NCBI GenBank assembly: GCA_009901575.1
Contig: WXYP01000001.1
Span: 1-64,000, forward strand
DNA from: Flavobacteriaceae bacterium R38
Lineage (GTDB): Bacteria; Bacteroidota; Bacteroidia; Flavobacteriales; Flavobacteriaceae
Reading direction: 5' to 3'
Length of the DNA: 64,000 nucleotides
Made by a program: the position numbers and the translations under genes
Part shown: piece by piece, positions 1 to 64,000 of the stretch
Numbering within the stretch: the stretch's first letter is position 1
How the letters are laid out: each line of letters opens with the position of its first letter
Notes under the pieces: generated by a model
The model's database searches: none
The model's input: the letters and a program-made list of their open reading frames with translations, nothing else
What the model was told of the DNA's origin: nothing

Positions 1-358
1 TGGCATTAGCACTGTTGATTTGACCTGCTGTTGTGTTAAGTTGGTCGTAAGTTACTACTAAGTATCCTCCTGGCTGGATGGTGGTCCCTCCTGATACGAT
101 ATTTAAATCCCCTACTCGTCTGTAGGTACCTGGACCTAAACATAAAAAGTAGTCTTCTACATTGGCTGCTGTACTACCTGCGTTTTGAAGCTCTACTCGA
201 TTTCCTAAATATTCTATTTCACTTAATACGATATTGGATTCTGCTGCCGGCGGCTCCGGAGCAGGTGCCGTTGCATCATCATCACTAGAACATGATGCCA
301 GAATTAATGCCGATAGCATCAATCCGCTAAATAAACCTTTTTTCTTTAAATTTTTCAT
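1..358 (-). CDS. Lipoprotein with lamin-tail-like region, C-terminus outside window
   Basis: Reading the - strand from the ATG at 356-358 gives a continuous frame to the window edge, so the C-terminal part is missing. The start is a lipoprotein signal peptide: Lys-rich n-region, hydrophobic core, then a lipobox ending LASC, followed by SSDDD and a Pro/Ala/Glu-rich linker. The acidic stretch after the lipid Cys is typical of surface-exported lipoproteins in Bacteroidota. After the linker come residues NIVLSEIEYLGNRVELQN and a PGGYLVV segment, which resemble the beginning of a lamin-tail (LTD) domain; this assignment is by eye. It is probably cell-surface, but no specific role can be given. A conserved regulatory element lies about 80 bp upstream. 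Confidence 0.75.
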   Translation of the reverse strand, partial: MKNLKKKGLFSGLMLSALILASCSSDDDATAPAPEPPAAESNIVLSEIEYLGNRVELQNAGSTAANVEDYFLCLGPGTYRRVGDLNIVSGGTTIQPGGYLVVTYDQLNTTAGQINSANA

Positions 359-439
359 TTGAGATATTTTTTGATTATTCATTCCGAGTGCAAATCAACG
401 AGTAAACCGCATGGTAACTATTAAAAAGTATCATGAAAG

Positions 440-476
440 GGAAATTTTGGCCTTAAAAGTGAATTATTTTGATTGT
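440..476. promoter_or_regulatory. Duplicated 37-bp upstream element, copy A
   Basis: This stretch matches 3781-3817 at 31 of 37 positions, including an identical 17-base core CCTTAAAAGTGAATTAT at 451-467. It lies between the divergent lipoprotein gene (start 358) and the LytTR gene (start 607). Copy B lies before the OB-fold/YceI/DUF5777 operon and contains a LytTR-type repeat; here the half-sites are weaker, 6 of 9 each by my count. A binding site for a shared regulator is an inference. Confidence 0.5.
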
Positions 477-551
477 ATGATCTGGCTATTTTTGATTAAT
501 TTGAAGCGAAACTATTTTTTAAACCTTTATCTGTATTAAAACAGTTAGATT

Positions 552-559
552 TATATTTG
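552..559 (+). promoter_or_regulatory. Candidate -7 promoter element TATATTTG
   Basis: TATATTTG matches the Bacteroidota -7 consensus TAnnTTTG and lies 47 bp before the ATG of the LytTR gene. No clear -33 TTG was found at the expected distance, so this is only a candidate. Confidence 0.35.
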
Positions 560-606
560 TAGTCTTTAAATAAAATCATTGAATTACTAAGTGCCGAATA
601 AAAAAG

Positions 607-1746
607 ATGAGAAAAGATAGACTTTACTTCTATACATTCTTAGCAATTACAGTAATATTTATAATTATTGCTGGGGTAGCTGTAGAATACCTGGTGAAAG
701 TAAGTGCAAACCAACTTATAGAAATACAGTTGGAGTCCAGTAAAAGAGAAGCAAAGGAAATAGCTAGCATGGCAGGTTATCAACTGGAAAGCGGATTAAA
801 GAAAGAGATTATTATTCAGAATATTCAGTTTAGTATTCAAAATACAAATTTAGAAACCGGATTTGTAAGTATGTTTGACTGGTCTGGAATAGAAATATGT
901 CACCCCGATATTACCAGGGTTGGACAACAGATAGAGCCTGATAAATCTTCTGTGTCTACTATTGATGGCGAAATTAATTCGGAAGATTTTTATGATTTAT
1001 TAATTAGTAAACAACAAATAGGAGGAATTCGCGATTTCAATGATACTGAAGGGAATTCAGAAGTTATTTATTTGTATCCTGTGGCGAATTCTGATTGGAT
1101 AGTTGGAGCTCATGCTAATATTACAAAAATTTTGAATCAGATTAAAAGTTTGAGGAACAAATTCTATATCATTTTTGTTATTATGGGGTTTGTTGTTATA
1201 CTTTCATCTGTTATTACAGTACGACTCATTGGTAGTTTTTATGAGAAAAAACTGGAAGCAGAGAATAAGAAACTGGAAGGAGAAGTAATCAATCTTGCCA
1301 AGTTAAATAAAGCGATAGATAAATTTCAGCAAAAGGCGAGTTCAGAAAAAATAGAAGCAGAAAAAGCAGAAACAGAAAAAACTCCTGATAAAAATTCAAA
1401 AGAAAAAGGAAAAAAACGAATCCTGACTTATCTCAGACACGAGATTCTGACAGTTGCTACAGAAGATATTGCATATATATACACTGAGAATACAATAACA
1501 TATGTAGTAGATGTCCGAGGTAAAAAATCTACAGTAAACAGTAGTCTGGACGAATTACAATCTAACCTGGATCCGAACCTTTTTTACAGGGCTAATCGTC
1601 AGTTTATTATCTCTATAATAGCGATTGAAAAAATTATCAGATATGGAAATAATCAACTTAAAATTTTAATGAAACCCAGTTCTGAAATTGATATTACTAT
1701 AGGAAAAAATAAAGCTTCAGAATTTAAACAATGGTTAAACTTGTAA
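607..1746 (+). CDS. Membrane-anchored one-component LytTR transcription regulator with Cache-like sensor
   Basis: The 379-residue protein has a membrane segment at about residues 9-30, an extracytoplasmic region at about 31-185 with a Cache-like look (GFVSMFDWSGIEICHP, then a PVANSDWIVGAH strand), a second membrane segment at about 186-208, a charged coiled coil to about 250, a Lys/Glu-rich linker and a C-terminal LytTR DNA-binding domain at about 273-379 (TEDIAYIYTENTITYVV, FYRANRQFIIS). It lacks receiver and kinase domains, so an external signal probably passes directly to a membrane-tethered DNA-binding domain. A LytTR-type direct repeat lies before the opposing operon ending downstream (copy B). 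The ligand is unknown. The Cache label is by eye; LytTR is secure. Confidence 0.85.
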   Translation: MRKDRLYFYTFLAITVIFIIIAGVAVEYLVKVSANQLIEIQLESSKREAKEIASMAGYQLESGLKKEIIIQNIQFSIQNTNLETGFVSMFDWSGIEICHPDITRVGQQIEPDKSSVSTIDGEINSEDFYDLLISKQQIGGIRDFNDTEGNSEVIYLYPVANSDWIVGAHANITKILNQIKSLRNKFYIIFVIMGFVVILSSVITVRLIGSFYEKKLEAENKKLEGEVINLAKLNKAIDKFQQKASSEKIEAEKAETEKTPDKNSKEKGKKRILTYLRHEILTVATEDIAYIYTENTITYVVDVRGKKSTVNSSLDELQSNLDPNLFYRANRQFIISIIAIEKIIRYGNNQLKILMKPSSEIDITIGKNKASEFKQWLNL

Positions 1747-1771
1747 TCACAAGTACAAAATAAATTAAACT

Positions 1772-2686
1772 TTATTTCCTCTTTTTATTCAGATGAAAAA
1801 CATAAATGGCACTTACGCCAATATGAAGGTTACCATCGTTAAAATTAAAATTATTGAAGGTTTTTGTAATATTAGTCGCCTCGTCAAAATTTCTTGTGTT
1901 TGTTAACGAGAATTGTAAAATAAGATCACTTACTTCCCAATTCACTCCAATGGCAAAAGGGTTGAAAAAGTTTAAGTGATCATCTACAGAATTATCTTCT
2001 ACCGGATTGGCAACATAATAATATTCTGATGCAATTGATACGTGCCTGCCCACTTTATACCTGGCACCAAACCCTAAAGCAAAATGATTATTGGGCGAAT
2101 CTTCAAATTGATTAGAATTTCTACGTATAAAAGTTGGTGTCAATTGAAATGAAAAATTAGAATCAAATTTACGAGCTAGAATAACCTGAGTCGTAAATGA
2201 TAATCTTCTGGCAAAAGTATTTGGTAAATCAATATGGTTAAAACTTCTGGATTGATAAGAAACACTTTGAAATAAGGTTATACCGATAGGTGCTTTTTTA
2301 CCAGAATTTTTTTGTCTTACCAATCTGTATTTAGCCAATCCGTTAAAAATCCCGTCAAAAGTAGCAACTCCAAAACCAGTTGTAAACCTATCAGAAATAG
2401 CATAATCAAAACCAAACCGGGCAGTAACCCTATCTGCTCCAAAAGCTTGTGTATTGCTATTTGGGATGTTCCAAAACTTAGTATGAGCATTAATTTCCAG
2501 GACTCCTTTTTTTCTGGTCTCTACAGATTGCCCGAAAGTAATTCGGTTACCTTTAAATGTAGCCAGTACATAATTTGGTACATCTGGAAACTCTTTATCT
2601 AGTTTTTCGAGTAAATCTTGTGCATTTATTGGGGAAACTATAAATACTACTATTATGAACAGATATGCAAAATTACTTTTCTTCAT
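1772..2686 (-). CDS. DUF5777-family outer-membrane beta-barrel protein
   Basis: The 304-residue protein starts with a signal peptide (MKKSNFAYLFIIVVFIVS, cut after INA) and continues as alternating amphipathic strands rich in aromatic residues, as in DUF5777 outer-membrane barrels. The segment NYVLATFKGNRITFGQSVET and the following strands fit that family. The substrate is unknown. It is the last gene of a three-gene - strand operon and overlaps the YceI gene by 4 bp, so the two are translationally coupled. It converges with the LytTR gene, leaving 25 bp between the stops. In Bacteroidota such barrels are known to co-occur with YceI proteins, which suggests one envelope function, but no reaction is established. 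Confidence 0.75.
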   Translation of the reverse strand: MKKSNFAYLFIIVVFIVSPINAQDLLEKLDKEFPDVPNYVLATFKGNRITFGQSVETRKKGVLEINAHTKFWNIPNSNTQAFGADRVTARFGFDYAISDRFTTGFGVATFDGIFNGLAKYRLVRQKNSGKKAPIGITLFQSVSYQSRSFNHIDLPNTFARRLSFTTQVILARKFDSNFSFQLTPTFIRRNSNQFEDSPNNHFALGFGARYKVGRHVSIASEYYYVANPVEDNSVDDHLNFFNPFAIGVNWEVSDLILQFSLTNTRNFDEATNITKTFNNFNFNDGNLHIGVSAIYVFHLNKKRK

Positions 2687-3231
2687 AAGGATTGGTATTC
2701 AAATCTAAATGTAACTTTAATAGTTTTAGCAATATTTCTGGCTAATAGAGGCGGGACTTTAATTTCATAGTCCTTTATATTAACCTCAAAATCACCTGAT
2801 AATATATATGATCCTTCTGTATTGTCTATTTTGGTTTTAATTTCTATATCTCTATTAACACCATGAAAAGACATGGTGCCCTTGACTATTTTTGTTTGAA
2901 CTCCTTGTAAGTTTGAATCGAAATCCAGGATATTACCATGAAGTTGTATTTTAGGATAAATATCAGACTCTACATAACTTTCATTAAAATGCTCTTCCAT
3001 CAATGCTTTTTTAAATACAAAAGCACGTAAAAGTATGCTTACAGCAATTTCCCCATTAGATAAATCAATAATACTATGTGATTGATTGTTAGTTGCTTCA
3101 ATATTCTCTACAGAGGTATAAGAAAAAAACGAAACTTGCCCTAGACGTGCAATAACTTCTTCTTGAGCTTGTGATTGCGAAAATCCAATGTAGTGAGTTA
3201 AAATAAAAATCAGTGTAATTATTTTATTCAT
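2683..3231 (-). CDS. YceI-family periplasmic lipocalin-like protein
   Basis: The 182-residue protein has a signal peptide (MNKIITLIFILTHYIGFSQ) followed by a YceI-type lipocalin-like fold: VSFFSYTSVENIEATN near the N-terminus, a central FKKALMEEHFNESYVES strand-loop and the late KGTMSFHGVNRDIEIKTKI strand. YceI proteins bind amphiphiles such as polyisoprenoids in a hydrophobic tube and usually act in the periplasm. The ligand here cannot be read from sequence. It overlaps both neighbours by 4 bp (OB-fold gene upstream, DUF5777 gene downstream), a tightly coupled operon. The family call is confident, the role is not. Confidence 0.8.
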   Translation of the reverse strand: MNKIITLIFILTHYIGFSQSQAQEEVIARLGQVSFFSYTSVENIEATNNQSHSIIDLSNGEIAVSILLRAFVFKKALMEEHFNESYVESDIYPKIQLHGNILDFDSNLQGVQTKIVKGTMSFHGVNRDIEIKTKIDNTEGSYILSGDFEVNIKDYEIKVPPLLARNIAKTIKVTFRFEYQSL

Positions 3232-3671
3232 TTGTTCTCTTTATTGACTAAAATGCAATTTAACATGATGACATCCATTAAATAGCCTTTACAGATGCCT
3301 TTTATATTAACAGTTTGACCTGGGTTTAGTTTTTTTATATCTTCAAATTGAGACATAGACATATCACATATGATATTTGAAAGCTCATTTTGTCCGTGTA
3401 GCAAGATAGTATATCTATCGTTTAAATAGGTTATTTTTTTAATTTTTCCTTCTACAATAATGACTTTTTCGACATATGTCGAATTTGCAGAAACCTCATT
3501 GGTATTAAAATTGGCTAATAAGTTTTTTGAACTCACAGATAATGTTGTTGTTGCTTTGTTAACATCAGTATGTGGTTTATTGTAAACATTTGTATATAAA
3601 TAACTGCATAACATTATTATAAAGACTAATGCTACACCACCGGTTATTTGTATTTTATGTTTTCTTTTCAT
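3228..3671 (-). CDS. Membrane-anchored OB-fold (tRNA_anti-like) protein
   Basis: From the ATG at 3669-3671 the product is 147 residues: KRKHK, a membrane anchor or uncleaved signal at about residues 8-25, a Ser/Thr-rich linker, then an OB-fold domain (VEKVIIVEGKIKKITYLND, strands around LHGQNELSNIICDM, PGQTVNIKGICKGYLMDVIMLNCILVN). This matches the tRNA_anti-like extracytoplasmic OB-fold group, not a tRNA synthetase. The frame stays open to an ATG at 3752, but those residues are aromatic and charged and precede the hydrophobic segment, so the downstream start is preferred. It is the first gene of the OB-fold / YceI / DUF5777 operon, with a LytTR-type repeat about 115 bp upstream. Confidence 0.7.
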   Translation of the reverse strand: MKRKHKIQITGGVALVFIIMLCSYLYTNVYNKPHTDVNKATTTLSVSSKNLLANFNTNEVSANSTYVEKVIIVEGKIKKITYLNDRYTILLHGQNELSNIICDMSMSQFEDIKKLNPGQTVNIKGICKGYLMDVIMLNCILVNKENK

Positions 3672-3787
3672 TGATATGTCCAGGGAAACAGTTTGAAAAC
3701 TCATATGTTGGTGCCTGAAATAATATTTTTTGTAAAAGTAGATAATTTCCATAATTTCAGATAGAAGAATACCCTTAAAAGGAAATA

Positions 3788-3817
3788 TTGACCTTAAAAG
3801 TGAATTATATGAACTGT
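3788..3817 (-). promoter_or_regulatory. LytTR-type direct repeat (within duplicated element copy B)
   Basis: On the - strand, ACAGTTCAT (3809-3817) fits the published LytTR half-site [TA][AC][CA]GTTN[AG][TG] at all nine positions. After exactly 12 bp comes TAAGGTCAA (3788-3796), fitting seven of nine. A pair of 9-bp direct repeats with a 12-bp gap is the described LytTR layout. It precedes the OB-fold/YceI/DUF5777 operon and sits about 190 bp before the + strand lipoprotein gene. The larger element 3781-3817 repeats 440-476. Confidence 0.6.
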
Positions 3818-4003
3818 GAATTCTATATTTTTTAACTTATATGCTTATAAAAGTTAGTTTATACTCTTAAAAAATATAGTGAAAATAAAAAAGAGATAGT
3901 GTTAGTGATTATTTAGCATCTTAGAACAATTATTTCATTAATAATTTTTATTATTGTTTGGATAAAGAATATTTGACTATTTTTATGAAGAATTTTCATT
4001 CAA

Positions 4004-5362
4004 ATGATGATAAAAACCAAAAATATACTTATGAATTTTAGATCTTTTTTTGGCCTTTTAAGTTTAATAATTATTTTCTCTTGTAGTTCTGATAGCCCAA
4101 CAGATGAAGATGTAGATACTATTGAGGCTCCGGTAGATTTAGGGACTAGAATAGTAAGTGTCGAAGTTCCAGATAATTTTATAGGGGCTAGACAAAGTTT
4201 CTATGTTCTTTTATCTGATGCAGAAGGTAATTTTATTGATGGTAAAGAATATTCAAATACTTCAGAAACAATAGATTTTTATACAAAGAATGAGTTTGAT
4301 GACTCAACACTATTTACAATTACGTTTATTTCATCTTTTAATGATCAATCTTTTAACCTTAATGTTTATTCAGATTTAACACGCTCAATGTTGGGGGATA
4401 AAATTGTATTTAAACCCCGGGGAAATTCTTTAAGTGGAGGTTCAGTAGAGTTGAATGTTCCTTTTTATGATAATGGCTATGTCTTATCGGCTACCGGTCA
4501 AGGTTACTCCGCACGTTTAATTGATAATAAGTTATCTGGGTTTTTTACTAATTCTTTTAATGAAAATTTAGGTTCAGAAAAAGCTTTTATTAAATATTAT
4601 GACCCGGGTGATGTTCTTAATGGACCATATCAATGGGCATTTGTAGAAGATCTTAATACACTTTCCGAGTTAAATATTTCTGATTTTACCACTGAAGATG
4701 TAGCTGTAAAACAATTATCTACAAACAGGCCTGGTGAATTACCATTATTACTTCTCTATGGTTTTGATAATGAGAATTTATATGAATCTATTGCGAGTCA
4801 TATACTTTATGGGAATTACATTCCTGCATTTGGATTTGGAGGTAATCATTATTATTCATTTGCTGATATATTTGATCATATGGTATATTCTATTGAGTTT
4901 ACTGTTAGTAAATATACTGTATTTGGTGTTGGTATTCCTCCATCAGAAATTAATGTGCCAGAAATAAGCATAGATAGTGATTTTAAAGATGAAAAACTTA
5001 CTTTTTCTGGAATCCCGGATTTTGAAGTCGGAAGGATTAGGTTAAATAATTCTAATAATAGTATACAAATCGATTTTGTTTTTGACGGACAATCTACGGC
5101 TATTAATATACCAAATATTCCTTCCGGAGTTTTACCTGATAATATAGCCAGGACAATTAATGAAAAACAATTGTCATTAACACAGGCACTGGCTGAAAAT
5201 TACTCTTCTTTTGATAATTATGATGATTACATAAGTGATGTATTTATTAGTTCTACACCTTTTTACATAAACTCAGACCGAAGAGAAAGAGTGTTTAAAT
5301 CTTTTGTTGGGCCTAGTATATTACCTGTTTTTGAGTTTCCATATTTTCAGGCGTTTAGGTAG
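4004..5362 (+). CDS. Unrecognised 452-residue lipoprotein
   Basis: I do not recognise this family. The N-terminus is a lipoprotein signal peptide (hydrophobic stretch then IIFSCSSDSPTDED), with acidic residues after the lipid Cys that suggest surface exposure. The rest has many aromatic and Asn/Ser/Asp residues arranged as likely beta strands, with no catalytic motif and no further membrane segment. The AT-rich upstream region holds the LytTR-type repeat, though that is closer to the divergent operon. Two ATGs lie at the start (4004 and 4007) and another at residue 11; any of them leaves the signal peptide intact. It could be a surface binding protein; nothing shows its partner. Confidence 0.7.
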   Translation: MMIKTKNILMNFRSFFGLLSLIIIFSCSSDSPTDEDVDTIEAPVDLGTRIVSVEVPDNFIGARQSFYVLLSDAEGNFIDGKEYSNTSETIDFYTKNEFDDSTLFTITFISSFNDQSFNLNVYSDLTRSMLGDKIVFKPRGNSLSGGSVELNVPFYDNGYVLSATGQGYSARLIDNKLSGFFTNSFNENLGSEKAFIKYYDPGDVLNGPYQWAFVEDLNTLSELNISDFTTEDVAVKQLSTNRPGELPLLLLYGFDNENLYESIASHILYGNYIPAFGFGGNHYYSFADIFDHMVYSIEFTVSKYTVFGVGIPPSEINVPEISIDSDFKDEKLTFSGIPDFEVGRIRLNNSNNSIQIDFVFDGQSTAINIPNIPSGVLPDNIARTINEKQLSLTQALAENYSSFDNYDDYISDVFISSTPFYINSDRRERVFKSFVGPSILPVFEFPYFQAFR

Positions 5363-5620
5363 ATATAAAAGATAGGTTTTGTCTTTTTTTGAGAGAATAT
5401 CTATGTTTTAAAATTATTTAAACATGATTAGATAAAAACTTTAGTTATCTGACATCAAATACCTTAAAATCAACTTAACTATAAAAAACTGTTGACTATA
5501 AAGGTTTATGTATTGATTGTTTTTAAAAACTTTCATATTACATTCTAAAATGAAATATAGTATATAAGAAGCATTTACTTTTAAACCCTAAAGAATAACT
5601 ATAAATCTAATATATAGGAT

Positions 5621-6091
5621 ATGGGTTCAATTGAAATTATATTATTAAATTTCTCAGAAATAAGACGGAGAAGTATAAAATTATGGGAAGGGATTCCCAA
5701 TGAGTTTTTGAATTGGAGACCTGACAAAGAAGCTTTTTCGGTTATTGAAATGATTAGACATACCTTGGAAACAGAACATCTATTTCATGTAATTGTACAG
5801 AATAGAGGAGATTTAGGAGCTTATAAATCCCCCTGGGACAAACTGGAGTACTCCGATTTGAAAAATGAACTTAATTTTGCAGAGAAGTATCGTACATCTT
5901 TTTTGGATATGATCAGAACGCTAAAAGAAACCGATTTAGAACATGTACGAATTGAACGAAAAGAGGTTGGACAAAGTAAAATTCTTGGGGATTATCTGAA
6001 TAGAATTGCTTATCACGAATCTGTTCATACTGGTCAAATGTTGGATTATTTAAGAACTCTTGGAGTTAAACGTCCTTTAATATGGGATTAG
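5621..6091 (+). CDS. DinB-family protein
   Basis: The 156-residue protein is an all-helical DinB-like four-helix bundle. It opens IEIILLNFSEIRRRSIKLWEGIPNEFLNWRP, with the FLNWRPDKEAFSVIEMIRHT segment characteristic of the family, and ends in the helix RIAYHESVHTGQMLDYLRTLG. The likely metal-binding histidines are in RHTLETEH (near residue 47) and in YHESVHTGQ (near 132 and 136). Members include metal-dependent thiol S-transferases; the substrate here is unknown. The next gene, an ArsR-type regulator, begins 52 bp downstream in the same frame, so the pair is probably co-transcribed and the regulator may control it. Confidence 0.85.
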   Translation: MGSIEIILLNFSEIRRRSIKLWEGIPNEFLNWRPDKEAFSVIEMIRHTLETEHLFHVIVQNRGDLGAYKSPWDKLEYSDLKNELNFAEKYRTSFLDMIRTLKETDLEHVRIERKEVGQSKILGDYLNRIAYHESVHTGQMLDYLRTLGVKRPLIWD

Positions 6092-6142
6092 CGAAATACA
6101 AAAATTAATACTATCGAAGAATTAGAAAATCAGTTTAGCGAA

Positions 6143-6802
6143 ATGGCTTCTATCTTAGGAGACAAATCCCGCGCTGTTATGTTGTGGAATTTATTAGATG
6201 GAAGGGCGTACACAGCCACAGAATTGGCTACATGCGCAAATATATCTTTACAATCTGCAAGCAATCATTTAAAAAAAATGATAACAGCGAATATCTTATC
6301 TGTAGAAAAACAAGGCAGGCATCGCTATTTTAAATTCGCAAACGATGAAGTTGCTCAAGTGATAGAATCTATGGCTGGTCTAATTTCTTTAAATAAAGAA
6401 TTTAAGAAACTAAAAAAGCCAAAAATAAATGGTTTTACTTATGCCAGGACATGTTATGATCATCTCGCCGGTGAAGTTGGAGTTAAAATTACAAATTCGT
6501 TACTGGAAAATGGAATCATTGAAATCTCAGGGAAAGATTATAAAGTCACAAAATCTGGAGAAAAATGGTTTGGTAACCTAGATGTAAATATTTATGTTAT
6601 TAGATTAAAAAAACGTTCTTTTGCCAGTCAATGCCTGGATTGGAGTGAAAGAAAGCATCATTTGGCAGGAGCATTAGGAGCCTCTTTTCTTGAAAAGATG
6701 ATAGAAAAAGATTGGATCCGGAAAAAAGCAAACTCAAGAGAGTTGACAATCACATCAAATGGAAAGGCAGAATTAAAAAACAGACTGAATTTAGAGGTGT
6801 AA
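6143..6802 (+). CDS. ArsR-like winged-helix transcription regulator
   Basis: The 219-residue protein has an N-terminal winged helix: ILGDKSRAVMLWNLLDG, recognition region ATELATCANISLQSASNHLKKM and wing VEKQGRHRYFKFAN. A C-terminal part of about 120 residues follows (YARTCYDHLAGEVGVKI, SQCLDWSERKHHLAG), as in the longer Bacteroidota ArsR-like regulators; the Cys/His-containing segments could bind metal or ligand, which is speculative. The ATG at 6143 falls inside what looks like the normal first helix: the 17 codons before it are open in the same frame and encode NTIEELENQFSE just before the Met. No ATG, GTG or TTG occurs there, so initiation is either at this ATG or at a rare ATT/ATC codon. 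Confidence 0.8.
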   Translation: MASILGDKSRAVMLWNLLDGRAYTATELATCANISLQSASNHLKKMITANILSVEKQGRHRYFKFANDEVAQVIESMAGLISLNKEFKKLKKPKINGFTYARTCYDHLAGEVGVKITNSLLENGIIEISGKDYKVTKSGEKWFGNLDVNIYVIRLKKRSFASQCLDWSERKHHLAGALGASFLEKMIEKDWIRKKANSRELTITSNGKAELKNRLNLEV

Positions 6803-7078
6803 AAATAGGATAATGTTCCAAATTGGCACTTTTACACCTTCAGGTAAATAAATTTCTGATTATTAATAATTAAAGTATGTGATAAGCTTCTTAATAAGAA
6901 GCTCATTCTTGTTCTTCGAAACAATAAAAACTTATTGGAATGCATTAAATAAGGTGGTTTATATCCTTATGTGTGATAAATTGGTGCTTGATATGATGTC
7001 TAAAAATTGTCGTCAATCAAAATCAAATAATGTTAAAAAAACAAGACTTATTGCCATATAATCTTTTATTTTTAAAAC
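6803..7078. other. AT-rich intergenic stretch, no supported gene
   Basis: Between the ArsR-like gene and the tRNA terminator I see only AT-rich sequence. A 60-codon open frame at 6879-7061 starts with GTG and has no recognisable content, so it is not called. Confidence 0.6.
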
Positions 7079-7110
7079 AAAAAAGCTCATACATAAGTAT
7101 GAGCTTTTTA
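7079..7110 (-). terminator. Rho-independent terminator of the tRNA pair
   Basis: A 13-bp perfect stem (7080-7092 with 7097-7109, loop ATAA) is flanked by A and T runs. On the - strand it directly follows tRNA-Leu and is followed by a T-rich tract, so it ends the tRNA-Gly / tRNA-Leu transcript. Confidence 0.8.
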
Positions 7111-7114
7111 TCTG

Positions 7115-7200
7115 TACTGAAGGCGGGACTTGAACCCGCACGGACATTACTGTCCATTGGATTTTAAGTCCAACGTGTCTACCAATTCCACCACTTCAGC
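7115..7200 (-). tRNA. tRNA-Leu (anticodon TAA)
   Basis: The - strand folds as a class II tRNA: acceptor GCTGAAG/CTTCAGT (G-U first pair), D-arm with TGGTAGACA, anticodon loop CTTAAAA (anticodon TAA at 7164-7166), a long variable arm (TGGACAGTAATGTCC) and T-loop GTTCAAGTC. The discriminator is A at 7115. The 3' CCA is not encoded. It lies just downstream of tRNA-Gly on the same strand. Confidence 0.95.
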
Positions 7201-7215
7201 ATTGGTCTTTTTATA

Positions 7216-7291
7216 TGGAGCGAAAAACGGGATTCGAACCCGCGACCTCAACCTTGGCAAGGTTGCGCTCTACCAACTGAGCTATTTTCGC
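7216..7291 (-). tRNA. tRNA-Gly (anticodon GCC), CCA encoded
   Basis: The - strand begins GCGAAAATAGCTCAG and ends TTTTCGC, discriminator T, then CCA (7216-7218), which is encoded here unlike in the neighbouring tRNA-Leu. The anticodon stem-loop AACCTTGCCAAGGTT has anticodon GCC at 7256-7258, and the T-loop is GGTTCGAATCC. Confidence 0.96.
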
Positions 7292-7332
7292 GTACATCGA
7301 AAATAATTGATGATTATTAATTAATCGGGTAT

Positions 7333-7348
7333 ACTCAGCTATTTTCGC
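7333..7348 (-). repeat. Partial duplicate of the tRNA-Gly 5' end
   Basis: Sixteen bases match the 5' end of tRNA-Gly (7276-7291) with one mismatch. On the - strand the fragment starts GCGAAAATAGCT, 57 bp upstream of the intact gene, and lacks the rest of a tRNA. Confidence 0.6.
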
Positions 7349-7723
7349 TTTTTTTAATGAACATGCAATTCGTTATTGCCTGCCTGCCTTTTCTGGTAGG
7401 CGGATGCAAATTTAATATATTTCTATTAATACCAAAGGATTTTTTGAATAAAAAAAATGAAAGAAAATAAACTTTTGATTTTCAGTAAAATGAGATTTGT
7501 AAAAACATGGATAATTTACCTTGTTAAAGTCTTTTTCTTCAGTATAGTAATGATTTTTTGTAAAAAATTATTGAAGCCTTGGAAATAATTTAGAAAAATC
7601 ATTAAGATTTTAGCTTGTAAAGCTGAAAATACCTATAGAAAAAGTGCCTTTTCTTTTGATTCGTTTTCTTTGGGCATGCAAAGAAAATGAAGAATTAAAA
7701 AAAATATCAATTAAATTAAGATA
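7349..7723. other. Intergenic stretch without a supported gene
   Basis: This AT-rich stretch between the tRNA pair and mutS has a short dispersed-repeat-like hairpin (7382-7401) and a TTCTTTTGATTCGTTTTC segment at about 7653-7670 that looks like the repetitive spacer sequence found in flavobacterial genomes. A 91-codon frame starting at 7644 runs into the reverse of mutS and is not a gene. Confidence 0.55.
7382..7401. repeat. Short palindromic repeat (GCCTGCC / GGTAGGC)
   Basis: GCCTGCC pairs with GGTAGGC across the loop TTTTCT, with one G-U-type mismatch. The sequence is locally GC-rich in an AT-rich gap and resembles the CCTGCCTGCC dispersed repeats of flavobacteria. Copy number cannot be judged from this window. 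Confidence 0.45.
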
Positions 7724-10330
7724 TTACTTCTTCTTTACCAGCATTCGCTTTATTTCATTGAGTTTCATCAAAGCTTCTACAGGTGTTAAGGTATCGATAT
7801 CTGTATGCAAAATCTCGTCTTTGATTTCTTCTAATAAAGGATCATCCATATTAAAAAAGCTCAACTGCATTTCATCTTGCATAGATTTTAGACTGTCGGT
7901 AAGCTCATCTCCCGAATGAGATTTCTCTAATTTTTTTAAAACCTTATTCGCCCTGCGAATCACTTGTTGCGGCATTCCGGCCATTTTAGCGACATGGATT
8001 CCGAAACTGTGTTCACTCCCTCCGGGAACTAGTTTTCTCAAAAATAAAACATTGTCTTTTAGCTCTTTAACAGATACATTGTAATTCTTGATACGTATAA
8101 AAGTTTCTGTCATCTCATTAAGTTCGTGATAATGAGTAGCAAATAGTGTTTTAGGCTTAGCAGGATGTTCATGTAAATATTCAGAGATGGACCAGGCGAT
8201 AGAGATCCCGTCATAAGTACTGGTTCCTCTTCCTATTTCATCTAATAAAATCAAACTGCGATCTGAAATGTTATTTAGAATAGAAGCGGTTTCATTCATT
8301 TCAACCATAAAAGTAGACTCTCCCATAGAAATATTATCACTGGCACCTACACGGGTGAAGATTTTATCTACCAGTCCTATTCTTGCATTATCTGCAGGAA
8401 CAAAACTTCCCATTTGAGCCAATAAGACAATGAGCGCAGTTTGTCTTAAAATAGCAGATTTACCACTCATATTAGGCCCCGTAATCATAATGATTTGCTG
8501 ATCTTCCTGGTTTAACAGAATATCATTAGCAATATAAGCTTCACCGATTGGAAGCTGTTTTTCGATAACCGGATGCCTTCCGTTTTTAATATCAAGATCT
8601 GTCGAATCGTCTATTTCAGGTTGCACATATTTATGTTCTTTAGCCAATTGGCTAAAACCACACAGGCAATCTAGTTTTCCAACTAATAAAGCATTCTTTT
8701 GAACCTGAGGGATAAATTGATGCATCCATAAAATCAGGTCAGAAAATAGTTGTTGCTCTAATTGCAGAATTTTTTCTTCGGCACCTAATATTTTAGCCTC
8801 GTATTCTTTCAGTTCTTCTGTAATATAACGCTCTGCGCTAACTAAAGTCTGTTTTCTAATCCATGAATCGGGAACTTTGTCTTTGTGTGTATTTCTTACT
8901 TCAATATAGTACCCAAAAACATTATTACTGGCTATTTTTAAGGAAGGGATACCGGTAGTTTCAGTTTCCCGTTCCAGCATCTTGTCCAGATAATCTTTTC
9001 CTGAAAAAGCAAGAGCCCTGAGTTCATCCAGTTCTTTAGAAAAACCTTCTGCGATTGTGTTTCCCTTTAAAACATTAACAGGTGCATCTTCCTGTAACAT
9101 TTGTTTGACCTTACTTCTCAATTCATCACATTCATTAAGCTCCTGACCTAGGGAAATCAAAGCCTTGCTCTTATTTTTAATAAGCATTGACTTTATAGGA
9201 ACTATAGCTTCTAATGAGTTTTTAAGCTGAATAACTTCTCTCGGATTTATTTTTGAAGTAGCTACTTTAGAGATCAATCGCTCGATATCTCCAATTTGCT
9301 TTATATGATGCTGAATTTTTTGTAATAGTTCTGAATCTTCTAATAAATGATTAACGACAGTATGCCTCTCTTTGATACGCTCAGCATTTTTTAGTGGTAA
9401 TGCCAACCAGCGTTTGAGTGTTCGACCTCCCATAGGAGAGATCGTTTTATCAATAATATCCAATAAGGTGACTGCATCAGGAGTATTAGAATGATAAAGT
9501 TCTAAATTTCTGATGGTAAAACGATCCATCCAAACATATTCTTCCTGCTCAATACGCTTTATTGCAGTAATATGTTGAATATTTTGATGCTGTGTTTCAG
9601 AAATGTAATGCAATGCAGCCCCGGAAGCGATAATACCATCGGGTAAATTTTCTACACTAAACCCTTTGAGAGAATTCGTTTTAAAATGATTGGTAAGTGT
9701 CTCAAACGTATAATCTTCTTTAAAAACCCAATCGTCTAAAAAGAATACGTGATGATTTTTACCAAAAGCTGCGTAAAAATCTGTTTTTTTATTTTTTGTA
9801 ACCAGGATTTCACTCGGATTGAAATTCTGGAGTAATTTATCAATGTGTTCTGTATTTCCCTGTGCCAGTAAAAACTCGCCAGTTGAAATATCGAGAAAAG
9901 AAATTCCCAATTGCTTCTTACCAAAATGTATGGCGCATAAAAAGTTATTGGTTTTTGCATGTAAAATGTCATCGTTTAAAGCAACTCCGGGGGTAACCAA
10001 TTCTGTAACCCCTCTTTTTACAATGGTTTTGGTGAGTTTAGGATCTTCCAGTTGATCGCAAATAGCAACTCTTTGACCAGCTTTTACCAGTTTTGGGAGA
10101 TATGTGTTTAATGAATGGTGCGGAAAACCCGCAAGTGCTGTCTCACTTTCACTTCCTGCGCCTCGTTTGGTTAAAATAATACCCAGAATTTTTGAAGTTT
10201 TAACTGCGTCTTCTCCAAAAGTTTCGTAAAAATCCCCAACCCTAAAAAGCAATAAAGCATCAGGGTATTTAGCCTTGATTTGATTGTATTGCTTCATTAA
10301 AGGAGTTTCCTTTTTCGTTTTAGATGCCAA
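7724..10330 (-). CDS. mutS: DNA mismatch repair ATPase MutS
   Basis: This is a full-length MutS of 868 residues. The N-terminal mismatch-recognition domain contains RVGDFYETFG (Phe-x-Glu wedge); connector, lever and clamp regions follow; the C-terminal ATPase has Walker A TGPNMSGKSAILRQ, the Walker B region LLDEIGRGTSTYDG and a FATHYHEL segment. It finds mismatches and recruits MutL in the cytoplasm. The codon at 10328-10330 is TTG, giving MASKTKKETPLMKQYNQ; the first ATG is 12 codons later. The basic TKKETPLMKQYN leader is usual in flavobacterial MutS, so the TTG start is favoured. It is divergent from the RNA methyltransferase gene. Confidence 0.97.
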   Translation of the reverse strand: MASKTKKETPLMKQYNQIKAKYPDALLLFRVGDFYETFGEDAVKTSKILGIILTKRGAGSESETALAGFPHHSLNTYLPKLVKAGQRVAICDQLEDPKLTKTIVKRGVTELVTPGVALNDDILHAKTNNFLCAIHFGKKQLGISFLDISTGEFLLAQGNTEHIDKLLQNFNPSEILVTKNKKTDFYAAFGKNHHVFFLDDWVFKEDYTFETLTNHFKTNSLKGFSVENLPDGIIASGAALHYISETQHQNIQHITAIKRIEQEEYVWMDRFTIRNLELYHSNTPDAVTLLDIIDKTISPMGGRTLKRWLALPLKNAERIKERHTVVNHLLEDSELLQKIQHHIKQIGDIERLISKVATSKINPREVIQLKNSLEAIVPIKSMLIKNKSKALISLGQELNECDELRSKVKQMLQEDAPVNVLKGNTIAEGFSKELDELRALAFSGKDYLDKMLERETETTGIPSLKIASNNVFGYYIEVRNTHKDKVPDSWIRKQTLVSAERYITEELKEYEAKILGAEEKILQLEQQLFSDLILWMHQFIPQVQKNALLVGKLDCLCGFSQLAKEHKYVQPEIDDSTDLDIKNGRHPVIEKQLPIGEAYIANDILLNQEDQQIIMITGPNMSGKSAILRQTALIVLLAQMGSFVPADNARIGLVDKIFTRVGASDNISMGESTFMVEMNETASILNNISDRSLILLDEIGRGTSTYDGISIAWSISEYLHEHPAKPKTLFATHYHELNEMTETFIRIKNYNVSVKELKDNVLFLRKLVPGGSEHSFGIHVAKMAGMPQQVIRRANKVLKKLEKSHSGDELTDSLKSMQDEMQLSFFNMDDPLLEEIKDEILHTDIDTLTPVEALMKLNEIKRMLVKKK

Positions 10331-10408
10331 AGTTTTTTTTATTAGATTATTTTTGCAAAAAAGATGTTTTGCGAATTTAATTATTTGTCATAGAAGACAC
10401 GAAAAAAA

Positions 10409-10951
10409 ATGCGAAAACTTAAGAATAATGAGCTCAACAGGTTGAGTACAAATGAATTTAAAGCAGCAAACAAAACGCCCCTTATCATTATTTTAGATAA
10501 TATAAGAAGTCTTAATAATATTGGTTCGGTTTTTAGGACATCTGATGCTTTTCTGATTGAAAAAATTTACATCTGTGGGATTACAGCAACTCCGCCACAT
10601 AAAGATATTCATAAAACAGCCTTAGGAGCTACAGATACTGTAGATTGGGAATATGTGGAAGAAACCATAGATTTAATAGGGCGTTTGAAAAAAGAAGGTG
10701 TAGTCACTGTAGCCATAGAGCAGGCAGAAAAAGCAATAATGTTAAATGAATTTGAGGTAAAGGAAAAGAATAAATACGCTTTGGTTTTAGGGAATGAAGT
10801 AAAGGGTGTTTCACAAGAAGTCGTATCTGCATGTGATAAAGTGATAGAAATTCCGCAATTTGGAACTAAACACTCTTTAAATATTTCGGTTAGTGCCGGA
10901 GTGGTAATCTGGGATTTTTACCATAAAATTTCTGAATTAGAGAAAGAATAA
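10409..10951 (+). CDS. TrmH/SpoU-family RNA 2'-O-methyltransferase
   Basis: The 180-residue protein is a minimal SPOUT methyltransferase without an extra RNA-binding domain. The three SpoU motifs are present: LDNIRSLNNIGSVFRTSDAF (motif 1), YALVLGNEVKGVS (motif 2) and IEIPQFGTKHSLNISVSAGV (motif 3), which together form the knotted AdoMet site. It should methylate a ribose 2'-OH in tRNA or rRNA; the target nucleotide cannot be told from sequence, so no gene symbol is given. The gene stands alone, 78 bp from the divergent mutS start, and is followed by a bidirectional terminator. Confidence 0.92.
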   Translation: MRKLKNNELNRLSTNEFKAANKTPLIIILDNIRSLNNIGSVFRTSDAFLIEKIYICGITATPPHKDIHKTALGATDTVDWEYVEETIDLIGRLKKEGVVTVAIEQAEKAIMLNEFEVKEKNKYALVLGNEVKGVSQEVVSACDKVIEIPQFGTKHSLNISVSAGVVIWDFYHKISELEKE

Positions 10952-11020
10952 TCCTTGATTTATCTTTTTCAATAAGTAAACGTAGTTAGGCTTTGTATTA
11001 TATCATTAGTCCCGTTAAAA

Positions 11021-11063
11021 CGTCGTTATGAGAAATGAACGAAATGAATGACGAAGTAATCTT
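11021..11063. repeat. Degenerate dispersed repeat (CGTCATTGCGAG-type)
   Basis: The stretch CGTCGTTATGAGAAATGAACG followed by AAATGAATGACGAAGTAATCTT resembles the dispersed intergenic repeat seen in many bacteria as CGTCATTGCGAG...GACGAAGCAATCT, with several substitutions. It lies between a gene end and its terminator. The family assignment is from memory of that repeat type. Confidence 0.5.
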
Positions 11064-11077
11064 ATGATTATCAACAT

Positions 11078-11114
11078 AAAAAAAGGATTCAATTTTTAAA
11101 TTGAATCCTTTTTT
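11078..11114. terminator. Bidirectional Rho-independent terminator
   Basis: An 11-bp stem (11085-11095 with 11098-11108) has seven A before it and six T after it, so it works on both strands. It separates the convergent RNA methyltransferase gene and the folK-dNK gene. Confidence 0.85.
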
Positions 11115-11226
11115 GGTGTAATATATAAAGTAAAGTTAGCTAGTTTCTTCTTTTTTGATGATGCTAATTAAATAAACCTTTTTCTGAATAGCAAAAAAAA
11201 TCTTAATAAAATGTTATTTTAAGTGT

Positions 11227-12360
11227 TTAATCGGTAAAATTGGTGATTCGATCAATGATGGATTGATAATCGTAACTGCTTTTTACAAAGTCCATTTCCG
11301 AAATATCTATAATGAGCACTCTTAAATCTGTTTGCGTTTTTATAAAGTTAAGATATCCTTTATGAATTTCTTCCAAATAATCAGGAGCGATATTCTGTTC
11401 GTATTCACGTCCTCTTTTCTTTATGTTTTGTAAAAGCCGGGCAGTATTCTGATATAAATACACGTATAAATCAGGTTTTTTAACTTCCCTGTACATAAGG
11501 TTAAAAAGCTTTCTGTAAAGTTCGAACTCTTCTTTTTGTAAAGTGACATTAGCAAAAATGAGTGATTTGTAGATATCGTAATCACTCACCATGAAATCCT
11601 TAAACAAATCAAATTGTGAAGTATCATCTGTGAATTGCTGATACCTGTCTGCTAAAAAAGACATCTCTAACGGGAATGCATACCTGTTTTGATCTTCATA
11701 AAATTTGGGAAGAAAAGGATTGTCAGCAAAGCGCTCTAGGATGAGCTTTCCGTTAAAATCTGCAGCAATTTTAGTGGCTAAACTGGTTTTTCCCGAACCT
11801 ATATTCCCTTCAATGGCAATAAAATTAAACTTTGAAAAGTCATTTGCTGAACCATTTCCAAGCAAGTGAGAAGTTAATTGTATATCGCTATCATCTTCAC
11901 ATTTATCTGTTAATTGTGAGATTGTTTTATGAAAAACCGGATGAATTTTACTGGGAGCTATTTCCCGGAGAGGCCACAATACAAATTTTCGTAATTGTAG
12001 TTGAGGATGTGGTATTTTGAGATTTTGTGAATTAATTACTTCATCTTCATAAAAAAGAATGTCCAAATCTATTGTTCTTGCCTGGTAAGAATCACTTTCT
12101 GAACGAACTCTGCCTAAAGAATTTTCGATTTCCAAAATGGTTTTTAATACCTCTTCCGGTTGTAATTTAGTATTGAGAGCGATGCAGGCATTAAGAAAAT
12201 CGTCGCTATCAAATCCCCACGATGGAGTTTCATAGACACCAGAGCAAACAGAAACTTCTCCGACCTTCAAAGAAAGCAAATGCACCGCCTTTTTAAGGTT
12301 TTCTATTTTGTTGCCCACATTGCTACCCAGCGATATATATACTCTTCTTAAATTTTTCAT
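11227..12360 (-). CDS. folK: Fused HPPK (FolK) and deoxynucleoside kinase
   Basis: The 377-residue protein joins two enzymes. Residues about 1-150 are 6-hydroxymethyl-7,8-dihydropterin pyrophosphokinase (VYISLGSNVGNKIENL, DSYQARTIDLDILFYED, IPHPQLQLRKFVLWPLREI), which works in folate synthesis. Residues about 175-377 are a deoxynucleoside kinase (P-loop IEGNIGSGKTSLA, then ILERFADNPFLPKFY, and the lid KKRGREYEQN), which salvages deoxynucleosides. This fusion is known in Bacteroidota. The ATG at 12358-12360 is preferred over the upstream in-frame start at 12399 because MKNLRRVYISLGSN is the normal HPPK beginning. The gene is divergent from sppA. Confidence 0.92.
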   Translation of the reverse strand: MKNLRRVYISLGSNVGNKIENLKKAVHLLSLKVGEVSVCSGVYETPSWGFDSDDFLNACIALNTKLQPEEVLKTILEIENSLGRVRSESDSYQARTIDLDILFYEDEVINSQNLKIPHPQLQLRKFVLWPLREIAPSKIHPVFHKTISQLTDKCEDDSDIQLTSHLLGNGSANDFSKFNFIAIEGNIGSGKTSLATKIAADFNGKLILERFADNPFLPKFYEDQNRYAFPLEMSFLADRYQQFTDDTSQFDLFKDFMVSDYDIYKSLIFANVTLQKEEFELYRKLFNLMYREVKKPDLYVYLYQNTARLLQNIKKRGREYEQNIAPDYLEEIHKGYLNFIKTQTDLRVLIIDISEMDFVKSSYDYQSIIDRITNFTD

Positions 12361-12504
12361 AATACAAGAGCAAAATAAATAAAAGAAATGGACAAACAAT
12401 TATCTTTGTGGGTCATTGTTAATAAGTTTTGCAAAGCAATAAATTAAGGCTACCTTAAGCTGCAAATCAGAAGTTTTACATTTTAAAAATACAAGAGTTA
12501 ATAA

Positions 12505-14268
12505 ATGAGTTTTTTAAGAAATATATTATCTACTATTATAGGCGTTTTTATAGCATTAGGACTGGTGTTTGTTTTCTTTTTTTTAATCATTGCGTTTGCA
12601 GGAGGGGGGGGTGATGATAAAGTTATAGTTAAAAATAACTCGGTTTTAGAATTGAACCTAAATTTGCCTGTAGTTGATTATGCTCCGGATCAAGACCCTT
12701 TATCTGTTGCTTTGGGCTTGGAAGACAATGTATTAGGATTAGAGGCTATTCTTAATTCGATAGACCATGCAGCTTCAAATGATAAAATAAAAGGAATAAG
12801 TATTCGCAATAGCATTTCTTTAGCAGGAAACGGACAAACAGAGACACTTAGAAATGCATTACTGAAGTTTAAAGCATCTGGTAAATTTATTTATGCTTAC
12901 AGTAACTTTTATCTTCAAAAAGACTATTATTTAAATTCTGTAGCAGATTCCATATTTATAAACCCATCTGGAGAATTAGATTTTAGAGGGTTGTCTTCAG
13001 AAGTACTTTTTTTCAAAGATTTACAGGAGAAATCCGGAATAAAAATGGAAGTAATACGGCATGGGAAATATAAAAGTGCGGTAGAGCCTTACTTGAGTGA
13101 TGAAATGAGTGAGGCTAATAGAGAACAAGTATCGGAATTATTACATTCTATTTGGGGAGAAATGTTAGCCGATATCTCTGAAAGTCGGAATATCTCTGTG
13201 GCAGATTTAAATGTCATTGCAGATACATTGGGAGGGAGAAATCCGGAATATGCTATGAAATCTGGCTTAGTTGATAAAATTGTATATAAAGACGAATATA
13301 ATCTGGCGTTAGCTAAAGCAGCAGGGAGAGCTTCTGCAGAAGATTTAGAAACGGTTAAGTTAACCGATTATAATTCGATAGCTAAAAGTTATGCAGCAAG
13401 TAGTAATAAAATAGCAGTAATCTATGCACAAGGAACCATTATCTATGGTAAGGGAGATGAATATACGATTGGGCAGGGAGTAATGTCTGAAGCATTAAAA
13501 GAAGCAAGAGAAGACGATAAAGTAAAAGCAGTTGTACTTCGCGTAAATTCTCCTGGAGGAAGTGCATTAACTTCAGAGTTAATCTGGAGAGAAGTAGAAC
13601 TGACTAAAAAATATAAACCGGTAATCGTTTCAATGAGTAATTATGCAGCTTCGGGTGGATATTATATTGCTTGCAATGCAGATAGAATTATTGCAGAACC
13701 TACAACTATTACAGGATCGATAGGGGTTTTTGGAACGATTCCTAATTTTAAAGGTTTGGCAGATAAGATTGGGATTAACGCAGAGCAGGTAAATACCAAT
13801 AAACAATCTCAGTATTATAGTCCGTTTGAACCTCTTTCAGAAGATTTTAAATCGTTTATGTTAGGCGGAATAGAAAAAACGTATTCGACTTTTCTTGAGC
13901 GCGTTGCAGAAGGTAGAGATATGAGTGTTGCAGAAGTAGATAGTATAGCACAGGGAAGGGTTTGGACAGGTGCAGATGCAGTTAAAATAGGATTGGTTGA
14001 TGAGCTTGGAGGAATAGACCTGGCTATGAAAAGAGCAGCAGAAGCAGCTGGAATTGACAGGTATAGAATAGATAATTATCCTAAGGTCGATAAAGATTTT
14101 GACGACCTTATTAATGATTTATCAGGCTTCCCTTTTGCTAAAGCTAAAGAAGAAGTTATTCAGGAAGAAATTGGAGTAGAAGCATACCAGCTACTTAAAC
14201 ATATTAAAACGCTTTCAGAATTAAAAGGAGTTCAGGCTATGATGCCTTTTGAACTTCATATCAAATAA
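12505..14268 (+). CDS. sppA: Signal peptide peptidase SppA, 67K type
   Basis: The 587-residue protein has one N-terminal membrane segment (about residues 8-30) followed by two ClpP-like repeats, the length expected for 67K SppA. The catalytic Lys is probably in RHGKYKSAVEPY in the first repeat and the nucleophilic Ser in YAASGGYYIAC in the second, with the oxyanion region VLRVNSPGGSALTS before it. It degrades signal peptides left in the inner membrane. A short glycine run (AGGGGDD) follows the membrane anchor. The next gene starts 5 bp after the stop, so sppA probably leads an operon with the queuosine-precursor transporter and AsmA-like genes. Confidence 0.95.
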   Translation: MSFLRNILSTIIGVFIALGLVFVFFFLIIAFAGGGGDDKVIVKNNSVLELNLNLPVVDYAPDQDPLSVALGLEDNVLGLEAILNSIDHAASNDKIKGISIRNSISLAGNGQTETLRNALLKFKASGKFIYAYSNFYLQKDYYLNSVADSIFINPSGELDFRGLSSEVLFFKDLQEKSGIKMEVIRHGKYKSAVEPYLSDEMSEANREQVSELLHSIWGEMLADISESRNISVADLNVIADTLGGRNPEYAMKSGLVDKIVYKDEYNLALAKAAGRASAEDLETVKLTDYNSIAKSYAASSNKIAVIYAQGTIIYGKGDEYTIGQGVMSEALKEAREDDKVKAVVLRVNSPGGSALTSELIWREVELTKKYKPVIVSMSNYAASGGYYIACNADRIIAEPTTITGSIGVFGTIPNFKGLADKIGINAEQVNTNKQSQYYSPFEPLSEDFKSFMLGGIEKTYSTFLERVAEGRDMSVAEVDSIAQGRVWTGADAVKIGLVDELGGIDLAMKRAAEAAGIDRYRIDNYPKVDKDFDDLINDLSGFPFAKAKEEVIQEEIGVEAYQLLKHIKTLSELKGVQAMMPFELHIK

Positions 14269-14273
14269 AATAG

Positions 14274-14981
14274 ATGAAGCAGCAGGATAAAAAACTGGCA
14301 TATAAAATCTATCTGTACCTTGGAGCGCTTTTTATAACTTCCCTGGTAGTTTCGAATTTAATTTTTCAAAAGTTTTTTTACTGGTATCCTTTGGGGGATG
14401 TTAAAATATTGGGCACTCCTCTTTTTGAGATATCGGTCGGATTGCTCCCATACCCGATTACTTTTTTAATAACAGATTTGATTTCAGAAATTTTTGGAAA
14501 ACAAAAAGCAAATCAAATTGTGATCGCAGGTATTTTTGCTTCTTTTTTCTCTTTAGGAATTATTTATGTTTCAAAAGCGGTACCTGCAACTTCCTGGTCT
14601 TCTTTAGATGACGGAACCTTTGTTCTGGCTTTTGGGAATGCTCCTTTGGCAGTTTTAGCCTCAATGCTGGCCTACCTCTCTGCTCAATTTATTGATATTC
14701 ATGTATATCATTTTTGGAAAAACCTGACCAAAGGGAAACATTTGTGGTTGCGTAATAACTTTTCAACTTTTTCTTCCCAGATCATAGACACGTTAACAGT
14801 GCTGTTGCTGTTGTGTTCTTTTGGAATCATAGACTGGTCGAGATTCCTGGGATTATTGGTTAGCGGAGTACTTTTTAAGATTTTTATTGCAGCCTTAGAT
14901 ACACCTTTACTCTATTTGTTCGTATATATGATAAGAAAGCGGTTTCATTTAAAAACCGGAGAAGAAATAATACTTGATTGA
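14274..14981 (+). CDS. Queuosine precursor transporter (YhhQ / VUT family)
   Basis: The 235-residue protein has about six hydrophobic segments and the family motifs KILGTPLFEISVGLLPYPITFLITDLISEIFGK near the N-terminus and LRNNFSTFSSQIIDTLTVLLL in the second half. YhhQ-type (VUT) proteins import queuine or preQ0/preQ1 for tRNA modification; which precursor is used here is not visible. It lies 5 bp after sppA and 6 bp before the AsmA-like gene, consistent with one transcript. Confidence 0.9.
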   Translation: MKQQDKKLAYKIYLYLGALFITSLVVSNLIFQKFFYWYPLGDVKILGTPLFEISVGLLPYPITFLITDLISEIFGKQKANQIVIAGIFASFFSLGIIYVSKAVPATSWSSLDDGTFVLAFGNAPLAVLASMLAYLSAQFIDIHVYHFWKNLTKGKHLWLRNNFSTFSSQIIDTLTVLLLLCSFGIIDWSRFLGLLVSGVLFKIFIAALDTPLLYLFVYMIRKRFHLKTGEEIILD

Positions 14982-14987
14982 TAAACA

Positions 14988-17627
14988 ATGAAAAAGATTA
15001 AAAAAGCCCTTAAAATAACTGCCATTTTTTTAGCAATTGGAATAGGAGCATTAATTGTGATTCCGATAATCTTTGAAGATAAGATTATAGCTATGATTAA
15101 AGATGCTGTTAATGATAATGTTAATGCAGAACTTGACTTTAAAGATGCAGATATTAGTTTATTAAGCAGTTTTCCTAATGCTACTGTCGTTTTAGACGAT
15201 TTGACACTTGTTAATTTAGAGCCGTTTGCAGGAGATACGCTTTTTGTAGCTAGTAAAATCAGCTTAAAAATGTCTATGCGAGAGCTATTTAAAGGAAGTG
15301 ATGAGTCAATTAATGTAAATTATATAGCACTTAATGATGCCAAGGTTAATATTCATGTAAATGAAGAAGGAGCTGCGAATTATGATATTGCCAAACCTTC
15401 GGAATCATCAGAAGCCGCAGAAGGAGAAACCGGGAGTAATCAAAATTTTGTGTTTTCTGTCAAAAAATATGAATTGACAAATAGTTTGATCTCTTATAAT
15501 GATGATTCAAGTAGGGTGAATTTGTTGATTGAAGATCTTAATCATGAGGGGAGGGGAGATTTATCGTTAGAGAAGTCTGAATTAGATACAAAAACAGATG
15601 CCCTGGTGTCTTTTGCAATGGATAGTACCAGGTACTTGAATAAAAATCCGATAAAACTAGATGCCTCAATTGGAATCGACTTGAAAGAGAACAAATATGC
15701 TTTCCTGGAGAACAAAGCACAGATAAATCAATTACCTCTTGTATTTGATGGATTCGTTAAACTAAATGACGACAATCAGGAAGTAAATGTCAACTTTAAA
15801 ACTCCTTCGTCAGATTTTAAAAACTTCTTAGCAGTTATTCCTGAAGTGTATTCTAAAAATATTGAAAATGTAAAAACTGAAGGGAATTTTGAAATAGCAG
15901 GATCTTTTAAAGGAATTGTAGACGATAAATATATCCCTGCTTTTGATATTTCTATCCATTCTGAAAATGCAATGTTTAAATATCCGGATTTGCCTAAATC
16001 TGTAAGAGATATTCAAATTAAAACCCGTATTGCAAATACTACCGGGATTACAAATGATACTTATGTAGACATACAAAAACTTTCATTTAAGATTGATGAA
16101 GATACTTTTAATGCCAATGCTAAACTAAGTAACCTTATAGAAAACCCTAATGTGAATATGCATGTTGATGGCCGTTTAAATTTAGCCAACCTGTCGCAAG
16201 CATACCCTGTAACTACAGAAACCAAATTAAAGGGAAGACTGGAAGCGAATGTTACAAGTAGTTTTGATATGAAATCTTTAGAAAATAAGCAGTATGAGAA
16301 TACTAAAAATGATGGAGTTTTAAAGCTGAATGATTTTGAGTATACTTCTGAAGAAATAGCAAATCCTATCGAGATCAAGATAGCAGAAGTAGCATTTAAT
16401 CCAACTACTGTCGACTTGAATACATTTGATGCTAAGACGGGTCAAACCGATTTTAGAGCCAAAGGAACAATTAAAAATTTATTAGGATTTCTGTTTAATA
16501 ATGAAGATGTGGATGGAAATTTTGATGTCGATTCTAATGTATTTGCAATTAGTGATTTTATGGTAGCAGATGCTTCAGGAGACGGTGAACAGGAAACTGA
16601 TGGAAATAATGAAGTGACACCTGAAGAAAAAATAAAGATCCCTTCATTTTTAAATGCAACTTTGAATGCTTCGGTAAATACAGTTTTATACGATAATCTC
16701 ACCCTTAAAAATGTAAAAGGCGCTTTAATAATTAAAGATGAAAAAGCTTCTTTGGTTAATGTTACTTCAAATTTATTTGATGGAAACCTGGGATTAAACG
16801 GAAGCGTTTCTACAAAAACAGAAACTCCGGTTTTTGATATGAACCTGGCGATTAATGCGTTTGATATTGCGCAATCTTTCACAAATTTGGATTTGTTTAA
16901 GGCACTATCTCCAATAGCAGCAGCTTTGAAAGGAAAATTAAACACAAACCTGTCGCTTTCCGGGAATTTAAATGATGATTTTACTCCGAATTTATCTACC
17001 ATCAGTGGAAAGGCACTGGCAGAATTATTGGCATCGTCTATAGACCCTGAGAAGTCAAAGGCTTTAAGTTTGTTAAGTAGTAACTTGAGTTTTGTCAATC
17101 TTAAAGAATTAAACCTGGATAAACTAAAAACTTCGCTTTCTTTTGAAAATGGGGAAGTATCATTAAAACCTTTGCAATTGAATTATAAAGATATTGGTAT
17201 CGAGATTTCCGGAGGGCATTCTTTTGATACCTCACTGGGTTACCAGGCAACGTTTAATGTGCCTGCAAAATACCTGGGAAATGAAGCTTCAGGTTTAATC
17301 GCTAAATTAGGTGAAGAAGATGCGAAAAATATAAAAATACCTGTTACAGCTGATATCTCTGGGAAAATAACCAATCCGTCTGTAAAAACAGATTTAAAAC
17401 AGGTAGTTACCAATCTTACCAGCCAGTTAGTACAAAAGCAAAAAGAGAAATTAGTAGATAAAGGGAAAGATAAAGTAAAGGATGCAGTTAGTGATTTGCT
17501 TAATGGCGGATCAAATAAAGCAAAAGATTCCGTAAACAAATCAGATCCTTTAAAAGATACTGCCGGAAAACTAATAAACAATCTCTTCAGGAAAAAGGAA
17601 AAGAAAAAAGATTCCACAAAAAATTAA
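14988..17627 (+). CDS. AsmA-family inner-membrane protein
   Basis: The 879-residue protein has an N-terminal membrane anchor (about residues 9-28) followed by a long periplasmic region of repeated beta strands, as in the AsmA group. Recognisable parts are NAELDFKDADISLLSSFPNATVVLDDLTLVN near the N-terminus and the AsmA C-terminal region around ISGKALAELLASSI and LSGNLNDDFTPN. The tail is rich in Lys/Asp. AsmA-like proteins bridge the envelope and are implicated in phospholipid transport to the outer membrane; a role for this one is inferred only from the family. It follows the transporter gene by 6 bp and precedes the LysE gene by 35 bp. Confidence 0.85.
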   Translation: MKKIKKALKITAIFLAIGIGALIVIPIIFEDKIIAMIKDAVNDNVNAELDFKDADISLLSSFPNATVVLDDLTLVNLEPFAGDTLFVASKISLKMSMRELFKGSDESINVNYIALNDAKVNIHVNEEGAANYDIAKPSESSEAAEGETGSNQNFVFSVKKYELTNSLISYNDDSSRVNLLIEDLNHEGRGDLSLEKSELDTKTDALVSFAMDSTRYLNKNPIKLDASIGIDLKENKYAFLENKAQINQLPLVFDGFVKLNDDNQEVNVNFKTPSSDFKNFLAVIPEVYSKNIENVKTEGNFEIAGSFKGIVDDKYIPAFDISIHSENAMFKYPDLPKSVRDIQIKTRIANTTGITNDTYVDIQKLSFKIDEDTFNANAKLSNLIENPNVNMHVDGRLNLANLSQAYPVTTETKLKGRLEANVTSSFDMKSLENKQYENTKNDGVLKLNDFEYTSEEIANPIEIKIAEVAFNPTTVDLNTFDAKTGQTDFRAKGTIKNLLGFLFNNEDVDGNFDVDSNVFAISDFMVADASGDGEQETDGNNEVTPEEKIKIPSFLNATLNASVNTVLYDNLTLKNVKGALIIKDEKASLVNVTSNLFDGNLGLNGSVSTKTETPVFDMNLAINAFDIAQSFTNLDLFKALSPIAAALKGKLNTNLSLSGNLNDDFTPNLSTISGKALAELLASSIDPEKSKALSLLSSNLSFVNLKELNLDKLKTSLSFENGEVSLKPLQLNYKDIGIEISGGHSFDTSLGYQATFNVPAKYLGNEASGLIAKLGEEDAKNIKIPVTADISGKITNPSVKTDLKQVVTNLTSQLVQKQKEKLVDKGKDKVKDAVSDLLNGGSNKAKDSVNKSDPLKDTAGKLINNLFRKKEKKKDSTKN

Positions 17628-17662
17628 TGTAATTAGGGTAGTTATTAAGCGACTTAGAAGGT

Positions 17663-18289
17663 ATGAGTTTAGTAATTTATTTTTTTATAGGCATTATAGC
17701 AACTTTCTTTGGGGCTATTCCATTAGGAACTGTTAATATTTCGGTAATCAATACAACGATTAAGCAAAATATGAGTACCGCTATGAAAATAGCTTTTGCT
17801 GCAGGGTTTGCCGAAATTATCTTATCTTTTTATGCCCTGCATTGCAGTATGGCAGTTACTGGCTTTATTACTCAAAACGATTGGCTGCAGATTACGCTTG
17901 CATTTTTGGTGTTGGGAATAGGAGCTTTTATGTTACTTAAAAAACAAAAAGAAGCTTCATCTGAAACCAAAAAGAAATTATTTGACTCTAAATACCTTAA
18001 CGGATTTGTATTGGGATTAATTAATCCGCCGGTATTATTATATTGGATTTTTGTAATCGAGTTTTTAAACAGAAACAATTACAGTCTGACTATGGAGGCC
18101 TCATTAAGCCTGGTTTTCTTATTCTTTCTTGGAGTTTATTTAGGGAAAGTGTTAACGCTTTACCTCTACAGTAAAAGTAGTATGTTTATTAAAAAGAAAT
18201 TTGCCAATATTTCTAAAATAGTTAATAAGGTAACGGGGGGATTATTGGTAGTAATAGCGATAGTTCAATTTATCAGATTATTTGTTTAA
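17663..18289 (+). CDS. LysE-family translocator
   Basis: The 208-residue protein has about six membrane segments. The N-terminal GIIATFFGAIPLGTVNISVINTTIKQ, including the small-residue and Pro motif, and the mid-protein NGFVLGLINPPVLLYWIFV are typical of the LysE/RhtB exporter group. The family exports amino acids or similar small molecules; the substrate is not predictable here. It is the last gene of the + strand run starting at sppA and is followed by a dispersed repeat, with no clear T-tailed terminator. Confidence 0.85.
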   Translation: MSLVIYFFIGIIATFFGAIPLGTVNISVINTTIKQNMSTAMKIAFAAGFAEIILSFYALHCSMAVTGFITQNDWLQITLAFLVLGIGAFMLLKKQKEASSETKKKLFDSKYLNGFVLGLINPPVLLYWIFVIEFLNRNNYSLTMEASLSLVFLFFLGVYLGKVLTLYLYSKSSMFIKKKFANISKIVNKVTGGLLVVIAIVQFIRLFV

Positions 18290-18396
18290 GCAAAAACAAT
18301 TAATAGATCCAAGAAAAGTACCCGCTAAATCATACAGTTTTTAGAGAAACAAGTAGTATTTTATATATATTATAAGTAGTGATGAGTTCTATACTT

Positions 18397-18465
18397 TGTC
18401 ATTCCTGCGAAGGCAGGAATCTAAAAATTAAAAGAATATGGATTCCTGCCTTCGCAGGAATGACA
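18397..18465. repeat. Perfect 25-bp inverted repeat with self-complementary arms (REP/BIME-like)
   Basis: Arms 18397-18421 and 18441-18465 are perfect inverted copies around a 19-bp spacer. Each arm contains its own 8-bp hairpin, ATTCCTGC-GAAG-GCAGGAAT. The arm sequence (GTCATTCCTGCGAAGGCAGG) is a recurrent intergenic repeat in many bacterial genomes. It sits between the converging LysE and DUF2797 genes, the usual position for such elements. Confidence 0.85.
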
Positions 18466-18502
18466 ATTCCAAATTAACATAGACTCTTATTTTATATTAA
18501 AA

Positions 18503-19294
18503 TCAAATAACATCAATTTTTACCACATACCCTTCATTAGCTCTTACATTAAACACTGTACTGTCTTCAAAGATGAGGTATTGTCCTTTGATTCCCTTTA
18601 AAATACCGGTGTATTCAGGAGTTTTATCAAGATTTAAACTCTTTACTTTTTCAGGATATTGTGTTACAGGAAATTCTAAATGAGTTTCTTGTGTATTGTT
18701 TTTTAAATAAGGTTTTACTTCTTCTGGAATATAAACAGAGAGACGTTCTTTTTCTACGTTTAAATCTGCATCTTCAATACTATTGGTTAACATTTTTCGC
18801 CAATTGGTCTTATCAGAAATATGATCTTTTAAAGCAACTTCTGTGATTCCGGCCAAATATCTGTTCGGAACTTCAACAATCTCCATGGCTTCATGTGCCC
18901 CCTGATCTATCCATCGGGTAGGGACTTGATTTTTCCTGGTTACTCCTACTTTAATATTACTTGAATTTGCCAGGTAAACGATATGGGGTTGTAACTGCAT
19001 CTTTTTTTCATACGCTAAATCCCGGTCTTCTTTATCTAGATGTGCAGTACTTAATTCGGGTTTCATAATCCAGTCAGCCGCCTGTGGAATTTCAAAAAAA
19101 CAACTTTTACAAAATCCTTGTCTGTAAATCGGGCGTTCCAAATGACAATTTAAGCACTCATATCCAATAAGTTTCATGCTGATCGTACGATTTAATAACT
19201 GATTCATGTTAATAAAATCAGTCTTCATATCGAGGTAATATTGAATAGGAGAAGCAAATGCTGTTTTCATTTTTTTTAACACGCCTTCGTACAT
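18503..19294 (-). CDS. DUF2797-family protein
   Basis: The 263-residue protein begins MYEGVLKKMKTAF and has a treble-clef-like zinc motif at about residues 47-67 (YECLNCHLERPIYRQGFCKSCFF, two CxxC pairs) followed by the family core HIVYLANSSNIKVGVTRKNQVPTRWIDQGA. The function of DUF2797 proteins is not established; the core resembles a GIY-YIG-like nuclease scaffold, stated here only as a resemblance. The start at 19294 keeps the YEGVLKKM residues usual in the family. It is divergent from the GH3 gene with only 42 bp between starts, so the two promoters overlap. Confidence 0.85.
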   Translation of the reverse strand: MYEGVLKKMKTAFASPIQYYLDMKTDFINMNQLLNRTISMKLIGYECLNCHLERPIYRQGFCKSCFFEIPQAADWIMKPELSTAHLDKEDRDLAYEKKMQLQPHIVYLANSSNIKVGVTRKNQVPTRWIDQGAHEAMEIVEVPNRYLAGITEVALKDHISDKTNWRKMLTNSIEDADLNVEKERLSVYIPEEVKPYLKNNTQETHLEFPVTQYPEKVKSLNLDKTPEYTGILKGIKGQYLIFEDSTVFNVRANEGYVVKIDVI

Positions 19295-19336
19295 AGTAAA
19301 AGTTTTGCTATTTTAGTGCTTAAAGATAGTGTAAAT

Positions 19337-20869
19337 ATGCCAATACCTTTATTAAATTCTATTGCTTCTTGGCTATTAAAAAAGAGAATTCATCAGATAG
19401 AACTTTTTCTAAAGTATCCGGCTGAAGTTCAGACTGAGCTTTTAAATCAGTTGCTTACTACTTCTCAGAATACGCTCTATGGCAAAGAGTATGAATTTTC
19501 AACTATCCGCACCTACGAGATTTTCAGAGAGCGTGTTCCTGTCAATACCTATGAAACGATTGAACCTATGATAGAGAGGGCCAGGAGGGGAGAACAAAAT
19601 ATTTTTTGGCCTAGCCCGATAAAATGGTTTGCAAAAAGTAGCGGGACTACCAATGCTAAAAGTAAATTTATTCCGGTAAGTAATGAAGCGCTTGAAGACT
19701 GCCATTTTAAAGCAGGTAAAGATATGTTGTCGCTTTACTTTAACAACAATGAAGATTCCAGGTTGTTTAATGGAAAAAGCCTTCGTTTAGGAGGAAGTAA
19801 AGAACTTTATGAAGATAATGACACCTTTTTTGGAGACCTGTCTGCAATTATAATTGATAACCTTCCTTTTTGGGCAGAAATGAGCAGTACTCCCAGTCAT
19901 AAAGTTTCATTAATGAGTGAATGGGAAACAAAAATGCAGGCGATTATTAATGAAACTATTCATGAAAATGTAACTAGCCTTGCTGGTGTGCCTTCTTGGA
20001 TGCTGGTATTGCTAAATCAATTACTGGAAGAAACCGGGAAAGATCATCTTTTTGAAGTTTGGGAAAACCTCGAAGTATATTTTCACGGAGGTGTGAATTT
20101 TAGCCCTTACATAGATCAGTATAAAAGAATACTGCCTAAAGATGATTTTAAGTATTATGAAATCTATAATGCCTCGGAAGGTTTCTTTGCGATACAAGAC
20201 CGTAATCATTCTGAAGAACTTTTATTGATGCTTGATTATGGTATTTTTTATGAATTCATCGAAATGAGTACTTATAATACCGAACATCAAAAAGTAGTGC
20301 CTTTATGGGAGGTGGAAATGGGTAAGAATTACGCAATAATGATTACCACAAATGCGGGGTTATGGAGATATTGCGTAGGCGATACGGTACGTTTTACGTC
20401 TACAAATCCGTATAGAATAAAAGTAACGGGCAGGACCAAACACTTCATAAATGCCTTTGGTGAAGAACTGATTATAGAGAATGCAGAGATGGCATTAAAA
20501 AAAGCATGTAAAGAGACAGGAGCAGATATAGTTGACTATACTGCTGCTCCAATCTTTATGAATGATAGAGAAAAAGGAGGACATGAATGGTTAATTGAGT
20601 TTAAGACTATGCCTAACGACGTCAATATTTTTAGAAATGTGCTTGATGAAACACTAAAATCGCTCAATTCTGATTATGAAGCCAAACGATACAATAACAT
20701 GACGTTAAATGCTCCAAAGATTCATGTTGCCTGTAAAAATCTTTTCCATGATTGGTTGAAGCTCAAAGGAAAGTTAGGCGGGCAACATAAAGTACCCAGG
20801 CTTTCGAATCAACGTAATTATATAGATGAAATGCTGACTCTGGATAAAGAGCGTCAGCTTCAAATGTGA
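19337..20869 (+). CDS. GH3-family acyl-adenylate-type enzyme
   Basis: The product from the ATG at 19337 is 510 residues and covers the whole GH3 fold of the ANL superfamily. Motifs are IKWFAKSSGTTNAKSKFIPVS (phosphate-binding), FKYYEIYNASEGFFAIQD (adenine site) and LWRYCVGDTVRFTS followed by VTGRTKHFINAFGEELI (hinge and C-terminal domain). Plant GH3 proteins conjugate amino acids to acyl hormones; the substrate in Bacteroidota is unknown. A GTG start at 19316 is possible, but the family usually begins at the MPIPLLNSIASWLLKKRIHQ equivalent. It converges on clpX with a 21-bp gap. Confidence 0.9.
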   Translation: MPIPLLNSIASWLLKKRIHQIELFLKYPAEVQTELLNQLLTTSQNTLYGKEYEFSTIRTYEIFRERVPVNTYETIEPMIERARRGEQNIFWPSPIKWFAKSSGTTNAKSKFIPVSNEALEDCHFKAGKDMLSLYFNNNEDSRLFNGKSLRLGGSKELYEDNDTFFGDLSAIIIDNLPFWAEMSSTPSHKVSLMSEWETKMQAIINETIHENVTSLAGVPSWMLVLLNQLLEETGKDHLFEVWENLEVYFHGGVNFSPYIDQYKRILPKDDFKYYEIYNASEGFFAIQDRNHSEELLLMLDYGIFYEFIEMSTYNTEHQKVVPLWEVEMGKNYAIMITTNAGLWRYCVGDTVRFTSTNPYRIKVTGRTKHFINAFGEELIIENAEMALKKACKETGADIVDYTAAPIFMNDREKGGHEWLIEFKTMPNDVNIFRNVLDETLKSLNSDYEAKRYNNMTLNAPKIHVACKNLFHDWLKLKGKLGGQHKVPRLSNQRNYIDEMLTLDKERQLQM

Positions 20870-20890
20870 TACATCAGTTTTATTTATCGT

Positions 20891-22120
20891 TTAAGAAACG
20901 GCTTTTAGTTTCTTTATCGTGTCTTTAGAAAGTTTTTCTTCTGCGTAGTTTCTGGTCACTACCAATTCTTTTTCATCAGAACTTGGAAGTTCAAACATTG
21001 CATCAGTTAAGATAGCTTCGCAAAGAGAACGTAAACCTCTGGCTCCTAATTTGTACTCGATAGCTTTTTCTACGATATATTCAAGAGCGTCATCTTTTAT
21101 AGTGAACTTAATTTCGTCCATTTCAAAAAGCTTTATATACTGCTTGATAATGGCATTTTTAGGCTCAGTAAGAATAGCTCTCAATGTTTTGGCATCAAGC
21201 GGATTCATATACGTTAATGCAGGTAAACGCCCGATAATTTCTGGAATAAGACCAAAATCTTTTAAATCCCTTGGAATGATATATTGTAAAAGATTAGAAT
21301 TGTCTATTCCGTCTTCGTTTTTAGAAGCACTATAACCTACAGCTTGCATATTGAGACGACGTGTGATAATTTTTTCAATGCCATCAAAAGCTCCTCCTGC
21401 TATAAATAAAATATTTTCGGTATTAACCTCAATGAATTTTTGATCAGGATGCTTTCTTCCTCCTTTAGGCGGAACATTAACAATGGTCCCTTCTAATAAT
21501 TTTAATAAAGCTTGCTGTACTCCTTCTCCGGAGACATCTCTTGTTATAGACGGATTGTCACTTTTGCGTGCAATCTTATCAATTTCATCAATAAAAACAA
21601 TACCTCTTTCTGCTTTTTCTAAATTATAGTCGGCGGCTTGTAATAAACGGGTTAAAATACTTTCAACATCTTCTCCAACATATCCGGCTTCGGTTAAAAC
21701 AGTAGCGTCTACTATAGCCAGCGGAACATTTAGCATTTTGGCAATGGTCTTGGCGATTAAAGTCTTTCCGGTACCGGTTTGCCCAACCATGATGATGTTA
21801 CTTTTTTGAATTTCAGTATCATCATTACTTACCTGTAATAGTCTTTTGTAGTGATTATATACTGCTACAGACATTACTTTTTTGGTAACTTCCTGTCCAA
21901 TAATAAATTGATCTAAGAAGTTTTTTATTTCTAGAGGTTTTTTTAAGACTAATTCTGAAGAAAGTTCCCCGGTTTTAGATTGTCTTGATTCTTCCAGAAC
22001 TATGCCATGTGCCTGCTCAATACAACGATCGCATATATGTGCATCTAGTCCGGCGATCAATAAATTAGTTTCTGGTTTCTTTCTTCCGCAAAATGAACAT
22101 TCCAATTCTTCTTTTGCCAT
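20891..22120 (-). CDS. clpX: ATP-dependent Clp protease ATP-binding subunit ClpX
   Basis: The 409-residue protein has the N-terminal C4 zinc-binding domain ([13 protein letters not shown] and HICDRC), Walker [15 protein letters not shown], Walker B region [14 protein letters not shown] and the C-terminal sensor-2 region [16 protein letters not shown]. It unfolds tagged substrates and feeds them to ClpP. The order tig, clpP, clpX on the - strand is the common bacterial arrangement, with 44 bp between clpP and clpX. Confidence 0.98.
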
Positions 22121-22164
22121 AATCTTAAAATTTAATTATATGTATTTAATGAGTCGATGAGAAA

Positions 22165-22824
22165 TTAATTCCTTGCTAAAATCTCGTCAATCATTCCATA
22201 ATCTTTAGCCTCGTTGGCCTTCATCCAATAATCCCTGTCACTGTCTTCATGTACTTTATCAAATTTCTGACCAGAGTGATTAGCGATTATTTCGTACAAT
22301 TCATCTTTAAGCTTTAAAATTTCTCTCGCTGTAATTTCTATATCACTAGCTTGTCCTTGAGCTCCTCCTAAAGGTTGGTGAATCATGACTCTTGAATGCG
22401 TTAAGCCACTTCGTTTTCCTTTTTCTCCGGCACATAACAATACTGCTGCCATAGAAGCTGCAATACCTGTACAGATTGTAGATACATCTGGCTTGATAAA
22501 CTGCATAGTATCGTAAATTCCTAAACCTGCATATACACTTCCACCAGGTGAATTGATATAAATCTGGATATCTTTAGAAGCATCTACACTTTCAAGAAAA
22601 AGTAATTGCGCCTGGATGATGTTAGCAATATGATCGTCAATTCCAGTTCCCATAAAGATGATTCTATCCATCATTAAACGGGAGAAAACATCCATTTGAG
22701 CAACATTTAACTGGCGTTCTTCCATAATATATGGAGTCATGCTGCTAATTATTTTATCGTAGTACATGCTATTGATACCATGATGGTTAATAGCATATTT
22801 TTGAAATTCTTTTCCGTAGTCCAT
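22165..22824 (-). CDS. clpP: ATP-dependent Clp protease proteolytic subunit ClpP
   Basis: The 219-residue protein carries the complete Ser-His-Asp triad: Ser in CTGIAASMAAVLL, His in SRVMIHQPLGGAQG and Asp in the DSDRDYWMKANEAKDYG region. It also has the YINSPGGSVYAGLGIYDTM strand that binds substrate. It forms the barrel-shaped protease working with ClpX encoded just downstream. A strong hairpin lies in the 78-bp gap before it. Confidence 0.98.
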   Translation of the reverse strand: MDYGKEFQKYAINHHGINSMYYDKIISSMTPYIMEERQLNVAQMDVFSRLMMDRIIFMGTGIDDHIANIIQAQLLFLESVDASKDIQIYINSPGGSVYAGLGIYDTMQFIKPDVSTICTGIAASMAAVLLCAGEKGKRSGLTHSRVMIHQPLGGAQGQASDIEITAREILKLKDELYEIIANHSGQKFDKVHEDSDRDYWMKANEAKDYGMIDEILARN

Positions 22825-22851
22825 AGGTTTTTTTACTATGATTTCGATTAA

Positions 22852-22886
22852 TTAAGGCGTCAAATTATAAGAATTTAACGCCTTAA
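22852..22886 (-). promoter_or_regulatory. Hairpin in the tig-clpP gap
   Basis: Arms 22852-22866 and 22872-22886 are inverted copies with one wobble mismatch over 15 bp and a 5-bp loop; the outer part is TTAAGGCGT/ACGCCTTAA. No T-run follows on the - strand. It could be a weak terminator, a 5' UTR structure or an operator for clpP. Confidence 0.6.
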
Positions 22887-22902
22887 ATATAGTTTTTTTT
22901 TA

Positions 22903-24231
22903 CTAATCGTTCCCGTAAACTTCTTTGATAAAGTTTTCGTATGAAACATTTTTAGTCTTTAAATTTGCTTTCTCTTTATATAGAGAAACTAATTTTTGAC
23001 TCATTAATTGTTCAGAAAGCCTTTTAACTTCGTCTTGATTAGAAAGTACTCTGGTTACAATGTTTTCGACATCTTCATCAGATGGATTAGTTTGACCAAA
23101 TTGTGCCATTTGAATTTTAATAAATCCTTTAGCAAATTCTTTTAATTCGTCAAAATTCACTTGAAGATCATTCTCCTGAACAATTTTACCTTCAATTAAC
23201 TGATATCTTAATCCTTTTTCAGACTTTTCATATTCTTCATTAGCCTGATCTTCTGTTAATGGGTTTTCCCCGGTATTTTGAATCCACTTTTTTAAGAAAG
23301 CAGAAGGTAAATCAAACTTGGTGTTTTCTACTAAATATTCTGTAACATCATTTAGTAACTTTTGATCAGACTGCTGTACAAACTGCTTTTCGGCATCTTC
23401 TTTAATCTTAGCCGTTAACTCTTCTTCTGAAGTAACTACATCTTTACCAAAAAGTTTATCAAAAAGCTCTTGGTCCAGGACAGCTAGTTCTCTTTTGTTG
23501 ATTTCTTCTAAAGTGAAATTAACTTCAACTTCCAAACCTTGAGCATCTTCATTTTTAATACCAAGAAGACTAACTAAGTCTGTGTCGTTTTTAGTTAATC
23601 CTTTTGTTTTAAACGTGATAACATCTCCGGATTTTGCAGCTGTAAATTTTTCAAGATTCTTTTTCCCTTTGATCTTGTCTAAAGAAAAAGTAGTTTTATT
23701 AGTAATCTCTTTTTCTTCGTTAATGAAAGTACCTGTTAATTCATCATCAGCCTCTACAGTATCTTTCGCGATCAATTTTCCATATTGCTTACGGATATTT
23801 TCTATTTGATCATCAACCATTTTTTTATCAGCAGTAATATTGTAATGCGTAATGGCTTTCTTTCCTTTAAGACTAATGTCAAATGAAGGAGCAAGACCTA
23901 ATTCAAATTCAAAAGAGAAATCTTCAGAATCCCAGTCAAAATCCTCTTGAAGCCTTGGAAGAGGGTTTCCTAAAACATCAAGTTTTTCTTCGGTTAAATA
24001 CTTATTTAATGAATCTTGAAGTAGTTTGTTAACTTCGTCAACTAATACAGCTTTACCGTATTGTTTTTTAACCAATCCCATTGGTACATGTCCTTTTCTA
24101 AAACCAGGAATATTGGCTTTTGCACGATAATCTTTTAGGATTTCTGTTACTTTATCGTTGTAATCATCTTTTGTAATTGCAACTTTTAAAATTGCATTTA
24201 AATCATCTATCTGCTCTTTAGTAATATCCAT
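22903..24231 (-). CDS. tig: Trigger factor
   Basis: The 442-residue protein has the N-terminal ribosome-binding domain with the signature PGFRKGHVPMGLVKKQYGKAV (about residues 41-60), a central domain at the place of the FKBP-type PPIase (about 155-240) that looks diverged, and a long helical C-terminal chaperone domain. The diverged middle is usual in Bacteroidota trigger factors, so peptidyl-prolyl isomerase activity is uncertain. It binds nascent chains at the ribosome exit. It leads the tig-clpP-clpX series. Confidence 0.95.
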   Translation of the reverse strand: MDITKEQIDDLNAILKVAITKDDYNDKVTEILKDYRAKANIPGFRKGHVPMGLVKKQYGKAVLVDEVNKLLQDSLNKYLTEEKLDVLGNPLPRLQEDFDWDSEDFSFEFELGLAPSFDISLKGKKAITHYNITADKKMVDDQIENIRKQYGKLIAKDTVEADDELTGTFINEEKEITNKTTFSLDKIKGKKNLEKFTAAKSGDVITFKTKGLTKNDTDLVSLLGIKNEDAQGLEVEVNFTLEEINKRELAVLDQELFDKLFGKDVVTSEEELTAKIKEDAEKQFVQQSDQKLLNDVTEYLVENTKFDLPSAFLKKWIQNTGENPLTEDQANEEYEKSEKGLRYQLIEGKIVQENDLQVNFDELKEFAKGFIKIQMAQFGQTNPSDEDVENIVTRVLSNQDEVKRLSEQLMSQKLVSLYKEKANLKTKNVSYENFIKEVYGND

Positions 24232-24336
24232 TTCTATAAAAATAAATTATTTGTAAGCTGTAAAAATTGGCTTGCAAAATTAATGTATTTTTATAAGTTG
24301 GACAAGTTTTTAATTCATTGAAATTCAAAGGTTATG

Positions 24337-24690
24337 TTAATGTTTTTTATCGCCTTTGAGTAAAGAAAATAAAACCGATTGAAATAAAGATAACAACAAG
24401 CTAAAAATGAGTGCCCAAAAGAGGTTTTTTGTGCCAAAACCAGTAATTAACTTATCGGCTAAAACAACAATTATCGCATTGATGATAAGCAGGAAAAAAC
24501 CTAGCGTTAAGATAGTTGCCGGAAGTGTAAAAATAATTAATAAAGGTTTTACAAATACATTGAGTATACTTAATACCAGGGCTACAGTAATAGCTGTTAA
24601 ATAATTATCGACATAAATACCGGGAAGTATTTTTGATAATACTATCACCACGAGAGCAGAAAGCAGGATTTTTAAAATGTATTTTTTCAA
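24337..24690 (-). CDS. Small four-helix membrane protein (phage holin 4 / PF04020-like)
   Basis: The 117-residue protein is almost entirely hydrophobic, with four predicted membrane segments and the motif NVFVKPLLIIFTLPATILTLGFFLLIINA typical of the so-called phage holin family 4 (PF04020). Despite that name, these are widespread chromosomal membrane proteins and there are no phage genes nearby. Its function is not known. It starts with LYS-LYS after Met and ends KGDKKH. Confidence 0.85.
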   Translation of the reverse strand: MKKYILKILLSALVVIVLSKILPGIYVDNYLTAITVALVLSILNVFVKPLLIIFTLPATILTLGFFLLIINAIIVVLADKLITGFGTKNLFWALIFSLLLSLFQSVLFSLLKGDKKH

Positions 24691-24992
24691 TTTCTTTATT
24701 TTGAGAAGGTAAAAGATACGAAAAAAGAAGTTTTTGATCGGTTAAACCTGTGTAGACAAATAAAAAATAATCTTTCACCACAATTTTTATGTATTTCACA
24801 ACAAAACTTTCCGGGAACAGAAAGAACTTTCTATGTTTGAAGTGTCAGAGATTAATAGCAAAACTTATCTTGATGTGTTAATAAGAGATAGCGATGTCCC
24901 CAAAGTCACTATCATTTATTGAAAAAAAAATAAAATCCCGATTCCTACTTATCGGGATTTTTGTTTTTGTTAAAATCTAATATACTTTTTAT
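24691..24992. other. Intergenic stretch with one terminator
   Basis: No gene is supported here. The upstream region of the small membrane protein (24691 onward) is AT-rich; the only clear structure is the terminator at 24933-24960. Confidence 0.6.
24933..24960 (-). terminator. Terminator of the pdxJ-hydrolase operon
   Basis: The perfect 10-bp stem AAATCCCGAT/ATCGGGATTT has an 8-base loop. On the - strand it is followed by ATTTTATTTTTTTTT, a strong T tract, just downstream of the hydrolase stop. Confidence 0.85.
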
Positions 24993-25760
24993 TTATTTGA
25001 AGAAGCGAATCGATTTTTCGTAAAAAGAAGCTGGATTCTCTGCATGTAGCCAATGACCTGCATTTTCGATTGTCTCAGTATTGCTGTTTGGAAAACGTAG
25101 CTTGATTAATGCATTATCTTCATCAGTGATGTAATCAGATTTTGAGCCTTTGAGAAATAATGCCTCTCCGTTAAATATAGTGTTCTCCGGTAATGCTACA
25201 CCAATATTATCGATTGTTTTAGTTAAAACCTTGAGATTAAAACGGAAATTAAGCTTTTCTTTTTCCTCCCAATAAAGGTTTTTAAGTAAAAACTGTCGTA
25301 CTCCTATAATGGGAATATATCTGGAAAGTATTAAATCTACTTCTTTTCTGCTTTTTATTGTATCGAAATCGATAGCATTGAGTCCGTTTAGTATAATATT
25401 ATGATGAACAGGATAGTATTTAGGTGCAATATCTGCAATTAAAAGTCTGGAAATCAATTGAGGGTGTTTAATAGCAAAAAACATAGCGGTTTTACCTCCC
25501 ATAGAATGGCCAATCAAACAAATACGATCTAAATTATGATGTTTACAGTAGGTTAATACATCTTCTGCCATGATATCATAAGAAAAATCATCAGAATGAA
25601 AGCTACGCCCATGATTTCTTTGATCTACTAAATGAACTTGAAAACCATTTGCAGCGTATTGATTGCCTAAAGTCTTCCAATTATCAGACATTCCTAAAAA
25701 ACCGTGTAATATGACTAATGGAGTTCCTTCTCCGATAATTTTTGAATGAAGGATGTTCAT
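24993..25760 (-). CDS. Alpha/beta-fold hydrolase (YbfF-like)
   Basis: The 255-residue protein has the oxyanion motif VILHGFLGMSDNW (residues about 16-28), the nucleophile elbow CLIGHSMGGKTAMFFA (Ser about 97) and the catalytic His in ENAGHWLHAENP. The closest well-known type is esterase YbfF; its substrate is unknown. Its ATG overlaps the pdxJ stop by one base (TAATG), so it is translationally coupled to pdxJ, an arrangement seen in many flavobacteria. Confidence 0.92.
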   Translation of the reverse strand: MNILHSKIIGEGTPLVILHGFLGMSDNWKTLGNQYAANGFQVHLVDQRNHGRSFHSDDFSYDIMAEDVLTYCKHHNLDRICLIGHSMGGKTAMFFAIKHPQLISRLLIADIAPKYYPVHHNIILNGLNAIDFDTIKSRKEVDLILSRYIPIIGVRQFLLKNLYWEEKEKLNFRFNLKVLTKTIDNIGVALPENTIFNGEALFLKGSKSDYITDEDNALIKLRFPNSNTETIENAGHWLHAENPASFYEKSIRFFK

Positions 25761-26473
25761 TATTGAAGTTTATTTAAGTAAAGGTTAATAACGTTTTCTA
25801 TTCCTAGATATATCGATTCAGAAATGAGAGCATGTCCTATGGATACTTCGAGTAAATTAGGGATGTTTTCTTTGAAAAACCTGATATTATCCAAGTTTAA
25901 ATCGTGCCCTGCGTTAATTCCTAAGTCTAGTTCGTTAGCTTTATTTGCAGCCTCGACATAAGGTAAGATCCCTTCTTTATTTCCTTCGGCATAAAATTTT
26001 GCAAAGTCTTCTGTGTACAATTCAATTCGATCTGTTCCCGTATTTGCTGCACCTTCAATCATTTTAATATCAGGGTCAACAAAAATAGAAGTACGGATAC
26101 TGTTTCTTTTAAACTCGTCAATGACTTCAGTTAGAAAATCTTTATTGGTTATAGTATCCCAGCCCGCGTTAGATGTGATGGCATCTACAGCATCTGGGAC
26201 AAGAGTAACCTGGGTTGGGTGTACCTCTAATACTAAATCTATAAATTTTTTAATAGGATTCCCTTCTATATTGTATTCTGTGTGTACTACAGGTTTTAGA
26301 TCATGAGCATCTTGATAGCGTATGTGTCTTTCATCTGGCCTGGGGTGAATGGTAATACCTTCTGCTCCGAAGTTTTGAATATCGATGGCACTTTTAACGA
26401 GGTTTGGAGTATTTCCGCCTCTTGAATTCCTAAGCGTAGCAATTTTATTTATATTGACACTCAGTTTTGTCAT
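25760..26473 (-). CDS. pdxJ: Pyridoxine 5'-phosphate synthase PdxJ
   Basis: The 237-residue protein matches PdxJ: LSVNINKIATLRNSRGG at the start, EGITIHPRPDERHIR, FVDPDIKMIEGA and LGINAGHDLNLDNIRFF near the end, including the catalytic Glu and His-containing loops. It condenses 1-deoxyxylulose 5-phosphate with 3-amino-2-oxopropyl phosphate to make vitamin B6. It is divergent from the CBS gene with 105 bp between starts. Confidence 0.97.
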   Translation of the reverse strand: MTKLSVNINKIATLRNSRGGNTPNLVKSAIDIQNFGAEGITIHPRPDERHIRYQDAHDLKPVVHTEYNIEGNPIKKFIDLVLEVHPTQVTLVPDAVDAITSNAGWDTITNKDFLTEVIDEFKRNSIRTSIFVDPDIKMIEGAANTGTDRIELYTEDFAKFYAEGNKEGILPYVEAANKANELDLGINAGHDLNLDNIRFFKENIPNLLEVSIGHALISESIYLGIENVINLYLNKLQ

Positions 26474-26578
26474 AGCTATTTAAGTTAAAAAGATGAATTA
26501 AGCTGCAAAAATACAAAGTAGGTATCGCATTTTATCATATAAATTAATTAATTTGCCAAAGATTTAGAGCATATAATT

Positions 26579-27232
26579 ATGATTAATTCTTATCTACAAG
26601 ACGAAGTTTCTCCCTTATCTCCAATGAGTCTGATTGCTGATGTAAAGAAACAATTTACCCAGTCTACTTACACGCATCTTCCGGTTAGTGAAAACGGATT
26701 TTTGATAGGAAGTGTTCCTGAAGATGATGTTAGGGCATTTGACGATGCTAAGACAATTATGGATTATAAGTATGCTTTAGATGTTTTTTTTGTTAAAAAA
26801 GAAGCCTATTGGCTGGATGTCCTGGAAACTTTTGCAAGAAATAATGCTAATATTATGCCGGTTCTTGATGAGAATAATCATTATATAGGATATTATGAGC
26901 TAATAGATATCATAGCATTTTTTAAAGAGACACCTTTTTTGTCTAAACCAGGAGGGATTCTGATTGTTGAAAAAGGAAAAAAAGATTTTTCTTTTAGTGA
27001 AATTTCACAAATTGTAGAAGGTGATAATGGAAAATTACTAGGTGTTTTTATATCAGACGAAAGGGATAACGTTATGCAGTTTACCTTGAAAATTGACAGT
27101 AATGGTTTGAATTCAATTATTCAATCGTTCAGGAGGTATGGTTACAATATCATTTTAGGGAATGAAGATGATACTTATATTAAAGATTTAAAAGAAAGAT
27201 CTGAATACCTTAAGCGGTTTCTTGATATCTGA
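26579..27232 (+). CDS. CBS-domain protein
   Basis: The 217-residue protein has a pair of CBS motifs at about residues 8-120 (SLIADVKKQFTQSTYTHLPVSENGFLIGSV and LETFARNNANIMPVLDENNHYIGYYELIDII) followed by a C-terminal region around GILIVEKGKKDFSFSEISQIVEGDNGKLLG. CBS pairs usually bind adenine nucleotides or AdoMet; the effector here is unknown. It lies 29 bp before nadK, conserved next to it in flavobacteria, so a link with the adenylate or NAD pool is plausible but unproven. Confidence 0.88.
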   Translation: MINSYLQDEVSPLSPMSLIADVKKQFTQSTYTHLPVSENGFLIGSVPEDDVRAFDDAKTIMDYKYALDVFFVKKEAYWLDVLETFARNNANIMPVLDENNHYIGYYELIDIIAFFKETPFLSKPGGILIVEKGKKDFSFSEISQIVEGDNGKLLGVFISDERDNVMQFTLKIDSNGLNSIIQSFRRYGYNIILGNEDDTYIKDLKERSEYLKRFLDI

Positions 27233-27261
27233 TTCGTTAGTGTTGATTTAAAATGGAATAA

Positions 27262-28146
27262 ATGAAAGTAGGTATTTATAGTCAAACATATCAATCTGGT
27301 TCTGAGGTTTATATAAAAACACTTCTTGAAGAATTAAATAAGTATCAAGTTGAGATTTTTATAGAAGAGAATTTTCTTTTAGAACTCAAAGCATCTGTTG
27401 AACTTCAAAAAGAATATGGAACCTTTGCTTCCTATGAAGAATTGGATAGTTCTTTTGATCTTTTTTTCAGTATAGGAGGAGACGGTACAATTTTAAGGAC
27501 CATACTCTATGTGAGAAGTCTTGGAATTCCTATTTTAGGTATAAATACAGGACGATTAGGATTTTTAGCTACAATTCAAAAAGAAGGAATCCGAGAGGCG
27601 ATTGCAAATATTATCAATAAAGAATATCATGTAGTTGAACGAAGTTTGCTCCAGGTAAGTACTCACCCTAGAACAGAAGAATTAAGTGAATTAAACTTTG
27701 CCCTCAATGAAATAGCGGTGAGTAGAAAGAACACCACTTCTATGATTACTGTAGAAACCTATTTAAATGATGAATACCTTACTTCGTATTGGGCAGATGG
27801 ATTAATAGTTTCAACACCTACGGGATCTACAGGCTACTCTTTGAGTTGTGGAGGCCCGGTGATCACTCCGAATACTTCTAGTTTGGCATTAACTCCAATT
27901 GCACCTCATAACCTTAATGCAAGGCCTTTGGTAATCCCTGATGATACCATTATTAAATTGAAAATTTCGGGAAGAGAAAATAAATACCTTATTTCTTTAG
28001 ATTCAAGGATAGCGTCTGTAGATAATCAAACAGAACTGACCATAAAAAAAGCGCCATTTACCATTCGTATGGTTGAGCTTAAATCTGAAAGTTTCTTAAA
28101 AACACTAAGAAAAAAGCTTTTATGGGGTGAAGATAAACGTAATTAA
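27262..28146 (+). CDS. nadK: NAD kinase
   Basis: The 294-residue protein has the NAD kinase GGDGT motif (FFSIGGDGTILRTILYVRSLGIPILGINTGRLGFLA) and the second conserved block YWADGLIVSTPTGSTGYSLSCGGPVI. It phosphorylates NAD to NADP in the cytoplasm. It is part of the conserved CBS, nadK, DUF6089, uppS, bamA series on the + strand. Confidence 0.97.
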   Translation: MKVGIYSQTYQSGSEVYIKTLLEELNKYQVEIFIEENFLLELKASVELQKEYGTFASYEELDSSFDLFFSIGGDGTILRTILYVRSLGIPILGINTGRLGFLATIQKEGIREAIANIINKEYHVVERSLLQVSTHPRTEELSELNFALNEIAVSRKNTTSMITVETYLNDEYLTSYWADGLIVSTPTGSTGYSLSCGGPVITPNTSSLALTPIAPHNLNARPLVIPDDTIIKLKISGRENKYLISLDSRIASVDNQTELTIKKAPFTIRMVELKSESFLKTLRKKLLWGEDKRN

Positions 28147-28221
28147 ACAATAAAAAGCTTCGAAAATTGTTTAACTATCACATGTTTTTATTCATAATTG
28201 CTTTCGGGTAGTCATAATTGT

Positions 28222-28229
28222 TATATTTG
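28222..28229 (+). promoter_or_regulatory. Candidate promoter of the DUF6089-uppS-bamA genes (TATATTTG)
   Basis: TATATTTG matches TAnnTTTG exactly, with TTG at 28198-28200, 21 bp upstream, close to the described -33/-7 spacing. The ATG of the next gene follows 15 bp later, which would give a very short 5' leader. It supports the ATG at 28245 as the real start. Confidence 0.6.
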
Positions 28230-28244
28230 CAAACTTTGAGATTT

Positions 28245-28925
28245 ATGAGGAAAATAATTTTTATAATTTTTCTTTTTACAGGTATGTATTTGGGTAAGGC
28301 CCAAACACATGAGCTAGGCGTTTTTTTAGGAGGGAGTAATTATGTTGGAGATATAGGTGCAACAAATTATATAAATCCTAATAAACTGGCTGGTGGTATA
28401 TTGTATAAATGGAATAAGAGTAGTAGATATTCTTGGAGAGCTAGCTTTATTGTTTCTGATATTATAGGAAACGATGCAAATGCAGATATAAGTTCAAGAG
28501 AACAACGAGGTTTTAGGTTCAGGAATACTATTAGGGAACTTTCGGCGGGATTAGAATTTAATTTTTTAGAATTTAATCTTCACAATTTTGAAAGGCCCAT
28601 AACACCATATATATATGGTGGTTTGTCTTATTTTAATTTTAATGAAGTTTTTTTTGACAATGGAATTGCAATTAGTAACGGAAATCGTAATACATTTGCA
28701 ATCCCGATGACTCTGGGGATAAAAGGGAAAGTCGGGGAACGTTTTGTGTTAGGAGCAGAAGTTGGGGTAAGATATACTTTTACAGACAATTTGGATGGAA
28801 GTAACCCGGATGCAGATCAGCCGGTATTTAGATTTGGAAATTTAAATAGTGACGATTGGTATGTTTTTTCGGGAATAACGCTTACATATACATTTGGTAA
28901 AAAACCCTGCTACTCCTGTTATTGA
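28245..28925 (+). CDS. DUF6089-family outer-membrane protein
   Basis: From the ATG at 28245 the product is 226 residues with signal peptide MRKIIFIIFLFTGMYLGKAQ, then THELGVFLGGSNYVGDIGATNYINP and a porin-like barrel ending LTYTFGKKPCYSCY. The family is conserved in Bacteroidota next to uppS and bamA; its role is unknown but it should sit in the outer membrane. The frame is open upstream to a TTG at 28218, but the promoter-like TATATTTG lies inside that extension and the signal peptide starts at the ATG. The final Cys-x-x-Cys is noticeable. Confidence 0.88.
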   Translation: MRKIIFIIFLFTGMYLGKAQTHELGVFLGGSNYVGDIGATNYINPNKLAGGILYKWNKSSRYSWRASFIVSDIIGNDANADISSREQRGFRFRNTIRELSAGLEFNFLEFNLHNFERPITPYIYGGLSYFNFNEVFFDNGIAISNGNRNTFAIPMTLGIKGKVGERFVLGAEVGVRYTFTDNLDGSNPDADQPVFRFGNLNSDDWYVFSGITLTYTFGKKPCYSCY

Positions 28926-28943
28926 AAGATAAGGATATAAATA

Positions 28944-29684
28944 ATGGACAGGAAAGACCTGGTTAATAAAGATAAACTTCCAAAACATGTCGCCATCATA
29001 ATGGATGGCAATGGCCGCTGGGCTAAGCAAAAAGGTATGTTAAGGGTCTTTGGTCATGAAAATGGCACCAAATCTGTTAAAGATGTGGTAGAAGGTTGTG
29101 CCGAAATTGGTATTAAAAACCTGACACTTTATGCTTTTTCTACTGAAAACTGGAACAGGCCTAAGAAAGAAGTAGATACACTAATCAAGCTTTTAATCAA
29201 TTCCTTACGTAAAGAATTAAAGACACTCAACGATAATAATATTCGGTTAAAAGGGATTGGTAATCTGGCTGCACTACCCAAAAAAGCACAAACAGAATTA
29301 AAAGAAGTTATTGATAAGACAAGTGAAAATACCAGGATGACACTCACACTTGCTTTAAGTTACGGAGCAAGAGAAGAGCTTAAAAATGCTATGATTAGCT
29401 TGTGTTCCAAAGTTAAAAATAATATAATTTCTGTTGAAAATATTGACGAATCCATTATAAATGCACATCTTTACACATATGATCTACCAGATGTAGATCT
29501 GCTCATAAGGACTAGTGGGGAACATCGTATAAGTAATTTTTTGCTGTGGCAGATAGCCTATGCAGAATTATATTTTACAGATATATTGTGGCCTGATTTT
29601 AGAAGAAAGGATTTATTTGAAGCTATAATAAACTATCAAAATAGAGAGAGGAGATTTGGAAAAACGAGTGAACAACTTAACTAA
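28944..29684 (+). CDS. uppS: Isoprenyl transferase (undecaprenyl diphosphate synthase)
   Basis: The 246-residue cis-prenyltransferase has the catalytic HVAIIMDGNGRWAKQKG, the TLYAFSTENWNRP block and the RTSGEHRISNFLLWQIAYAELYFT block with the conserved basic and Glu residues. It makes the C55 lipid carrier for peptidoglycan and O-antigen. It overlaps the open frame of bamA but not its preferred start, and the two are surely co-transcribed. Confidence 0.97.
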   Translation: MDRKDLVNKDKLPKHVAIIMDGNGRWAKQKGMLRVFGHENGTKSVKDVVEGCAEIGIKNLTLYAFSTENWNRPKKEVDTLIKLLINSLRKELKTLNDNNIRLKGIGNLAALPKKAQTELKEVIDKTSENTRMTLTLALSYGAREELKNAMISLCSKVKNNIISVENIDESIINAHLYTYDLPDVDLLIRTSGEHRISNFLLWQIAYAELYFTDILWPDFRRKDLFEAIINYQNRERRFGKTSEQLN

Positions 29685-29691
29685 AAATATC

Positions 29692-32310
29692 ATGTTTAAA
29701 GGATATTTTAGTGCATTTTTATTATTACTACTATTTTGTTGCAATTATTCATTAATCGCCCAGGAAACAGATTTTGATAAAGGGAAAAAATACATATTAG
29801 GTGGTATTGAAGTAACGGGTGTTAAAAGTTATAACCAACAAAATGTTATTGTTTATACCGGGTTGAGAATAGGGCAGGAGATTGATTTTAGAGGAGAAGA
29901 TATTAGTAGAGTCTTAAAAAGGTTATGGGACTTGGAGTTATTTAATGACATTAACCTTTTTGTAACTAAAGTTGAAGGAGATAAGGTATTTCTGGAGTTG
30001 AACATACAAGAACTTCCTACTTTATCTGAAATTAAGTTTACAGGGATTAAAGCTAAAAAGGCAGAGGGGATTATCAATGATACTGAGCTTAAAAAAGGGA
30101 AAAAACTAACAGAAAGTTTTTTAACGACTACAAAGAACTTCATAATCAATAAATACAAGAAGAAAGGATACTTAAATGCGAAAGTAAATATGGTTACGGC
30201 TGTAGATACTGCTGAGAATAACGCTTTAAAGCTTCTTGTTAATGTTGATAAAGGGAATAAAGTAAAAATTAGAAAAATTGCTTTTGAAGGGAATGAGAAA
30301 TTAAAAGGGAAAAGGCTAAGAAAAGCAATGAAGAATACGAAAAAGAAATTCCCGCTTCGTTTCTGGAAGAAATCAAAATTTATTGATGAAGATTACAAAG
30401 GAGATCTCTCTGCTCTTGTAGATGAATACAAAGAGAAAGGATACAGAGATGCGAGAATCATATCTGATACTGTAGTCCTTAATAAAAAAGGAAATACTAT
30501 TGATATCGCAATCAAAATAGAAGAAGGGAATAAATATTATTTTGGAAAAATTGATTTTGTAGGTAACACAGCGTATACAGATCGTCAATTAAGAGCTCTT
30601 TTAGGTATAGGAGAAGGAGAAACATATAATGGAGTACTCTTGAAAAAGCGTATTCAGGATAATACCAGGCCAGACGCCCAGGATATAACAAACCTATATC
30701 AGAATAACGGATATCTTTTTTCAAGGATTAATACCGTTGAGGTATCTGCTGAGAATGATACTATAGATTTTGAAGTGAGGATTATAGAAGGAAAGCCGGC
30801 ATACATAAATAATGTTACTGTAAAAGGAAACGACAAAACCAACGATCACGTTATTTATAGAACTATGAGGGTGAGACCTGGTCAATTATATAGTAAAGAT
30901 AATATAGTAAGAACGATAAGAGAGTTGGGGCAAATAGGCTTTTTTGATCCCGAATCTATAACACCAGATATACAAAATCCAAACCCGGAAGAAGGAACGG
31001 TAGATATACAATATGATGTTGTGGAAAAAGGGTCAAGCCAGATCGAACTTCAAGGAGGATTCGGAGGAGGAGGATTCATAGGAACACTAGGATTGTCATT
31101 TAGTAACTTCTCTATCAAAAATTTATTTAATAAGAAAGCATATAAGCCTGTGCCAACAGGTGATGGTCAACGCCTGTCTTTGCGATTACAAGCAAGTAGA
31201 ACCTTTCAGACATTTAGTTTTTCTTTTGCAGAACCTTGGTTAGGAGGAAAAAAACCAGTACAGTTTTCTGCATCATTATCCAGAACAACTCAATTTAGAT
31301 TTGATATTAGAACTAGAGATGTAGATAGAGATCAAAGGTTTGTTATTTCTGGAATTACATTAGGATTGGCAAAAAGATTAGAAGTTCCTGACAACTTTTT
31401 TACGTTGTCACACTCTTTACAGTTTCAAAACTTTGACTTAAAAAACTTTAATAACGGTTTATTTACTTTTGGAGATGGATTCTCTAATAATCTCGCTTAT
31501 ACTATTGGATTAAGTAGACGAGAGCTAAGTAGAAATCCTATTTATCCAACCTGGGGTTCAGAATTTAACTTAAGTGCTAAAGTAACTTTCCCTTACTCTC
31601 TATTTAATGGGATAGATTATGGAGATTTAGAAAATCAACCGGAATTTCAATTACAAGATGCTCAAGGGAGAATTATTGGTTCGGATGGAAGACCGGTTTC
31701 AGAAACAGGGTTAGATCCTATTCCGGATCGGGCTAGAATAGATCAGCAACGCTTTAACTGGCTGGAATTCTATAAAATCAAATTTGACGGAAAATGGTAT
31801 ACTACTTTATTTGATAAATTAGTATTACAAACTTCAGGGCAATTTGGATTTTTAGGAGCTTATAATAATGATAGAGGACTAATACCATTTGAACGATTTT
31901 TCTTAGGAGGAGACGGATTGGGTAATTTTAGTTTAGATGGTAGAGAGAATATCGCATTAAGAGGGTATCCTAATCAATCAATTGCAACTGTTGATGAAGA
32001 AACAGGAGCTTTAAACCAAGATGGCCAGGCTATTTTTAATAAATTTTCTTTAGAACTCAGATATCCGTTGAGTTTACAACCTTCGGCTACAATATACGGA
32101 TTGGCATTTTTAGAAGGAGGTAACGCTTTTGACAATTTTAGAGATTTTAATCCGTTTAATTTAAATAGATCTGCCGGTTTTGGGATTAGAATCTTTTTGC
32201 CAGCTTTTGGTTTGTTAGGAATTGATTTTGGTTACGGATTTGATCCGCTTCCAGGTTTAAGTGGAGCGAACGGATGGGAAACTCATTTTACTATAGGGCA
32301 GCAATTTTAA
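29692..32310 (+). CDS. bamA: Outer-membrane protein assembly factor BamA
   Basis: From the ATG at 29692 the protein is 872 residues with signal peptide MFKGYFSAFLLLLLFCCNYSLIAQ, POTRA domains through about residue 430 (YILGGIEVTGVKSYNQ, KIRKIAFEGNEKLKG, YYFGKIDFVGNTAYTDRQL, AYINNVTVKGNDKTND) and a C-terminal barrel with the lid-loop region RGYPNQS, in the position of the conserved VRGF/Y motif. It inserts proteins into the outer membrane. The frame is open to a TTG at 29656 inside uppS, but the signal peptide fixes the ATG. Two OmpH/Skp chaperone genes follow. Confidence 0.97.
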   Translation: MFKGYFSAFLLLLLFCCNYSLIAQETDFDKGKKYILGGIEVTGVKSYNQQNVIVYTGLRIGQEIDFRGEDISRVLKRLWDLELFNDINLFVTKVEGDKVFLELNIQELPTLSEIKFTGIKAKKAEGIINDTELKKGKKLTESFLTTTKNFIINKYKKKGYLNAKVNMVTAVDTAENNALKLLVNVDKGNKVKIRKIAFEGNEKLKGKRLRKAMKNTKKKFPLRFWKKSKFIDEDYKGDLSALVDEYKEKGYRDARIISDTVVLNKKGNTIDIAIKIEEGNKYYFGKIDFVGNTAYTDRQLRALLGIGEGETYNGVLLKKRIQDNTRPDAQDITNLYQNNGYLFSRINTVEVSAENDTIDFEVRIIEGKPAYINNVTVKGNDKTNDHVIYRTMRVRPGQLYSKDNIVRTIRELGQIGFFDPESITPDIQNPNPEEGTVDIQYDVVEKGSSQIELQGGFGGGGFIGTLGLSFSNFSIKNLFNKKAYKPVPTGDGQRLSLRLQASRTFQTFSFSFAEPWLGGKKPVQFSASLSRTTQFRFDIRTRDVDRDQRFVISGITLGLAKRLEVPDNFFTLSHSLQFQNFDLKNFNNGLFTFGDGFSNNLAYTIGLSRRELSRNPIYPTWGSEFNLSAKVTFPYSLFNGIDYGDLENQPEFQLQDAQGRIIGSDGRPVSETGLDPIPDRARIDQQRFNWLEFYKIKFDGKWYTTLFDKLVLQTSGQFGFLGAYNNDRGLIPFERFFLGGDGLGNFSLDGRENIALRGYPNQSIATVDEETGALNQDGQAIFNKFSLELRYPLSLQPSATIYGLAFLEGGNAFDNFRDFNPFNLNRSAGFGIRIFLPAFGLLGIDFGYGFDPLPGLSGANGWETHFTIGQQF

Positions 32311-32350
32311 TTTTTGGCACGATATTTTCTTTATACAAAAATAATAGCTT

Positions 32351-33184
32351 ATGAAAACTAAAGTTCTTTTATTGTTGTTGAGTTTTTTTGCATTATCAAT
32401 GCAAGCGCAAAGAGGAGTGAGGATTGGTTATATAGATATGGAATACATATTGGAAAATGTAGTCGAATATCAAGAAGCCAATACGCAGTTGAATGCTAAA
32501 GTTGAGAAATGGAAGATTGAGATCGAACAAAAAAAGAGTAAGGTTGAACAAATGAAGAAAGATTTAAATGCAGAAAAAGTTCTACTTACAAAAGAGTTGG
32601 TCGAAGAAAGAGAAGAGGATATTCAGATTCTTGAAAAAGAAATGTTAGAGTATCAACAAGATCGTTTTGGGCCCCAGGGGGATTTAGTTATACAAAGGCG
32701 TCTTTTGGTGCAGCCTATCCAGGATCAGGTGTTTAACGCAGTTCAGGAAATAGCAGGAACTCGAAGATATGATTTTATTTTTGATAAATCAGCAGATGTA
32801 GTTATGTTGTATTCCGATAAAAAATACGATATTAGCGAACTGGTTTTAAGAAGGATAAACATAACTAGGAAACAAGGAGAGCGGAAAGCCAGAAACAAAA
32901 AAAGTGAATTAGAAAAGTTCGATGCAACACCTCCTCCTCCTAATCCGGAAGTAGAAGCCAGGAAAAAGATTCAGGAGGAAAGAAGAGCAGATAGAGCTAA
33001 GAGTCTGGAAGAAAGAAGGCAGCAAAAATTAAAAGAAAGGGAGGCGCTAAAGAAAGCGTATGATGAAAGAAAGAAAAAACTTTTAGAAGAAAGAGAGGCA
33101 AGAAAAAAAGCAGCTCAGGAAGCCAGAGAGAAAAAGAAAAAAGAAAACGAAGAAAAAAAGAAGAAAGACAATAATAACTTATAA
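32351..33184 (+). CDS. OmpH/Skp-family chaperone with extended charged tail
   Basis: The 277-residue protein has a signal peptide (MKTKVLLLLLSFFALSMQAQ), the Skp start VRIGYIDMEYILENV, a long coiled coil and the C-terminal strand RYDFIFDKSADVVMLYSDKKYDISELVL. A further 90 residues of Lys/Glu/Arg-rich, probably helical sequence follow, with a PPPP segment. That tail goes beyond the usual Skp core. It is a periplasmic holdase for outer-membrane proteins, downstream of bamA. It is 45 bp before a second, ordinary-length paralogue. Confidence 0.92.
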   Translation: MKTKVLLLLLSFFALSMQAQRGVRIGYIDMEYILENVVEYQEANTQLNAKVEKWKIEIEQKKSKVEQMKKDLNAEKVLLTKELVEEREEDIQILEKEMLEYQQDRFGPQGDLVIQRRLLVQPIQDQVFNAVQEIAGTRRYDFIFDKSADVVMLYSDKKYDISELVLRRINITRKQGERKARNKKSELEKFDATPPPPNPEVEARKKIQEERRADRAKSLEERRQQKLKEREALKKAYDERKKKLLEEREARKKAAQEAREKKKKENEEKKKKDNNNL

Positions 33185-33229
33185 TTATTAAAGATTACAC
33201 ATATTAAACATAAACAATTATTTTAGATC

Positions 33230-33739
33230 ATGAAACAGATTAAAACGTTTGTAATAGCTTTTATATTTATTGTTGGAGCTGCTGGTTTTGTAAATGCTCA
33301 AAGTAAAGTAGCGCATATAAATGTACAGGGATTGGTGAATGATATGCCAGAAACAAAAGCTGCTCAGGCAGAACTTAAAAAGTTAGAGCAATCGCTAAGA
33401 GCTGAGTTAGAGGGTTCTACTAAAGAATATGAAAGTAAGGCTCAACAATATCGAAATGAAGCGCAAACAAAAACTGACGAAGAAAATGCCAAAAGAGCGC
33501 AGGAGATTCAAAAAATTGGATTGAGTATCCAGCAAGCAGAGCAAGCTGCAGGACAAGAATTACAAAAAAAACAATTAAGCTTATTAGAGCCAATCTTTAA
33601 CAGAGCAAAAGAAGCTATTCAAAAAGTAGCTAAAGCTCAGGGATTTGATTATGTTCTTGATGTATCGCAAGGATCAGGAGTAATCGTCTTTGAAGGAAAA
33701 GATTTAATGGCCGATGTAAAAAAAGAGCTAGGTTTTTAG
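33230..33739 (+). CDS. OmpH/Skp-family periplasmic chaperone
   Basis: The 169-residue protein is of typical Skp size: signal peptide MKQIKTFVIAFIFIVGAAGFVNAQ, then SKVAHINVQGLVNDMPETKAAQAEL, a coiled coil to about residue 125 and the closing QGFDYVLDVSQGSGVIVFEGKDLMADVKKELG. It should trimerise and escort unfolded barrels to BamA encoded upstream. A strong terminator follows, ending the conserved envelope block. Confidence 0.95.
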   Translation: MKQIKTFVIAFIFIVGAAGFVNAQSKVAHINVQGLVNDMPETKAAQAELKKLEQSLRAELEGSTKEYESKAQQYRNEAQTKTDEENAKRAQEIQKIGLSIQQAEQAAGQELQKKQLSLLEPIFNRAKEAIQKVAKAQGFDYVLDVSQGSGVIVFEGKDLMADVKKELGF

Positions 33740-33760
33740 AAAATAAGACGATATTACGGA

Positions 33761-33787
33761 AAACCCACCTTTAAGGTGGGTTTTTTT
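33761..33787 (+). terminator. Terminator after the bamA-ompH genes
   Basis: A near-perfect palindrome AAACCCACCT-TTA-AGGTGGGTTT is followed by a T run to 33787. It closes the envelope operon just before the lanthipeptide locus. Confidence 0.9.
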
Positions 33788-33877
33788 ATTCCTACAAAAT
33801 AAATGTCAAATTATAAAATTAATATTCCTATTTCTATTTATTTTCTCAAATAAATATGATACATTTATGGCTAAAAT

Positions 33878-36088
33878 ATGCGTATGAAATTAAGAAAGTT
33901 CCCATTTTTTAGACAACTAGATCAGATGGATTGTGGCCCGACTTGTCTTCGAATGGTAACTAAATTTCATGGACGATCCATCTCAATAGATACACTTAGG
34001 AAAAAAGCCAATATTACAAGAGAAGGAGTTTCTTTAGGAGGTATAGCAGAAGCGGCAGAAGATATTGGTTTCCATACTTTAGCGGTAAGTGTTGATTTTA
34101 AAACATTGGAAGAAGAAGTGCCTTTCCCTTGCATTGCGCATTGGAGGCAACGACATTTTGTTGTAGTCCACGAAATAAAAAAGGATACGGTATATGTAGC
34201 AGATCCTGCTCATGGACTTGTAAAATATAGTAAAGAAGACTTTGTAAAAGGATGGATAGGCAAGAATGCAGATATTGATAGCTCTGAAGGATATTTGTTA
34301 TTATTAGAGCCAACACCGGATTTTTACAATACAGATCCGGATGAAAAAAGGGAATACGGATTTAAATTTTTATTCTGGTATTTTAAGCCGTACAAGAAAT
34401 ATATTATACAACTTGTTCTGGGATTAATTGTAGGAAGCTTACTCCAGCTGGTTTTTCCTTTCTTAACGCAATCTGTTGTCGATTATGGGATCAACTATCA
34501 AAACATAAATTTTGTCTACTTAATACTCATAGCTCAATTGACATTGTTTATTTCTCAAACCACTGTAGAGCTCATAAGAGGATGGATTTTATTGCATATG
34601 ACTAGTAGGATTAATATCAATTTAATATCCGATTTTCTTATTAAACTAATGCGATTGCCGATTGCTTTTTTTGATTCAAAAAATACAGGTGATATTATTC
34701 AGCGTATTTATGATCATAATAGAATTCAAAGCTTCCTGTCGTCAACTACATTAAACACGTTGTTTTCTGCTTTTAATTTTGTTGTATTTGGAATAGTATT
34801 GATCTATTATAATCTTACAATTTTTACCCTGTTCTTTATAGGATCTGTTATTTATGTTGGATGGACACTCTTGTTTTTGAAAAAACGTGCAGAACTCGAC
34901 TATAAAAGATTCGATCAATCTTCGGATAATCAGAGTAGTTTATTTCAATTGATTTCGGGAATGCAGGAAATTAAATTGAATGGCTCAGAAAGAAGAAGAA
35001 GATGGGAGTGGGAAGCAATTCAAGTGCGATTATTTAAGATATCGATTAAAGGATTAGCATTATCACAGACTCAAAATACAGGAGGACAGTTTTTAAATGA
35101 ACTTAAAAACATATTGATCACTTTTATAGCTGCAAAGTCAGTAATTGATGGGGATTTGACTTTAGGAGCAATGCTTTCTGTTCAATATATCATTGGGCAA
35201 CTAAACTTGCCTATAAATAATTTTATCTCTTTTATACAAACAGGACAGGATGCTAAGATAAGTTTAGAACGTTTAGCTGAGATCCATATGAAAGATGATG
35301 AAGAAGATAAAAATGAAGATTATATAAAAGAATTACCTTCTGATAAAACTATAAAGGTTAAAGATCTTAGTTTTCGCTACGGAGGAGCCAGTTCTCCATG
35401 GGTTTTAGAAAATCTTAATTTTGAAATTCCGGAAGGAAAAGTAACTGCCATAGTAGGAGCTAGTGGTAGTGGTAAAACAACATTGATAAAACTACTGCTG
35501 AAATTTTATGAGCCTACCGAAGGAGAATTAGTTATAGGGAATACCAAACTCAACAATATGAGTACCAATACATGGCGTAAGGCTTGTGGATCTGTTATGC
35601 AGGATGGGTTTTTATTCGGAGATACTATTTCCAGGAATATCACCGAATCAGATTCTGAAGGAATAATAGATAAAGAACGTTTGTTGCATGCGGTTAATGT
35701 TGCTAATATTGAAGAGTTTATTGACGAATTACCTTCTGGTTTTAATACAAAAATAGGAAGTAGTGGTGTAAATATCAGTGGAGGGCAGAAACAACGAATA
35801 TTTATAGCAAGATCTGTATATAAAGATCCTAAATATATCTTTTTTGATGAGGCGACTAGTGCATTGGATGCTAATAATGAAAAGGTGATTATGGAGAACT
35901 TGCAAGAGTTCTATAAAGGAAAGACGGTTGTTGTTGTGGCTCATAGATTGAGTACGGTGAAAAACGCAGATCAAATTTTAGTTTTAGACAGCGGGAAGGT
36001 TATTGAGCAGGGAGATCATAAAGAGCTGACAGCTAAAAAAGGAACTTACTATACATTAGTAAAAAATCAATTGGAATTAGGAGATTAA
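33878..36088 (+). CDS. C39-peptidase-containing ABC transporter (PCAT), lanthipeptide export
   Basis: The 736-residue protein has an N-terminal C39 peptidase (about 1-150) with catalytic Cys19 in QMDCGPTCL, the oxyanion Gln13, His in RQRHFVVVH and the Asp of VADPAHG. Next comes a six-helix ABC transporter membrane domain (about 160-460) and an ATPase with Walker A GASGSGKTTL, signature ISGGQKQR and Walker B YIFFDEATSALD. Such transporters cut leaders after a double Gly and export the core. The neighbouring precursor has a Gly-Gly leader, so it is the likely substrate. It overlaps no gene and the HlyD gene starts one base after its stop. Confidence 0.93.
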   Translation: MRMKLRKFPFFRQLDQMDCGPTCLRMVTKFHGRSISIDTLRKKANITREGVSLGGIAEAAEDIGFHTLAVSVDFKTLEEEVPFPCIAHWRQRHFVVVHEIKKDTVYVADPAHGLVKYSKEDFVKGWIGKNADIDSSEGYLLLLEPTPDFYNTDPDEKREYGFKFLFWYFKPYKKYIIQLVLGLIVGSLLQLVFPFLTQSVVDYGINYQNINFVYLILIAQLTLFISQTTVELIRGWILLHMTSRININLISDFLIKLMRLPIAFFDSKNTGDIIQRIYDHNRIQSFLSSTTLNTLFSAFNFVVFGIVLIYYNLTIFTLFFIGSVIYVGWTLLFLKKRAELDYKRFDQSSDNQSSLFQLISGMQEIKLNGSERRRRWEWEAIQVRLFKISIKGLALSQTQNTGGQFLNELKNILITFIAAKSVIDGDLTLGAMLSVQYIIGQLNLPINNFISFIQTGQDAKISLERLAEIHMKDDEEDKNEDYIKELPSDKTIKVKDLSFRYGGASSPWVLENLNFEIPEGKVTAIVGASGSGKTTLIKLLLKFYEPTEGELVIGNTKLNNMSTNTWRKACGSVMQDGFLFGDTISRNITESDSEGIIDKERLLHAVNVANIEEFIDELPSGFNTKIGSSGVNISGGQKQRIFIARSVYKDPKYIFFDEATSALDANNEKVIMENLQEFYKGKTVVVVAHRLSTVKNADQILVLDSGKVIEQGDHKELTAKKGTYYTLVKNQLELGD

Positions 36089-37411
36089 ATGGCAGAAGAA
36101 GAAGAGAAAAAAAGAAAGAGAATTGACGAATTAGATGAGCGTTCAGACCAGGTGAAAGAAGTACTTGGTAAAGCTCCTAATTGGGTGATCCGATGGGGGA
36201 TAACTGTCGTTTTAATTATAGTAATGCTTGTTCTTATTGGAGCTGCATTGATAAGCTATAATGATATTTTATCATCTCAAATAGTTATTACTTCGGAGAA
36301 TCCACCGGTATATTTAGATGCTAAAACTACCGGTAGGTTAACTAATGTATTTGTTGAAGCCAATCAATCGGTAAAAGAAGGAGAGGTATTAGCAGAAATT
36401 GAAAATACAGCAAATTTTGACCATGTGTATTTATTGAAAGAAAAATTAGAAAATTTTTCTACAGATATAGATAATACGGTTTCTCTAAGTTCTTTATTTC
36501 CTTCTTTTTTAGAATTAGGCGATATACAGCTTGATTATGCAAACTTTTTAACAAATTATCAAACTTATATCTTATACTTAGCGCAAGAACCGGATAAGAA
36601 AGAAGCGAGAGGAATATCTAATTTAATAAGTACACAAAAAGAAGTATTAAAAAAACAACAAGAACAGCTAGATTACGAGAAAAAACAATTAGAAATAGCA
36701 GATACCAGGTTAGAGAGAGCACGTGATCTTTTAAATAAAGGTGTTTTTGCAACGGCAGATTTTGAAGATGAAGAAAATAGATTTCTTGCTGCAAGAACGC
36801 AATATGAAAATGCAAAAAATGCAATCTCTAATACTTTATTAGCCATTCAAAATAATAATAGTTCTTTAACACGAACAGACATACAAGGAATACAATCAAG
36901 TAATAGTAATAGACAAGCGTTAGAAATAGCTTATCAGCGATTAAAAAATTCGATCTTACAATGGGAGCAGACCTACATTCTAAAGAGTCCTATAAATGGT
37001 AAAGTAACTATTTTTGATAAATGGAATAAAAACCAAAATGTAAATCAAAACGAAACACTTTACACAATTGTCCCTAATGATCATGAAAAGTTGATAGGTA
37101 AATTAAATGTGCCTATCCAAAATTCGGGAAAGATAGAGATAGGTCAGCGTGTAATCATTAAATTGGCGAATTATCCTAGCCAGGAATGGGGGAGTCTCAA
37201 TGGGAAAATTGTAAACATTTCTGATGTTCCGAAAAGAGGAACTGAGCAAGCCCAGTATACTATTTATGTTGATATTAAGAATTTAATGACAACTTATAAA
37301 AAAGAAATAGAATTTAAGCAGGAAATGCAAGGAACAGCTGAAATTGTTTTAGAAGATTTAACAGTGCTTCAACGGATTTTCTACCAGTTACGGAGCATAT
37401 TTGACGAATAA
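36089..37411 (+). CDS. HlyD-family secretion adaptor protein
   Basis: The 440-residue protein has a charged cytoplasmic N-terminus, one membrane segment at about residues 32-56, a lipoyl-like half-motif (YLDAKTTGRLTNVFVEANQSVKEGEVLAEIEN), a long coiled-coil hairpin at about 175-260, the second lipoyl half and a beta-barrel domain (LKSPINGKVTIFDKWNKNQNVNQNETLY). It should link the C39 transporter to an outer-membrane channel. No TolC-like gene lies in the cluster, so a housekeeping TolC is inferred. It follows the transporter stop directly and converges on the precursor gene. Confidence 0.92.
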   Translation: MAEEEEKKRKRIDELDERSDQVKEVLGKAPNWVIRWGITVVLIIVMLVLIGAALISYNDILSSQIVITSENPPVYLDAKTTGRLTNVFVEANQSVKEGEVLAEIENTANFDHVYLLKEKLENFSTDIDNTVSLSSLFPSFLELGDIQLDYANFLTNYQTYILYLAQEPDKKEARGISNLISTQKEVLKKQQEQLDYEKKQLEIADTRLERARDLLNKGVFATADFEDEENRFLAARTQYENAKNAISNTLLAIQNNNSSLTRTDIQGIQSSNSNRQALEIAYQRLKNSILQWEQTYILKSPINGKVTIFDKWNKNQNVNQNETLYTIVPNDHEKLIGKLNVPIQNSGKIEIGQRVIIKLANYPSQEWGSLNGKIVNISDVPKRGTEQAQYTIYVDIKNLMTTYKKEIEFKQEMQGTAEIVLEDLTVLQRIFYQLRSIFDE

Positions 37412-37468
37412 TTAAATGCTTAGATTTTAGTGAAAATTTTAAGTTTCTTTTTAATTAACTAAAAACAT

Positions 37469-37522
37469 AATCTACAATTAGAGAAATCAACTTAAATAAA
37501 TCAATTTCTTTAACTGTAGATT
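37469..37522 (-). terminator. Long hairpin between the convergent HlyD and precursor genes
   Basis: Arms 37469-37487 and 37504-37522 pair over 19 bp with two mismatches that become wobbles on one strand or the other, with a 16-bp loop. On the - strand it is followed by ATGTTTTTAG, giving a moderate T tract. It probably ends the precursor transcript and perhaps also the HlyD one. Confidence 0.65.
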
Positions 37523-37553
37523 TGAATTAGAGCTGCTCTTTTATTTAATGAAG

Positions 37554-37805
37554 TTACTGACAAGGAAACTCACAGGAAAATACAAGCTGGGTTTCATTAG
37601 GATTGCAGCCTGCTGTGGCTGGACCACATCCATTTTCAGTAAGACAATTACAAGTTACTTCACAACCCAACTCAGGGCCTGTAAAAATGCATTGCGGATT
37701 TGTGGAAACATTCCCGTTGCCTCCTCCAGATAGCCTGGTAGAGTCTAATTTGGAAACCATACTCTTTTTTAAATCTAGTTTGGTATTAAACTTCTTTTTT
37801 TTCAT
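37554..37805 (-). CDS. Class I lanthipeptide precursor, double-glycine leader, Cys-rich core
   Basis: The 83-residue peptide starts MKKKKFNTKLDLKKSMVSKL, whose KLDLKK pattern fits the leader motif of Bacteroidota class I lanthipeptides (LxLxK), then DSTRLSGG, a double-glycine site at residues 27-28 for the C39 peptidase. The core (about 55 residues) has eight Cys (39, 48, 52, 54, 60, 67, 78, 82) and exactly eight Ser/Thr (34, 35, 42, 51, 56, 64, 72, 77), most preceding a Cys at short range. It lacks the FNLD box of nisin-type leaders. I do not recognise the core. It lies downstream of lanC and the split LanB genes, with a 212-bp gap that may carry its own promoter. No similar second precursor was seen. 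Confidence 0.88.
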   Translation of the reverse strand: MKKKKFNTKLDLKKSMVSKLDSTRLSGGGNGNVSTNPQCIFTGPELGCEVTCNCLTENGCGPATAGCNPNETQLVFSCEFPCQ

Positions 37806-37840
37806 AATAAAAAATTTAAAAAGTTGATAAATAATTTATG

Positions 37841-37857
37841 ACAGTAGCAATTACTGT
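37841..37857. promoter_or_regulatory. Inverted repeat upstream of the precursor gene
   Basis: ACAGTA-GCAAT-TACTGT is a 6-bp perfect inverted repeat lying 36 bp before the precursor start. It could be an operator or a 5' UTR hairpin. Such a short repeat may be chance in AT-rich DNA. Confidence 0.3.
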
Positions 37858-38017
37858 TAACTTTAAAATTCTTTATTGAAGGAGGGCAGAAACCTTTTTA
37901 TATTAAGATATATAAGACGAAAACTAATTCTTAATGTAAAAGTAAAATTAAATGACCTTGTATAAAAAATAATTACTTTATTTTAATGTTAAGTAGCTTT
38001 TAATCAACGTTTAACGT

Positions 38018-38917
38018 TTAATTTGTTTTTTGATATTTTTTCTTCGCCCATTCAGACTTATAATATCGATATAAAAAATCATAACAAACCATTTCGTGTA
38101 AACGATTGTTAGATTTGAATAAACGATTCATCAACATATGGATATAACTTCCCATAAGATTATTCAATTCCATTTGAAGCGTTCCGTTTTTATGATGTTC
38201 GAGTATACCTTGAGCTATACCTTCTATATTATTTTTGGTAGCATCAAAAATATCAAGGATGGGAGCAAAATCAGGGTTGTCTTCCCGGGTGAAAATCATG
38301 AAATCACTAATTTTTCCACGGGCATTTCTATATTTAGCATCCAATTGTTTTTTTAAAGGCCTGGACATTCCGAACTCGTTTCCAAAACCTGTTTTTAAAT
38401 TGTCCATTATAGTCAACTTCTCTTCATCAGAATATTGAAATACATTTAATAGATTTTCAATAGCTCTGATTCCAAATAACCAACGTATTTCTTCACCTTC
38501 ATCTCCTTCGATTAAATCAATAAAATCAGCTATCATTTGGCTGTCATAGAAAAATAATCTTTCAGACAATTCCATGGTATTTGTCCCATAACGTTCTAAT
38601 TCTCTTTGATAAGTATCTAATTGAACTTTCCACAGTAGATCTTGCTCAATATAAGTTTTAAAAGGAGCGTGAAGACTATTTACTATTTGTGAAACATGAG
38701 ATGGGTTACTATAATGAAAACGTACTCTTAAATGGTGTTTAGGATCTCCATAACGTATAAAAAACCATTGATTGATAAAACCTCCGTCCATCAATTGTTT
38801 AGCAATTGGGTTGATAATTTCGGTTAAGATTAAATCTGATGTTTTGGGGCCTGTATACAATTTATAGTACAACCAGCTATCTCCAATGATAAAACTTCTT
38901 TGAATATTATTTTGCAT
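38018..38917 (-). CDS. LanB elimination-domain protein (SpaB_C / thiopeptide-type biosynthesis protein)
   Basis: The 299-residue protein matches the stand-alone SpaB_C elimination domain: WLYYKLYTGPKTSDLIL at the start, INQWFFIRYGDPKHHLRVRFH and LLWKVQLDTYQRELERYG. In full-length LanB enzymes this C-terminal domain removes glutamate from glutamylated Ser/Thr to leave Dha/Dhb. Here it is a separate gene starting one base after the stop of the glutamylation-domain gene, so this is a split LanB, as described for pinensins and thiopeptides. It acts with the upstream protein on the precursor encoded next. Confidence 0.92.
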   Translation of the reverse strand: MQNNIQRSFIIGDSWLYYKLYTGPKTSDLILTEIINPIAKQLMDGGFINQWFFIRYGDPKHHLRVRFHYSNPSHVSQIVNSLHAPFKTYIEQDLLWKVQLDTYQRELERYGTNTMELSERLFFYDSQMIADFIDLIEGDEGEEIRWLFGIRAIENLLNVFQYSDEEKLTIMDNLKTGFGNEFGMSRPLKKQLDAKYRNARGKISDFMIFTREDNPDFAPILDIFDATKNNIEGIAQGILEHHKNGTLQMELNNLMGSYIHMLMNRLFKSNNRLHEMVCYDFLYRYYKSEWAKKKYQKTN

Positions 38918-38918
38918 C

Positions 38919-41159
38919 TTAATTTCCTTCTTTTTGGTCAGCTAATTTATTTTGATTGTAGAATGACAATACCACCTGGTTTGTGTAAAAGTTACCTTTA
39001 CTTTTAACAACACTGTCTTTGTCAAATAAGAACTCAGTAATTTTAAAACTAGGTCTCTTTTTTACAGTATCGAGAAGCATCCTTGCAGAAGTAAGATTAT
39101 TAAAATTAATTAATAATTCATTATCTCCGTCTGTTAACATCACATGACTGGGAATTCTTCGTTTGTCTAAAAAAGATTTTAATTCTGATTTTAGTTTATC
39201 ATCATCTTTAAAAACATTCAGTAAAGGTTCTATATCCTTCTTTTTGATATTCCAGTTGGCTTCTTGTAAAATCAGGTTCTTATACTCTATCCTGGGAATA
39301 AACTCATACTCGTTAGCAAAAGGTCCTGTGTTAAAGCCGATTCCACTTCGTATTCCTTGTGTTTGCATATCTGCCAGGAAATGATAAATAGGTAAAGAAT
39401 TAGCAGAATAGTTATGAGCATTTGTCAAATGAGGGATTACCTCTTTATTGGTTTTTTTAGACCTGAGTACAACTTTTCTATTGTTTTTAATAGATACCAT
39501 AAGGTCGTCTAATGGTAATTGTTGTTCCTCTTCTAATAGCGATTTAGCGAGATACGGAATCTCATATTTACGAAAAGCAGGTCTCATCAAAATGTTTCCT
39601 ACCCTGGATTCGGGTAAATGAACTATCTCTGCTAATATTTTATCGTTATTTATTTCTGCTTCAAGGTCAATAATAGATTGGGTATATTCGTTCAATGCCT
39701 GGTCTCCATGACAAAATCTTCCTAATAAATTTGCTGCACTGGAACCACCCGTACCCGAAAACTTAATTTTTTCTTCTCCGTCTATATGTAGTATTTCTAC
39801 CATAGTAGACATGGTGTCAGGAAGGTCATCCCATCCTTGTTCAAAGTTTTTGAAATCCTCATCGGTAAAAACAACAGAGTATGATTTATTTACAAAAGCA
39901 TCGATGAGTTTTTTCTGAACTAAACTATTAAAACTGCTCCAGCTAATTTCTGAGGCTCCGTTTGGAGTATTTCTTCCCGGAAGCACAATATCGTCTACTA
40001 ATGGACTCACATCTCCACTTCCCTGATTTTGCCGATAACCGACACCTATTTCTATATCTAATGCATTTGCCAATAATACTTCCCGTTCTTCATAACGTTC
40101 ATAAAAAGCATCTCTGAATTTTGTTAATGTAGTTTCTTTGTACGGTAATGAAATACTGTTAAGTATTGCCATTCCTTTTCTTACAGAATCAGTTACACTG
40201 GTACTTAAAACATTTTTTGAATACCCCAGTTCCATATCTGTTTGGAAAAGAAATTTTAATTCGAAAGAAGTATCAATTTCTTTCAAATAATTGCTCAATT
40301 CAATGTAGTCTGAAGTTTTGTTTCCTATTTTATTGTCAATAGAAGAGATGATGTCGTCAGCTTTAGTTAAGAAGTTTACTAATTTTTCAGTATTTTTTAA
40401 TTTTTTTAAAACAGATAATATTTGTTCCAGAAACTCCGGTCCGGAAACAGAAGGTTCTAGTTCACTGATTAAAAGTTGACTGGAAACTAATTCATCTATA
40501 AACTCAGTGGCTTCTTCAATTGTTATTTCATCATCGACCAGTTCATTTGCCAAATCCTTTAAATACGCTCCTTTTTTTGCTTTCCCGATAATATGCTGTA
40601 AGTACTCAGAATGATCAACAGCTACAATATGATGATGCCTTTTACTATTTACATATTTATATTCTACATACCTTAACTGATCTCCTGTTTTATAGATACT
40701 GGAATTTGGATAAAAAAGTAATTGCTCTTTTATTTCTTTTGTTTTGATAAGATCTTGTGACAATGCCACCAAATAATTCATATCTAAACGGGTATGTCTT
40801 TTATTAGCAGACGATTCTTTTAGCTCAATATTAGTTTCATCTCCAAAAGTTCCTAATGCACACCCTGCAAAGAGGCCAAAAGGGGTACATCGTGAAGACA
40901 TCCTGGCGATGTATTTCAATAAAGAATATTTAAGCTTATCATCTTTTTTATCCTGATTAGCCCATTTTATAGCTTCTTCACATAACGAAGGAGAAGCCAG
41001 GAAAACTGCTTCTCTTATAATTGGATTTTTAAAGACTTCTTTTATCTGCTCATCTGTAACTTTATCATTTTCTGTGAGCGATTCAAAAAAGTTTAGAGGC
41101 AATAAAGGAGTTCTTAAAACAAAGTTTGAAAAACTTTTATAAGGATTTTTAGTATTCAT
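38919..41159 (-). CDS. LanB glutamylation-domain protein (lantibiotic dehydratase N-terminal part)
   Basis: The 746-residue protein contains the LanB signature YIARMSSRCTPFGLFAG; Arg86 and Arg90 align with NisB Arg83 and Arg87, needed for glutamyl transfer. The rest follows the lantibiotic dehydratase N-domain (RHTRLDMNYLVALSQ, GRNTPNGASEISWSSFNSLVQ, SSAANLLGRFCHGD, HLPESRVGNILMRPAFRKYEIPYL). Full LanB enzymes are near 1000 residues; the missing elimination domain is the next gene. It should use glutamyl-tRNA to glutamylate core Ser/Thr. The gene follows lanC by 38 bp. Confidence 0.95.
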   Translation of the reverse strand: MNTKNPYKSFSNFVLRTPLLPLNFFESLTENDKVTDEQIKEVFKNPIIREAVFLASPSLCEEAIKWANQDKKDDKLKYSLLKYIARMSSRCTPFGLFAGCALGTFGDETNIELKESSANKRHTRLDMNYLVALSQDLIKTKEIKEQLLFYPNSSIYKTGDQLRYVEYKYVNSKRHHHIVAVDHSEYLQHIIGKAKKGAYLKDLANELVDDEITIEEATEFIDELVSSQLLISELEPSVSGPEFLEQILSVLKKLKNTEKLVNFLTKADDIISSIDNKIGNKTSDYIELSNYLKEIDTSFELKFLFQTDMELGYSKNVLSTSVTDSVRKGMAILNSISLPYKETTLTKFRDAFYERYEEREVLLANALDIEIGVGYRQNQGSGDVSPLVDDIVLPGRNTPNGASEISWSSFNSLVQKKLIDAFVNKSYSVVFTDEDFKNFEQGWDDLPDTMSTMVEILHIDGEEKIKFSGTGGSSAANLLGRFCHGDQALNEYTQSIIDLEAEINNDKILAEIVHLPESRVGNILMRPAFRKYEIPYLAKSLLEEEQQLPLDDLMVSIKNNRKVVLRSKKTNKEVIPHLTNAHNYSANSLPIYHFLADMQTQGIRSGIGFNTGPFANEYEFIPRIEYKNLILQEANWNIKKKDIEPLLNVFKDDDKLKSELKSFLDKRRIPSHVMLTDGDNELLINFNNLTSARMLLDTVKKRPSFKITEFLFDKDSVVKSKGNFYTNQVVLSFYNQNKLADQKEGN

Positions 41160-41197
41160 TCATATAAAATTTAAAATAATAAGGGAATTGATTCTGA

Positions 41198-42418
41198 CTA
41201 ACTTATCATTAAACATTCATCCCAATGCGATTCAAAATCAGAAATATGGTCAATAATGGTTAGTCCAATACCAGCTACCCCCTCTAATAAAGATATCCTG
41301 CCTTCCCAATCTTCATCTTTACCATTCCATTGTTTATAACCTGCTTTTCCATCTTCATGAATAGCCATTTTTAATCCGAAATCTATCCAATAATTGGCTG
41401 CTTCTTGAAACACAGGATCGCTGGTTTCTTTATATAAGCGATTAAATATTTGAGCGTTTCCGTAAGATCCGTGACATACCCCTGCATCTCTAATACCAGT
41501 ATCTTCTACCGTAGTTCTATTGGCTCCATGCTTGAGGATGTGCAAGGCTTTATCCTTTAATTCGTTGTCATTTAAAGTTAAAGAAGCTCTCCAGAATGCC
41601 AAACCTACTCCTAAATCTCCATAGCACCAAGCCAGACGACTTTTACTTTTTTCTTCTTTAGGCTCAGTAACCCAACTAGGGTATAAAGAATATAAACCTT
41701 CACCTTTTATTTCATGGCTTTGGATGTATTTTACAGCTCCGGTTAGTAATGGAGCAACACTTTCTTTGAAAGTCTCAATTTCATGGAGCTTAGCTAAAAA
41801 GATAACAATACTTGACATGCCATGAGATAAACTTAAATTATAGCCTCTTAAGCCTGTTTCCATATCTAAGCGAGACTCCCATTTTAATCCGTTACCGTCT
41901 GCATCTTCTTGAGCTGTTTCTTTTAAATAAGTAACCATCCTGGATAAGTATTCTTTGTAACGCTCTTTTAAATCGCCATCTTTTGTATTTCTATATCTTT
42001 TAAGAAAATAATAAGCATAACCTATACCCGCATGTAAAAAATCATATTGTCCTTGTTGCATATCGTAATCCATTACTCCTAAAAGGTATTCATCCAGATC
42101 TGACAGCAGTTCATCATTATCGGAATCCATAAAATCTTCTTCTAAAAGATGTTCGAAAACCCATCCTGCACCTGCTATGCCAGAACAATACGTAGGGAAT
42201 TGGTAGCCATTATTTATTCGATTCACAGCTTCTTCAAGAATATCAACACCTACATCAGCATGTTTGTCTGTGTCAAGGTATTTAGAATAGTAAAAATGAA
42301 ATAAAGCAATTCCTGAGATACCTGCTAAAACTCCTAATTGATCATTTTCTTTATATTCTTCTTTTAGAATCGTACTTATTTCTTTTAATTTTTCTTCTAG
42401 CTCAAGCTTATTTTTCAT
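41198..42418 (-). CDS. lanC: Lanthionine synthetase C-family cyclase
   Basis: The 406-residue protein has the LanC alpha/alpha-toroid motifs and all zinc ligands: Cys265 in RLAWCYGDLGVG, Cys315 and His316 in AGVCHGSYG, plus the likely acid/base His199 in LSLSHGMSS. These match NisC Cys284, Cys330, His331 and His212. It adds Cys thiols to Dha/Dhb to close (methyl)lanthionine rings. It is the first gene of the - strand lanC / lanB-N / lanB-C / precursor series, divergent from murI with 175 bp between starts. Confidence 0.95.
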   Translation of the reverse strand: MKNKLELEEKLKEISTILKEEYKENDQLGVLAGISGIALFHFYYSKYLDTDKHADVGVDILEEAVNRINNGYQFPTYCSGIAGAGWVFEHLLEEDFMDSDNDELLSDLDEYLLGVMDYDMQQGQYDFLHAGIGYAYYFLKRYRNTKDGDLKERYKEYLSRMVTYLKETAQEDADGNGLKWESRLDMETGLRGYNLSLSHGMSSIVIFLAKLHEIETFKESVAPLLTGAVKYIQSHEIKGEGLYSLYPSWVTEPKEEKSKSRLAWCYGDLGVGLAFWRASLTLNDNELKDKALHILKHGANRTTVEDTGIRDAGVCHGSYGNAQIFNRLYKETSDPVFQEAANYWIDFGLKMAIHEDGKAGYKQWNGKDEDWEGRISLLEGVAGIGLTIIDHISDFESHWDECLMIS

Positions 42419-42593
42419 AGTTGTATAATGTGTAGAATGATATAGATTTCTTTTTGCACCAAAATACGAAATTAAAATAATTTTTTGTAGAATTTATCTG
42501 AAACTTTATTCCGCTGTGATTAGATATAATGTAAGATATTACAGTAAGAATTAAATTTAGCTTTTAGAATGATATTTGGTACTTTTGCTTTTA

Positions 42594-43382
42594 ATGAACA
42601 GACAAGCTATAGGTATTTTCGATTCTGGTATAGGTGGGACTTCTATATGGAAAGAATTAATCAAGCAACTTCCAGGGGAATCAACAATTTATTTAGCAGA
42701 TAGCAAAAATGCTCCTTACGGTGAGAAAAATGAGCAGCAAATTATTGATTTATGTGTAAAGAATACGGCATTCCTTATCAAGGAAAACTGTAAGATTATT
42801 GTAGTCGCCTGTAATACTGCTACCACAAACGCCGTAAAATATTTACGGGAAAACTATAACATCCCTTTTATTGGAATAGAACCAGCAATAAAACCAGCAG
42901 CTTTACAAACTAAAACTAAAGCAGTAGGGGTTTTGGCCACTAAGGGAACATTAAGTAGTGAATTATTTCATTATACAAATAGTTTATACAATGATGGGAT
43001 TAATGTAATAGAACAAATAGGGATTGGATTGGTTCCGTTAATTGAGCAGGGAAAAATAGATAGTCAGGAAATGTCAGATTTATTGAAACTATATTTAACC
43101 CCTATGCTGGAAAAAAATATAGATCATTTAGTACTGGGATGTACGCATTACCCTTATCTCATGCAGGTGATTAAAAAAATGGTGCCTTCTTCGGTTAAAA
43201 TAATTGATTCAGGAGCAGCTGTAGCACGACAGACAAAGGCAATTCTAACGAAACACAATCTGATAAATTCTCAAGTAGATGATGTCAAGCATCAACTTTA
43301 TACAAATACAGACGAAACGTTATTAGCTTCATTTCTTAAAGATGTTGATGCAGAATTTAATGTAAACTACTTGGATTTTTAG
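42594..43382 (+). CDS. murI: Glutamate racemase
   Basis: The product from the ATG at 42594 is 262 residues with both catalytic cysteines in place, in VVACNTATTNAVKY and VLGCTHYPYL, and the substrate motif GIFDSGIGGTSIWKEL. It makes D-glutamate for peptidoglycan. An in-frame TTG lies at 42576, but NRQAIGIFDSGIGG from the ATG is the usual beginning. In many flavobacteria murI follows the two ompH genes directly; here the lanthipeptide cluster separates them. Confidence 0.96.
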   Translation: MNRQAIGIFDSGIGGTSIWKELIKQLPGESTIYLADSKNAPYGEKNEQQIIDLCVKNTAFLIKENCKIIVVACNTATTNAVKYLRENYNIPFIGIEPAIKPAALQTKTKAVGVLATKGTLSSELFHYTNSLYNDGINVIEQIGIGLVPLIEQGKIDSQEMSDLLKLYLTPMLEKNIDHLVLGCTHYPYLMQVIKKMVPSSVKIIDSGAAVARQTKAILTKHNLINSQVDDVKHQLYTNTDETLLASFLKDVDAEFNVNYLDF

Positions 43383-43392
43383 AATAATCAGG

Positions 43393-44244
43393 CTAAGTAT
43401 ACTTCTTAATAATAACATCTACACTTCTGTAATAACTACTCCCGAAAATATTTAAGTGAACCAGTAAATAATAGATCTGCCAGATATCCAGCCTTTTTTG
43501 CCAATCGTCTTGCAGAGGGAAATAATGATTGTAAGATTCGAATAACATTGGAGAGAATCCGCCAAATAAATGCATCATAGCAATATCCATTTCACGATGA
43601 AAAAAAGAAACAGAAGGGTCAATTAAACAAGGAGTAGAGTTAGTAGTAATCAGGTAATTTCCACTCCATAAGTCCCCATGAATTAATGAAGGAGATTCTA
43701 ACGGAATTAAATGCTCTAATTCTTTGAAAAATACTTCCTTGTTTTTAAACTGAAATCCTTTTGTGACTGCTAATTCAAATTGAGGTATTAGCCTTTGTGA
43801 GAGGTAAAACGAAATGGCAGTATCACAATAATTGTTTTGTTGAAAAAGTGACCCAATATAATTTGAACTTTTAAAACCAAATCTTGAATGCGTAGTACGA
43901 TGCATACGAGCTAATTGCTCTCCAAATGCTTCCCAAAAACTCAGCTGAGATTTCTTTTGCTCGAGATATTCTAAAATAATAAATGCATAATTATTAAAAG
44001 CCCCTGTTTTTATTACTTCAGGAACTCTAATCGTATTTGAGGCTTTTATTGCTTCAAGACCTTCTTTTTCTTTGTCAAATAATGATGGGAATGCTTTAAC
44101 ATCATTAATCTTAATAACCAGGTTATGAGAAGAAGTTTTTAAAAGAAATACCTCACTAATATCTCCTCCCCGTAATGGTTCATAGGAAGATATTGAAGTA
44201 TTGATGATCGTTTCCAGGTATTTGAGAAACTCTCTAGAAATCAA
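43393..44244 (-). CDS. Fructosamine/ketosamine-3-kinase-family protein
   Basis: The 283-residue protein has the fold of aminoglycoside-phosphotransferase-like kinases: nucleotide loop YEPLRGGDISEVFLLKTSS, catalytic loop SLIHGDLWSGNYLI and metal-binding CLIDPSVSFFHREMDIAMMHLFGGF. These fit bacterial ketosamine-3-kinase relatives, which phosphorylate glycated amines for deglycation. The exact substrate is not known. It follows the dihydrofolate reductase gene by 9 bp and converges with murI. Confidence 0.9.
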   Translation of the reverse strand: MISREFLKYLETIINTSISSYEPLRGGDISEVFLLKTSSHNLVIKINDVKAFPSLFDKEKEGLEAIKASNTIRVPEVIKTGAFNNYAFIILEYLEQKKSQLSFWEAFGEQLARMHRTTHSRFGFKSSNYIGSLFQQNNYCDTAISFYLSQRLIPQFELAVTKGFQFKNKEVFFKELEHLIPLESPSLIHGDLWSGNYLITTNSTPCLIDPSVSFFHREMDIAMMHLFGGFSPMLFESYNHYFPLQDDWQKRLDIWQIYYLLVHLNIFGSSYYRSVDVIIKKYT

Positions 44245-44253
44245 ACCTTAATA

Positions 44254-44742
44254 TTAATTATCTTTTTTAATATATGTCAAATAGGTAAACGCACATTCGT
44301 GTCTCTCATCTTTTGGGTGAAACTCTTCGTGTACTAATTCCCATTCTTTTTCATCAAATTCAGGGAAAAACGTATCAGCATCATAATCACAATGTACTCT
44401 TGTGAGTTCAATTTTCTGAGAAAATTCAAGGCCTATTTTGTATATTTCTCCTCCTCCTATAATATAAGGATGTTCATCATCTTTTACCTGATCTAATGCA
44501 TCTTTTAAAGAATGTACTACAATACAGCCCGGAGCTTTGTAATCTTTTTTTCTTGTAATGACAATGTGTATTCTGTTAGGGAGGAGTTTAGGAAAGGTTT
44601 CATAAGTTTTTCTCCCCATAATGATATGATGTCCGGAAGTAAGGTCTTTAAATCTTTTGAAATCATCAGGTAAATGCCAAACTAAGTCATTGTCTTTACC
44701 TAATGCATTATTTTCTGCAGCTGCAGCAATCATTGTAATCAT
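44254..44742 (-). CDS. folA: Dihydrofolate reductase
   Basis: The 162-residue protein is a standard DHFR: ITMIAAAAENNALGKDNDLVWHLPDDFKRFK with the catalytic acidic residue in LPDDFKRFK, HHIIMGRKTYETF and YIIGGGEIY. It regenerates tetrahydrofolate after thymidylate synthase, whose gene lies about 8.3 kb away on the same strand. Its ATG overlaps the stop of the upstream 2TM-domain gene by 4 bp, so they are translationally coupled. Confidence 0.97.
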   Translation of the reverse strand: MITMIAAAAENNALGKDNDLVWHLPDDFKRFKDLTSGHHIIMGRKTYETFPKLLPNRIHIVITRKKDYKAPGCIVVHSLKDALDQVKDDEHPYIIGGGEIYKIGLEFSQKIELTRVHCDYDADTFFPEFDEKEWELVHEEFHPKDERHECAFTYLTYIKKDN

Positions 44743-45128
44743 TCTTCTTGTTCTTTTTTTATTTCAGTATCAGGAAACTCTTTTTCTACTTCCATGCGAA
44801 TTTTTTCTATTTTGGCTTTTTGCTTGGCGATCAGTTTTTCACGTTGTGATTGCTCCCAGTCTTTTCCCAGAAACTTCCTGGTAATAAAAACATTAATAAT
44901 GTGGAGAACAAATAAAAAAGCCCAAAATGTAATTGCCCAAATAAACCAATTATAATTTTCACCGTATCTTAAAACTTTATTAATAATGATTAGAAATACA
45001 CTCCCAATCAGGAAAATAACAAAATGATAATAAAGCCTTTTCTTTTGCCTGATCCTGTTTTCAGCATTTTTAATAAGCTCGTATTGTTCCTGATCGATTT
45101 CGGAGGTATTTTTGTTTTTAGAAAACAT
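44739..45128 (-). CDS. 2TM-domain membrane protein
   Basis: The 129-residue protein has a central two-helix membrane region at about residues 34-85 (RLYYHFVIFLIGSVFLIIINKVL, then NWFIWAITFWAFLFVLHIINVFI), matching the 2TM domain family, between charged cytoplasmic ends. The function of the family is unknown. The stop overlaps the folA start by 4 bp; this pairing with folA is common in flavobacteria. Confidence 0.85.
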   Translation of the reverse strand: MFSKNKNTSEIDQEQYELIKNAENRIRQKKRLYYHFVIFLIGSVFLIIINKVLRYGENYNWFIWAITFWAFLFVLHIINVFITRKFLGKDWEQSQREKLIAKQKAKIEKIRMEVEKEFPDTEIKKEQEE

Positions 45129-45179
45129 AGTTTGGTTACCTTTAGCAACACAAATTTAAAGCTTTTAATTAGATAATTT

Positions 45180-46271
45180 ATGGCTCCTGATATTAATAAA
45201 GAATTCCCTCTTTTATCTCAATATACCTATGCAAACATTGCCGCATCGGGCTTAATGTATGAACGATTAATGGATTGGCGCCAGGAACACGACCTGGACT
45301 TTCTTATCAAAGGGAGTATTTTTAGAGAAAAACATCATGTATTTATAGAAGAGATTAGAGCTACCGTCGGCCAGTTTTTTGGTTGCCGTACAGAAAATGT
45401 TTCTTTGATTCCTAATTTTTCTTTTGGATTCAATACTTTTTTGGAAGGAATTGATAAAGGAAAGAAAGTTTTGCTATTGCAAAATGATTACCCTTCTGTA
45501 AATGAAGCTGTAGAAAACAGAGGATTTAAAACATGTTATGCTGTTATCGATGAAAATCTGGAGTCGAATATTAAAGAAGCTATAAGAAATGAAAAGCCAG
45601 ATATTTTAGCATTGAGCTTAGTGCAATATATTAATGGAATTAAAGTTGATTTAGATTTTCTGAAAAACCTGAAATCGGAATATCCGGAACTCATAATTGT
45701 AGCAGACGGAACACAATTTTGTGGGATAGAAGCTTTTGATTTTGAAACCTCAGGTATCGATATTCTGGGCGCCAGTGCTTATAAATGGTTGTTGGCTGGA
45801 TATGGTTGTGGTTTTATGATGTTTAAAGAAGATTGCATTCGTCATATTTATCCAAATACATTTGAAAATTTAGAGCCTGTAACTTTCTCAAAAACACAAG
45901 AACATTTAATGCGATATTTTGAGCCGGGGCATCAGGATACACTAAATTATGGGAGTTTAAAATTTTCATTAGATTTTCTTCGAGAAATAGGAGTGGATAA
46001 GATTCAGGAGCAATTGGAAATATTATCATCAAGAGCGAAAGAAGAATTAACCCAATTGAATGCATTGGAAGATGCTGTAGTAAAAAGAACAAATCACTCT
46101 ACAATTTTTAATATCAAAGGAGACGATGCCTTATTTAAGAAATTAACTTCCAATGGTATTATTTGTTCGCAAAGAGGGAGCGGAATTCGCCTGAGTTTTC
46201 ATTTTTTCAATACAGAAAAAGATATCAATAGAATTGTTCAATTACTTAGAAAGGAATTAAAAGAAACATAA
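45180..46271 (+). CDS. Class V aminotransferase-fold PLP enzyme
   Basis: The 363-residue protein has a class V fold with the PLP-binding Asp in IIVADGTQFCGIEAFDF and the Schiff-base Lys in ILGASAYKWLLAGYGCGFM. The N-terminal YANIAASGLMYERLMDWRQEHDLDF and EPGHQDTLNYGSLKFSLDFL are usual in cysteine-desulfurase-like relatives. The reaction cannot be fixed: aminotransferase, lyase or epimerase are all possible. It lacks a desulfurase-type Cys loop I could recognise. It stands alone in + orientation, about 5.5 kb from the egtB-egtD operon. Confidence 0.85.
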   Translation: MAPDINKEFPLLSQYTYANIAASGLMYERLMDWRQEHDLDFLIKGSIFREKHHVFIEEIRATVGQFFGCRTENVSLIPNFSFGFNTFLEGIDKGKKVLLLQNDYPSVNEAVENRGFKTCYAVIDENLESNIKEAIRNEKPDILALSLVQYINGIKVDLDFLKNLKSEYPELIIVADGTQFCGIEAFDFETSGIDILGASAYKWLLAGYGCGFMMFKEDCIRHIYPNTFENLEPVTFSKTQEHLMRYFEPGHQDTLNYGSLKFSLDFLREIGVDKIQEQLEILSSRAKEELTQLNALEDAVVKRTNHSTIFNIKGDDALFKKLTSNGIICSQRGSGIRLSFHFFNTEKDINRIVQLLRKELKET

Positions 46272-46286
46272 GGATGGTTTCACTAT

Positions 46287-47012
46287 TTAAAATTCCAGAT
46301 TTTGCTTAAATAAAATTGATTGCCTCCTGGAAACCTGTACTTCTTTGTTATTTTCTAATGTGATTTTAAGTGTACCTTTAAAATAAGGAGCAACCTTTTT
46401 TATATGCTTTAAATTGATAATTTGTTGACGATTTACCCTGAAAAACATTCCTTCGGGAAGTTTATTCTCAATTTGATTTAATGATTTGTAAATGAGCGGT
46501 TTTTTGTCTTCGAAATGAACCCTCGTATAATTACCTACAATCTCAAATAAAGAAATATTTTTAATAGTTACCATCCAGCAATGGTCTCCATCTTTTATAA
46601 AAATTTGACTGTTCTCAGATAATAAAGCGTCCTTACCTGGCTTTTTTTCGGTTTCTAAGGTAGCCTGCAACTTTTCTATAGCCTTGGCAAAACGGTCTTT
46701 ATTTATGGGCTTTAACAAGTAGTCAAAGGCATTGTATTCGAAACTTTTTATAGCGTATTCGTCGTAAGCAGTAGTGAAGATTACTTTTGGTATTTCATCT
46801 AGCATTTCTAAAAGTTCAAATCCGTCTTTTTCCGGCATATTGATGTCAAGAAATAATAGTTGAGGTTGTTTTTCAGTAATTATTTGATAAGCATTAATAA
46901 CGTTTTCGGCTTCACCCACTATTTCTATTTGAGGATGATCTTTAAGAAGCTCTTTTAATTCGTTTCTGGCTAAACGAGAATCTTCAACAATTATAGCAGG
47001 TATTTTTGACAT
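46287..47012 (-). CDS. LytTR-type response regulator
   Basis: The 241-residue protein has a receiver domain (phospho-acceptor Asp in LLFLDINMPEKDGFELL, then VIFTTAYDEYAIKSFEYNAFDYLLKP) and a C-terminal LytTR DNA-binding domain (ISLFEIVGNYTRVHFEDKKP, FFRVNRQQIINLKHI). Its ATG overlaps the stop of the sensor kinase gene by one base. It is separate from the membrane-anchored LytTR protein at the left end, and its targets are not visible. Confidence 0.95.
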   Translation of the reverse strand: MSKIPAIIVEDSRLARNELKELLKDHPQIEIVGEAENVINAYQIITEKQPQLLFLDINMPEKDGFELLEMLDEIPKVIFTTAYDEYAIKSFEYNAFDYLLKPINKDRFAKAIEKLQATLETEKKPGKDALLSENSQIFIKDGDHCWMVTIKNISLFEIVGNYTRVHFEDKKPLIYKSLNQIENKLPEGMFFRVNRQQIINLKHIKKVAPYFKGTLKITLENNKEVQVSRRQSILFKQNLEF

Positions 47013-48052
47013 TAAATAGGTATTTGAATAGTTGCAGTTACATGATTATTGCTTTCAGAAAGAGAGAAATTCGCTTTTCCTCCGTAAAGTAAAACAAGAC
47101 GATCTTCAATATTTTTCAGTCCTATTTTGGTGGTGCCTTTGGTTGAAGCAAGCTTTCCTGTATTAATGACTTCAATGACTAAATTCTTATTTTTTTCAAA
47201 AATATTTAATTTGACAATCCCTCCGTTTTTCTGATTAGAAATCCCGTGTTTTACGGCATTTTCTATTAGCATTTGTATAAGCATTGGCGGAACTTCAATA
47301 TGTAACAAATTGGAAGCTATTTCAGAAGTAAAAACTAAACGATCTTCTAGCTGTATTTTTGATAATTCAATATAATTTTCAATTACTTCTATTTCCTCAT
47401 TAAGAGCGATGAAATCTATGTTATTTTTAGATAAAGAATAACGTAACATTTCAGATAGCCTGGTAATCATCTCCCTGGATTTATCTACATCTTCCAGCAT
47501 TAGTCCGCGAATGTTATTAAGGCTGTTAAACATAAAATGCGGATTTATTTGCCCTTTTAACGTATTGAGTTGTGCTTCTTTTATAGTTGACTCCATTTGC
47601 AAGCGCTCTATTTTATTCTCCCGGACACGCCTGCTACTTTTAATAGCGATATAAAAAATTAGCCATAAAAAAATAAAAGCAAAAGCATTTAGGATATTGC
47701 TAATTATAAGTAGCGAAGTTAACTCTAAATATTCTCCATTAAATAATTTATAAAAAGGAAGAGCAAATAAAAACGAAATTGCAAATGCTATAGATGTAAT
47801 AAAATAGGCGATTAAAATCTTGAAGATTTCTTTTGTTTTGAATCCATCAAAAGAAATATGCTTTTTTAAATAATTTCTTAATAGTGTAGAACAAGTAATT
47901 CCGGAAAGGAAAATGATAAAAATTTCAGCATACGTATAATATTTACTGGAAAAACTATCCATAACTATTTTTCCTATGCCATTAATAGTTATTGGAATTC
48001 CCCATCCTATTATTTGTAAAAACCAAAACCAAACCGAGTTTGAAATCTTCAT
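47012..48052 (-). CDS. LytS-like sensor histidine kinase
   Basis: The 346-residue protein has four membrane segments in residues about 10-145 and no large periplasmic domain, then a His_kinase phospho-acceptor region LKGQINPHFMFNSLNNIRGLML and the ATPase part VPPMLIQMLIENAVKHGISN and TGTTKIGLKNIEDRL. It pairs with the LytTR response regulator just downstream. The signal is probably sensed within or near the membrane and is unknown. Confidence 0.94.
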   Translation of the reverse strand: MKISNSVWFWFLQIIGWGIPITINGIGKIVMDSFSSKYYTYAEIFIIFLSGITCSTLLRNYLKKHISFDGFKTKEIFKILIAYFITSIAFAISFLFALPFYKLFNGEYLELTSLLIISNILNAFAFIFLWLIFYIAIKSSRRVRENKIERLQMESTIKEAQLNTLKGQINPHFMFNSLNNIRGLMLEDVDKSREMITRLSEMLRYSLSKNNIDFIALNEEIEVIENYIELSKIQLEDRLVFTSEIASNLLHIEVPPMLIQMLIENAVKHGISNQKNGGIVKLNIFEKNKNLVIEVINTGKLASTKGTTKIGLKNIEDRLVLLYGGKANFSLSESNNHVTATIQIPI

Positions 48053-48117
48053 AGATGCTTCAATAATTTAAAAAAATATAAGTATTGTCATTGTTCTACT
48101 TCTCGAAGATCAATGAA

Positions 48118-49527
48118 TTATTTTGTTTTTGCAAGTATCCAATCTTTAACGATTGCTAAAGCTTCAGGAGAAAAAGTTTCTTCAATAACGCTATATTCAT
48201 CAGGACTTCCGGTTTCTGATGTTTGAAATAAGTGATTTAAATCTTTTAATTCTTTAATAGTGACATCTTTATTTTTAGCCAGTTTTAAAGCTGATTCTAT
48301 CCCTGGTAAATTTAATTCAGGGATTACCTGGAAATCTTTTTCGCCATTAATTGCTAATACAGGACATTTAACTTTTGATAAAAATTGCTCCGGATTAGTT
48401 TTTATAAAATATACCATCCAGGGATCACTAAATGTTCTAGCTTGTGATTGAATTAATTTATCAGTTAGTGTTTCTGTTAATGAGTTATTTGAGTTTTGAT
48501 TTCTAAAATTCCTTAATGATTCTTGAATTTTGGTTTCTATTTTGGATTGATCATTTTCAACTTTAACTACGTTAAATGTTTTTTTTAATAATTCTTCACG
48601 AAAATCTATAACTTCTGCAGGTTCTCCTGCTAACTCCTGGGCACGCTTACTTTGAGTAAGTAAAACCTTTTCTCCATCTATACCTGTACCTGCCAGTAAA
48701 ACAACAAATGCCAAAGTCTTATTTTTTGAAGCGACCATAGGAGCAATAAATCCACCTTCGCTATGACCTACCAATCCTATTTTTTTACGATCAATGTCGT
48801 TTCTGGATTTTAAATAAGCCACTGCAGCTTCTACATCTGTAGCAAAATCTGCCGAAGTAGCTCCTTTGTGAACTCCTTCACTTTCTGCGACACCACGATC
48901 GTCGTAACGTAATACAGCGATACCGTTTCTGGTTAAGTAATCTGCTAAGACTAAAAAAGGGCGGTGGTTTAATAATTCTTCATTTCTGTTTTGAGGCCCG
49001 GAACCACTAATGAGAATAGCTGCCGGAGGGTTTTTAATATTTTTAGGAAGCGTTAAAGTTCCTGCTAATTTTATATTATTTGCTTTTGTATTGGTGAAAT
49101 GTATGTCTTCAACATGATAAGGATAAGGCTCTTCAGGATCTTGTGGCCTTGTTTTTTTCTTTGTTTCTTCTGAAGTTGAACGATTAAAATTTAATGGAGT
49201 TTCAAAACTTCCTTGTTTGAAGGTTCCGGTAATTAAATCCCCTTTTAAGGTACCTGTATACGTTACCTGTATATTATCTACTGTAATGACTAATTGGTTT
49301 TCTGTAAAAGAAGTACTGCTAGTAGGGATTCCCATTGCACCTTGATCTGGGCTATCCATAGTTGAGGTATATCCATTATCGGTTTTTGAAATATGAAAAT
49401 TAATGGTAAGTTTTGTCCCTTGAACTTCAAGAGTGCCTTTCCAATCTCCTTCTACAGTTTGTGCAGATAAAGTTGTATTTATATATGAAAATATAAATAA
49501 TAAAACTATAAGAATAATTCGTGCCAT
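48118..49527 (-). CDS. Secreted alpha/beta hydrolase with N-terminal extension
   Basis: The 469-residue protein has a signal peptide (MARIILIVLLFIFSYINTTLSAQ) and a beta-rich N-terminal extension of about 115 residues (VEGDWKGTLEVQGTKLTINFHI). An alpha/beta hydrolase domain follows with oxyanion loop ILISGSGPQNRNEE, a DDRG motif, nucleophile elbow GLVGHSEGGFIAP and a late His in LNHLFQTSETGSP. It looks like the dienelactone-hydrolase or serine-aminopeptidase-like group. It should be periplasmic; the substrate is unknown. It ends 65 bp before the sensor kinase gene on the same strand. Confidence 0.88.
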   Translation of the reverse strand: MARIILIVLLFIFSYINTTLSAQTVEGDWKGTLEVQGTKLTINFHISKTDNGYTSTMDSPDQGAMGIPTSSTSFTENQLVITVDNIQVTYTGTLKGDLITGTFKQGSFETPLNFNRSTSEETKKKTRPQDPEEPYPYHVEDIHFTNTKANNIKLAGTLTLPKNIKNPPAAILISGSGPQNRNEELLNHRPFLVLADYLTRNGIAVLRYDDRGVAESEGVHKGATSADFATDVEAAVAYLKSRNDIDRKKIGLVGHSEGGFIAPMVASKNKTLAFVVLLAGTGIDGEKVLLTQSKRAQELAGEPAEVIDFREELLKKTFNVVKVENDQSKIETKIQESLRNFRNQNSNNSLTETLTDKLIQSQARTFSDPWMVYFIKTNPEQFLSKVKCPVLAINGEKDFQVIPELNLPGIESALKLAKNKDVTIKELKDLNHLFQTSETGSPDEYSVIEETFSPEALAIVKDWILAKTK

Positions 49528-49696
49528 GATTGTTTATTTATTGATTATGAAACAAATGTATCTTAGTTATTCCTTTGTATAAAGAGAAATATGACGAACG
49601 GTTATTTTTTGATAGGGAACGGGAAAATGAAAATAAGCGCTGTAAATGGAGATTTAGAATACCTTAAATAGTTTTAAAGATAACCCGAAAACACTA

Positions 49697-50470
49697 TTAT
49701 GATAATTTATCAACTAAAACTGAACTGGCTTCCAGGTAAAAATTTTCAATATCTTTAAAGGTAATGGAATTATTGGCAGCCAGTAAGGCTCCTTTCCATT
49801 CTTTGTCAATCCATAAACCGTTTTTTAAAGAAGATAAACTATTATAATCGATAGGAATTCCCCATCCATAAGTATAAAAATATGGCAAATCACTAAGGCT
49901 GTCTGCTATCGCATATCCAAGACCTAATCCTTTACTCATGTCATGTTGAGAAGATAAATCGATGAGCATACCTGTATCAAAATGATGTGGCCATATTCGT
50001 ATTTCAGTTGCGTTTTTATACGCTTTGGATATACTTTCTAATGCATTTTGACAAAAATTGCGATGATTAATCAGCTCCAGGATACTTTTTTCAGCATCTG
50101 TATCCAAATCAATGAAGGTTGTATGATCAGAATCCAGAGAAAACCCTAGATTGTAATTAAAACGATTTTCGTCTAAACTAACTAAGCTTAAGTGTTTTTT
50201 CAACCACGAGTCTAAATCTGTTTTTGCTAAGCCAAGAACATCCAACGTTATCGTTTCGGTTGGACTAACAAGCTTCAAGACAAGGTCTTTTATATGTAAT
50301 TCTAAATGAATATTATTAACAGATCTGGATATAATAGCCTCTTTTTCTACAGACCATAGAAGATTAGATTGACTATCGTCTTCTGCTTTATCCAAATAAC
50401 TATTGCTAAATGCAGCCAGTGTTTGAGATAAATGGTGAAGTTTGTTTTGTGTTTGGTTTAGTGTTGACAT
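49697..50470 (-). CDS. Unrecognised protein in the egtB-egtD operon
   Basis: I do not recognise this 257-residue soluble protein. It has no signal peptide and no membrane segments. The most distinctive segment is TEIRIWPHHFDTGMLIDL at about residue 155, followed by a Gly-rich GLGLGYAIADSLSDLPYFYTYGWGIPID. It is the last gene of the egtB, egtD, DUF427 series, 8 bp after DUF427, which implies coexpression. Ergothioneine chemistry uses known enzymes, so its role may be accessory or unrelated. Confidence 0.7.
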   Translation of the reverse strand: MSTLNQTQNKLHHLSQTLAAFSNSYLDKAEDDSQSNLLWSVEKEAIISRSVNNIHLELHIKDLVLKLVSPTETITLDVLGLAKTDLDSWLKKHLSLVSLDENRFNYNLGFSLDSDHTTFIDLDTDAEKSILELINHRNFCQNALESISKAYKNATEIRIWPHHFDTGMLIDLSSQHDMSKGLGLGYAIADSLSDLPYFYTYGWGIPIDYNSLSSLKNGLWIDKEWKGALLAANNSITFKDIENFYLEASSVLVDKLS

Positions 50471-50478
50471 TTTGTATC

Positions 50479-50760
50479 TTATTCAGTTACAGTAACACCT
50501 TTCCAGAATGCTACATGACCTTTAATACCTTTAGCTAACTCACTAACTTCCGGGTAGTACCAGGCAGCATCTTTATTTTCTTTACCATCTACTTCTATAG
50601 TATAATAAGAGGCAATACCTTTCCACGGGCAATTGGTATGTGTGTCACTATTTTTAAAAAAATCCTTTTTTATAGAGTTAGGAGGGAAGTAATGATTGTT
50701 TTCTACAACAACAGTTTCATCACTTTCTGCAATTACAGTATTATTCCATATTGCTTTCAT
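50479..50760 (-). CDS. DUF427-family protein
   Basis: The 93-residue protein fits DUF427: MKAIWNNTVIAESDETVVVENNHYFPP, then CPWKGIASYYTIEVDGKENKDAAWYYPE and GHVAFWKGVTVTE. The family is a small beta-rich fold of unknown function, sometimes fused or adjacent to redox and metabolite enzymes. It lies 11 bp after egtD and 8 bp before the unrecognised gene. Confidence 0.88.
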   Translation of the reverse strand: MKAIWNNTVIAESDETVVVENNHYFPPNSIKKDFFKNSDTHTNCPWKGIASYYTIEVDGKENKDAAWYYPEVSELAKGIKGHVAFWKGVTVTE

Positions 50761-50771
50761 ATATTTTTATT

Positions 50772-51740
50772 TTACGATTTAGTAAATATGTAATTTTTAT
50801 AATAATTCTTGCTATCTGTAAATTGGCCATCTATTTTAAGTCCGGATTCTTCTGCTAACCAATTAACGATTTCATCGTTGTATTTTTGGGAGATCTCCGT
50901 GTGAATGGTTTCCCATTCCTGGAAATTTACTTCAAGCTCTAATTTTTTAATGCTTACTTTTTGTGTCTTTTTTGATACTAAAAAACTCTTAGCAGTTCCT
51001 GTTTCAGGATCATAAACTTCCCAATGAAGAAAGTCATCTAAGTTGAAATCAGCATCGAGCTCATTGTTTATTCTCGTTAATATATTTTTATTAAAGGCCG
51101 CTGTTACCCCGGTTTTATCATTGTAAGCATCCAGGATTGTTTGCGGGTTTTTCTTTTGATCAAATCCCATGAATAAAAGATCTCCTTCTACCATAGATCT
51201 TTGAATATCCTTAAGAAAATGTATAGCCTGAGGATGTAATAAATTTCCAATATTTGACCCCAGAACCATAATTACTTTCTTTCTCTCATTGTATTCGGAT
51301 AATCTTTCCAGGACTTCAAAATAAGTTCCTTGTTGTGGATAGACGTTAACATTAGGAAGTTCTTCCCGGAGTGATGATTTGAGCTGATCTAATACATTCT
51401 GACTAATATCAATTGGGAGAAAATTGAAGTTGTATTGATGCTCATCCAGGTATTTTAATAGAACCTTTGTTTTTTTACCATCTCCAGCTCCTAATTCAAT
51501 GAGATCAAATCCATCTCTTCCCTTAAATATTTCTGCTATGGCTGCTGTGTGATTAGAAATTACTTCAAGCTCACAGTTCGTCAAATAGTATTCTGGAAGC
51601 GCCATGATATCCTGGAAAAGTTTATCTCCTATTTTGTCATAAAAATATTTAGAAGATAAAAATTTTGGAGAAGCAGTAAGCCCTTCATATACTTCTTCTT
51701 CAAACTTGGTTTCAAAAGAAGTGGTTGTTTCGGTTTTCAT
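50772..51740 (-). CDS. egtD: L-histidine N-alpha-methyltransferase EgtD
   Basis: The 322-residue protein carries the EgtD AdoMet motif DLIELGAGDGKKTKVLLKYL and the family segments KFLSSKYFYDKIGDKLFQDIMALPEYYLTN and VLGSNIGNLLHPQAIHFLKDIQ. It trimethylates histidine to hercynine, the first step of ergothioneine synthesis. It lies 16 bp after egtB on the - strand. The assignment is strong because both genes sit together. Confidence 0.94.
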   Translation of the reverse strand: MKTETTTSFETKFEEEVYEGLTASPKFLSSKYFYDKIGDKLFQDIMALPEYYLTNCELEVISNHTAAIAEIFKGRDGFDLIELGAGDGKKTKVLLKYLDEHQYNFNFLPIDISQNVLDQLKSSLREELPNVNVYPQQGTYFEVLERLSEYNERKKVIMVLGSNIGNLLHPQAIHFLKDIQRSMVEGDLLFMGFDQKKNPQTILDAYNDKTGVTAAFNKNILTRINNELDADFNLDDFLHWEVYDPETGTAKSFLVSKKTQKVSIKKLELEVNFQEWETIHTEISQKYNDEIVNWLAEESGLKIDGQFTDSKNYYKNYIFTKS

Positions 51741-51756
51741 ATGTGATTGGTCGTTA

Positions 51757-52920
51757 TCATTTGGCTAACCTTAACCCGGTAAATTGCCATTGTAAATAAG
51801 GATGAAAAAAATTGCGATATGTATGCCTTGTATGATGATTTGATGTAGCTACAGAGCCGCCTCTTAACACCTTTTGATTTACCATAAATTTCCCGTTATA
51901 TTCTCCAAGAGCTCCATCTGCTTTTTCATAACCGGGATATGGAGAATACGCACTTTCTGTCCATTCCCATCGGCTTCCCCATTTAAAATAAGCTTGAGAT
52001 GCTTCCCATTCAAACTCTGTTGGTAATCTAAGTCCTTTCCATTGTGAAAATGCAAAAGCTTCATAGTATGAAATGTGCGTTACAGGAGCGTCTAGAATTA
52101 CCTTTTTAAGTCCGCTTAACGTATATTGATACCATTCCTCTTCAATTTTATGCCAATAAAGAGGGGCTTTAATGTTTTTTTGATTTACCCAGTCCCAGGC
52201 TTCTGCATGCCATAAGTAAAACGCCTGATAACCTCCGGCTTCAATAAAATCTATATACTCTTTATTGGTAACCAGTTTGTTTGAAATTTCAAAATCATGT
52301 AGAAAAACTTTGTGCCTTCCTAGTTCATTGTCATAACAAAAAGTATTGTCGTTATGACCAATCTCATAAACGCCTTCGGGAATGTGAATCCATTCCCTTT
52401 GAAAATTTTCAATCGGATTCTCTTTAAAATCACTGGAGTATTCCGGAAGAAGCGGATTATTTCCTAAAATAAACTTGATATCAGTTATTAATAATTCCTG
52501 ATGTTGTTTTTCGTGATGTATTCCAATTTCAATTAAATTGTGAATTTCATCTGATAGTTCTTTTTCGGTTATAAAATGTTCAAGGTTTTTGGTAACATAT
52601 TTACGGTATTCGTATACCTGAGAAACACCAGGCCTGGATAAGTTTCCTCGATCTGATCGAATTACTCTCTTACCAACAGTTTCGTAGTAACTGTTGAACA
52701 CAAAAGAAAAATCGTCATTAAATAGTTTATAACCGGGAACATATTTTTTTAAAATAAATTCTTCAAAGAACCATGTGGTATGCCCCAGGTGCCATTTAGG
52801 AGGAGATACGTCAACAACAGGTTGGACTACGTAATCTTCAGTTTCTAGGGGAATACAAATGTCTTCGGTATGTTTTCGTGTCTGGAGAAAAAAATCCAGA
52901 ATAGTATCAGTAGCAATCAT
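51757..52920 (-). CDS. egtB: Ergothioneine biosynthesis sulfoxide synthase EgtB
   Basis: The 387-residue protein has an N-terminal DinB-like domain with the probable iron-binding triad His47 (in KWHLGHTTWF), His136 and His140 (in HHEKQHQELL), then a formylglycine-generating-enzyme-like (FGE-sulfatase) domain from about residue 170, with DAPVTHISYYEAFAFSQWKGLRLPTEFEWE and the closing LRGGSVATSNHHTRHTYRNFF. It uses oxygen to attach sulfur to hercynine. Whether the sulfur donor is cysteine or gamma-glutamylcysteine cannot be told. No EgtA, EgtC or EgtE gene lies nearby. It begins the operon. Confidence 0.94.
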   Translation of the reverse strand: MIATDTILDFFLQTRKHTEDICIPLETEDYVVQPVVDVSPPKWHLGHTTWFFEEFILKKYVPGYKLFNDDFSFVFNSYYETVGKRVIRSDRGNLSRPGVSQVYEYRKYVTKNLEHFITEKELSDEIHNLIEIGIHHEKQHQELLITDIKFILGNNPLLPEYSSDFKENPIENFQREWIHIPEGVYEIGHNDNTFCYDNELGRHKVFLHDFEISNKLVTNKEYIDFIEAGGYQAFYLWHAEAWDWVNQKNIKAPLYWHKIEEEWYQYTLSGLKKVILDAPVTHISYYEAFAFSQWKGLRLPTEFEWEASQAYFKWGSRWEWTESAYSPYPGYEKADGALGEYNGKFMVNQKVLRGGSVATSNHHTRHTYRNFFHPYLQWQFTGLRLAK

Positions 52921-53056
52921 TTTTAGACTAAAGTGAATTGACCTTAAAGATACGTATTTTATATAAGATTACCTGTTTTGAATAGTTAAACAGGAGTTAA
53001 AGAGAATGTGATAAAACCGTAAGCAATTATGAGTAAAGATGTTGATAAATTAAGTT

Positions 53057-53881
53057 TTAAACCGCTACTGTTCCTTTTATATGTGGATGCGGGTTATAAT
53101 CAACCAACGTAAAGTCGTCAAAAGTAAAATCAAAAATATTTTTTACTTCCGGATTCAGGATCATTTTTGGTAATGGCCTTGGTTCTCTTGACAATTGAAG
53201 TTCTACCTGTTCCAAATGATTATTGTAAATATGAGCGTCTCCAAAGGTGTGGATGAATTCTCCTGCTTCATAGCCGCAAGCCTGAGCCATCATCATTGTA
53301 AATAAGGCATAAGATGCAATATTAAAAGGAACTCCAAGAAAAATATCTGCACTTCTTTGGTATAATTGGCAAGATAATTTCCCATCGGCTACATAAAACT
53401 GGAAAAAAGCATGACAAGGAGGTAGAGCAGCTTTTCCGTTAGCTACGTTTTCAGAAAAAGAAACAGAAGTATCGGGTAAAACACTTGGATTCCATGCAGA
53501 AACGAGCATTCTTCTGCTGTTAGGATTGTTTTTTAAAGTTTTAACGATATCTTTTATCTGATCAATTTCATCTCCGTTCCAATTTCTCCACTGATAACCA
53601 TAAACAGGACCCAAATCTCCATTTTCGTCAGCCCACTCATTCCAGATACGTACCCCGTTTTCCTGTAAGTATTTAATATTAGTATCTCCTTTTAAGAACC
53701 AAAGTAATTCGTGAATTATAGATTTTAAATGAAGCTTTTTTGTAGTCACCATTGGGAATCCTTCACTTAAATCAAATCGCATTTGATGTCCAAAAACACT
53801 CAAAGTTCCTGTTCCTGTACGATCTCCTTTTTGATTTCCGTTCTCTAATACATGCTTTAAAAGCTCGTGATACTGCTTCAT
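53057..53881 (-). CDS. thyA: Thymidylate synthase
   Basis: The 274-residue protein is a classical Thy[21 protein letters not shown] near the N-terminus, active-site Cys in [13 protein letters not shown], and [20 protein letters not shown]. It converts dUMP to dTMP using methylene-tetrahydrofolate. It lies downstream of the nucleoside transporter gene on the same strand, separated by a terminator-like hairpin, so some read-through is possible. Confidence 0.98.
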
Positions 53882-53914
53882 TTTCGTCGTCTTTATAGGT
53901 CGAAACTAAAATAG

Positions 53915-53947
53915 AAAAAGCTTTTTACATGAAGAGAAAAAGCTTTT
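53915..53947 (-). terminator. Hairpin between nupC-like gene and thyA
   Basis: AAAAAGCTTTT is repeated inverted at 53915-53925 and 53937-53947 around an 11-bp loop. On the - strand the stem is followed by TCTATTTTAG. It is AT-rich and so only a moderate terminator. Confidence 0.5.
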
Positions 53948-53972
53948 AAATTTATTAAAATGTTATCAACGT

Positions 53973-55379
53973 TTAGCCAAGTATCATGCCTGCGATGGTT
54001 GCAGATAATAGAGAAGCTAATGTTCCTCCCAAAACGGCTTTTAATCCAAATTCTGAAAGTGTTTTTCGTTGCCCTGGGGCTAAAGAGCCAATACCACCAA
54101 TTTGAATTCCTATAGAAGCAAAATTTGCAAAACCGCAAAGCATATAAGTCGCCATAATAATCGATTTATTATAAGTGAAATGCAAAGGGTTTTCAGGGTT
54201 TTTGAGATCTGCTAATTGTATATAGCCAACAAATTCACTAGCTGCTAATTTTATTCCTAATAGTTGCCCCATAAGAGCAATATCTTCTTTAGCCACTCCT
54301 ATTAACCACATAAAAGGAGCGAACGTGTATCCCAGGATAAATTCTAATGAAAGATTTTGATAAGGCGTATTATTAGATATCCAGTCATTTAAATTTCCTA
54401 TATAACCGACTTTTGAAAAACCATAATTGATCATCGCTATAAAAGCAATAAATACCAAAAGCATGGCTCCGACATTAGCGGCCAATTTAAGTCCTTCTGT
54501 AGTACCATTCGAAATAGCATCAAGGATGTTGGAACCTATTTTGTCTGAAGATACTTTGACATCTGTGTTGATTGATTCTTGTTGCGGATATAAAATTTTT
54601 GAAATCACAATAGCTCCGGGAGCAGCCATTACAGAAGCTGCGAGGAGATGTTTTGCAAACTGAAGTCTTAATCCAGGATCATCACCACCTAAAAAGCCAA
54701 TATAAGCGGCTAAAACTCCTCCGGCAACTGTAGCCATACCACCGATCATGACTAACAGAATTTCAGACCTGGTCATTCTTTCCAGATATGCTTTAATCAT
54801 TAAAGGGGCTTCGGTTTGTCCTAAGAAAATATTTCCGGCTACGCTTAAACTTTCAGCACCAGAAATACCTAAGAGTTTGGTGAGTGCTTTGGCAAGCCCT
54901 TTTACGACAATTTGAATAACTCCAAGATAGAATAAAACAGAGGTAAGTGCAGAGAAAAATATGATAGTTGGTAACACCTGGAATAAAAAGATAAAACCAT
55001 AAGTATTAACATCCATCATTCCTCCCAATAAGAATTCACTTCCCGCTTGTGTGAAATTAAGTAATTGTACGAATAGACCTCCAATAAACTCAAATGTTTT
55101 TTGAATAAAAGAAACTTTAAGTATTCCAAAAGCTAAAAATAATTGTGCTCCAAGCCCTAGTCCAACAGTTTTCCAATTAATAGCCTTTCGATTGCTGCTA
55201 AAAATAAATGAAATTAAAATCAAAACAGTCATTCCTAAGATACCTCTCCATAAACTATTGAATGAGAATCCCTGGCTTGGTATAATCTGAGATAAATTGG
55301 AAGTATTTTCTGTATCTTGAGCCAAGACACTGGTAGAAATAAATAATAATGTAAATAGACAAAAGAAAATTTTCTTCAT
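53973..55379 (-). CDS. Concentrative nucleoside transporter (NupC/CNT family) with signal-like N-terminus
   Basis: The 468-residue protein has an N-terminal signal-peptide-like region (MKKIFFCLFTLLFISTSVLAQ) and a short linker before the CNT core, then multiple membrane segments and the family motifs GGMMDVNTYGFIFLFQVLPTIIFFSAL, GQTEAPLMIKAYLERMTRSE and YMLCGFANFASIGIQIGGIG. It imports nucleosides by cation coupling. The extra N-terminal hydrophobic segment is longer than in the E. coli protein but seen in Bacteroidota. It follows the DUF151 gene by 8 bp and precedes thyA. Confidence 0.93.
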   Translation of the reverse strand: MKKIFFCLFTLLFISTSVLAQDTENTSNLSQIIPSQGFSFNSLWRGILGMTVLILISFIFSSNRKAINWKTVGLGLGAQLFLAFGILKVSFIQKTFEFIGGLFVQLLNFTQAGSEFLLGGMMDVNTYGFIFLFQVLPTIIFFSALTSVLFYLGVIQIVVKGLAKALTKLLGISGAESLSVAGNIFLGQTEAPLMIKAYLERMTRSEILLVMIGGMATVAGGVLAAYIGFLGGDDPGLRLQFAKHLLAASVMAAPGAIVISKILYPQQESINTDVKVSSDKIGSNILDAISNGTTEGLKLAANVGAMLLVFIAFIAMINYGFSKVGYIGNLNDWISNNTPYQNLSLEFILGYTFAPFMWLIGVAKEDIALMGQLLGIKLAASEFVGYIQLADLKNPENPLHFTYNKSIIMATYMLCGFANFASIGIQIGGIGSLAPGQRKTLSEFGLKAVLGGTLASLLSATIAGMILG

Positions 55380-55387
55380 AGATGAAT

Positions 55388-56020
55388 TTATTTCGTTTCT
55401 CTCTTTGATATTTCGTCTCTTATTTTCGCTGCTTTTTCATAATCTTCATTGGTAACTGCACTATCCAGCATTGTATAGAGCTCTTGAAGAGAATATGATT
55501 TGTAATTTTCTGATGAAGAAGGAGAAGATTTTGAACTTTCTGAATCTGCTAAGATTTCGTCAACAATAATGCTTTCACTTTTTTTATCTTCACTGTCTTT
55601 TGCAGAAAACTTAAGATAAATCCCAGCCTTGTCAAGAATAGTTTTATAGGTGAAGATTGGAGCATCAAAGCGAAGCGCTAATGCTATGGCATCACTTGTT
55701 CTGGCGTCTATAATTTCTTCAATTTTATCCCGTTCACAAATAATACTGGAATAAAAGACACCATCTACAAGTTTGTGAATGATTACTTGCTTTACTATAA
55801 TTTCAAAACGATCTGAAAAATTCTTAAATAAATCATGTGTCAGGGGTCTTGGAGGCTTTATCTCTTTTTCTAAAGCAATTGCTATAGATTGAGCTTCAAA
55901 AGCACCTATAACTATAGGGAGTTTTCTTTCACCATCTACTTCATTGAGAATAAGTGCATAAGCTCCATTCTGTGTCTGACTATAAGAAATACCTTTTATA
56001 TTTAAACGAACTAAACTCAT
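55388..56020 (-). CDS. Bifunctional-nuclease (DUF151) protein with C-terminal UVR motif
   Basis: The 210-residue protein has a DUF151 domain at about residues 1-135 (NGAYALILNEVDGERKLPIVIGAFEAQSIAIALE, RPLTHDLF, IDARTSDAIALALRFDAPIFT) and ends in a UvrB/UvrC motif, SLQELYTMLDSAVTNEDYEKAAKIRDEISKR. Some DUF151 proteins have nuclease activity in plants; the bacterial function is open. It lies 8 bp before the nucleoside transporter gene, so the two are one transcript. Confidence 0.9.
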   Translation of the reverse strand: MSLVRLNIKGISYSQTQNGAYALILNEVDGERKLPIVIGAFEAQSIAIALEKEIKPPRPLTHDLFKNFSDRFEIIVKQVIIHKLVDGVFYSSIICERDKIEEIIDARTSDAIALALRFDAPIFTYKTILDKAGIYLKFSAKDSEDKKSESIIVDEILADSESSKSSPSSSENYKSYSLQELYTMLDSAVTNEDYEKAAKIRDEISKRETK

Positions 56021-56037
56021 AAAAACCTTTAAAATAA

Positions 56038-56081
56038 AAGGGCTGTCTAATACTAGGATATCCCAATTTTAGACAGCCCTT
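56038..56081 (-). terminator. Terminator after etfA
   Basis: A perfect 13-bp stem (56038-56050 with 56069-56081) reads AAGGGCTGTCTAA / TTAGACAGCCCTT. On the - strand it is followed by TTATTTT and sits 22 bp after the etfA stop. Confidence 0.85.
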
Positions 56082-56103
56082 AACGGGTACAATTTAACAA
56101 AAA

Positions 56104-57072
56104 TTATGCGTTTTGCGCTTTAAATTCTTTTAATTTTTCTATCAGTTGAGGAACTACTTCAAAAGCGTCACCTACAACACCATAATCTGCAGCTTTGAAG
56201 AAAGGAGCTTCTGCATCATTGTTAATAACAACTTTTACTTTAGAAGAATTAATTCCTGCTAAATGCTGAATAGCTCCAGAGATACCTATAGCAATGTATA
56301 AGTTAGAGGCTACTGGTTTTCCGGTTTGTCCAACGTGTTCACTGTGAGGTCTCCATCCTAAATCGGATACAGGTTTAGAGCAAGCGGTAGCAGCTCCTAA
56401 TGTTTGTGCTAAATCTTCAATAAGTCCCCAGTTTTCTGGTCCTTTTAATCCTCTACCGCCAGAAACAACAACTTCTGCATCTGCTATGGTTACTGTTCCA
56501 ACTGCTTTATCTACAGCAGTTACTTTACTGGTGAAATTTGCATCATCCAGTTCCGGAGAAAAAGACTCTTCATTTGCAGCTCCGCTGTTTTCTTTAATTC
56601 CGAAAGAATTTTTAGAAAGACCGATTAATTTTACGTCAGTGTTTATTTCGGTAACATTGAAAGCTTTATTTGTGAAAGCAGCTCTTTTTACTCTAAAAGG
56701 AGCAGTGCTTTCTGGTAATGCAACAACGTTGGAAGCGTATCCTGCGTTTAAATAAACAGATAAAATAGGCGAAATAAATTTACTATCTGCACTAGAGCTA
56801 ATAACCACAGCAGTTGAATTCTCTTTTTCAGCAGCTTGTTTTATAGTACTGGCATATGCTTTTGCATTAAAATCGTTTAATTGATCGTTAGAAACGTTCA
56901 ATACTTTTTCTACTCCATATGAACCTAATTCATTTGTATTTTCAGCATTTATACTTATAGCTGTTACAGAAGTACCTAATTGATCAGCGAGTTCTTTGGC
57001 ATAAGAAGCAACTTCAAAAGCAGTTTTTTTAAACTTCCCATTTTCAGACTCGGTATATACTAAGACAGACAT
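56104..57072 (-). CDS. etfA: Electron transfer flavoprotein alpha subunit
   Basis: The 322-residue protein has the FAD-binding C-terminal domain typical of EtfA: VVSGGRGLKGPENWGLIEDLAQTLGAATACSKPVSDLGWRPHSEHVGQTGKPVASNLYIAIGISGAIQHLAG. With EtfB it carries electrons from acyl-CoA and other dehydrogenases to the quinone pool via ETF-QO. It follows etfB by 35 bp and is closed by a terminator. Confidence 0.97.
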   Translation of the reverse strand: MSVLVYTESENGKFKKTAFEVASYAKELADQLGTSVTAISINAENTNELGSYGVEKVLNVSNDQLNDFNAKAYASTIKQAAEKENSTAVVISSSADSKFISPILSVYLNAGYASNVVALPESTAPFRVKRAAFTNKAFNVTEINTDVKLIGLSKNSFGIKENSGAANEESFSPELDDANFTSKVTAVDKAVGTVTIADAEVVVSGGRGLKGPENWGLIEDLAQTLGAATACSKPVSDLGWRPHSEHVGQTGKPVASNLYIAIGISGAIQHLAGINSSKVKVVINNDAEAPFFKAADYGVVGDAFEVVPQLIEKLKEFKAQNA

Positions 57073-57107
57073 AGTTTCTTTTTTAATTTCTTTTTAATGT
57101 GTGTGAT

Positions 57108-57854
57108 TTAAATAACTTTTGCTTCTTTGTGTAGTAAGTCGATAAGTTCATCCAAATTATCAGGAGATACTAACTTAACCGCACCTTTAGGAGCTGGTTT
57201 CTCAAATTTTACTGCAGAAGTTTTAGATGTAGCATCTACCGGTTCAAGAACGGTAAGTTGTTTTTTTCGAGCCATCATAATTCCTCTCATGTTAGGAATC
57301 CTTAAATCACTTTCTTCAACTAAACCTTTTTGTCCACCAATTACTAATGGTAAGGTAGTAGTGATAGTTTCTTTTCCACCGTCTATTTCACGTACAGCAG
57401 TTGCATTGTTTCCTTCTACCTCCAGACTAATACAAGTGTTTACAAAATTTGCATCAATTATCGTAGCTAACATTCCCGGTACCATTCCACCATTATAATC
57501 AATAGACTCTCTACCCGCAATAACTAAATCGTAATTACCTTCTTTTACAACAGCAGCCAATTGTTGTGCAACAAATGCTCCGTCTGTAGCTTCTGCATTA
57601 ACACGGATGGCTTCATCTGCACCAATAGCAAGAGCTTTTCTTAGCGTAGGTTCTGTATCTGCACCACCAACATTAACAACAGTTACATTGGCACCTTGCT
57701 TTTCTTTAAACCACATAGCCCTGGTTAAACCAAATTCATCATTCGGATTAATAACAAACTGTACACCATTGGTGTCAAACTTAGTATCTCCGTCAGCAAA
57801 ATTGATTTTAGATGTAGTATCCGGAACATGGCTTATACACACTAATATTTTCAT
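57108..57854 (-). CDS. etfB: Electron transfer flavoprotein beta subunit
   Basis: The 248-residue protein is EtfB: MKILVCISHVPDTTSKINFADG, FVINPNDEFGLTRAMW, the nucleotide-binding DLVIAGRESIDYNGGMVPGMLA and the recognition loop region LRIPNMRGIMMARKKQLTVLEP. It is the first gene of etfBA. A perfect 26-bp palindrome lies 60 bp upstream and is a likely operator for this operon. Confidence 0.97.
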   Translation of the reverse strand: MKILVCISHVPDTTSKINFADGDTKFDTNGVQFVINPNDEFGLTRAMWFKEKQGANVTVVNVGGADTEPTLRKALAIGADEAIRVNAEATDGAFVAQQLAAVVKEGNYDLVIAGRESIDYNGGMVPGMLATIIDANFVNTCISLEVEGNNATAVREIDGGKETITTTLPLVIGGQKGLVEESDLRIPNMRGIMMARKKQLTVLEPVDATSKTSAVKFEKPAPKGAVKLVSPDNLDELIDLLHKEAKVI

Positions 57855-57914
57855 TTCTAAGATCTTTTATTTTTGATTTAATAATATGTCGACGAAGATA
57901 CTGATAATTTACAT

Positions 57915-57940
57915 AATATACTATGCATGCATAGTATATT
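57915..57940. promoter_or_regulatory. Perfect 26-bp palindrome, probable operator
   Basis: All 13 base pairs match around a centre between 57927 and 57928; the core is ACTATGCATGCATAGT. It lies 60 bp before the etfB start in a divergent gap. No T-run follows on either side, so it is not a typical terminator. A TetR- or MarR-like dimer is a natural reader, but the protein is unknown. Confidence 0.7.
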
Positions 57941-58118
57941 TTAGACAACATTTAACTTTATTTTTCAGGGATATAAGTAAAAGATAATGCTGAGTCAGGG
58001 CAATTGGTGAATTAAAGAAGAAATACAAAGTAAACCTTATGAAAAAGCTTCATAACAAAAGTGCTCATTTTGGTTATTTTTAGTAAAAACGGATCATCAA
58101 AAGTTAGGATTTAATTAT

Positions 58119-58126
58119 TACTTTTG
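58119..58126 (+). promoter_or_regulatory. Candidate -7 element TACTTTTG for the E1-beta gene
   Basis: TACTTTTG matches TAnnTTTG and lies 51 bp before the start codon. No good -33 TTG was seen at the right distance. Confidence 0.35.
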
Positions 58127-58177
58127 TTTTTCTATTGATAGAAAACGAAATAATATTGCTGTCATAATCACAAATAC

Positions 58178-59155
58178 ATGAAAACAATACAATTCAGAGA
58201 AGCTATTGCCGAAGCAATGAGCGAAGAAATGCGCCAGGATGAATCTATTTATTTAATGGGAGAAGAAGTTGCCGAATATAATGGAGCATATAAAGCTTCT
58301 AAAGGAATGTTAGATGAATTCGGAGCTAAGCGAGTTATAGATACTCCTATTTCAGAATTAGGTTTTGCCGGAATCGGCGTAGGGTCTGCTATGAATGGTA
58401 ACCGACCAATTATAGAGTTCATGACTTTTAATTTTGCTCTTGTAGGAATAGATCAAATTATAAATAATGCTGCAAAAATGCGTCAAATGAGTGGCGGGCA
58501 AATAAACATCCCGATTGTATTCAGAGGACCATCAGCTTCTGCCGGTCAATTGGCAGCAACACATTCACAAGCTTTTGAAAATTGGTATGCAAACTGCCCG
58601 GGATTAAAAGTAGTTGTACCTTCAAACCCATACGATGCAAAAGGATTATTAAAATCTGCAATAAGAGATGACGATCCTGTAATTTTTATGGAATCAGAAC
58701 AAATGTATGGAGATAAGGGAGAAGTACCGGAAGGAGAGTATACAATACCTTTAGGTGTAGCCGATATTAAAAGGGAAGGAAATGATGTAACAATTGTTTC
58801 TTTTGGTAAAATAATTAAGGAAGCATATAAAGCGGCAGACGAACTAGAAAAAGAAGGGATCAGTTGTGAAATCATTGATTTGAGAACTGTTCGTCCTATG
58901 GATCATAAATCAATCATAGATTCTGTTAAAAAAACGAATAGATTGGTGATACTGGAAGAGGCCTGGCCTTTTGGTAATGTAGCTACTGAAATTGCGTATC
59001 AGGTTCAGTCACAGGCTTTTGATTATTTGGATGCACCAATTGTCAAAATAAACACAGCAGATACACCTGCGCCGTACTCACCTGTTTTATTGGCAGAATG
59101 GTTACCAAACCATGAAGATGTCATTAAGGCAGTAAAGAAAGTTTTATACAAATAA
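58178..59155 (+). CDS. pdhB: Pyruvate dehydrogenase complex E1 component beta subunit
   Basis: The 325-residue protein matches the transketolase-like beta subunit: MKTIQFREAIAEAMSEEMRQDESIYLMGEEVAEYNGAYK, the thiamine-site FAGIGVGSAMNGNRPIIEFMTFNF and the C-terminal ISCEIIDLRTVRPMDHKSI and EEAWPFGNVATEI. EVAEYNGAYK and the overall length point to the pyruvate rather than branched-chain enzyme, but this is not absolute. The alpha subunit is not adjacent, so the complex genes are split. A terminator follows. Confidence 0.92.
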   Translation: MKTIQFREAIAEAMSEEMRQDESIYLMGEEVAEYNGAYKASKGMLDEFGAKRVIDTPISELGFAGIGVGSAMNGNRPIIEFMTFNFALVGIDQIINNAAKMRQMSGGQINIPIVFRGPSASAGQLAATHSQAFENWYANCPGLKVVVPSNPYDAKGLLKSAIRDDDPVIFMESEQMYGDKGEVPEGEYTIPLGVADIKREGNDVTIVSFGKIIKEAYKAADELEKEGISCEIIDLRTVRPMDHKSIIDSVKKTNRLVILEEAWPFGNVATEIAYQVQSQAFDYLDAPIVKINTADTPAPYSPVLLAEWLPNHEDVIKAVKKVLYK

Positions 59156-59176
59156 AAGATACTGTTTAAGCGTTAT

Positions 59177-59210
59177 AAAAACTTCACTAATAAAATGGTG
59201 AAGTTTTTTG
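59177..59210 (+). terminator. Terminator after the E1-beta gene
   Basis: AAAAACTTCAC pairs with GTGAAGTTTTT around a 10-bp loop, followed by further T, starting 22 bp after the stop. Confidence 0.8.
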
Positions 59211-59274
59211 TTTTAAATTAAAATTATGGCATGATAATTTCTTATCAGTAAGTGCCAATAAAATAAATAAAATA

Positions 59275-61776
59275 ATGAGAAAGATTTTTTTGGGTATCTT
59301 TTTTCTGCTCTTTTGTTCCTTATCTGCCTGGTCGCAAACAAAAATAGGAGGAGTCGTAGTTGATGAAGAAGGTAAGCCAGTCCCGTTTGCCAATATTATT
59401 TTTAAAAACTCTTCCGAAGGAACTATCACAAATGATAATGGAAGATTCTATTTCGAATCTGAGAATACCTATTCTGCTATCATAGTTTCTTTTATAGGTT
59501 ATACTACACAAGAAATAGAATTGACCAAAAGAGTGACTTACGATCTTAATATTGTATTGGTAGCCGGAGGCGAACAATTGGATGAGGTAGTTGTTTATAC
59601 TGGGAAGCAATCCAAGAAAAATAACCCGGCAATAGATATTTTACGTAAAATATGGGCTAAGAAACGTGAAAATGGTATTAATAAGTTCAAACAATACGAG
59701 TATGATGAATACGAGAAAATTGAATTTGATTTTAATACTATTGATAGTGCTATGATAAATAGTCGTTTATTTAAAGGCCTGGAATTTGTTTTTGATGATT
59801 TAGATACTTCAAGGATAACAGGAAAAACCTACCTCCCGATATTTATAAACGAAGCCTTCTCTAAAGTATATGGAGATAATAAACTCAAAAAAATTAAAGA
59901 AGAACTTGTAGGGAATAAGAATTCTGGTTTTGACAGTAACCAGAGTATAATAGCTTTTGTGCAGGATTTATATGCAGATTATGATATTTATAATAACTAC
60001 CTGAAATTTTTCGATAAGAGTTTTGTGAGCCCTTTATCCAGGGGAGGAATAGATGTTTATAATTATGTGCTCGCAGATACTGCCTACATAGATAATAAAT
60101 GGTGTTATAATATTATTTATTACCCAAGACGAAAAAATGAGCTCACTTTTAAAGGTGATTTCTGGGTAAATGATAGCACGTTTGCCATTAAAAAAATTAA
60201 TATGGCTGCTACCAAAAGTGCTAATATAAACTGGGTAAAAGAAATTTATATAGAACAGGAGTTTGATGTAGTAAACGATTCTGTTTTTCTTTTAAAAAGG
60301 GATTATTTTCTAAGTGATTTTAGTCTTAATAAAAAAGAAAAATCGAGAGGGATTTACGGAAAACGTACTACGGTCTATGATAATTATAAATTTGATCAGG
60401 AGAAGCCGAGTAATTTCTATGATAGAAAAGTAGATATTTATGATGAACAGGTGTATAATCGAGATGACGATTTTTGGGAAAAAAACAGGTTGGAGAAACT
60501 CAACGAAGATGAAAAAGGAATCTATAAGTTAGTCGATACCATTTTAACGGTTCCAAAATTCAAAAGACTGTATAGTGTGGGAACTGTATTGGCCACGGGT
60601 TATTACGAGTTTGATAAACTGAATTTTGATTTCGGGCCTGTGTTTTCAACATTTGGAGCAAACGAAGCCGAAGGATTGCGTATTAGGGCAGGAGGGCGTA
60701 CTTTTTTTAGTTCAAATGATGCATGGAGGCTTGAAGGATATACCGCTTATGGTTTTAAAGATAATAAATTTAAATACGGGATCTCCGGAAAATGGTTAAT
60801 AGATCGGAAAAACCGGATTATTATTTCCGGGGGGAACAGAAGGGATATTGAACAGATTGGTGTGAGTCTCACAGCAACGAATGATGTATTGGGTAGGAGT
60901 TTCGCATCTTCTGCAATTTTTACTACCAGTGCAAACAATACGTTGACCAATATAAATTTAACAACTGCTGCTATTGAGTTTGAACCTTTTAGGAATGTCA
61001 TTTTGAGGACCGGAGGATCGTACAGGACTTTAAAATCTGCTTTACCCGAAGAGTTTAATTTAGATTATGTTAATCCTGAATCTCCTACCGGAGTTTCCTC
61101 TGAAGTAAAGCAGGTACAACTTAATGTAGCCTTAGAAGTTACACCAAAAAGAAAAACTTTGGGTTATGGGGTAGAACGCGTGAATGTAAATGATGATTTT
61201 TCCAGGTTTCTTATTAGTTATTCTCAAGGATTTGATGGGTTTACAGATAATGATTTTGATTTTAGTAAAGTTCAGTTATTTTACAGGAAGCCAACTCAAA
61301 TAGGAGGATTAGGACGTTTGTTGACGACTGTCGAATTAGGTAAAACTTTTGGAGATGTGCCATTATCATTATTGAGTCCGGTACCCGGAAACCAAACTTT
61401 CTTTTCCATTTTTAATACTTTTCCTAACCTGGATTTTTATGAGTTTGTAACCGATACCTATGCCTCTGTGCATTTAGAGCAGAATTTTGGCGGGCGCTTA
61501 TTTTCACGTATTCCATGGCTCAGAGATCTTAATTTGAGAGAAATTGTTGGAGTAAGAGGCATTTGGGGAGATTTATCAGATGCTAATATTGCGTTGAGTT
61601 CACCTACAAATATTCCGTTACTAGCACCTAATGAACAGATTTACTGGGAGTATTCTTTTGGAATAGGAAATATTTTTAAAGTGTTTAGAATCGATTTTAA
61701 TTTCAGAGGAAATTATTTAGACCTGCCGGATGCGAGAAGATTTAGTGTGACAGGAGCATTTGGATTCTTCTTCTGA
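59275..61776 (+). CDS. DUF5686 outer-membrane protein with carboxypeptidase-like regulatory domain
   Basis: The 833-residue protein has a signal peptide (MRKIFLGIFFLLFCSLSAWSQ), a carboxypeptidase-regulatory-like beta domain at about residues 22-105 (IGGVVVDEEGKPVPFANIIFKNSSEGTITND) and a long DUF5686 barrel ending in FSVTGAFGFFF, an aromatic C-terminus as expected for outer-membrane barrels. It resembles TonB-dependent receptors in its start but has no plug domain. The function is unknown. It converges with the M1 peptidase gene. Confidence 0.9.
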   Translation: MRKIFLGIFFLLFCSLSAWSQTKIGGVVVDEEGKPVPFANIIFKNSSEGTITNDNGRFYFESENTYSAIIVSFIGYTTQEIELTKRVTYDLNIVLVAGGEQLDEVVVYTGKQSKKNNPAIDILRKIWAKKRENGINKFKQYEYDEYEKIEFDFNTIDSAMINSRLFKGLEFVFDDLDTSRITGKTYLPIFINEAFSKVYGDNKLKKIKEELVGNKNSGFDSNQSIIAFVQDLYADYDIYNNYLKFFDKSFVSPLSRGGIDVYNYVLADTAYIDNKWCYNIIYYPRRKNELTFKGDFWVNDSTFAIKKINMAATKSANINWVKEIYIEQEFDVVNDSVFLLKRDYFLSDFSLNKKEKSRGIYGKRTTVYDNYKFDQEKPSNFYDRKVDIYDEQVYNRDDDFWEKNRLEKLNEDEKGIYKLVDTILTVPKFKRLYSVGTVLATGYYEFDKLNFDFGPVFSTFGANEAEGLRIRAGGRTFFSSNDAWRLEGYTAYGFKDNKFKYGISGKWLIDRKNRIIISGGNRRDIEQIGVSLTATNDVLGRSFASSAIFTTSANNTLTNINLTTAAIEFEPFRNVILRTGGSYRTLKSALPEEFNLDYVNPESPTGVSSEVKQVQLNVALEVTPKRKTLGYGVERVNVNDDFSRFLISYSQGFDGFTDNDFDFSKVQLFYRKPTQIGGLGRLLTTVELGKTFGDVPLSLLSPVPGNQTFFSIFNTFPNLDFYEFVTDTYASVHLEQNFGGRLFSRIPWLRDLNLREIVGVRGIWGDLSDANIALSSPTNIPLLAPNEQIYWEYSFGIGNIFKVFRIDFNFRGNYLDLPDARRFSVTGAFGFFF

Positions 61777-61797
61777 TTATGATATAATTATTAAATT

Positions 61798-61834
61798 AAA
61801 AAAGCCTGAAAAGTTCAACTTTTCAGGCTTTTTT
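61798..61834. terminator. Bidirectional terminator
   Basis: AGCCTGAAAAGTT and AACTTTTCAGGCT form a perfect 13-bp stem around a single C, with A and T runs on the two sides. It serves both converging genes. Confidence 0.88.
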
Positions 61835-61857
61835 ATGCTTGTAAATTAAGATTTGAT

Positions 61858-64000
61858 TTAGTTCTTGTTTTTAAATTTATCAAAATCAGATTCCTGATCT
61901 ACCTTAGGAAAAGAATTGTTTTTCGTATCCGTATCAGCAAATTCAAAATTAGGATCAAGATTCACCTCTTTTACTTCTTTAGATTTTACAAAAGTCTTTT
62001 TAACTTCATGCTCATTTAAACGCCAGATAGTAGCGGGTAATCTATCTATTTCTTTAGTTCCATCAGTATAAACCCATTCAATAGTAACAGGCATTACTAA
62101 TCCGCCAACATTTTTGATAGCAACCTCATAGATATTTTTTCCTTCCAGTTGCTTACGGATTTCTGGTTCATCTACACGAGATAAGAAACCTCCATAACTG
62201 TTATCTGGTGTAGCAACCATTGAAATAACTTCAGCTCCTCCAGAAAAATCTCTTCTGTTTTGTCCTTCTGCGTTAATTTTTAAATCAACGTCTCTGTCTT
62301 CTATTTTAGCGTTAGTTTTATTATCATCAATCTTGTACCATTTAACATTTGTTAATTCCATATCTACATTATCTGTAGTAAAAAACCATCCTCTAAAGAA
62401 CCAATCTAGATCAACAGCTGTTGCATCTTCTAATGTTCTGAATAGATCTCCGGGATTAGGATGCTTGTATTTCCATCGATTAGCATATTCTTTAAATGCC
62501 TGGTCAAAAAGTTCTTTTCCAACTATTGAATTTCTCAACATTTGAAGCCCAACTGTTGGTTTTTGGTAAAAGTTTGATCCAATTCTAAATAGACTTTCAC
62601 TATCTGATGTAGTCATAATTGGACGCATGATACTTTTATCTCCACTCATATAAGGTACAATGCTTTTAGGAGTCGTGTGATTAAAGTTGGGGTAACGTTC
62701 TTCAACTGTTCTTTGATGTAGAAAAGTATTTAACCCTTCGTCCATCCACATCCATTTACGTTCGTCAGAACTCACAATCATAGGAAACCAATTGTGTCCA
62801 ACTTCATGGATGATAGTACCAATCATACTTGCTTTTCTTCCTTCACTCATTTTTCCGTCTCTTGGTCTTCCTCCATTAAAACTAATCATCGGGAATTCCA
62901 TTCCGATATTAGAAGTGTTAACAGAAATAGCTACCGGATAAGGATAATCGAAAGTAGATTCAGAATATACTTCTAAAGCATTAACAACAGCTTTTGTAGA
63001 CTCTTCACTCCATACCGGAAGTCCTTCTTTTGGGAAAAAAGACATGGCCATTACGGTATTTGTAGGAAGCTTAACTGCTTGTGCATCCCAGATAAATTTA
63101 CGAGAGGAAGCAAATGCAAAATCACGAGTATTTTTAGCTTTTAATTTCCATGTTTTTGTGCGTTTAGCTTTTTTCTTTTCGTTAGCTTCAGCTTCTTTAG
63201 GAGTCACAATTAAAACCGGTTTGTCAAATGACGTACGGGCTTTATTCATTCTGCTCATCTGTTCTTTTGTCAGAACTTCATTTGGGTTTTGTAATGCACC
63301 TGTAGCTGCAACGATATGATCTTCAGGAACTGTAATTTCTACATCGTAATCTCCAAATTCAAGGGCAAACTCTCCTAGTTTCTGAAATTGCTGATTTTGC
63401 CACCCTTCAGTATCTGTATATGCAGCCATACGAGGGAACCAATGCGCAATTAAATATACGGTGTTGTCGTCTTCAGGGAAATATTCAAATCCTTCTCTGG
63501 ATAATCTAAATAAACTACGATCTGTAATATGATATGACCAGGCTATTGAAAATGATATAGATTCACCAGTTTTTAATGGTGCATCTAATATAACTTTCAT
63601 CATGGTATTATTAACAAACGATTTTAAATTTTTACCAGAAGCATCTTTAATACTTTTTATGGTATACCCAGCTGGAAAATCAATAGCACGCGTTAAAATT
63701 TGCATACTTCTGGTATCAATACCGTTTCTTACATTTCCGACAGTATAACTAAATCCTTCGTTTTCTTTTCTGTTAACGTTTTGATCCAGTTGAATCCATA
63801 AATAGCTTAAATCGTCTGGAGAATTGTTGTAATAAGTAATAGTTTCTTCTCCTGTTAGAATATTGTTTTTTTCATCAAGTTGAGCTTTTATTTTATAATC
63901 TGCTCTTTGTTGCCAATACGCTTTTCCGGGAGCTCCGCTGGCAGACCTAAAAGAATTAGGAGGAGCAATCATATTGTCGATAGGCTCAAACTTGCCTTGC
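61858..64000 (-). CDS. M1-family metallopeptidase, N-terminus outside window
   Basis: The frame is open to the right edge: codons upstream of the in-frame Met at 63972 read QGKFEPIDN, so the true start and signal peptide lie beyond 64000. The zinc motif HEVGHNWF with the downstream Glu in MWMDEGLNTF marks an M1 aminopeptidase-type enzyme. N-terminal beta domain strands (YKIKAQLDEKNNILTGEETITYYNNSP) precede it. The C-terminal part has WFFRGWFFTTDNVDMELTNVKWY and a Lys/Asp-rich end. It is probably periplasmic or surface; peptidase specificity is not predictable. Confidence 0.93.
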   Translation of the reverse strand, partial: QGKFEPIDNMIAPPNSFRSASGAPGKAYWQQRADYKIKAQLDEKNNILTGEETITYYNNSPDDLSYLWIQLDQNVNRKENEGFSYTVGNVRNGIDTRSMQILTRAIDFPAGYTIKSIKDASGKNLKSFVNNTMMKVILDAPLKTGESISFSIAWSYHITDRSLFRLSREGFEYFPEDDNTVYLIAHWFPRMAAYTDTEGWQNQQFQKLGEFALEFGDYDVEITVPEDHIVAATGALQNPNEVLTKEQMSRMNKARTSFDKPVLIVTPKEAEANEKKKAKRTKTWKLKAKNTRDFAFASSRKFIWDAQAVKLPTNTVMAMSFFPKEGLPVWSEESTKAVVNALEVYSESTFDYPYPVAISVNTSNIGMEFPMISFNGGRPRDGKMSEGRKASMIGTIIHEVGHNWFPMIVSSDERKWMWMDEGLNTFLHQRTVEERYPNFNHTTPKSIVPYMSGDKSIMRPIMTTSDSESLFRIGSNFYQKPTVGLQMLRNSIVGKELFDQAFKEYANRWKYKHPNPGDLFRTLEDATAVDLDWFFRGWFFTTDNVDMELTNVKWYKIDDNKTNAKIEDRDVDLKINAEGQNRRDFSGGAEVISMVATPDNSYGGFLSRVDEPEIRKQLEGKNIYEVAIKNVGGLVMPVTIEWVYTDGTKEIDRLPATIWRLNEHEVKKTFVKSKEVKEVNLDPNFEFADTDTKNNSFPKVDQESDFDKFKNKN

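Follow-up and report, generated by a model that had tools for sequence, protein, structure and literature searches.

One class I lanthipeptide enzyme set, many dispersed candidate precursors and a paired family of TPR-AraC regulators in Flavobacteriaceae bacterium R38

Flavobacteriaceae bacterium R38 harbors a single set of class I lanthipeptide enzymes, about 58 candidate precursors, nearly all of them far from the enzyme genes, and a family of TPR-AraC regulators, many of which are paired with a precursor gene. The reading that we favor, with a probability of roughly 0.6, is that a single class I machine processes many precursors in trans and that a subset of the peptides probably act as signals for cognate periplasmic TPR-AraC receptors. 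The gene arrangement suggests one assembly line which makes many peptides, some of them signals. The enzyme genes lie within a window of 64,000 nucleotides, the whole stretch of DNA from which this analysis started, and the initial annotation of the window treated the locus as a self-contained cluster with one precursor. At the scale of the genome this view is contradicted by the findings just named.

In detail, window positions 33878-42418 hold an intact class I lanthipeptide locus of six genes in the order originally annotated (Table 1). The protease domain of the exporter has the catalytic residues C19, H93 and D109; C39-ABC proteins remove GG leaders and export the product. In LanB, R86, R90, T92 and D126 are invariant among the nine LanBs compared, and the protein aligns over its full length to the glutamylation half of PDB entries 9g04 and 5ehk. 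The stand-alone SpaB_C protein, in which R55 and H260 are invariant (9 homologues aligned), aligns to the C-terminal part of the same two structures. LanC possesses the zinc ligands C265, C315 and H316 as well as H199 and is similar to the LanC-like chain 8byk and to NisC (2g02). Three features of class I are thus found: glutamylation (PF04738) and elimination (PF14028) functions on two separate proteins, a LanC with three zinc ligands, and a precursor with a recognized leader and a core of Ser/Thr and Cys. The domain E-values bear out the inventory of the initial annotation (precursor, LanB, elimination protein, LanC, C39 ABC transporter and HlyD), each domain supports its assignment to class I with a split LanB and a C39 exporter, and the residues agree with its picture of a glutamylation-only LanB of 746 aa with conserved Arg86 and Arg90 and of a LanC with all zinc ligands. 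The minus-strand genes converge with the transporter genes, as had been noted, at a point between 37411 and 37554. That the locus should be working, another of its claims, is likewise supported as far as domains and catalytic residues can tell.

Table 1. Features of the lanthipeptide locus (positions in the window)
Feature	Position	Strand	Length and supporting matches
C39 peptidase-ABC exporter	33878..36088	+	736 aa; PF03412 (Peptidase_C39, E=2e-37), PF00664 (ABC_membrane), PF00005 (ABC_tran)
HlyD-family membrane fusion protein	36089..37411	+	440 aa; Pfam HlyD_3
Candidate lanthipeptide precursor, cluster-local	37554..37805	-	83 aa; NF038153, custom leader model, conserved core
Leader region, LxLxKx5L motif and GG site	37722..37805	-	motif as in PMC7268733
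SpaB_C / Lant_dehydr_C stand-alone glutamate-elimination protein	38018..38917	-	299 aa; PF14028 (E=1e-73), TIGR03891
LanB glutamylation half	38919..41159	-	746 aa; PF04738 (E=7e-142)
LanC cyclase	41198..42418	-	406 aa; PF05147 (E=9e-48)

From family knowledge and the conserved residues, LanB would glutamylate Ser/Thr residues of the precursor with glutamyl-tRNA as donor, the SpaB_C protein would eliminate the glutamate, LanC would close the thioether rings, and the C39-ABC/HlyD system would cut at the GG site and export the product. For other Bacteroidota, co-expression with the native GluRS/tRNA-Glu pair was used in PMC9993889. The locus is flanked by housekeeping genes, namely a bamA-like Omp85 gene, two OmpH/Skp genes and genes for NAD kinase, glutamate racemase and DHFR. 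Leptobacterium flavescens carries the same gene set, with a LanB that is 76% identical, arranged alike and likewise bordered by a glutamate-racemase-like gene and by OmpH-like genes. Because arrangement and flanks recur there, the locus was probably inherited within the genus. The domain E-values together with this shared gene set leave no room for chance.

The cluster-local precursor, for which the initial annotation gave no coordinates, is located downstream of lanC-lanB-spaBC on the minus strand and consists of the leader MKKKKFNTKLDLKKSMVSKLDSTRLSGG followed by a core that contains 8 Cys and the same number of Ser/Thr residues. Its GG site lies in the context LSGGG, and cleavage one residue later would be possible. 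The NF038153 “class I lanthipeptide” leader model gives 20.6 bits at a cut-off of 22; a custom leader model gives E=1.6e-8, but the precursor belongs to the training set of that model. Among the sequences examined, the core motif [ST]TxPxCIxTG (STxPxCIxTGP) recurs only in clusters of Leptobacterium and Kordia, and the earlier remark that the product is not a recognized one stands. An ORF at 37548-37733 on the plus strand was considered as a second peptide and rejected, since it overlaps the true precursor in antisense.

Class I precursors of Bacteroidota with an LxLxKx5L leader, a GG end, a C39 protease and a split LanB have been described (Walker et al. 2020, PMC7268733). The window locus shares leader motif, GG site, C39 transporter, split LanB and LanC with these systems; taken alone, it is therefore ordinary. 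The split LanB and the pairing of C39 with class I machinery, pointed out by the initial annotation, are indeed present, but as traits already on record they are not unusual. A split LanB is also found in the class I pinensins of Chitinophaga pinensis, another member of the Bacteroidota (PMC7268733). The published survey was confined to genes no more than seven away from LanC, whereas R38 has 57 further candidate precursors outside the window locus, and a TPR-AraC family tied to them.

A census of the 98.8%-complete genome, which is of a marine-type member of the Flavobacteriaceae, found LanB, LanC and C39 proteins encoded only once each. Based on genome searches and extracted stretches, 58 candidate precursor ORFs of 46-105 aa share the leader and are distributed over 28 islands on 8 contigs; all but two of them (56/58) have at least 2 Cys and at least 2 Ser/Thr after the leader. 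Two calls are weak (C7:2980-3270 and C3:321327-321488). The custom leader alignment, A1, was built from NF038153 matches at many sites of the genome. At E<=5 it yields 59 matches, of which 54 reach E<=0.003. Its own rows match 33 of the ORFs, and for these the scores are circular; the other 25 ORFs are absent from A1. The orphan precursors sit among mostly housekeeping or hypothetical genes, and no RiPP enzymes (radical-SAM-like, LanB) were seen beside them in the extracted neighborhoods. The only two proteins with a CxxxCxxC motif in the extracted regions, a MiaB-like one of 489 aa and a radical-SAM-like one of 296 aa, were dismissed, neither being paired with a precursor in the manner of a RiPP cluster.

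An AT-rich genome readily yields calls of short ORFs, and one could suppose that the dispersed ORFs are mostly decayed or due to chance and that the cluster is the sole real source of peptide. We regard this as highly improbable. Among 199 family genomes, NF038153 leader matches (E<=0.01) occur in 10 of 18 genomes with LanB and in 2 of 181 without (p=1e-10), and one of the latter two falls inside a 500-aa frame. The search with A1 has matches in 12/18 and, applied identically, in only 3/181 (p=1e-12). Furthermore, core motifs are kept across genera: N[ST]CPPPG recurs in 24 peptides from 18 loci or genomes (with overlap among some of the loci), and this core family is found at LanB clusters as well as in orphans. 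Several precursor islands keep the same position in another genus or species, next to genes which we take, from the starts of their proteins, to be prephenate dehydratase, prfA-pyrF, ppk and DAHP synthase-typA. An upstream DNA element, treated below, is enriched as well.

Accepting the dispersed genes as real, the enzyme set would act in trans on about 58 precursors, and the single C39 exporter would handle the dispersed ones too. Modification in trans of most of them seems quite likely from the sequences. The opposing explanation restricts LanB and LanC to the local precursor and a few paralogues and makes most dispersed peptides unmodified GG-leader bacteriocins or pheromones which share the C39 exporter. 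With one C39 protein in the genome, the GG peptides must either all pass through it or all bypass it, GG-leader peptides lacking the LxLxK motif do exist (e.g. C6:398639-398887 and C3:114258-114494), and some dispersed cores carry just 1-2 Cys. However, dispersed and local leaders have more in common than GG: they share LxLxKx5L, a motif which class I LanB substrates are reported to carry (PMC7268733), leader counts track the presence of LanB across family genomes, the dispersed cores are rich in Cys, Ser and Thr, and core families such as the one mentioned above are found at LanB clusters and as orphans. We therefore judge a purely local machine to be unlikely and prefer the trans-acting one. 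Precursors were also counted in relatives, with at least 136 in Kordia periserrulae (150 of 249 candidates scored) and 16 in Leptobacterium flavescens. Since LanC-like and C39 genes each occur in several copies in K. periserrulae, the one-machine argument is clean only in the genome of R38.

Regulators with TPR repeats and an HTH_18 domain form the second part of the system. A same-strand precursor lies 86-353 bp downstream of 16 of the 22 full-length TPR-AraC genes (86-131 bp in 15 of these 16) and is absent at the remaining six. A hydrophobic segment is found at the N-terminus of most members. In addition, 15 of 16 regulators show an internal transmembrane segment at about residues 385-430, with positive residues behind it as a rule. 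In the AlphaFold model of a Kordia member (pLDDT 85), residues 38-336 form a TPR superhelix, 339-429 a long helix that would cross the membrane, and 451-569 an AraC domain; the TPR domain is presumably periplasmic. Foldseek pairs this model with generic TPR proteins, including Rap pheromone receptors. TPR folds match a wide range of unrelated proteins that bind peptides, and these matches are consistent with peptide sensing without being decisive. The RRNPP receptors of peptide quorum sensing reside in the cytoplasm and detect unmodified peptides after import, whereas the TPR domain here is predicted to be periplasmic, membrane-anchored and fused to AraC, and the peptide is predicted to be a lanthipeptide. 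The internal transmembrane segment does not correspond to a cytoplasmic receptor of the RRNPP type. Likeness to RRNPP lies in the Rap matches of the modeled protein and in gene order, as PMC10075063 describes for Bacillota an intracellular receptor and adjacent genes for propeptide and TPR receptor.

TPR-AraC counts at E<=1e-60 were 15, 17, 6, 7, 7, 1 and 0 in genomes with LanB and 1, 0, 0, 0, 0, 1 and 2 in genomes without. At 30 of 80 LanB loci in named genomes, with flanks of up to 10 kb on each side, a TPR-AraC gene is near LanB, and at 19 of these 30 a precursor follows directly downstream of it. The common order in Aquimarina is TPR-AraC, precursors, LanC, LanB, SpaB_C; in Kordia it is LanC, LanB, SpaB_C, TPR-AraC, precursors, HlyD/C39. 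Because the regulator adjoins LanB clusters in relatives, it belongs to the lanthipeptide system, although a TPR-AraC gene is absent from the cluster in the window. Paired peptides have a lower Cys content than unpaired ones (9.2% vs 12.7%), some of them having only 1-2 Cys, and paired leaders show KxxIA more often than KxxIS. Owing to these Cys-poorer cores and KxxIA leaders, some regulator-paired peptides may not be substrates of LanB. In Aquimarina, the peptides adjacent to regulators are short and Cys-poor and often start with GGDCLPT or GGSSLP.

Among 15 regulator-precursor intergenic stretches, a 14-bp element, CKTAATTTATAAAT, was found, usually 68-98 bp before the precursor start. It scores 183 bits, compared with 138 +/- 4.4 in 30 shuffled sets; a palindromic operator was weaker (148, null 120, sd 5.5) and was discarded in favor of the non-palindromic motif. 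With a model built from nine paired sites, the element was detected at 12 bits before 7 of 42 unpaired precursors and in 3 of 151 control upstream regions (p=0.001), and at 14 bits before 4/42 and in 0/151, respectively. The element thereby links part of the unpaired precursors with the regulation of the paired ones. No good copy was found upstream of the precursor, LanC and C39 genes of the window.

Across 40 regulator-peptide pairs, the distance between sensor domains correlates with that between cores (r=0.73, or 0.53 with the DNA-binding domain controlled), whereas the DNA-binding domain against the core gives -0.11 with the sensor controlled. Within R38 alone (16 pairs), the sensor-core figures are 0.31 and 0.25. 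The correlation of sensor and leader is as high as that of sensor and core, so joint inheritance of the pair explains much of the co-variation. This equality also suits a different role of the regulator, either as an ordinary local one or as a sensor of something else, with the peptide as the regulated product only, for instance a bacteriocin under envelope or nutrient cues. TPR superhelices bind many ligands, and the six genes without a precursor and the tandem TPR-AraC arrays without peptides in Leptobacterium point in the same direction. Cognate pairs nevertheless fit better with the adjacency at 16/22 genes, one regulator per peptide, with a core that is tracked by the sensor and not by the DNA-binding domain, and with an expansion mainly in genomes with LanB (0-2 copies in the seven genomes without). 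An ordinary regulator is thus an alternative of some weight that we hold to be rather unlikely. It touches the signaling half only and is compatible with modification in trans.

Under the preferred reading of peptides as signals, a subset of precursors would be expressed from units of a TPR-AraC regulator followed by its peptide, and the exported peptide would be sensed in the periplasm by its cognate regulator through the TPR domain, a step to which we give tentative credence, somewhat short of even. The activated regulator would then, via the conserved upstream element, induce its own peptide gene (autoinduction) and some unpaired precursor genes. Slightly more speculative still is a multichannel lanthipeptide signaling in which one enzyme set and exporter would produce dozens of peptides and some 16 receptors would each read their own peptide, inducing its gene and a wider precursor set.

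Among known systems, a close parallel is provided by the prochlorosins and SyncM of picocyanobacteria (class II; PMC10783134, PMC9872173), which likewise have one synthetase, dispersed precursors, a common leader and diverse cores of Cys, Ser and Thr. R38 shows the same pattern of one synthetase set in the genome and many precursors with a common leader, but its enzymes are of class I (tRNA-dependent LanB plus LanC), and a class II LanM with a Nif11-type leader is not what its system contains. As LanB/LanC replace LanM and the leader is LxLxKx5L instead of Nif11-like, the R38 system would be an analogue of the prochlorosins and not a member. A TPR-AraC partner is not mentioned in the abstracts of these two papers. 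According to passages of a TrRiPP survey (PMC11118758), up to 176 RiPP precursors are predicted per Bacteroidota genome, Kordia is rich in lanthipeptide and rSAM-type precursors, and precursors distant from enzymes may in general use ProcM-like enzymes. The abundance of precursors in Kordia is thus already published; unlike our reading of R38, these passages do not attribute the precursors to a single class I enzyme set, and regulators go unmentioned in the main text of the survey. For two RiPP clusters of Bacteroidales, PMC10352776 notes TPR proteins and cites pheromone-binding TPRs. A description of the TPR-AraC regulator-peptide pairing was not found in our literature search, which did not cover Caetano 2020 and Bothwell 2021 on Pedobacter lanthipeptides, where one is possible.

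The newer part is therefore a prochlorosin-like arrangement of class I with a split LanB and a receptor-like partner. For prochlorosins, the abstract of PMC10783134 states that the “biological function is unknown”, and a class I analogue with a predicted receptor would offer a direct genetic route to the purpose of one-enzyme lanthipeptide libraries. If LanB is as tolerant as the precursor set implies, it would be a useful class I enzyme for peptide libraries. If the signaling half holds true, it would provide a class of ligands for the family of membrane TPR-AraC regulators.

Among the 58 candidate precursors of the genome that carries the window (G000; stretches L028-L055 and the window itself), two leader types occur, KxxIS and KxxIA. 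Precursors of the KxxIS type are mostly unpaired and Cys-rich, whereas those of the KxxIA type are mostly located behind TPR-AraC regulator genes and are Thr/Pro-rich; the two may represent separate functional classes. A hint that leader and core have recombined with each other comes from the core tail DPYTDETAGCSNQCPTTGPG...IEILY, which sits behind different leaders in precursors from separate contigs (L050 and L040). Two other GG peptides (L035 and L049) would likewise depend on the single C39 exporter and are probably unmodified and bacteriocin-like.

Coordinates of precursors, peptides and associated genes
Genome	Stretch	Position	Feature
G000	L050	C8:196250-196492	precursor, shared core tail
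G000	L040	C4:286517-286747	precursor, shared core tail
	L035	12259-12495	GG peptide, different leader type, LSKKQLRAINGG
	L049	7640-7888	GG peptide, different leader type, LNKKEQTKVNGG
Leptobacterium flavescens	L064	5537-17679	tandem TPR-AraC array, seven genes
	L063	10344-19290	tandem TPR-AraC array, five genes
Leptobacterium flavescens	L059	10031-10363	110-aa ORF, LytTR-like in appearance
G138 (C28)	L066	5681-9496	second LanC, precursors, TPR-AraC

No recognisable precursors were found between the TPR-AraC genes of the L064 and L063 arrays. In Leptobacterium flavescens, the LytTR-like ORF, which has no counterpart in the window cluster, overlaps the end of the elimination protein SpaB_C. The second LanC of genome G138 is not adjoined by a LanB, and its locus is a satellite cluster presumably borrowing the LanB.
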